Shown: piece after piece, positions 1 to 20,451 of the stretch
Numbering within the stretch: position 1 is the stretch's first letter
How the letters are laid out: every line of letters begins with the position of its first letter
IMG/VR virus record: IMGVR_UViG_3300036860_000056
Location: 1-20,451 of that record
Strand: one strand, 5' to 3'
DNA length: 20,451 nt
Source: a virus
Translations under genes and position numbers: made by a program
The notes under the pieces: model-generated
The model's database searches: none
Told to the model about the DNA's origin: nothing
Seen by the model: only the letters and a program-made list of their open reading frames with translations

Positions 1-11
1 GGGATGAGCCG

Positions 12-710
12 ATGAGCAACCTCTACCTCACCAACACCGACATGTCGGGGGTGACCCCGTCGGGCGCGGAGACGACCCGCCACAAGCTGAACGGGTCGGC
101 AGGGGCCGCCTCAACGGCGCGGAACAAGAACTGCGCTGCGGCACCGCCGCTGAAGATCACCGACAGTGCCACCGCCGGGACCGACGGATCAAGCATCGCC
201 TGGTACTCCGAGCAGCTTCAGGCCGTGACGATCGCCGGGCAGATCGTCGCGTCGCTGTGGGGCCGGGAGTCGGCCACCACCGCAAACGCCGCGCCGAGCA
301 TCGGCGTGTACCGCTGCGACGCCAATGGTGCCGAGCTCGCCACGATCGTCGACCCGGCCGGCGCCCAGGGCGGCCTGGAGTTCGCGACCACCGCCGGTGG
401 GGCGACCAAAACCTGCACGATCACCGCGGCAAACGTGGTCGACACCGCAATCGCGGCCGGTGAACGGCTGAAGGTCGCGCTCTTCATCGACAACGCGGTC
501 GACCAGGGCGGCTCGGGAACGATGGGCACCACCCAGAACTGCCAGTTCTGGGTGAACGGCCCGACCGGCGCGGCGGGGCAGTCCCAGATCGCGTTCACCG
601 AGACGATCCTGTCGCTGGTGCCGGTCATCTCCGGGGCGATCAAACCGGCCATTGCGGGACGGCCGACGAACCCAGGCCGCGAGGCCCCGTCGATCCTTTC
701 AGGAGGCTAG
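12..710 (+). CDS. Head-associated/decoration-type structural protein (hypothetical)
   Basis: A 232-aa protein with no signal peptide or membrane segment. It is rich in Ala, Thr and Gly with alternating hydrophobic residues, which suggests a beta-sandwich virion protein. It opens with MSNLYLTNTDMSGV and ends in a Pro/Gly-rich tail (RPTNPGREAPSILSGG). It lies at the left edge of a run of similar small beta-rich proteins, upstream of the head-tail adaptor. In siphophages that is the place of head decoration or head fibre genes, so this role is inferred from position, not homology. The ATG is preceded by GGGATGAG. An upstream gene may overlap it through ATGA at 12-15, but this cannot be settled from 11 bases. 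The stop (708-710) interlocks with the stop of the minus-strand gene that follows. Confidence 0.7.
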   Translation: MSNLYLTNTDMSGVTPSGAETTRHKLNGSAGAASTARNKNCAAAPPLKITDSATAGTDGSSIAWYSEQLQAVTIAGQIVASLWGRESATTANAAPSIGVYRCDANGAELATIVDPAGAQGGLEFATTAGGATKTCTITAANVVDTAIAAGERLKVALFIDNAVDQGGSGTMGTTQNCQFWVNGPTGAAGQSQIAFTETILSLVPVISGAIKPAIAGRPTNPGREAPSILSGG

Positions 711-904
711 CCGGGGTTGGCGGCGACCCATTCGCGGGCTAGCCGCCATGGGCAATCCGGTTTGTGGCGGGCCGGGTCCTTGTAGCCCTCATCCCGGAGA
801 TCCCGGAGACGGAACTCTGTCGGGCACAGCATGCACTGGCCGAACTCTGCCTCGACCGGCGCATCGGCGACGGCGAGTGCCCGAACGATCTCCTCGGTGT
901 CCAT
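707..904 (-). CDS. Small zinc-finger-like protein on the minus strand
   Basis: A 65-aa protein that fills the only gap between two plus-strand structural genes. It has a C-x2-C pair (QCMLCP) and a later H-x3-C (HKPDCPWRLAREWV), the layout of a small Cys/His zinc knuckle. Short proteins ending in a CPW-R-A-EWV-like segment recur in actinophage genomes, as far as I recall, and have no assigned function. An in-frame stop lies five codons upstream, which fixes the ATG at 904 as the only early start. No strong Shine-Dalgarno is visible (upstream bases GACAATCAGCGG). Its stop shares the bases CTAG (707-710) with the stop of the convergent upstream gene. Only 34 bp separate it from the next plus-strand start. 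It may bind nucleic acid or a protein partner; this is inference. Confidence 0.72.
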   Translation of the reverse strand: MDTEEIVRALAVADAPVEAEFGQCMLCPTEFRLRDLRDEGYKDPARHKPDCPWRLAREWVAANPG

Positions 905-938
905 CCGCTGATTGTCTCATGTTCAGAAAGGGTGACTC

Positions 939-1388
939 GTGGCACGCTTCGCCGCCGCATGGCGCACCGCTGGAGTCGGGTCGGCCACGCTGCCGATGGC
1001 CTCGCTGTACGCCCAAGCCACCGGCGCCCTGTGGCTGGTCGAGGTCGGCATCACCAATACCACCGCCATCGCATTCGAGGTCTCCCTCAAACGGTTCTCG
1101 ACCCTCGGCACTGTCGGGGCGATCGTTCCCGCCGTGGGCTACGAGGAAAACGACGTCAACGTCACCACCAAAGGCATCGCCGCCGACACGCACACCGGCA
1201 CCGCCCCGACCGGGGTGGCTGGTGAGATCCGCCGCGCATCCATCGGCGCGTCGATCGGGTCGGGGATCATCTGGACGTTCGGTGGCCGTGGCCTGTTCAT
1301 CCCCTCCGGGACTGCCAACGGTGTTGGGCTGATATCAATCCAAGCCAACGGGCAGATCTCGGACGTGTACTTTTCCTGGGACGCGTAG
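939..1388 (+). CDS. Small structural protein, head region (hypothetical)
   Basis: A 149-aa protein starting at GTG (939), with AGAAAGG about 7 nt upstream choosing this start. It has no membrane segment or signal peptide and is predominantly beta-like and Gly/Ala/Thr-rich (FGGRGLFIPSGTANGVGLISIQ, split here only as a description of the hydrophobic/Gly alternation near residues 110-132). I do not recognise a named family. It sits between two other beta-rich proteins in the stretch before the head-tail adaptor, so a virion or decoration role is likely but inferred. The closest upstream gene on its strand ends about 230 bp away, because a minus-strand microgene occupies the gap. Confidence 0.65.
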   Translation: MARFAAAWRTAGVGSATLPMASLYAQATGALWLVEVGITNTTAIAFEVSLKRFSTLGTVGAIVPAVGYEENDVNVTTKGIAADTHTGTAPTGVAGEIRRASIGASIGSGIIWTFGGRGLFIPSGTANGVGLISIQANGQISDVYFSWDA

Positions 1389-1405
1389 CTCTCGGGGGGT
1401 AGCTC

Positions 1406-2215
1406 ATGCCGCCTCGCCGGGGATATCTCAAGCCACCAGCCCGGATCATCCGCCGCGGGTCACGGCTGCTCCGCCCGGCGCCCGCCGCCGCGCCGGTCAC
1501 GGTCACCAACGACTTCGAGGGCGGCACCAACGGCGTCGCCATCACCACCTCGAACGCCGGGGGTGTAGGGAACACCCAGTTCGACCAGGTCACCGTCAGC
1601 GCCGGCGATGGTGCGGTGAACTTCTCCAACGCCCACCCCGGCCATGGCACGCTGGGGATGCTGTGCCAGACCGGCGCGACCCTCGGCGAAGCCTACGTCA
1701 TGTGGTCCACGGCGCTCGGCGGCGCCACCGGGACCGTCTGGCTCCGCGCCTACCTGTATCTGACCGCCAACCCGGGCACGCAGACCCGCCTGTTCCGCTG
1801 GCTGAACGTGTCGAACGTCCGCGGGTCGGTGCAGATCAGCACGACGGGGAAGCTGCTCACCACCGACTCGGCTGGGTCGACGGTGGCGACCATGGGCAAC
1901 TCGGTCCCGCTCAATCAGCTGGTCCGGGTGGAGGCGTTCTGCACTGGCGATGCGGCTGCGGGGGTGTTGGAGTGCAAGCTGTTCGACTCACCCGAGTCGA
2001 CCACTCCACTTGAGACCCTGAGCAATAGCTTGCTGAACACGGGCGGGACGATCGACCGGGTCCGATTCGGACAGACCGGCACCGGCATCGCCAACGTCAC
2101 CTACTACCTGGATGATGTTGGCGCCTCCACCAGCGCCTACCTCGGCCCGGTCGGCGGAGCGCCAGCAGTCAGCATGACCCCACCGTTCGTCAGCCAGTAC
2201 AGCGGCCGCTGGTGA
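1406..2215 (+). CDS. LamG/concanavalin-like structural protein
   Basis: A 269-aa protein. Residues 1-28 are basic and proline-rich with two RRG motifs (MPPRRGYLKPP, IIRRGSRLL), then PAPAAAP leads into a jelly-roll-like domain of about 210 residues. That domain carries typical lectin-fold segments: NDFEGGTNG, LRAYLYLTANPG, LFRWLNVSN, GSVQISTTGKL, VRVEAFCTGDA and YYLDDVGAS. The C-terminus is the short peptide PPFVSQYSGRW, repeated almost exactly at the end of the next gene. The start is ATG after GGGGGG-TAGCTC; the bases GGTAGCTC also precede the start at 4135. The likely role is a glycan-binding protein on the head surface. That is inferred from the fold pattern and the position upstream of the adaptor. 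Confidence 0.7.
   Translation: MPPRRGYLKPPARIIRRGSRLLRPAPAAAPVTVTNDFEGGTNGVAITTSNAGGVGNTQFDQVTVSAGDGAVNFSNAHPGHGTLGMLCQTGATLGEAYVMWSTALGGATGTVWLRAYLYLTANPGTQTRLFRWLNVSNVRGSVQISTTGKLLTTDSAGSTVATMGNSVPLNQLVRVEAFCTGDAAAGVLECKLFDSPESTTPLETLSNSLLNTGGTIDRVRFGQTGTGIANVTYYLDDVGASTSAYLGPVGGAPAVSMTPPFVSQYSGRW
2180..2213 (+). repeat. Direct repeat copy 1 (pairs with 2365-2398)
   Basis: A 34-base stretch that recurs 185 bases downstream with three mismatches (at 2186, 2206 and 2209). It encodes the C-terminal PPFVSQYSGRW of the LamG-like protein and runs to its stop. An AAAGGA Shine-Dalgarno follows it, as one follows copy 2. Confidence 0.9.
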
Positions 2216-2226
2216 AAGGACCCGTC

Positions 2227-2400
2227 GTGGCAGCCATATGGATGATCCTGGTCGCCGCCGCGTTGCTCGAGGGCCTCGCCATCGTGGCGGCCGTGGCGTG
2301 GTTGCGGCTCGGCGACCTCGCCGACCTGCTCACCCTGCTGCTCTGGCGCCGCGCCGGGCAGCCGCCACCGATCGTCAGCCAGTACAGCGGACGTTGGTAG
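2227..2400 (+). CDS. Micro membrane protein with SQYSGRW tail
   Basis: A 57-aa protein. The start chosen is GTG at 2227, because AAAGGA (2215-2220) lies exactly 6 nt upstream. The longer reading from GTG 2212 would place that Shine-Dalgarno inside the gene. Residues 1-26 form one hydrophobic segment (MAAIWMILVAAALL then EGLAIVAAVAWL), and a second hydrophobic patch is LLTLLLW. The tail is PPPIVSQYSGRW, matching the last residues of the preceding LamG-like protein. It is bounded by the two direct repeats. Function is unknown; a membrane or virion-associated accessory peptide is possible. The coding call is supported by the Shine-Dalgarno, the coherent hydrophobic profile and the position in the operon. 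Confidence 0.68.
   Translation: MAAIWMILVAAALLEGLAIVAAVAWLRLGDLADLLTLLLWRRAGQPPPIVSQYSGRW
2365..2398 (+). repeat. Direct repeat copy 2 (pairs with 2180-2213)
   Basis: The second copy of the 34-base repeat, offset 185 bases from the first. It encodes the PPPIVSQYSGRW end of the 57-aa membrane protein and is followed by AGAAAGGA, the Shine-Dalgarno of the next gene. Confidence 0.9.
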
Positions 2401-2415
2401 AAGAAAGGAAACGGG

Positions 2416-2898
2416 ATGGCAAGGTACTCGTCGCACGTCATCAGCCCGGCGGCGCTAGCCAACGATACGGGGTTCGCGTGGCTCATGGGCATCGCCACCG
2501 GCGGCGGGAAGCTGCGCCGCGTCATCCTCGGCTGCCGCAACACCACCGCCGCGACTGCGGTCACCGACTTCCAGGCCAAGGTCGGGATCGGGCGGGTGAG
2601 CACGGACGGGACCGGCGCCCTCACCGCCGCCACAGTCAACAAGCTTGACCCGCGACACCCGACCGCCAGCCTGCGAAGCGGCACCGCATGGGCCACTTCA
2701 CCACCAACCGTCGGTGCTGCGGCGACCGACATCCTGGCGATCACGTTCAACACCAAGAGCGGTGTCGACATCCCAGCGGAGTTCCTTGAGGAGTTCTGGA
2801 TCGACAACCTCGTCACCGACGGGTTCGCGTTCCTGAACCGTGGCGGTGCCCTACCTAGCCTGCACGTGTACGACCTTCTGTATGAATGGGAGGAGTAG
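2416..2898 (+). CDS. Structural protein, probable head decoration (hypothetical)
   Basis: A 160-aa protein starting at ATG after a strong AAGAAAGGAA site. The sequence is globular and beta-rich with no export signal. It contains KLRRVILGCRNTT, KVGIGRVSTDGTG, SGVDIPAEFLEEFWI and a C-terminal GFAFLNRGGALPSLHVYDLLYEWEE segment. The pattern resembles phage structural proteins often found with head or tail modules in actinophages, as far as I recall, but I cannot name the family. It is the last of the beta-rich group before the HNH insertion. Assignment as a virion protein is inferred from context. Confidence 0.67.
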   Translation: MARYSSHVISPAALANDTGFAWLMGIATGGGKLRRVILGCRNTTAATAVTDFQAKVGIGRVSTDGTGALTAATVNKLDPRHPTASLRSGTAWATSPPTVGAAATDILAITFNTKSGVDIPAEFLEEFWIDNLVTDGFAFLNRGGALPSLHVYDLLYEWEE

Positions 2899-2899
2899 C

Positions 2900-2918
2900 G
2901 GTAGAATAATGGTAGAAT
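2900..2918 (+). promoter_or_regulatory. Candidate promoter, tandem TAGAAT -10 boxes before HNH gene 1
   Basis: Two GGTAGAAT copies 11 bases apart (2900-2907 and 2911-2918). TAGAAT fits the actinobacterial TANNNT -10 pattern. The second continues as GGTAGAATGGTG, nearly identical to the element before HNH gene 2 (GGTAGAATTGGTG). No clear -35 box is seen. A repressor-binding site is an alternative reading. Confidence 0.5.
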
Positions 2919-2939
2919 GGTGCTAGGAGGTGATTCCTG

Positions 2940-3650
2940 GTGCCATATGCTGAGGGCGACCGTAAGATCTGCTCCGCCTGTCGCAATGATCTGCCGCTGA
3001 ACGCGTTCAACAAGAACCGCGCGTTCAAGGATGGCCTTGCCAACCAATGCCGTGATTGCCTGAATGAGTCCCGTCGGAAGTGGCGGGAGGCTCACCCTGA
3101 TCGACACAAGGCTCGGCATGTCAAGAATCGCTACGGCATTGCCCTGGATGAGTACGAGGCGATGGCGCAGCGAGCGAACGGGAAGTGCCCGATCTGCAAA
3201 GAGCCGCCGCCGCCCCCGTTCAAGGCATTCGACCTTGATCACGATCACGAGACGGGCAAGGTCCGAGGGTTGCTGTGCCGGCCGTGCAATCTCGCCCTTG
3301 GCGGTGCACGTGATAATCCTACAATCCTGCGGGCTCTAGCCGACTACATTGAGTACCACCGGGCCAATCCCAGCGAAGATCGGCCGCCGCCCGTCCTGCC
3401 GACGTTCTACATCAAGGGCGAGGCGCACCATAAGGCAAAGTTGACCGAGGCGCAGGCCAGGGAAGTGAAGGCGCTGGTTCAGGCTGGCGTCTCGCAGACC
3501 GCCGTGGCAACGCGCTTCGGGGTCCGGCAGACAACGGTGAGCATGATTGTTCGTCGTCGTCTCTGGAAGCATTTGCCGGGGCCTACGGTTGAGGAGGCGG
3601 CTGAGGCGCGGCGGCGTTGGGATGAGCAGCACGCAAAGGAGGAATCTTGA
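2940..3650 (+). CDS. Endonuclease VII-like HNH endonuclease with C-terminal HTH
   Basis: A 236-aa protein starting at GTG after AGGAGGTGAT, an essentially full anti-16S match. N-terminal Cys pairs at residues 11/14 and 37/40 form a zinc-ribbon-like element. The core is of the recombination endonuclease VII type: zinc cysteines C83/C86 and C113/C116 flank the catalytic DHDH at 100-103, with the usual ETGKVRGLLC and CN-ALGG-DNP segments. Residues about 165-205 (LTEAQAREVKALVQAGVSQ then TAVATRFGVRQTT) form a helix-turn-helix of the kind found in free-standing homing endonucleases. Likely activity is site-specific or branched DNA cleavage; a mobile role is inferred from its insertion between structural genes. 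The following gene starts inside its stop (TTGA). Confidence 0.92.
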   Translation: MPYAEGDRKICSACRNDLPLNAFNKNRAFKDGLANQCRDCLNESRRKWREAHPDRHKARHVKNRYGIALDEYEAMAQRANGKCPICKEPPPPPFKAFDLDHDHETGKVRGLLCRPCNLALGGARDNPTILRALADYIEYHRANPSEDRPPPVLPTFYIKGEAHHKAKLTEAQAREVKALVQAGVSQTAVATRFGVRQTTVSMIVRRRLWKHLPGPTVEEAAEARRRWDEQHAKEES

Positions 3651-4120
3651 GGAAGCGAATCGCACTGATCGTTGCCGCCCTACTTCTGCTCGGCGTCGGT
3701 GCGGGGATCGCGTACGCGTCGATCCCCGGCCCGGATGGTGTCATCCACGGCTGCTACAAGACCTCGAACCCGGCGCAGGGTTCGGTCATCGTCATCGACT
3801 CGGCGGCGAGTTGTCCGTCCGGATTCGCCGCGCTGAATTGGAACCAGACTGGCCCGCAGGGACTACCTGGACTTGCTGGGGTTCATGTCGTCGAGGTTCC
3901 TTCTTTTGAATATACCGGTCTGATTCGTTGCCCAACAGGCGAAACAGCATTGTCATTGGCCTTCACGTTTCCTGGAGCTGGACCAGTTGCAGTCAACTGG
4001 AGACCAGATCGGGGGGATGGCCAACCAGTTCCGCCAGGGCAGGCACCGGTTGGCTACGCTTATACGACCAATCAGAGCTATGAGCCAACCGGGTACTTAA
4101 CCTGCGCAGTCACTAGTTAA
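3647..4120 (+). CDS. Secreted protein with short collagen-like segment (probable moron)
   Basis: A 157-aa protein starting at TTG (3647), within the TTGA overlap with the HNH stop and served by AAAGGAGG 4 nt upstream. Residues 1-24 are a clear Sec signal peptide: MRKR, a hydrophobic core, then AYA before Ser25. There is no lipobox. The mature part begins IPGPDGVIHGCYK, contains an SWNQTGPQG-like element (NWNQTGPQGLPGLAG) and four spread cysteines suited to disulfides. Proteins with this IP-GVIHGCY opening and GPQG run are found in actinobacterial genomes as secreted proteins of unknown role, from general knowledge. The 3' half (about 3890-4110) is visibly less GC-rich than its neighbours. It is probably a host-altering accessory gene acquired with the HNH gene. 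Confidence 0.82.
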   Translation: MRKRIALIVAALLLLGVGAGIAYASIPGPDGVIHGCYKTSNPAQGSVIVIDSAASCPSGFAALNWNQTGPQGLPGLAGVHVVEVPSFEYTGLIRCPTGETALSLAFTFPGAGPVAVNWRPDRGDGQPVPPGQAPVGYAYTTNQSYEPTGYLTCAVTS

Positions 4121-4134
4121 CCAAGAGGTAGCTC

Positions 4135-5250
4135 GTGGCCCATCGGCGTTGGCGTGGCGCGTCCTACCGTCAGGGCCAGCGCTGGGACCCACCGTGGCCA
4201 TCCGTTGCACCCGCCCCACCGATCCAGCCGCCAGAATGGCAGCGGCAGGCGGGACAGCGGCAGCCAGCAGCAGCGGTCCGCCGCGGGCAGCGCTGGGATC
4301 CACCCTGGCCGTTCGTCCCGGCGGGGCCCCTGGCCCAACCGACGCAGTGGCAGCATCAGGCCCGCCGCCCATCGGCCGGTATCGCACGGCGTGGTCGGTC
4401 ATGGAGTCCGCCATGGCCAGCCGCTGCAGCACCGGTGTCTCCATGGGTGCCCTGCTGGCTGAGCGCCCGCCGTCGGCCCCTTCTCGCGCCAGCGCGTGGT
4501 CAACGCTTCGACCCGCCGTGGCCATTCGTCGCAGCACCCCCGCCTCCGTGGGTGCCGACGTGGCTCAGCGCCCGTCAGCGGCCCCGCTACGCACCGCCAC
4601 GGCGTGGCCACCGATGGGACGCGCCCCCGGCGGTGCTGCCGCCAGCGCCGAGTCCATGGACCGTCCAGAACGTCGGCCGCCATGCATGGTGGAGTCCACC
4701 CCCGCCACGCGGGTCACGGTTCGACCCGCCCTGGCCGTTCATCCCAGCAGGGCCACCCGCGTTCATCCCACGGCTGCTGCAAGCTCACCGGCCACCACCG
4801 ACACTGCGGAGCCGCGCTGGCCGGTTCCTGCCGGTCCCACCGGCACCGTCGGGGCCGCCACCACGGTTCGTCTGCGCGAGACGCCGCACCCCCACCGTCC
4901 CGCCGCGCCGCGGACGGATCGCCACCCCACCGCCGCTGGTCGGGCCGGTCTCGCCGGGGATCTGGCGACCCGGCTGGATCGCCGCCCGCCGCCGCCCGCC
5001 GCTGGTACCCCGGGTGGCGGGGCAACGGTTCGACCCACCATGGCCATTCATCCCACCGCCGGAGTTCGTACCTGCTGATGGTGTGGTCATCCTCGCCGAC
5101 CAGGGCACCGGAACTGTCCAGCCAGCCGAGCAGGCAGGCGGTGGCGTACTCATCGCCGACCAAGCAATCGGCAGCGTCCAACCCGCCGACCAGGCGGCCA
5201 GCAACGTGCAGGTGACCGATCAGGCAACCGGGAAAGCGAGACTCCAGTGA
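4135..5250 (+). CDS. Pro/Arg/Trp tandem-repeat protein with 10-aa C-terminal repeats
   Basis: A 371-aa protein starting at GTG after GAGGTAGCTC. Residues 1-306 hold nine imperfect units of about 36 residues, beginning near Gly14, 51, 87, 122, 158, 193, 229, 260 and 296. Each opens with RG-(Q/S/H)-R-(W/F)-DPPWPF-(V/I)-P or a decayed form, and several continue with W-P-WLSARRRP. Residues 322-371 are five exact 10-residue units of the form (D/E)QAxGxVxxA, ending at the last residue. The frame is fixed by these repeats; a long overlapping frame lacks them. There is no signal peptide or membrane segment. It is probably an extended polyproline-like rod or linker on the head or neck. This is inferred from composition and from the GTGA overlap with the adaptor gene. 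Confidence 0.8.
   Translation: MAHRRWRGASYRQGQRWDPPWPSVAPAPPIQPPEWQRQAGQRQPAAAVRRGQRWDPPWPFVPAGPLAQPTQWQHQARRPSAGIARRGRSWSPPWPAAAAPVSPWVPCWLSARRRPLLAPARGQRFDPPWPFVAAPPPPWVPTWLSARQRPRYAPPRRGHRWDAPPAVLPPAPSPWTVQNVGRHAWWSPPPPRGSRFDPPWPFIPAGPPAFIPRLLQAHRPPPTLRSRAGRFLPVPPAPSGPPPRFVCARRRTPTVPPRRGRIATPPPLVGPVSPGIWRPGWIAARRRPPLVPRVAGQRFDPPWPFIPPPEFVPADGVVILADQGTGTVQPAEQAGGGVLIADQAIGSVQPADQAASNVQVTDQATGKARLQ
4174..5052 (+). repeat. Nine degenerate ~36-residue coding repeats
   Basis: In-frame degenerate tandem repeats in the Pro/Arg/Trp-rich protein. The spacing between unit starts is 37, 36, 35, 36, 35, 36, 31 and 36 residues. The DPPWPF core is intact in units 2, 4, 6 and 9, and reads DPPWPS in unit 1. 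Confidence 0.85.
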
Positions 5251-6173
5251 CCAACCCGGCCACCTACGACCTCGGGGATGCCTACCAGCTTCCCTACACC
5301 CTGACCGCCGCCGATCCGCTGTTCACCAACTGGGCCGGTGTCACCGTCACCACCACGGTCACCAAGCCTGACGGCACCGCCGACACGCCCACGGTCACCC
5401 CGGGCACGCCCAACGCGAACGTCCGTACCTACACCGCTGTCGGAGCCTGCACGCAGGCCGGCACGTGGACGTATAGGTTCGTCGCCTCCGGCGCGCTCAC
5501 CGAGGCGCAGGATGGCCAGTTCTACGTCCAACCGGCGGTCACGGATCGGGTCTACACGACCTTGCCCGAACTCAAGGCCGGCCTGGCGATCCCCCAGACC
5601 GACACCGTCGACGACGACGACCTCCAAGACGCCATCCTCACCGCCAGCCGCGCGGTCGACGGGGACTGCCAACGCACGTTCTACAAGACCACCGAGACCC
5701 GCACCCTCGAGCCCACCGACCGGTGGCACCTGCGGCTCGGCACCTACATGGACCTCGTCAGCGTCACCACCCTGAAAACCGACGCGGACGGGGACGGCAC
5801 GTTCGAAACCACCTGGGCCACCACGGACTACCAGCTGCTCACCGCCGACGGCACCCCCAACGTCAACGCCAGTCCAGAACAACGCCCCTACCGCCGCATC
5901 CGCGCGATCGGCGGGCAGGCGTTCCCCTGCGTGTGGCAATGGACCCTGGCCCGCAGCGACCGCGTCCAGATCAATGGGACCTGGGGATGGCCGGCCGTGC
6001 CCGACCGGATCCGCCGCGCCACCCGGCTCGCCGCCGCGGAGATCTTCAAGCTCAACTCCGCCCCGTTCGGCGCTGTAGGCATGGCCGACCTCGGCATCAT
6101 CCGGGTCCGCGCGAACCCCAAGTACCAAGCGCTGATCAGCACCTATCAGCTCATGCCGGTCCCGGTGGCCTGA
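5247..6173 (+). CDS. Head-tail adaptor (gp6-like connector)
   Basis: A 308-aa protein starting at GTG in the GTGA overlap with the previous stop. Residues about 1-98 look like an immunoglobulin-like beta domain (GDAYQLPYTLTAADP, AGTWTYRFVASGA). Residues about 105-308 match the helical HK97 gp6-type connector pattern: a YTTLPELKAGLAI start, DDDLQDAILTASRAVDGDC, then RTFY and a C-terminal PDRIRRATRLAAAEIFKLN helix. Such proteins form the ring between portal and tail. The N-terminal Ig-like extension makes it longer than a simple gp6 protein, and may be surface-exposed. Downstream genes run in connector order (small protein, terminator, tube). Confidence 0.82.
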   Translation: MTNPATYDLGDAYQLPYTLTAADPLFTNWAGVTVTTTVTKPDGTADTPTVTPGTPNANVRTYTAVGACTQAGTWTYRFVASGALTEAQDGQFYVQPAVTDRVYTTLPELKAGLAIPQTDTVDDDDLQDAILTASRAVDGDCQRTFYKTTETRTLEPTDRWHLRLGTYMDLVSVTTLKTDADGDGTFETTWATTDYQLLTADGTPNVNASPEQRPYRRIRAIGGQAFPCVWQWTLARSDRVQINGTWGWPAVPDRIRRATRLAAAEIFKLNSAPFGAVGMADLGIIRVRANPKYQALISTYQLMPVPVA

Positions 6174-6189
6174 CAACGGAGAACCCCCA

Positions 6190-6444
6190 ATGGACCTGCG
6201 GCAGCTCAAGATGACCTGCGCATCCGGCATCGCGCAGCAGAGCACGGTCGAACTCGATGGCGACGACATCACCCACGGCCTGCGCAGCGTCGTCCTGCGC
6301 CTCAATGCTGGCGACCTCGTCACCGCAGAGCTGGAGCTGATCTACCTCGACGCGGAGTTCGAGGGCCAAGCCAAAGTGATCCTGCCGGAGGAGACGCAGG
6401 CGCTGCTGAAACGGCTCGGCTGGACCCCACCGGCTGGCACCTGA
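6190..6444 (+). CDS. Small conserved neck-region protein (hypothetical)
   Basis: An 84-aa protein starting at ATG with GGAG about 9 nt upstream. It is acidic and beta-rich: STVELDGDDITHG then LRSVVLRLNAGDL and VTAELELIYLD, ending in LLKRLGWTPP. This short family commonly sits between adaptor and terminator genes in actinophages, as far as I recall, without an assigned function. It overlaps the terminator start through TGATG (6442-6446), so the two are translationally coupled. A stopper or accessory neck function is possible but not shown. Confidence 0.72.
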   Translation: MDLRQLKMTCASGIAQQSTVELDGDDITHGLRSVVLRLNAGDLVTAELELIYLDAEFEGQAKVILPEETQALLKRLGWTPPAGT

Positions 6445-6860
6445 TGGCAGCCCCCACCATTCGGCAGGTCATCACCGCGATCGAAACCCGGCTCCTCACC
6501 ATCCCGGGCCTGCGGGTGCTCGGCTACCAGGCCGACCAGATCAACCCGCCAATCGCGATCGTCATGTGTCCTCCTGTCGCCAGCTACCAGGTCGGCTACG
6601 GCGACCGCCGGCCCATCCTCCGACCCGTCGTCCAGGTCCTCGTGTCCGCCACCGTCGACCGGGTCGGACAGCTCGCCCTCGCCGACTATGCCAACCCCGA
6701 CGGGCCCGGATCAGTCCCCGCCGCAGCCACCGGCGACCTCGTCATCAACGGGGTCACGGTCGGGCAGTGCCAAGTCCTGTCCTTCGACCCGCTCAACGCC
6801 GAAGAGGTCGGCGCAATCGGCTACTGGGGCGGCAAGTTCACGCTCCAGATCACCACGTAG
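6444..6860 (+). CDS. Tail terminator protein
   Basis: A 138-aa protein starting at ATG (6444) within the TGATG overlap. Features are an N-terminal helix (TIRQVITAIETRLL), then strands around a proline-rich turn (INPPIAIVMCPP), a LRPVVQVLVSATVDRVGQLALADYA segment (residues about 54-80), and a C-terminal FTLQITT strand. This layout is typical of siphophage tail terminator or completion proteins, which cap the tail tube and join it to the neck. Its place directly before the tail tube gene agrees. Domain-level assignment is from pattern memory. Confidence 0.75.
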   Translation: MAAPTIRQVITAIETRLLTIPGLRVLGYQADQINPPIAIVMCPPVASYQVGYGDRRPILRPVVQVLVSATVDRVGQLALADYANPDGPGSVPAAATGDLVINGVTVGQCQVLSFDPLNAEEVGAIGYWGGKFTLQITT

Positions 6861-6899
6861 CAGCAACCAAGCGGCCCAGCACTCTCAAGGAGGTCCGGC

Positions 6900-7388
6900 G
6901 TGCCGCCATCTGCCATTGCCTCATCCGTCCGATTTTTCCGGCCCGGAACCACGAAGGTGTATTGGGTCCGCGCGATCGTCCTCTACACCGCCCCCACTCG
7001 CCTGGAGATCAATAGTGGTACGGACCTTTCGGGCGAAATAGCGGAGATCAACGGCTTTTCCGTGGTGTCCGATACGATCCCTACTCCGGACTTGGGAACG
7101 CGCTTTGTGCCCAAGATCGCCGGAAGGATCAATGCGGACGACTCGTCCCTGAACTTCTACGCATCCTCGACGGGATTCACCGATGCTCGCTCGGTCCTCC
7201 CGAGGGATACGACCGGCTTTCTCGTTGTGATGGATGGGGGCGATGTGGCGACTACGGGGCGTATGGACGTGTTCCCGAGTACTGTCACGTCTGTCCCGAA
7301 GCTCCGCGCACTCGAGGACCCCGCCCAAGTGCAGATCACGTTCGCGATCACGAAAGTGCCTGCGGAGGATTTGGTCATACCTGTGTAA
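6900..7388 (+). CDS. Major tail tube protein
   Basis: A 162-aa protein starting at GTG with AAGGAGG 6-7 nt upstream, one of the strongest ribosome sites here, as expected for an abundant protein. It shows the actinophage tail tube pattern: SSVRFFRPGTTKVYWV, TRLEINSGTDLSGEIAEI, SSLNFYAS, TTGFLVVMDGGDV, GRMDVFPSTVTSV and a C-terminal VQITFAITKVPAEDLVIP. The protein polymerises into the hollow tail tube around the tape measure. Its codon use is a little less GC-extreme than its neighbours. An HNH gene with its own promoter separates it from the next structural gene. Confidence 0.88.
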   Translation: MPPSAIASSVRFFRPGTTKVYWVRAIVLYTAPTRLEINSGTDLSGEIAEINGFSVVSDTIPTPDLGTRFVPKIAGRINADDSSLNFYASSTGFTDARSVLPRDTTGFLVVMDGGDVATTGRMDVFPSTVTSVPKLRALEDPAQVQITFAITKVPAEDLVIPV

Positions 7389-7391
7389 TAG

Positions 7392-7431
7392 CACCAATTC
7401 TACCGGTCGCGGTTATCTGGTAGAATTGGTG
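7392..7431. repeat. Perfect 13-bp inverted repeat with 14-nt spacer
   Basis: CACCAATTCTACC at 7392-7404 and its exact reverse complement at 7419-7431, in the gap after the tail tube gene. Each arm holds TAGAAT reading outward on one strand. There is no T-run after it, so an intrinsic terminator is not well supported. It may be a promoter/operator pair or an insertion footprint. Confidence 0.85.
7421..7426 (+). promoter_or_regulatory. Candidate -10 box TAGAAT for HNH gene 2
   Basis: TAGAAT in the right arm of the inverted repeat, 13 nt before the first leader hairpin. The spacing is comparable to the TAAAAT before HNH gene 3 and the TACACT before the minus-strand 94-aa gene. No convincing -35 box. 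Confidence 0.5.
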
Positions 7432-7439
7432 TAAGAAGT

Positions 7440-7496
7440 GGCCCGGCAGCGTGTCAGCGCCCCGGGCCCGGCCGACACGAACGGAGCGTGCCGACA
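7440..7496 (+). promoter_or_regulatory. Two-hairpin RNA leader of HNH gene 2 (copy A)
   Basis: Hairpin 1 pairs GGCCCGG (7440-7446) with CCGGGCC (7462-7468), with an inner GCG/CGC stem and a 6-nt loop. The linker is CGGC. Hairpin 2 pairs CGACACG (7473-7479) with CGTGCCG (7487-7493), with one A-C mismatch; its loop holds the Shine-Dalgarno CGGAG. ACA then leads into the ATG. The architecture matches the leaders at 9313-9374 and 17151-17200. Confidence 0.72.
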
Positions 7497-8039
7497 ATGG
7501 CCAAGGGTCGCACATGTACCGTCGTCCTGCCGTCGGGGGACGTTTGTCCTCGGAAGCATAAGGCTTTCGGATGGTGCCAAGCGCACTATCAGCGATGGCA
7601 GGCCAAGGGCGATGTACTTGCCGAGATCTCTTTCCGCCGCTATCGCAAGGAAGGCTGCGCCATCCCGGGCTGCCCGCGGCGGCACTATGCCCGCGAGTGG
7701 TGCAGAGGCCACTGGGAGGCATGGCACCGTCATGGTGATCCCAATGTGAAACTCCGGGCACCCAAAGGGCAAGCGGATTTCCTGCACGAGGGCTATCACT
7801 ACATCCACATTGATGGCCGGATCGTGGCTGAGCATCGCTACGTGATGGAGCAGGTCCTCGGGCGGCCATTGCTTCCAGGTGAGACTCCACATCACAAGAA
7901 CGGCCAGCGCTCCGACAATCGGCCGGAGAACCTTGAGCTGTGGATCCGGAAGCAGCCGCAGGGACAGCGCGCCCGTGACTTGCTGGCCTGGGCTCGGGAG
8001 ATCATCGCCCGCTATGAGCCGATTGAGGACAAGCTCTAG
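7497..8039 (+). CDS. HNH homing-type endonuclease with two zinc-binding N-terminal motifs
   Basis: A 180-aa protein from ATG 7497. The upstream GTG 7488 lies 1 nt from GGAG and inside a leader stem, so it is disfavoured. Two related Cys/His modules precede the nuclease: C7-C17-C27-H30 and C54-C59-C69-H72, the latter two ligands spaced WC-x2-H in both. The HNH core is EHRYVMEQVLGRPL (E112-H113) followed by HHKNGQRSDNRPENLELW at 132-149, with the usual His, Asn and Asn. It is probably a free-standing mobile endonuclease that nicks or cuts DNA. It sits between the tail tube and a neck gene under its own promoter and structured leader, and ends 15 nt before the next start. Confidence 0.9.
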   Translation: MAKGRTCTVVLPSGDVCPRKHKAFGWCQAHYQRWQAKGDVLAEISFRRYRKEGCAIPGCPRRHYAREWCRGHWEAWHRHGDPNVKLRAPKGQADFLHEGYHYIHIDGRIVAEHRYVMEQVLGRPLLPGETPHHKNGQRSDNRPENLELWIRKQPQGQRARDLLAWAREIIARYEPIEDKL

Positions 8040-8054
8040 CAGGAGGAAAGTCTG

Positions 8055-8576
8055 ATGGGCGACCTCGCGGTCACGATCCTCGACTCGAAGGACCTCAAGG
8101 ACCTCAATCGAGCCTTCAAGAACGTCGCTGACGGCAAGGAGCTCCGCAAGGAGTTCACCACTGGGCTGCGGAACATCCTGAAGCCGCTCGTCCCGGAGGT
8201 CCGCGCGGCGCTTCTGGCGTCCCCGTCGATGGGGCATGAGGGGATGAGCCACGCTCAGGCGGATCGGGCGGATCTGCGGGCGTTGCTGGCGAAGGCGACG
8301 CGGGTTGAGGTGAAGCTGACCGGCAAGCAGGCAGGTGCCCGCATCAGAATGGACGGCCGGCGCATGCCGAGTGGGTTGCGGGGTCTGCCGAAGGCGTGGG
8401 AGGGCCAGGGTGGGGCCCGCTGGCGTCACCCGACGTGGGGGAACCGGGGGCGGTGGGTGCAGCAGCGCCCGCGGCCCACCTTCTGGCGGGTCGTGGCGCC
8501 GCATCAGGACCGTGCGATTCGGGAGGTCGAGGAGATCGCCAACCGGATCGTCAGGAAGCTGGAGCGTGCAGTGTGA
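8055..8576 (+). CDS. HK97 gp10-like neck/tail completion protein
   Basis: A 173-aa protein starting at ATG with AGGAGGAAAG upstream. It has an N-terminal helix pair (SKDLKDLNRAFKNVADGKELR, described here by its Leu/Lys heptads near residues 11-31), a basic middle and a family-like C-terminal part: GGARWRHPTWGNRGRWVQQ, then RPTFWRVVAPHQDRAIREVEEI. WRHP-x-GN...W-QQ followed by an aromatic and a long C-terminal helix is the usual gp10-like pattern. These proteins help form the neck. Here it lies after the tail tube rather than before it, next to the chaperone gene, which it overlaps by GTGA at 8573-8576. Confidence 0.75.
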   Translation: MGDLAVTILDSKDLKDLNRAFKNVADGKELRKEFTTGLRNILKPLVPEVRAALLASPSMGHEGMSHAQADRADLRALLAKATRVEVKLTGKQAGARIRMDGRRMPSGLRGLPKAWEGQGGARWRHPTWGNRGRWVQQRPRPTFWRVVAPHQDRAIREVEEIANRIVRKLERAV

Positions 8577-8992
8577 GCGAGAACGGGTACGTCGCGACCG
8601 AGGTCGCGGAGCAGGTCGTCGCGGAGGCGGTGGCGGCGGCGAAGCTGTGGCTGCATCCGGACGCGCTCCGCCCGCGGGACTACCTGCGTGGCAAGGAGGC
8701 GCTCAAGGACATCCTCGGGGACCGGCAGTCGTGCTACGACTTTCTCGGCACCGACGAGATGTACACGTGGCTGATCTGGGCGCTCCGCTCAAGGGAGAAC
8801 CCGTCGTTCACGTGGGACCAGGCGTTGGACACCGAGTTCTCCGAGTTCAGCATGGGGGATGAGCGCCCCCCTCCTCCGACCCGGACGGTCGGGTCGCCTG
8901 GCAGCAGCGGCAACACGCCCGCCGGGAACAGCTCCACGCCGAGGCGGCCGAGGCGCGTGGCCGAGCCCAGTTCATCCAGTGGTTCGGGCTGA
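8573..8992 (+). CDS. Tail assembly chaperone, short (zero-frame) product
   Basis: A 139-aa product starting at GTG (8573) in the overlap with the previous stop, with TGGAG 6 nt upstream. The folded part is residues about 1-95: a helical EVAEQVVAEAVAAAKLW, the RPRDYLRGKEALKDILGD segment, and MYTWLIWALRSRENPSFTW. This matches the G-type chaperone that coats the tape measure during tail assembly. After residue 100 the zero frame turns into low-complexity Pro/Ser/Gly/Arg, as expected where a frameshift product is the second form. The slippery site is at codons 98-100. Confidence 0.85.
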   Translation: MSENGYVATEVAEQVVAEAVAAAKLWLHPDALRPRDYLRGKEALKDILGDRQSCYDFLGTDEMYTWLIWALRSRENPSFTWDQALDTEFSEFSMGDERPPPPTRTVGSPGSSGNTPAGNSSTPRRPRRVAEPSSSSGSG

Positions 8993-9105
8993 CCCGCGAC
9001 GAGTACGACGAGCTGACGTTCCAGCAGATCAGGGCGTGGTCGGCGTGGATGATGCGGCAGGTCGGTCAGCGCCCGGAGGCCCCGCCGTCGGCGTGGGAAG
9101 GCTAA
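8573..9105 (+). CDS. Tail assembly chaperone, -1 frameshift (G-T type) product
   Basis: The product predicted if ribosomes slip back one base at 8866-8872: 100 residues of the short form, then 77 residues from the -1 frame, 177 aa in all, stopping at TAA 9103-9105. The extension reads SSDPDGRVAWQQRQ, then an Ala/Arg/Glu-rich helix, then AQFIQWFGLTRDEYDELTFQ and AWSAWMMRQVG. The FGLT-EY--LT--Q motif is the usual signature of the downstream chaperone domain. The -1 frame has no start of its own in a suitable place, which argues for fusion by frameshifting. The longer form would recruit tail tube subunits to the chaperone-tape measure complex. Confidence 0.83.
8866..8872 (+). promoter_or_regulatory. 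Slippery heptamer CCCCCCT for -1 frameshifting
   Basis: In the zero frame the codons are CGC-CCC-CCT, giving C CCC CCT, an X XXY YYZ heptamer. Both tRNAs can re-pair one base back (CCC, CCC). The resumed frame starts TCC at 8872 and is open through the conserved FGLT domain to 9105. Confidence 0.8.
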
Positions 9106-9278
9106 GCGCGGCGGGTGACCTTCAGGCGACTGAGCCGGTAGAGCCAGTGGCCGAGCGAGCCTTGTTGGGCGTAGGTCCGCCAGCCGGTCGCCTCGGCTGC
9201 CCAGGAGTAGCCATCGCACTGGGCGCAGAACCCGAGATGCGCATGGGCGACCGCATCATGGTCTGGTCTGTCGGTCAT
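9102..9278 (-). CDS. Small CxxC protein on the minus strand
   Basis: A 58-aa protein. ATG at 9278 is chosen because AGGGGG lies about 5 nt upstream on the minus strand. It has one CxxC (GFCAQCDGY), several histidines before it (HDAVAHAHLG) and a basic aromatic C-terminus (GHWLYRLSRLKVTRR). The single CxxC with nearby His may bind a metal. Its stop (CTA at 9102-9104) interlocks with the TAA of the frameshift product, the same arrangement as the minus-strand gene at 707. A possible minus -10 (TATTTT, 9298-9303) lies upstream. Function unknown. Confidence 0.65.
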   Translation of the reverse strand: MTDRPDHDAVAHAHLGFCAQCDGYSWAAEATGWRTYAQQGSLGHWLYRLSRLKVTRRA

Positions 9279-9294
9279 GACTACCCCCTGACCT

Positions 9295-9305
9295 GCTAAA
9301 ATAGC
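9295..9305. promoter_or_regulatory. Palindromic GCTAAAATAGC, candidate divergent -10
   Basis: The plus strand reads TAAAAT (9297-9302), 10 nt before the leader hairpin of HNH gene 3. The minus strand reads TATTTT (9298-9303), about 19 nt before the minus-strand CxxC gene. Both fit TANNNT, so one palindrome could serve two divergent transcripts. No -35 boxes are evident. Confidence 0.45.
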
Positions 9306-9312
9306 AATGAGC

Positions 9313-9374
9313 GGCCCCGCGAGGCGGTCACCTCCGGGGCCCGGCCAGCACTCACAGCGAAGGGAAGTGCTGAC
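9313..9374 (+). promoter_or_regulatory. Two-hairpin RNA leader of HNH gene 3 (copy B)
   Basis: Hairpin 1 pairs GGCCCCG (9313-9319) with CGGGGCC (9335-9341). A single bulged C (9320), a GAGG/CCTC inner stem and a 6-nt loop complete it. The linker is CGGC (9342-9345). Hairpin 2 pairs CAGCACT (9346-9352) with AGTGCTG (9366-9372), with the Shine-Dalgarno AAGGGA in the 13-nt loop. AC then precedes the ATG at 9375. Confidence 0.78.
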
Positions 9375-9869
9375 ATGAACAAGCCTACTTACTCGCTGTC
9401 CGACTTGTCGGGGCGGATTGCAACCAAGATCCAGATCAGCGATGAAGGCTGCTGGTTGTGGCAGGGTTACATCCGACCTAATGGCTACGGGCAAGCCCAT
9501 TGGGAGAGATGGCCACACCTTGTGCATCGGCTCGTCTATGCGCTGCTGGTCCGCCCTCTTTCCGACACGGAAGTCCTCGACCATCTCTGCGGGAAGAAGG
9601 CATGCGTCAACCCGGCTCACCTTGAACCGGTGACGCTGGCCGAGAACATCCGCCGGGCTGGTCGTGCGAACCGGAAAGAGACGTGCAGCAAGGGCCATCC
9701 CATCATCACTGCTGCTTCCGGTCGACGTCGATGCCGCGAATGCGCTCAGGGCCGGCAGCGGACATCCGAGTATCGCGCGAGCCAGCGTGAATATCAGCGC
9801 ATCTATCAGCGCCAATGGAAGAAGCTTCAGAAGCGTCGGCCCGGGATGGGTCAAGCTCCCTTGTTCTGA
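9375..9869 (+). CDS. HNH_3-type homing endonuclease
   Basis: A 164-aa protein starting at ATG, with AAGGGA in the leader hairpin loop upstream. The HNH_3-type core is GCWLWQGYIRPNGYGQ (residues 25-40), VHRLVYALL at 50-58, then LDHLCGKKACVNPAHLEPVT at 68-87, with H51-R52, D69-H70 and N79-x2-H82 as nuclease residues and C72/C77 as probable zinc ligands. A C-terminal zinc-like element (TCSKGH...CRECAQG) and a very basic tail follow. This is a typical free-standing phage HNH endonuclease. It separates the tail chaperone from the tape measure gene. The last 19 nt overlap the minus-strand membrane protein gene. Confidence 0.92.
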   Translation: MNKPTYSLSDLSGRIATKIQISDEGCWLWQGYIRPNGYGQAHWERWPHLVHRLVYALLVRPLSDTEVLDHLCGKKACVNPAHLEPVTLAENIRRAGRANRKETCSKGHPIITAASGRRRCRECAQGRQRTSEYRASQREYQRIYQRQWKKLQKRRPGMGQAPLF

Positions 9870-10099
9870 TCCCACCAGCTAGGCCGCAGCGTATCCCGCA
9901 GTGTCCCCGGGGTGATCTTCCCAGCCTGCCAAGCTTCGCGCTCTTCGTCACTCATCGGCTTGAGCAGGATCGCCATCGGCGTGGCGACGATCCACAGCAG
10001 CGCGCCGAAGGCCCACCACTGCCAGAAGTTGTGCCCCTTGTCATGGGCGATCTTGGCGGGGATCAGGCCAATCACAATGGCTAGTACGAGGATTTCCAT
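9851..10099 (-). CDS. Small two-helix membrane protein on the minus strand
   Basis: An 82-aa protein starting at ATG 10099 with AAGGGAG 5-6 nt upstream on the minus strand. TM1 is about residues 2-20 (EILVLAIVIGLIPAKIA) and TM2 about 25-46 (FWQWWAFGALLWIVATPMAIL). A cytoplasmic-type tail follows: MSDEEREAWQAGKITPGTLR, then PSWWDQ. The pattern of a G-x-IPA-IA--KG loop between two helices is familiar from bacterial short membrane proteins, but I cannot name a family. As a lone antisense gene inside the tail operon it may be a moron, for example acting in superinfection exclusion; that is speculation. It ends inside HNH gene 3. Confidence 0.8.
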   Translation of the reverse strand: MEILVLAIVIGLIPAKIAHDKGHNFWQWWAFGALLWIVATPMAILLKPMSDEEREAWQAGKITPGTLRDTLRPSWWDQNKGA

Positions 10100-10150
10100 C
10101 TTGTCTCCCTTCGCTGCGCTGAGTATGCGCGTTGCGAGGTGTGTCCGCTA

Positions 10151-10164
10151 GGGCCATTCGGCCC
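10151..10164 (-). promoter_or_regulatory. Short hairpin upstream of the minus-strand membrane gene
   Basis: GGGCC and GGCCC separated by 4 nt, between the divergent membrane-protein and tape measure starts. No T-run follows on either strand. It is simpler than the two-hairpin leaders and may be unrelated. Confidence 0.3.
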
Positions 10165-10185
10165 ATTGACACGGGACTGTGACCT

Positions 10186-12951
10186 GTGGACCGAGCCGTA
10201 CGCTTCGACCTGATCCTCAACTCCCGTAAGTACGTCAGCGGCGGCAAGGATGCGGTCAGGACCAATCAGCAGATCACTGAGAGCACCAAGCGGGCTGGCA
10301 ATGCATTTAAGGCTGTCACCGCCGCGTTCTCTGTTGGCGTGGTCGTCACCCAGATGCGGAACTGGGTCGCGGCCGCCAGGGATTCCAACCGAGTCGCCGC
10401 GCAGACCGCCGCAGTCATCAAGAGCACCCACGGCGCCGCCGGCCTCTCCGCCAAGGGCTTCTCCGATCTGGCGAAGTCGATCGAGAAGACCACCGCCGTC
10501 GACGATGATCTGATCCAGGGCGGCGAGGCGATCATCGCGACCTTCACCAACATTCATGGCGACGTGTTCAAGAAGACCACCCAGGCCGCGGTGGATCTGG
10601 CGGCTGGGATGAACCATGGCGCGGTGACTGCCGAGGGGTTGCAGACCGCCAGCATCCAGCTGGGAAAGGCATTGCAGGATCCGATCAAGGGTGTCACGGC
10701 GCTCCAGCGGATCGGTATCAAGCTGAGCGATCAGCAGAAGGCTCAGATCGCCACGTTCGTGAAGAACGGCCAGGTCGCCAAGGCCCAAGGCGTGATCCTG
10801 GCAGAGGTGAACCGCCAGTTCGCCGGCAGTGCCGCCGCGGCGGTGACCCCGGCGAAGCGCCTCGCGCAGCAGTGGGGCGACATGCAGGAAGTTTTGGGGA
10901 ATCTACTCATTCCCGCCATTGACCGTGGCGCGCAGATCTTGTCCAGCATCCTTGGGGTGGTCGATCGGAACCGGACCGCGTTCGGTGTGCTGTTCGGGGT
11001 GCTCGGTACCGGCGCGGCGATCATTGGGACGCTGGTGGTGGCGGAGAAGATCCACAAGGCGACCACCGAGGGCATCCAAGCTGTTACTAAGGCGTGGGAG
11101 GGAGCCCAGAAGGGCCTGAACCTCGTTCTCGGACTCACGAGAGCACAGGCGCTCACAACCGCCGCCGCTGAGGATGCGCTGGCTGCATCTACAACAGCAG
11201 CGGGGACTGCGGCGGCTGGGGCCTCGGCAAGTGTGGGTGCAGGCGGCTTGGCTGGTGGACTTAGGACCGTGGCGGGCGCGGCGGCCGGTCCTCTTACTGC
11301 TCTTGCCGGGTTGGCTGCCGGTTTCGGGCTGGCGAGACAGTCGATCAAAGACAACGTCTCAATGTGGGACGAGTTTCGACACAACGTCCTTCACCAGTCG
11401 GTTCCCGCCATTGACCAGGCCCGGGAGGCGGCCAACAAGCATGCGGGCGCGACCAAGGGCGATACGCTCGCTACCGCTTACAACGCGACTCAGCAGCAGG
11501 CATTGCGTCTCCAGATGGCGCAGCTCGTTCCTGGAATCGACGCGGCGGCTGATGCTACGAACAAGGCCGCTGCCGCGCAGGCCGAAGCGGGCAAGAAGAT
11601 CACGGACCTGAAAAGCAGGATCCAGGGGCTGAAAGACGAGTACAAGCAGGCGTTCGACTCGATCGTGCAATCCATCGAGAACTATCAAGGGTCGCTGACC
11701 GACTCCAAGAACACATCGTTCGTGACGACCAAGTCGATCCTGCAGGATCTGCACAACCAGGTCGGCAATTTCAAGACGTATTCCCGCGATATCCACACGC
11801 TTATCAAGGCTGGGTTTAGTACCGAGGCGATCAAGGAGCTGCAGGACAAGGGCCCGCAGTACGTCCATGGGATGGCGGTTGGTTCGAAAGCGCAGCTTGC
11901 CGACTACAAGAAGACTTGGTTGGCCCGCAATAAGGAGATCAAGGGCAACTTCGCCACGGCGATGGATGAGCAGTTCGCGAAGCTCAAGAAGCAGATCCGC
12001 AATATGCAGCGGGAGATCGACACCCTGCGCGGGAAGAACATCTCCGTCTCTGCCTCGTTGAAGCTGAGCTTCTCCAAGAGCTTCACGCAGAAGGATTGGG
12101 CGCAGGTCAAGGTCCTCACCCGCGGCGCCAGGGGCATGCTCATCACCCAGGGCACCGGACCGACCGCCGATGATGTGCCGGCGTTGGTGTCCAAGGGCGA
12201 GACGATCGTTTCGGCGAGGGACTCGGCAGACCCCGCTTTCCGGACGTGGGCGAAGGCGCGGCGGATCAAGGGGTACGCCGCCGGTGGTGCGATCGGCACG
12301 ATCGGCCGTGAGGCCGGCGATATCAACCGGCTGCAAGGTAAGGGCACCGGTATCTGGATGGACCGTGGCATCACCCAGATCATGAAGGCGTTCACCACGG
12401 CCCCAGGGATCGGGGCTTCCGCCAGCGTCACCAGTGTCGCCAACTGGACCGCGAGGATCCTCGGCCGGATCGCGGAAGCGGGCGCGTGGGCGCGGCGGAT
12501 CATGTTCGAGTCGGGTGGGAACTGGACCGCCGTGAACCGTACCGACTCGAACTGGTTTGCCGGTCATCCGTCGGTCGGTGGCGCGCAGGTAATCCGGGGA
12601 ACCTTCAACGCCTACGCTGGCCGGTTCCGGGGCACGGGCCCGTATCTGTATGGCGTGTCGGTGAACCCGTGGGCCAACAGCTATGCGGGCGCCAACTACG
12701 CGGTGCACCGGTATGGCAGCATGGCCGCCGTGGATCCGAGGGTCCGTCCGATCGGCTACGCCCGCGGCGGTTTGGTCATGGATCATGGCGGCTTCCTTAC
12801 GCCCGGTTGGAACCCGCCGATCTACAACGGCACCGGCCGCCCCGAGCCGGTCGGCCAGGCGCAGCAGCACGTGACGATCATCCAGGTGGACCGGCGCGTG
12901 CTCGCCCGGATCGTCAACGACGGTGGCCTGCTCAACGCAAGGCTGACCTGA
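10186..12951 (+). CDS. Tape measure protein with transglycosylase-like C-terminal domain
   Basis: A 921-aa protein starting at GTG with only a weak Shine-Dalgarno. The N-terminal 260 residues follow the common siphophage tape measure pattern (ALQDPIKGVTALQRIGIKLSD, described near residues 165-185; RLAQQWGDMQEVLGNLLIP). Hydrophobic segments lie near 263-290 and 358-385. A coiled region near 600-625 leads to a TMP-type G-GT-DDVPALVSKGETIVSA motif at about 650-676. Residues about 755-870 look like a lytic transglycosylase (SLT) domain: FESGGNWTAVN with candidate catalytic Glu775, GGAQVIRGTFNAYA, then NPWANSYAGANYAVHRYGS. The protein sets tail length, and the C-terminal domain could open peptidoglycan at injection. 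At roughly 1.5 angstrom per residue the tail would be near 140 nm. Confidence 0.93.
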   Translation: MDRAVRFDLILNSRKYVSGGKDAVRTNQQITESTKRAGNAFKAVTAAFSVGVVVTQMRNWVAAARDSNRVAAQTAAVIKSTHGAAGLSAKGFSDLAKSIEKTTAVDDDLIQGGEAIIATFTNIHGDVFKKTTQAAVDLAAGMNHGAVTAEGLQTASIQLGKALQDPIKGVTALQRIGIKLSDQQKAQIATFVKNGQVAKAQGVILAEVNRQFAGSAAAAVTPAKRLAQQWGDMQEVLGNLLIPAIDRGAQILSSILGVVDRNRTAFGVLFGVLGTGAAIIGTLVVAEKIHKATTEGIQAVTKAWEGAQKGLNLVLGLTRAQALTTAAAEDALAASTTAAGTAAAGASASVGAGGLAGGLRTVAGAAAGPLTALAGLAAGFGLARQSIKDNVSMWDEFRHNVLHQSVPAIDQAREAANKHAGATKGDTLATAYNATQQQALRLQMAQLVPGIDAAADATNKAAAAQAEAGKKITDLKSRIQGLKDEYKQAFDSIVQSIENYQGSLTDSKNTSFVTTKSILQDLHNQVGNFKTYSRDIHTLIKAGFSTEAIKELQDKGPQYVHGMAVGSKAQLADYKKTWLARNKEIKGNFATAMDEQFAKLKKQIRNMQREIDTLRGKNISVSASLKLSFSKSFTQKDWAQVKVLTRGARGMLITQGTGPTADDVPALVSKGETIVSARDSADPAFRTWAKARRIKGYAAGGAIGTIGREAGDINRLQGKGTGIWMDRGITQIMKAFTTAPGIGASASVTSVANWTARILGRIAEAGAWARRIMFESGGNWTAVNRTDSNWFAGHPSVGGAQVIRGTFNAYAGRFRGTGPYLYGVSVNPWANSYAGANYAVHRYGSMAAVDPRVRPIGYARGGLVMDHGGFLTPGWNPPIYNGTGRPEPVGQAQQHVTIIQVDRRVLARIVNDGGLLNARLT

Positions 12952-13838
12952 TGGCGTTCACTTTCTACCTCGGTCCGGCCGGGGCGTTGGTGGCGATCAA
13001 GACCGCCGCACCCGAGTACGCCTCCGCGCGGACCCGGCTCGGTGGCACCCATGAAACCTTGGCGGGTCGGCTGATCAGGGACACGATCGGGTATCGCCGG
13101 CAGATGACCTATCCGGTCGCCGCGCTGACCGCCGAGCAGTACTCCGATCTTGAGGAGTTGTTCGAGCTCCCCGGTCCGTACCGGTTCGTCGATCCGACCC
13201 GGCGGAACCTGCTGACCGCCAATCAGGCGTCCGGGACCGATGCGCTGCTGGACGCCACTGGGTGGAGCGCCCGCACGCAGGGGACGGTCAGCTCCAGCAC
13301 CGCCCAGGCGCGCAGCGGAGTCCGGTCGCTGGCGTGGGCGACTGGGACGGCGCTCGGATCGACCGGCCGGGGTATCGTGCTGGTCACCGCCATCTCCACG
13401 ATCGATTCGACTTGGGCTGCGGTCCCCCCATCGACCGACTTCAATTTCTCGATTTACGCGCGCACGTCGGCTGCGGTGACGATGGCGGCGGGGATCGAGT
13501 GGCGGGATGCGGCTGGTGCGTTGCTGTCCACCAGCACCGGCACCGGCGTGGCCCTGTCGACGTCGGCGTGGACGGGTCGGCCGACCGTCACCGGCACTTC
13601 TCCCAGCACAGTCGCCTACGCCGTACCGATCCTGACGAACACGACCATCACCGGCGCGGCGATCACGGTGTTCGCCGACGATCCGCAGCTCGAGTTCGGC
13701 ACGGCGGCGACCAATCAGGTGCACGGTACCGGCGTTCCGATCGTGAGTGTGGACTCGCTGATAGCTGATTACTCGAACTTCTACGCGGATGCGGTCCCGC
13801 CGTTGTTCGGGGCGACCCTCGTCCTTCTGGAGCTGTAG
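12951..13838 (+). CDS. Distal tail (Dit-like) minor tail protein with carbohydrate-binding-like insertion
   Basis: A 295-aa protein starting at ATG (12951) in the TGATG overlap with the tape measure stop, AAGG 8 nt upstream. The first 80 residues (MAFTFYLGPAG, then YRRQMTYPVAALTAEQYSDL and GPYRFVDPTRRNLLT) are typical of the actinophage minor tail protein that follows the tape measure. From about residue 85 to 270 comes a beta-rich module resembling a carbohydrate-binding sandwich (SARTQGTVSSSTAQARSG, FNFSIYARTSAAVTMAAGI, AYAVPILTNTTITGAAI, DDPQLEFG). The last 30 residues return to the tail fold (YADAVPPLFGATLVLLEL). A role as distal tail or baseplate ring with an adhesion module is inferred from order and fold pattern. 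Confidence 0.75.
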   Translation: MAFTFYLGPAGALVAIKTAAPEYASARTRLGGTHETLAGRLIRDTIGYRRQMTYPVAALTAEQYSDLEELFELPGPYRFVDPTRRNLLTANQASGTDALLDATGWSARTQGTVSSSTAQARSGVRSLAWATGTALGSTGRGIVLVTAISTIDSTWAAVPPSTDFNFSIYARTSAAVTMAAGIEWRDAAGALLSTSTGTGVALSTSAWTGRPTVTGTSPSTVAYAVPILTNTTITGAAITVFADDPQLEFGTAATNQVHGTGVPIVSVDSLIADYSNFYADAVPPLFGATLVLLEL

Positions 13839-14528
13839 ATGCCGCTGGGCACGAGCAACTACCCGACGTCGCTGGATGACGCGACGACCCTGCCAGATGT
13901 CAGCGGCAAAAACCAGAACGACGCCGCCAACCTCCACAGCGACCTCACCGACGCGAGCTCGCAGGCGATCAAGGCGCTGGAGGCCAAGCTCGGTATCGGG
14001 TCCAGCACCGCCGCCGCGGCGACGACAGGGTGGGTGCCGGTCAAGCAGGGTGATGGGACGACCGCGTGGGCGGCGGTCCCCGTCGGCACCCCGTCGGGCA
14101 CGGTCGCGCCGCTTGACCCGGCGACCGCGTCAACCGCCGGGGTCGCGTCGGCGTACAGCCGTGGGGACCACAAGCACCTGTGGAAGCCGATCTTCAAGGT
14201 CCGGTGGACGTTCGACACGGTCACCTCGCCGCTGACGGGCCTGTGGATTGAGGACGTCGACCAGGCCGCCACGCTGATGAACTTCCGGCTGGTCCTTGGC
14301 ACGGTCGCCTCCGCTGGCAGCAACACCAAGGTGGATCTGCTGAAGAACAACGTGAGCGTGCTGACCACCCAGCCGGAGATCACGGTGGGGCAGCAGCGCA
14401 ATTCGATCGCGGTGGTGTTCGCCAACACCGCGCTGGTGACCGGTGATCTGCTGGTCCCCAAGATCACCCAGGGCTCGTCCGGTGCGCAGCTGGTGTGCAC
14501 GCTCACCTACAGGTGGGAGCTGACTTGA
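13839..14528 (+). CDS. Fibre-like minor tail protein
   Basis: A 229-aa protein whose ATG directly follows the previous TAG, with TGGAG about 6 nt upstream. The N-terminus, GTSNYPTSLDDATTLPD then NLHSDLTDASSQAIKALEAKLG, is a standard phage fibre opening with a short helix. A linker with TPSGTVAPLDPATASTAG and YSRGDHKHLW (the S-R-x-D-H-x-H fibre motif, residues about 107-116) leads to a C-terminal beta domain of about 110 residues. It probably forms a trimeric tail fibre or appendage for host contact. The C-terminal domain is the candidate receptor-binding part; that is inference. Confidence 0.75.
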   Translation: MPLGTSNYPTSLDDATTLPDVSGKNQNDAANLHSDLTDASSQAIKALEAKLGIGSSTAAAATTGWVPVKQGDGTTAWAAVPVGTPSGTVAPLDPATASTAGVASAYSRGDHKHLWKPIFKVRWTFDTVTSPLTGLWIEDVDQAATLMNFRLVLGTVASAGSNTKVDLLKNNVSVLTTQPEITVGQQRNSIAVVFANTALVTGDLLVPKITQGSSGAQLVCTLTYRWELT

Positions 14529-16855
14529 GCCTCAGCAAGCTGCTGGTGCCCTCATCGGGCTGCCTGCTGGGGATCTACCCTGGTGACACCTGCGACACGG
14601 CGACGTCGTTTCGGCAGCGGACGCTGAACCACGAGACGCAGGTCAACCGCACGGTCGCCACCAACGGGCTCGTCAACGTGGTCGCCAGCTATCACGACTG
14701 GAACGACTTCACCGCCACGTTCCCCAACGCCGACGAGAAGTCCCTGTCGGATGAGGGGCGGCTGCTGCTGATCCACTGGGTCCCCAGGATCTATGGGACA
14801 ACAACGATCTTCAAGTGGGCCGACGTTGCCGCCGGCACCTACGACAGCCAGTATGTGGATCCGACTGCCCGGGCGGTGGCCGCGTTCGGTCAGCCGGTCT
14901 TCTTGCAGTTCCATAGCGAGAGTAATTCCGGCTCGTCGGCGCAGGGTGGCACCTACGGCACCGACGCGGAATACGCGTCGGCGGCGCGACACGTCCACGA
15001 CCGGTTCGTCGCCCAGGGCGCCACCAACGCCATCTGGGTGTTCAACCCGAGCGGGTACACCACCACCATCTCCCGGATGGACACGCTGTATCCGGGGGAC
15101 GCCTACGTCGACTGGATCATGTGGGACCCCTACGCCAACTCGGGGCAGGACTTCGACTATGTGATGTCGACGAAATACCCGATGTATCAGTGGGCGACGG
15201 TCACCAAGGCGGGGTCGCACACCAAGCCGCTCGGGTTCACCGAATGGGGCGCCACCGAGGCCAGCGGGCCGACCACCAAGGCGCAGTTCATCGACCAGGT
15301 CCGCACCCAGCTCGCCACCAACTGGCCGCTGGTCAAGCTGATCGCCTGGTTCAACTCGACCTCCAGCACAGGCGACTGCATCAACACCTCCGCCGCCGCG
15401 CTGACCGCATACAAGGCGCTGGCCGCCGACAGCTATTTCCGGCCGGACCTGTCGGCGACGCCAGCGCCGGTCGGTGCCGGCCTGTTCCAGGTCGGCGCGA
15501 GCAAGGGGTTCAACAACTCGGCGCATCAGACGCTGGTGATCCCCTCAGGGGTGCAGGCCGGCTGGGGCATGGCGCTGTTCCACGGCTGCACCCGCGCCGG
15601 ACTGAAGAATGCCTGCGAGGGCACCAACGCCGCCAATGTGACCACCGGCAACTCCAACTCGGCGGGTTCCAATCCATGGGATGCGATCTCGGGGGCCGCG
15701 CCGACCTACGACACCACCTCGCCGCTGGATGGAACCTCGTCGATGCACTGCGCCGTCACTGCCGGGACGACCTCAGCAGGGCGGTGGAACACCAGCTTCC
15801 CCTGGCCCGGCGCTAACGGGTCCTACAAGGGCAGCCTGCTGTACCGGTATCCGTCTAACCCGTCGGCGATCTGCCGGATCTATCAGCAGGGCACCACCGC
15901 TGCGTCCCCTCAGTGGGGCATCGGGATCGACACCAATGGCAAACTCATCGTCCGCGATCTTGCCGCCGGCGCGACCCGCGGCACCCAGGTCGGCACCGCC
16001 CCCGCGACCGCGACCAAGCACCGCATCGACTTCGAAGCGGCCTGGGACGGGTCGCTCACCACCGTAACGCTCAAGCTGTTCCTCGGCGCCAACTGGAACG
16101 GCACCACCCCCGACGAGACGATCATCTCCACCGCGTTCACGCAGGCGGCCGCGCCTGGTGCGGGAACGTTCGGGGTCCAGTTCACCGCCAGCAACACCTA
16201 CGACGTGCATATCGACCAGGCCCGGCTGTTCGCCGACGCATGGGCCGGTCCGCCAAGGACCAGCCCGGTGCTCACCCCGCCCGCCGGATGGACGGAGATC
16301 GTCCCCAGCGGCACCCGGCAGGTCGCGGCCGGCGCTGGGGAGCTGTCCACCCGCGGGTGGCGCCGCACCGCCGTCGCCGGCGACGCAGGCTCGACCGTCA
16401 CGCTGGATACCGACGTGAACGCGCACGGGTCGATCCTTCTGGTCGTCTACGCCGGGGTGGATCAGCTCGCGCTGGTCGACGTGGCCGCCGCCACGACCGC
16501 ATCAGCTGACAGCGCCACCACCACTTCCCCGAACGCGACCACCCTGGTCGCAGCCGACGTCATCGTCAGCGTGTTCTTCGACCGGGCCAACCCGCCCGCT
16601 GCGGCGACTAGCACGTGGACCCCACCAACCGGGGATGCGGTGCGGGTGTCCAGCTTCGGATCAGGGACCGATGGGCGGGTCGCTGGGGCGGTCACCGACG
16701 ACGGTGCCACCCACGCGATCGGGACCTACGGGACCAAGGCGGCGGTCGCCGACCAGTCGAGCTATCTGCATGCTGCCTGGACGCTGGGGTTGCTGTCGGC
16801 CGCTGCGGCGGCGGGCACCGGGCAGGGCATCGGCGACCTCCACACGGTGAACTGA
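14525..16855 (+). CDS. Tail-associated GH26-like glycosidase with nested lectin domain
   Basis: A 776-aa protein starting at TTG (14525), in the TTGA overlap with the previous stop and 6-7 nt after GGGAG; an upstream in-frame ATG at 14495 lacks such a site. Residues about 1-305 look like a GH26-type TIM barrel: GCLLGIYPGD, VFLQFHSESN with candidate acid/base Glu132, NAIWVFNPSGY, YPGDAYVDWIMWDPYA, and KPLGFTEWGA with candidate nucleophile Glu240. A beta domain begins near 318 (FQVGASKGFNNSAHQTL, PSGVQAGWGMALFHG). It is interrupted by a LamG-like module at about 360-577 and resumes with TPPAGWTEIVPSG to the end. It probably degrades a surface glycan at the tail tip. GH26 membership is by motif only; the usual HEMN appears as HSES. 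Confidence 0.77.
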   Translation: MSLSKLLVPSSGCLLGIYPGDTCDTATSFRQRTLNHETQVNRTVATNGLVNVVASYHDWNDFTATFPNADEKSLSDEGRLLLIHWVPRIYGTTTIFKWADVAAGTYDSQYVDPTARAVAAFGQPVFLQFHSESNSGSSAQGGTYGTDAEYASAARHVHDRFVAQGATNAIWVFNPSGYTTTISRMDTLYPGDAYVDWIMWDPYANSGQDFDYVMSTKYPMYQWATVTKAGSHTKPLGFTEWGATEASGPTTKAQFIDQVRTQLATNWPLVKLIAWFNSTSSTGDCINTSAAALTAYKALAADSYFRPDLSATPAPVGAGLFQVGASKGFNNSAHQTLVIPSGVQAGWGMALFHGCTRAGLKNACEGTNAANVTTGNSNSAGSNPWDAISGAAPTYDTTSPLDGTSSMHCAVTAGTTSAGRWNTSFPWPGANGSYKGSLLYRYPSNPSAICRIYQQGTTAASPQWGIGIDTNGKLIVRDLAAGATRGTQVGTAPATATKHRIDFEAAWDGSLTTVTLKLFLGANWNGTTPDETIISTAFTQAAAPGAGTFGVQFTASNTYDVHIDQARLFADAWAGPPRTSPVLTPPAGWTEIVPSGTRQVAAGAGELSTRGWRRTAVAGDAGSTVTLDTDVNAHGSILLVVYAGVDQLALVDVAAATTASADSATTTSPNATTLVAADVIVSVFFDRANPPAAATSTWTPPTGDAVRVSSFGSGTDGRVAGAVTDDGATHAIGTYGTKAAVADQSSYLHAAWTLGLLSAAAAAGTGQGIGDLHTVN

Positions 16856-16865
16856 GCAGGCCAGC

Positions 16866-17150
16866 TCAAGGTCCTCGATAATCCTCAAGGATTGGTAGAG
16901 CAACAATCACCCCACCACCGTCGACCACCTTGGCCGCCCGCCGAGCGCTCTCAAGATCATTAAAACTCCAAACGGTTGCGGCACCAGGATTCAGGAAAAC
17001 GAGATAGACCTGCTTCGGCGCGACGTTCGCCTTCAACGCGGCCCGACGTGCCCGACGTGCCCGACGGGCAGCCGTATCGGCCTGGTATTGCCGCCAGACA
17101 CGGACGCGAGGGTCGATGACACGTCGGCGCAGCCAAGTACGCTTGTCCAT
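16866..17150 (-). CDS. 94-aa orphan protein on the minus strand with structured leader
   Basis: A 94-aa protein. ATG 17150 is chosen because GGAGG lies 7-8 nt upstream in the loop of a leader hairpin; the longer in-frame extension upstream would read through that structure. Residues 1-40 are strongly basic (MDKRTWLRRRVIDPRVRVWR, then an RRARRARR run coded by a 9-nt tandem repeat). Residues 45-94 form a small hydrophobic alpha/beta unit: KQVYLVFLNPGAATVWSFND, then SARRAAKVVDGGGVIVALPI. It may bind nucleic acid through the basic part; that is inference. It occupies the gap between two tail-tip genes, ending 10 bp after the glycosidase gene. It has its own likely promoter (TACACT at 17217-17212). 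No family recognised. Confidence 0.75.
   Translation of the reverse strand: MDKRTWLRRRVIDPRVRVWRQYQADTAARRARRARRAALKANVAPKQVYLVFLNPGAATVWSFNDLESARRAAKVVDGGGVIVALPILEDYRGP
17042..17068. repeat. Three 9-nt tandem units
   Basis: CCCGACGTG twice, then CCCGACGGG. On the minus strand they code the repeated Ala-Arg-Arg stretch of the 94-aa orphan protein. The length suggests slippage expansion in the basic region. Confidence 0.85.
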
Positions 17151-17200
17151 GTCGGCACCTCCATGCCGTCCGGGCCCCGGCTGTACCCCAGCGCGGGGCC
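17151..17200 (-). promoter_or_regulatory. Two-hairpin RNA leader of the minus-strand 94-aa gene (copy C)
   Basis: Read on the minus strand, hairpin 1 pairs GGCCCCG with CGGGGCC (17200-17194 and 17179-17173). It has a single bulged C, a GCTG/CAGC inner stem and a 5-nt loop. The linker is CGGA. Hairpin 2 pairs CGGCA with TGCCG around the 6-nt loop TGGAGG, the Shine-Dalgarno. AC then precedes the ATG. The layout is the same as before HNH genes 2 and 3. Confidence 0.75.
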
Positions 17201-17211
17201 GTTCCCTACGG

Positions 17212-17217
17212 AGTGTA
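17212..17217 (-). promoter_or_regulatory. Candidate -10 box TACACT for the minus-strand 94-aa gene
   Basis: TACACT on the minus strand, 11 nt before leader hairpin 1, close to the 10-13 nt seen at the two HNH leaders. It overlaps the ribosome site and start of the plus-strand hub gene. No strong -35 box. Confidence 0.45.
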
Positions 17218-17218
17218 G

Positions 17219-19627
17219 ATGCAGACCACCTCCATCGAACTCGCCAACGCGATCCTGGCCTCCGAACGCCAACCCATCTGCAAGGTTGAAGTGGATTGGG
17301 ACCGGGACGGCTACGGCGGGCCGGGCACGATCGACGACCTGTCCGCCGATGTGGTGTCCATCTCGATCGACCGGTCCCTGTCCACCGACCTGCCACCCGA
17401 AGTGAAGCTGTTCGCCGGCTACAGCGCCGCGGAGACCACCATCACCCTGGCCCGCCAGCCATCCATCCCGGTGCCTACCTCGGTCGCCCTGCCGTATGAC
17501 GCGCCGATCGGCTACGACGCGGCGGTCGGCTACGATGGCAGCGGGTTCGTGAACCAGCCGTCCGGGCCGATCACCCACACCACCTGGTACTACTCCCCTT
17601 GGAACACCACCTCACCGCTGTACGGGAAGCGTCGCAAGGGTGCCCCCGCCCGCATCTCGCTTGGCATGGTCGGCGCCAACGGCCCCGAGCAACTGGTGGT
17701 GCTGGTCGGCAGGGTCCGCTCCCTCCAGGTGGACTCCGGCAGCCGTACAGTCCAACTGGTCCTGGATGATCTGTCCGCGTCGATGCGCAAACAGGTCACC
17801 CTCCCGATGATCATTTCGGATGGGGAGAACGCCGTGACCGCCGTGCGGCCGGGCCTGAACACCACGTTCCTGGCGGACTGGCTGGCCCGCAAGTGCGGCT
17901 ACTACGCCAGCCCCCCAGCGCGGAGCTCCGCGCAGGTAGTGGCTACCCTGCACGGCTCCGGCCATCCGGAGAAAGGCAGCCTGCAATCGTTCCGTGGCGC
18001 GAACCTATCCCGCCTGGCGTACTCCCCGACCGCCGGGTGGCCGACGAGTGCGCCGTGGGTGATGGCGGTCAACCTGAACGGCACCGACAGCCAGCTCATC
18101 AGCTACGTCCTCGCCAACCAGAGCGCCGTCAGCACCAACAACGGGGACGCGATGTTCTGGGAAGGGTGGGTCCGGCTGGACAATCTGACCGGCGCGGACG
18201 GGGCCGGCCAGGCGTTCATGATTGCCTACAAGACCGGCGTCGCGGTCCCGTACGTGAGCCTGTTCGTTGACACGAGCGGCAATCTGCAATCCACATTCAA
18301 CCGTGGCGGCAGCGACAACACCCAGCGGACCACCGGCGCTACCGGAGTGCCAACCGGAATCGTCGCCAACAAGTGGTACTACATCGGCGTGTACTGGGCG
18401 TTCACCTCGACGGACGTGAAAATATGGTTCCGGGTCAAGCCGGAGGACGGCGCTGGCGTGACCACCGGCCCGAAATCGGTGACGGCCGCTTCGGTGACCA
18501 ACGCGCCATTCATTAACACGCTCAGCCTCAAAGGCAAGGGCGCATCGTTTGTCGATACCGGCCTGGACGGCCTCATCTCCGACGTGCAGCTCACCAGCGA
18601 GAACACCGGCTCGACCAATCCACCCTCCTGGAACGATGGGTTCGTGGCGACGGCGCAGATCATGGCGGACGAGAACAACCTGGTCGCCACCCCCGTCGTC
18701 ACCGATGAGGCGTGGACGATCCTCCAGGAGATCGCCAAGGCCGAGTTCGCCACCGCAGGGTTCGACGAGACGGGGATGCTGCGCTACCTCACCCGCAAAC
18801 GCTGGTCGCAAGCGCCCTGGAACACCGTCCAGCGGGTGCTGGACTCGAAGACCGCGATCAAGGACCTGTCCTCCACCGAGTCGGTCGACCAGGTCCGCAA
18901 CCACGTGATCGTCCGCGCGGTCCCCCCCGACGTGCAGGATTATGGGGACATCTGGTCGCTGTCGGTCCTGGTCGCTATCGCTGGGAACAGTGCCAAGACG
19001 CTGTGGGCGGACTTCGACAATCCGGCCGCCAACATCGACACCACCCTCACCTCCCACGGGGTGGGCGGCCAGTCCCGTTACAACGCCTCGACCGCCCGGG
19101 ATGGCAACGGCAGCGTGGTCGCCAACCTGTCCATCACCGTCACCGCATTCGCGCAGACCGCCAAGATCGTCATCACCAACCCCAACCCGTTCACCGTCTA
19201 TCTGGTCGGCAACACCGGGGTGGCCAGCGTGACCGCGGGGGTGCCGAGCATGCGGCTGGTCGGCCAGGCCGTGAAGTTCCAACAGGACGCCCTGTCCACC
19301 AAGATGCGTTCGGAGGCGACCGACCAGGCAAGCATTGACGCATACGGGGTCGAACAGATCCTTGAGCTGCCTGACAGCCCGTTCCGGCAGGACGTCGACG
19401 CGATTGACCATCTCGCCCAGGACCTGCTCGCGCAGCTGAAAGATCCCAAGCCGCTACTGGCCGATGTCCCGATCGTCGGCGACCCGCGCCTACAGCTCGG
19501 CGACCGGGTCACCCTCCAGGACCCGGATGGGCTGGCGTTGAACCAGGACGTGCATTTGTCGGCGCTCCGCACCGAGTTCACCACCGACAGTGGGCTGGGC
19601 CAAACCGTGAACGTGCGGCCGGCATGA
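17219..19627 (+). CDS. Tail hub/minor tail protein with LamG-like insertion
   Basis: An 802-aa protein starting at ATG with ACGGAG 5 nt upstream. The N-terminal 235 residues match the actinophage minor tail hub pattern: IDDLSADVVSISIDRSLSTD, then LYGKRRKGAPARISLG, GRVRSLQVDSGSRTVQLVLD and FLADWLARKCGYYASPP. From about residue 241 to 465 comes a LamG/concanavalin-like domain (FWEGWVRLDNL, FVDTSGNLQSTFNRGG, NKWYYIGVYWAF, GLDGLISDVQLTSE). The hub fold then resumes (DEAWTILQEIAKAEFATAGF, MLRYLTRKRW) and ends with LLADVPIVGDPRLQLGDRVT. It probably forms the tail-tip hub, with the lectin module displayed outward. Its start overlaps the promoter of the minus-strand neighbour. Confidence 0.8.
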   Translation: MQTTSIELANAILASERQPICKVEVDWDRDGYGGPGTIDDLSADVVSISIDRSLSTDLPPEVKLFAGYSAAETTITLARQPSIPVPTSVALPYDAPIGYDAAVGYDGSGFVNQPSGPITHTTWYYSPWNTTSPLYGKRRKGAPARISLGMVGANGPEQLVVLVGRVRSLQVDSGSRTVQLVLDDLSASMRKQVTLPMIISDGENAVTAVRPGLNTTFLADWLARKCGYYASPPARSSAQVVATLHGSGHPEKGSLQSFRGANLSRLAYSPTAGWPTSAPWVMAVNLNGTDSQLISYVLANQSAVSTNNGDAMFWEGWVRLDNLTGADGAGQAFMIAYKTGVAVPYVSLFVDTSGNLQSTFNRGGSDNTQRTTGATGVPTGIVANKWYYIGVYWAFTSTDVKIWFRVKPEDGAGVTTGPKSVTAASVTNAPFINTLSLKGKGASFVDTGLDGLISDVQLTSENTGSTNPPSWNDGFVATAQIMADENNLVATPVVTDEAWTILQEIAKAEFATAGFDETGMLRYLTRKRWSQAPWNTVQRVLDSKTAIKDLSSTESVDQVRNHVIVRAVPPDVQDYGDIWSLSVLVAIAGNSAKTLWADFDNPAANIDTTLTSHGVGGQSRYNASTARDGNGSVVANLSITVTAFAQTAKIVITNPNPFTVYLVGNTGVASVTAGVPSMRLVGQAVKFQQDALSTKMRSEATDQASIDAYGVEQILELPDSPFRQDVDAIDHLAQDLLAQLKDPKPLLADVPIVGDPRLQLGDRVTLQDPDGLALNQDVHLSALRTEFTTDSGLGQTVNVRPA

Positions 19628-20088
19628 TCCGGACTCGGCTGCTCGACCTCGAACATCAGGCCGCGATGGTGGCGCATCGGGCGGCCCGCAGGATCGGCTA
19701 CCGCGGCCTGTTCCTCTCCGGCCTCGCCACGCTGGACCTCTTCTGGGCATGGGGACTGTGGGACCGTCGGGCCGCAGGTCTACTGGCGGCCGCGCCCGCG
19801 TCCAGCGCGATCGTCGGGTTCGGCGCACGCTTCAACGCGACCAATCCGCTGCTGATGTGGGCGATCCTGTTCGCCCTGGTCGGTGCCCTGTGCGGCTGGC
19901 AAGTGTGGGTGGATGACGACCGTGCCGCGTTCACCGCCGCATGGTCCCTCAAGATCCTCCTCGCGATCCTGACGTTGGCGGCCTGGCCGGATGCGCATGT
20001 GCTGATCGTCCGTGCTGCGGGCCAGTGGATCTGTCTGTGTATTCTCGTGGTGGCCGCGCAACGCGGCATCCCCTACCGGCAGGACTAG
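19624..20088 (+). CDS. Multi-pass membrane protein (lysis-region or tail-end membrane protein)
   Basis: A 154-aa protein starting at ATG in the ATGA overlap with the hub stop. After a basic N-terminal stretch it has about four hydrophobic segments: LFLSGLATLDLFWAWGLW (28-45), LLMWAILFALVGALCGWQVW (75-95), LKILLAILTLAAW (108-120) and WICLCILVVAAQ (133-145). It resembles integral membrane proteins found after the tail genes in actinophages, some of which are called holins; the call as holin is not secure. The next gene is another membrane protein. Confidence 0.75.
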   Translation: MIRTRLLDLEHQAAMVAHRAARRIGYRGLFLSGLATLDLFWAWGLWDRRAAGLLAAAPASSAIVGFGARFNATNPLLMWAILFALVGALCGWQVWVDDDRAAFTAAWSLKILLAILTLAAWPDAHVLIVRAAGQWICLCILVVAAQRGIPYRQD

Positions 20089-20089
20089 C

Positions 20090-20446
20090 ATGCTCGGCCT
20101 CCTCGGGATCCTCCTGCCGACCTTGGCGGCGGCGCTCAGCGCGATCCTGGTGTGGCAGCTTGGCACCGCCAACCGCAAGCAGGCCGAGCAGATCCGCAAG
20201 GACGCCAAGAACAAGGCCACCAAAGACGAGGTCCGTGAGGCGTTCAACACGGCCAAGGAACTCTACCAGGGTGGTATCGCGGAAGCCGTGCGGCGGATCG
20301 AGAACTGCAACCGGCGGGTCGCCGAACTCGAGGCCAACGAGCAGGCGCTGCGCCAATGGATCCGCAAGCTGGAGGACACGCTACGCCGCGAAGGCATTCC
20401 GACTCCGAACGGCGAACCCCCCCCATCGTCGAGAAGGTCGCCATGA
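20090..20446 (+). CDS. Membrane-anchored coiled-coil protein
   Basis: A 118-aa protein from ATG 20090, chosen because AGGA lies 5 nt upstream and the previous gene stops at 20088. Residues 3-24 form one transmembrane segment (LGLLGILLPTLAAALSAILV), and a charged helical region follows from 28 to about 97. In that region Leu, Ala and Val recur in a heptad-like way (KDEVREAFNTAKELYQG, VRRIENCNRRVAELEANEQ, IRKLEDTLRR), then a Pro/Ser tail ends the protein. It has the layout of small phage membrane proteins near endolysin and holin genes. A spanin-like or holin-partner role is possible, but no specific motif supports it. Confidence 0.75.
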   Translation: MLGLLGILLPTLAAALSAILVWQLGTANRKQAEQIRKDAKNKATKDEVREAFNTAKELYQGGIAEAVRRIENCNRRVAELEANEQALRQWIRKLEDTLRREGIPTPNGEPPPSSRRSP

Positions 20447-20451
20447 GATGG
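20443..20451 (+). CDS. Start of a further gene, cut by the window edge
   Basis: ATG at 20443 overlaps the previous stop as ATGA, with GAGAAGG (20431-20437) 5 nt upstream. Only Met-Arg-Trp can be read. The position after two membrane proteins would suit an endolysin, but nothing in the sequence shows it. Confidence 0.45.

Follow-up and report, generated by a model that had tools for sequence, protein, structure and literature searches.

Why do three genes of one virus share the same leader, and which strand of that leader carries its structure? The DNA analyzed here, a 20.4-kb IMG/VR virus fragment (referred to in its entirety as the window), contains head-tail, tail, and tape-measure genes, and a megablast search of the window against cultured phages revealed no relative. 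A first-pass annotation had proposed that two HNH genes and a 94-aa orphan gene are preceded by one and the same architecture, a promoter followed by two hairpins in the mRNA leader.

Anatomy of a repeated two-hairpin element

All three leaders are present and share this architecture. Copies of the element lie at 7421–7499 (plus strand) and 9297–9377 (plus strand), in front of HNH genes 2 and 3, and at 17217–17148 (minus strand), in front of the orphan gene. The pattern GGCCCSGN{6,25}SGGGCCCGG matched the record exactly three times, at these copies, and had no match in the record read backwards as a control. A generic script that looked for stem 1, a short linker, a hairpin with the Shine-Dalgarno in its loop, and a start codon likewise found all three, along with weaker chance matches. 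Both hairpins of the HNH3 and orphan leaders were formed by RNAfold. Stem 2 of the HNH2 leader has one A·C mismatch in the sense strand, where RNAfold favors a different pairing. The features of the three loci, including those on the opposite strand, are as follows.

9297–9302, plus strand: sense −10 TAAAAT with a TG extension (TGCTAAAAT), promoter of HNH gene 3, from sequence
9313–9341, minus strand: hairpin 1 (antisense hairpin B), with a 7-bp stem, one bulged base, a 4-bp stem, a 6-nt loop, and a terminator-like end, from folding and covariation
9346–9372, minus strand: hairpin 2 (antisense hairpin A), a stem around the Shine-Dalgarno, whose complement forms the antisense loop, from folding
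9313–9376, minus strand: predicted structured antisense RNA of HNH gene 3, about 64 nt plus a short tail, 5′ end near 9376
9382–9387, minus strand: antisense −10 motif TAGGCT within codons 3–5 of HNH gene 3, from sequence and the fixed-site motif
9375–9869, plus strand: HNH gene 3, 164 aa, HNH_3 (Pfam) and phrog_826 (PHROG)
7421–7426, plus strand: sense −10 TAGAAT (TGGTAGAAT) of HNH gene 2, from sequence
7440–7498, minus strand: predicted structured antisense RNA of HNH gene 2, a 9-bp hairpin with a CUCC loop and then hairpin 1, from folding
7504–7509, minus strand: antisense −10 position of HNH gene 2, GACCCT, weak, with base 1 off TANNNT, from sequence
7497–8039, plus strand: HNH gene 2, 180 aa, HNH_3 (Pfam) and phrog_20891 (PHROG)
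17212–17217, minus strand: sense −10 TACACT of the 94-aa orphan, from sequence
17149–17200, plus strand: predicted antisense RNA of the 94-aa orphan, from folding and the covariance model
17138–17143, plus strand: antisense −10 motif TACGCT within codons 3–5 of the 94-aa orphan, from sequence
16866–17150, minus strand: 94-aa orphan gene, without Pfam or PHROG match

The sense −10, often TG-N-TAAAAT, lies about 17–20 nt 5′ of hairpin 1, and the CTGACCTGSTAAAAT-like block of the HNH3 promoter recurs among many relatives. Read in the sense direction, hairpin 1 begins with about 7 bp of stem and a bulged C that never varies, continues with a stem of 4–5 bp, and closes with a mostly 6-nt loop that has an AA, AG, or CA end. 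It is followed by the linker (N)YGR, a 5–7 bp stem around the Shine-Dalgarno, 2–3 nt, and ATG or GTG. The Shine-Dalgarno sits in the hairpin-2 loop, outside the stem, and the conserved linker G forms a further pair with the C before the ATG that is standard in 99% of cases (columns 47–92); on the opposite strand, the linker and the AC preceding the ATG thereby extend the antisense hairpin.

Some loci deviate from this layout or resemble it in part. Two copies from a Myxococcales MAG (L175 and L176, the latter heading an integrase) consist of hairpin 1, a GUGGCC linker, and the Shine-Dalgarno, without hairpin 2. In Arthrobacter phage Richie (NC_070831.1, 52425–52482) the annotated start of the HNH gene gp96 (52435) falls within the element, which implies that this gene would instead start at a GTG about 45 bases further downstream. 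Within the window, HNH gene 1 (EndoVII, 2940–3650) has no copy; a small hairpin, CUAGGA-GGUGAU-UCCUGG (2920–2945), overlaps its Shine-Dalgarno and is followed by a GTG start. Upstream of an 82-aa gene on the minus strand (10099–9851, phrog_8436), a GGGCC-GAAU-GGCCC hairpin and a CGCATACT box are found (10099–10200); this locus is a non-member, and the CGCATACT box also occurs upstream of some member copies (L126, L143, and L252).

Covariation and distribution of the family

The covarying two-hairpin structure is real. In 21 copies selected by pattern, 10 of the 17 pairs show two-sided changes, amounting to 43 cells compared to 12.0 ± 2.7 in shuffled alignments and 1–8 in slid controls, and 94.0% of the cells pair in the sense direction. 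Among 96 distinct copies we counted 327 two-sided cells, as opposed to 101 ± 7 after shuffling and 9–46 in slid controls; in hairpin 1, 10 of the 11 pairs change on both sides. The compensatory stem changes noticed in the three leaders are thus borne out in both sets. A mutual-information scan over all column pairs ranked six predicted pairs as the top six (1.11–1.58 bits; best other pair 0.61), in an alignment that had been fitted to the model, so that the MAFFT alignment of the 21 pattern-selected copies is the cleaner test. In the same scan, no pair with a clear Watson-Crick excess indicated long-range or pseudoknot pairing or linked the coding motif described below with the leader.

The first-pass annotation knew of no named RNA family matching the leaders, and Rfam (release 15), searched on both strands, contains no match at the element, either in the window (E ≤ 1) or in 16 further loci (E ≤ 5). 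We found no description of the element in the open-licence literature and nothing relevant in the int-alpA literature.

The element, described from three copies, proved to be repeated on a far larger scale. A pattern scan of viral contigs with stem 1 fixed and the inner stem and hairpin 2 left free gave 81 loci, about 20 of them with the complete architecture. Most matches of the first pattern scan and many of the second were due to chance, and the alphaproteobacterial, Caulobacter, and Actinomadura matches (L149, L154, and L152) were dropped because of an unconvincing second hairpin. Building and searching covariance models, as the first-pass annotation had proposed, yielded many homologues with strong covariation. 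Model R1, built from 21 copies, recovered additional copies from these viral records despite stems of quite dissimilar sequence, with as many as five in one phage, and clearly separated copies (at least 34.8 bits) from noise (at most 22.5 bits). In total, covariance models added more than 120 copies, which come from IMG/VR phages, from cultured phages of Arthrobacter and Streptomyces, and from Actinomycetota genomes. Copies in cultured phages include those of the Arthrobacter phages Richie (gp47 and the HNH gene gp96), Zucker (gp35), and Pitbull (the HNH gene gp27, gp31, and gp65), and of Streptomyces phage Ponzi (gp5). Blastn with single leaders against cultured phages and plasmids returned little or nothing for most queries; one search reached Arthrobacter phages and another the Ponzi site.

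At E ≤ 0.001, model R2 matched 40 of 397 sampled Actinomycetota genomes (about 10%), 6 of 201 Micromonosporaceae, 2 of 113 Myxococcota, and none of 249 Pseudomonadota genomes. Apart from a few copies in Myxococcota, the element is thus confined to Actinomycetota and their phages. Such restriction to a clade argues against random GC-rich hairpins as the explanation. A start codon could be assigned to 112 copies, and in 104 of these its position matches the model end exactly.

Strand bias and promoter motifs

A structured RNA tolerates G·U but not A·C, and the complementary strand shows the reverse. On the mRNA strand, A·C cells outnumber G·U cells by 89 to 9 in the 96 copies and by 19 to 1 in the 21 pattern-selected copies. 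The same holds for 66 chromosomal copies outside the model training, with 63 A·C versus 6 G·U cells in the sense strand; A·C prevails in 40 of these copies and G·U in 3 (p = 3e-9, an optimistic value since the copies are partly related). The non-Watson-Crick cells, A·C on the mRNA strand, are therefore G·U wobbles on the opposite strand, and the 21 pattern-selected sequences, when read as antisense, pair in 99.2% of cells versus 94.0% in sense.

Folding points in the same direction. Of 104 copies, 101 give the better fold as antisense (−36.0 kcal/mol and z −3.93, against −30.5 kcal/mol and z −2.27 in sense), as do 18 of the 20 copies found later. For HNH gene 3, the minus strand (9303–9376) reaches −40.1 kcal/mol (z −3.64) and the sense strand −34.8; for HNH gene 2 the corresponding values are −34.1 (z −2.61) and −29.3, with a covariance-model score of 62.7 bits. 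The orphan leader (−30.3 antisense vs. −33.2 sense; 55.5 bits) is the sole window copy that folds better in sense. Sense and antisense models trained on a common set of 21 copies barely differ in bit score, so we base the strand claim on pairing and folding and not on covariance-model scores. R1 and R2, like the searches, were set up in the sense direction, and their bias opposes the antisense result.

Both directions are associated with promoter-like motifs. TANNNT is an actinobacterial −10. Upstream of hairpin 1, it was found in 55 of 104 copies, compared to 3–4 in control stretches. Inside the genes, the bases A at +8, T at +12, and A at +13 are conserved among those that bear the element. 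Of 44 mutually unrelated proteins, 24 have TA at +12/+13 of their reading frame, compared to a frequency of 1.5% at the codon boundaries in the same genes; this TA accompanies threonine at position 5 in 51 of 106. When read on the opposite strand, these bases form a TANNNT −10. Of 106 copies, 70 have this motif at the fixed site and 82 within two bases of it, with 0.1 expected, and 18 of the 20 copies found later have it at the fixed site; the control, 1091 other Shine-Dalgarno-preceded gene starts, has it in 15 (1.4%). The −10 motifs of both directions are detectable in 45 of 104 copies. The first-pass annotation had let the element end at the ATG: its position is indeed fixed at the Shine-Dalgarno and start codon, but the conserved part runs on to codon 5. 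Antisense −35 sequences are not enriched (6.7% vs. 7.1% in the control); actinobacterial −35s are often weak. From the position of the −10, the antisense RNA would begin at about the complement of the AUG, and the predicted 5′ end of the HNH3 antisense RNA was placed in the same way. The tail following hairpin B is rich in U and C, but its U-tract is poor, without a strong U-run, and a simple consensus terminator scan after hairpin B called nothing.

These data bear on the view that the element is a sense riboregulator, in which the leader itself folds, with hairpin 1 serving to guard the 5′ end or to bind a protein and hairpin 2 limiting translation because its loop holds the Shine-Dalgarno, in the manner of phage mobE or I-TevI. 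The fixed place 2–3 nt 5′ of the start codon with the Shine-Dalgarno in loop 2, the enrichment of a sense −10 just upstream that puts hairpin 1 at the mRNA 5′ end, and the better sense fold of the orphan copy are all in line with this. We nevertheless regard it as unlikely, since sense stems tolerate A·C ten times more often than G·U, the sense fold is the worse one in nearly all copies, and the A+8/T+12/A+13 signature in the coding region is left unexplained. The A·C/G·U asymmetry, the strand-specific folding, and the antisense −10 in the coding region speak against a sense mRNA leader as the selected structure, so that the strand assignment of the first-pass annotation was probably wrong. 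The better-conserved structure on the strand opposite the gene points to an undescribed antisense RNA family. Several observations run against the antisense reading: the lack of −35 enrichment, the poor U-tract, the sense fold of the orphan copy, the imperfect antisense −10 of HNH gene 2, the two Myxococcales MAG copies without hairpin A, and the near-equal covariance-model scores of the two strands.

The strand evidence would also fit a trans-acting small RNA whose targets are other genes, such as related genes of competing phages or host mRNAs. Differing copies, several of them in a single phage, and a widely common hairpin B core would suit such a role. However, the exact Shine-Dalgarno/AUG register, found at over 100 genes that are in many cases unrelated, is what control in cis requires, and a conserved single-stranded seed was not found, which makes action in trans very improbable in our view.

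Mobility, related systems, and proposed function

The 102 downstream proteins fall into 54 BLASTP groups, with about 35 proteins in one linked HNH/endonuclease group. The other genes encode GIY-YIG and EndoVII nucleases, tyrosine recombinases (integrases), excisionase-like HTH proteins, a serine resolvase, Cas1-domain proteins, membrane proteins, and orphans. Two chromosomal copies (L232, 144–1727, minus strand; L235, 283–1680, minus strand) lie directly before Cas1-domain proteins (Pfam E 5e-28 and 6e-46), one of which has an N-terminal zinc-finger-like region. The statement that the three coding regions of the window are not homologous holds for the orphan, which is unrelated to either HNH gene, but HNH2 and HNH3 both belong to Pfam HNH_3 and are distant domain relatives. 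The cultured phages Zitch, Magritte, Neville, GiJojo, and BRock encode close relatives of the HNH2 protein and have no copy at that gene; the element thus does not track the HNH2 family. Together with the many unrelated downstream proteins, this agrees with the proposal that the leader is kept independently of the gene.

A comparison with the relative L248 delimits a mobile unit:

7385–8049, plus strand: inserted unit comprising the sense promoter, the element, and HNH gene 2, from the gap in L248

In L248, the window flanks 7384 and 8050 are adjacent (2997/2996), 665 bp are missing, and at this empty site the stop of the tail-protein gene overlaps the next start (TCTGATG). Judged from these junctions, the element and gene were inserted as one unit. 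In nine other relatives examined, the element starts shortly past the same tail-protein stop and is followed by different genes. Conversely, L248 carries the element and a broken HNH gene at a junction that is empty in the window (1833–1950); its frame stops after 19 codons, and we take it for a decaying homing-endonuclease insertion. The copies L251 (1861–1925) and L257 (1626–1682) have the promoter and hairpin 1 in common and differ from hairpin 2 onward and in the gene. Exchange inside the element is therefore possible, and the two copies suggest recombination there.

Could the element act as DNA, as a bottom-strand single-stranded hairpin like integron attC or IS200/IS605 ends, or as a recombination joint that swaps cassettes? 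The joint gain and loss of element and gene, the different genes behind the element at one junction, and the divergence of L251 and L257 from hairpin 2 onward would be expected, and tolerance of G·T in DNA could also produce the strand asymmetry. The fixed Shine-Dalgarno/start-codon register and the two promoter motifs do not fit, and the copies have no recombinase in common; judged from the 5′ side and the gain and loss of units, we consider this the most improbable of the readings discussed here.

Several known systems resemble the element in part. CopA of R1 and RNAI are two-stem antisense RNAs that control plasmid copy number. Like these RNAs, the predicted antisense RNA is a cis-encoded, opposite-strand transcript in the range of 60–100 nt with stem-loops, and a loop presents the complement of the target; those RNAs, however, regulate replication, and the element showed no Rfam similarity. 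In IS10/Tn10, the opposite strand encodes RNA-OUT, a structured antisense RNA of 69 nt that covers the translation initiation region and keeps ribosomes from binding the transposase mRNA (PMC5006887). Here as well, complementarity to the translation initiation region of a mobile-element gene and a conserved structure on the antisense strand were found. RNA-OUT, however, belongs to one Gram-negative insertion element, whereas the putative actinobacterial RNA is associated with many unrelated genes and has its −10 in codons 3–5; the sequences were compared through Rfam alone, with no match.

In mycobacteriophages of Cluster K and Microbacterium phages of Cluster EF, gene starts are preceded by SAS and ESAS repeats. 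The 13 bp of SAS are fixed in sequence, and according to the authors departures among ESAS repeats give little support for RNA pairing (PMC3203893, PMC7302621, PMC11373665). The element likewise is a Shine-Dalgarno-centered repeat before unrelated phage gene starts, with an inverted repeat and a SigA-like promoter upstream. We rejected membership in this group: hairpin-2 sequences vary and covary, and the 13-bp GGGATAGGAGCCC-like sequence 3–7 bp 5′ of the start codon is absent from the window copies. The 17-bp imperfect inverted repeat of ESAS overlaps the promoter, whereas the strongly covarying hairpin 1 lies downstream of the −10.

Translation of the homing endonucleases mobE (phage Aeh1), I-TevI, and segB is held down by hairpins at the ribosome-binding site (PMC3014915). 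The element shares with them RNA structure at the ribosome-binding site of phage homing endonuclease genes. Those hairpins are particular to their gene and located on the sense strand, whereas the structure described here is mainly antisense and forms one family at many gene types. A hairpin of the mobE or I-TevI type, with the Shine-Dalgarno or AUG paired in the sense strand, was rejected, as the Shine-Dalgarno lies in the loop and the sense stems are weaker. We judge the element to be a new RNA family, cis-antisense control as such being already known.

Starting from what can be read from the sequences themselves (conserved structure, strand bias, both −10 motifs, fixed geometry, independence from the coding sequence, and joint insertion of element and gene), we consider it likely that the element is a convergent promoter pair with a structured antisense RNA that limits translation of the mobile gene; transcription of this RNA, its start and end, and translational repression are what we infer. 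Repression is proposed because the layout, two convergent promoters and an RNA over the Shine-Dalgarno and AUG, is like that of IS10 RNA-OUT. The sense promoter would drive the gene, and the opposite-strand promoter in codons 3–5 would start an antisense RNA of 60–75 nt. This RNA would fold into two hairpins: hairpin A, up to 8–10 bp long, would display the Shine-Dalgarno complement (CUCC) in its loop, and hairpin B, with its bulged base and 6-nt loop, followed by the pyrimidine-rich tail, would probably end transcription. Since its sequence complements the entire 5′ UTR along with the Shine-Dalgarno and AUG, the RNA would most likely pair with the mRNA, perhaps loop to loop, and block ribosome entry. 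Homing endonuclease, integrase, excisionase, and other mobile-element genes would be kept low despite readthrough from the host operon. Repression of readthrough mRNA could have an effect similar to the insulation from the late operon that had been suggested for the leaders.

We lean, with some reserve, toward a broader interpretation, in which this undescribed antisense RNA family serves actinobacterial phages and integrative elements as an exchangeable control part for selfish genes, with a promoter placed within the first five codons of unrelated proteins. Several differing copies in one phage may then be mutually exclusive silencers that place homing endonucleases and integrases under copy-number or superinfection control. 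Were this true, a single RNA part would govern homing endonucleases, integrases, excisionases, and many orphans across the mobile DNA of a phylum, the quietness of selfish nucleases inside phage late operons would be explained, and unrelated proteins would have their N-termini (M-x-[EKDN]-x-T) constrained by a regulatory promoter. The element also provides a sequence signature by which mobile "moron" genes can be found and their starts set correctly.
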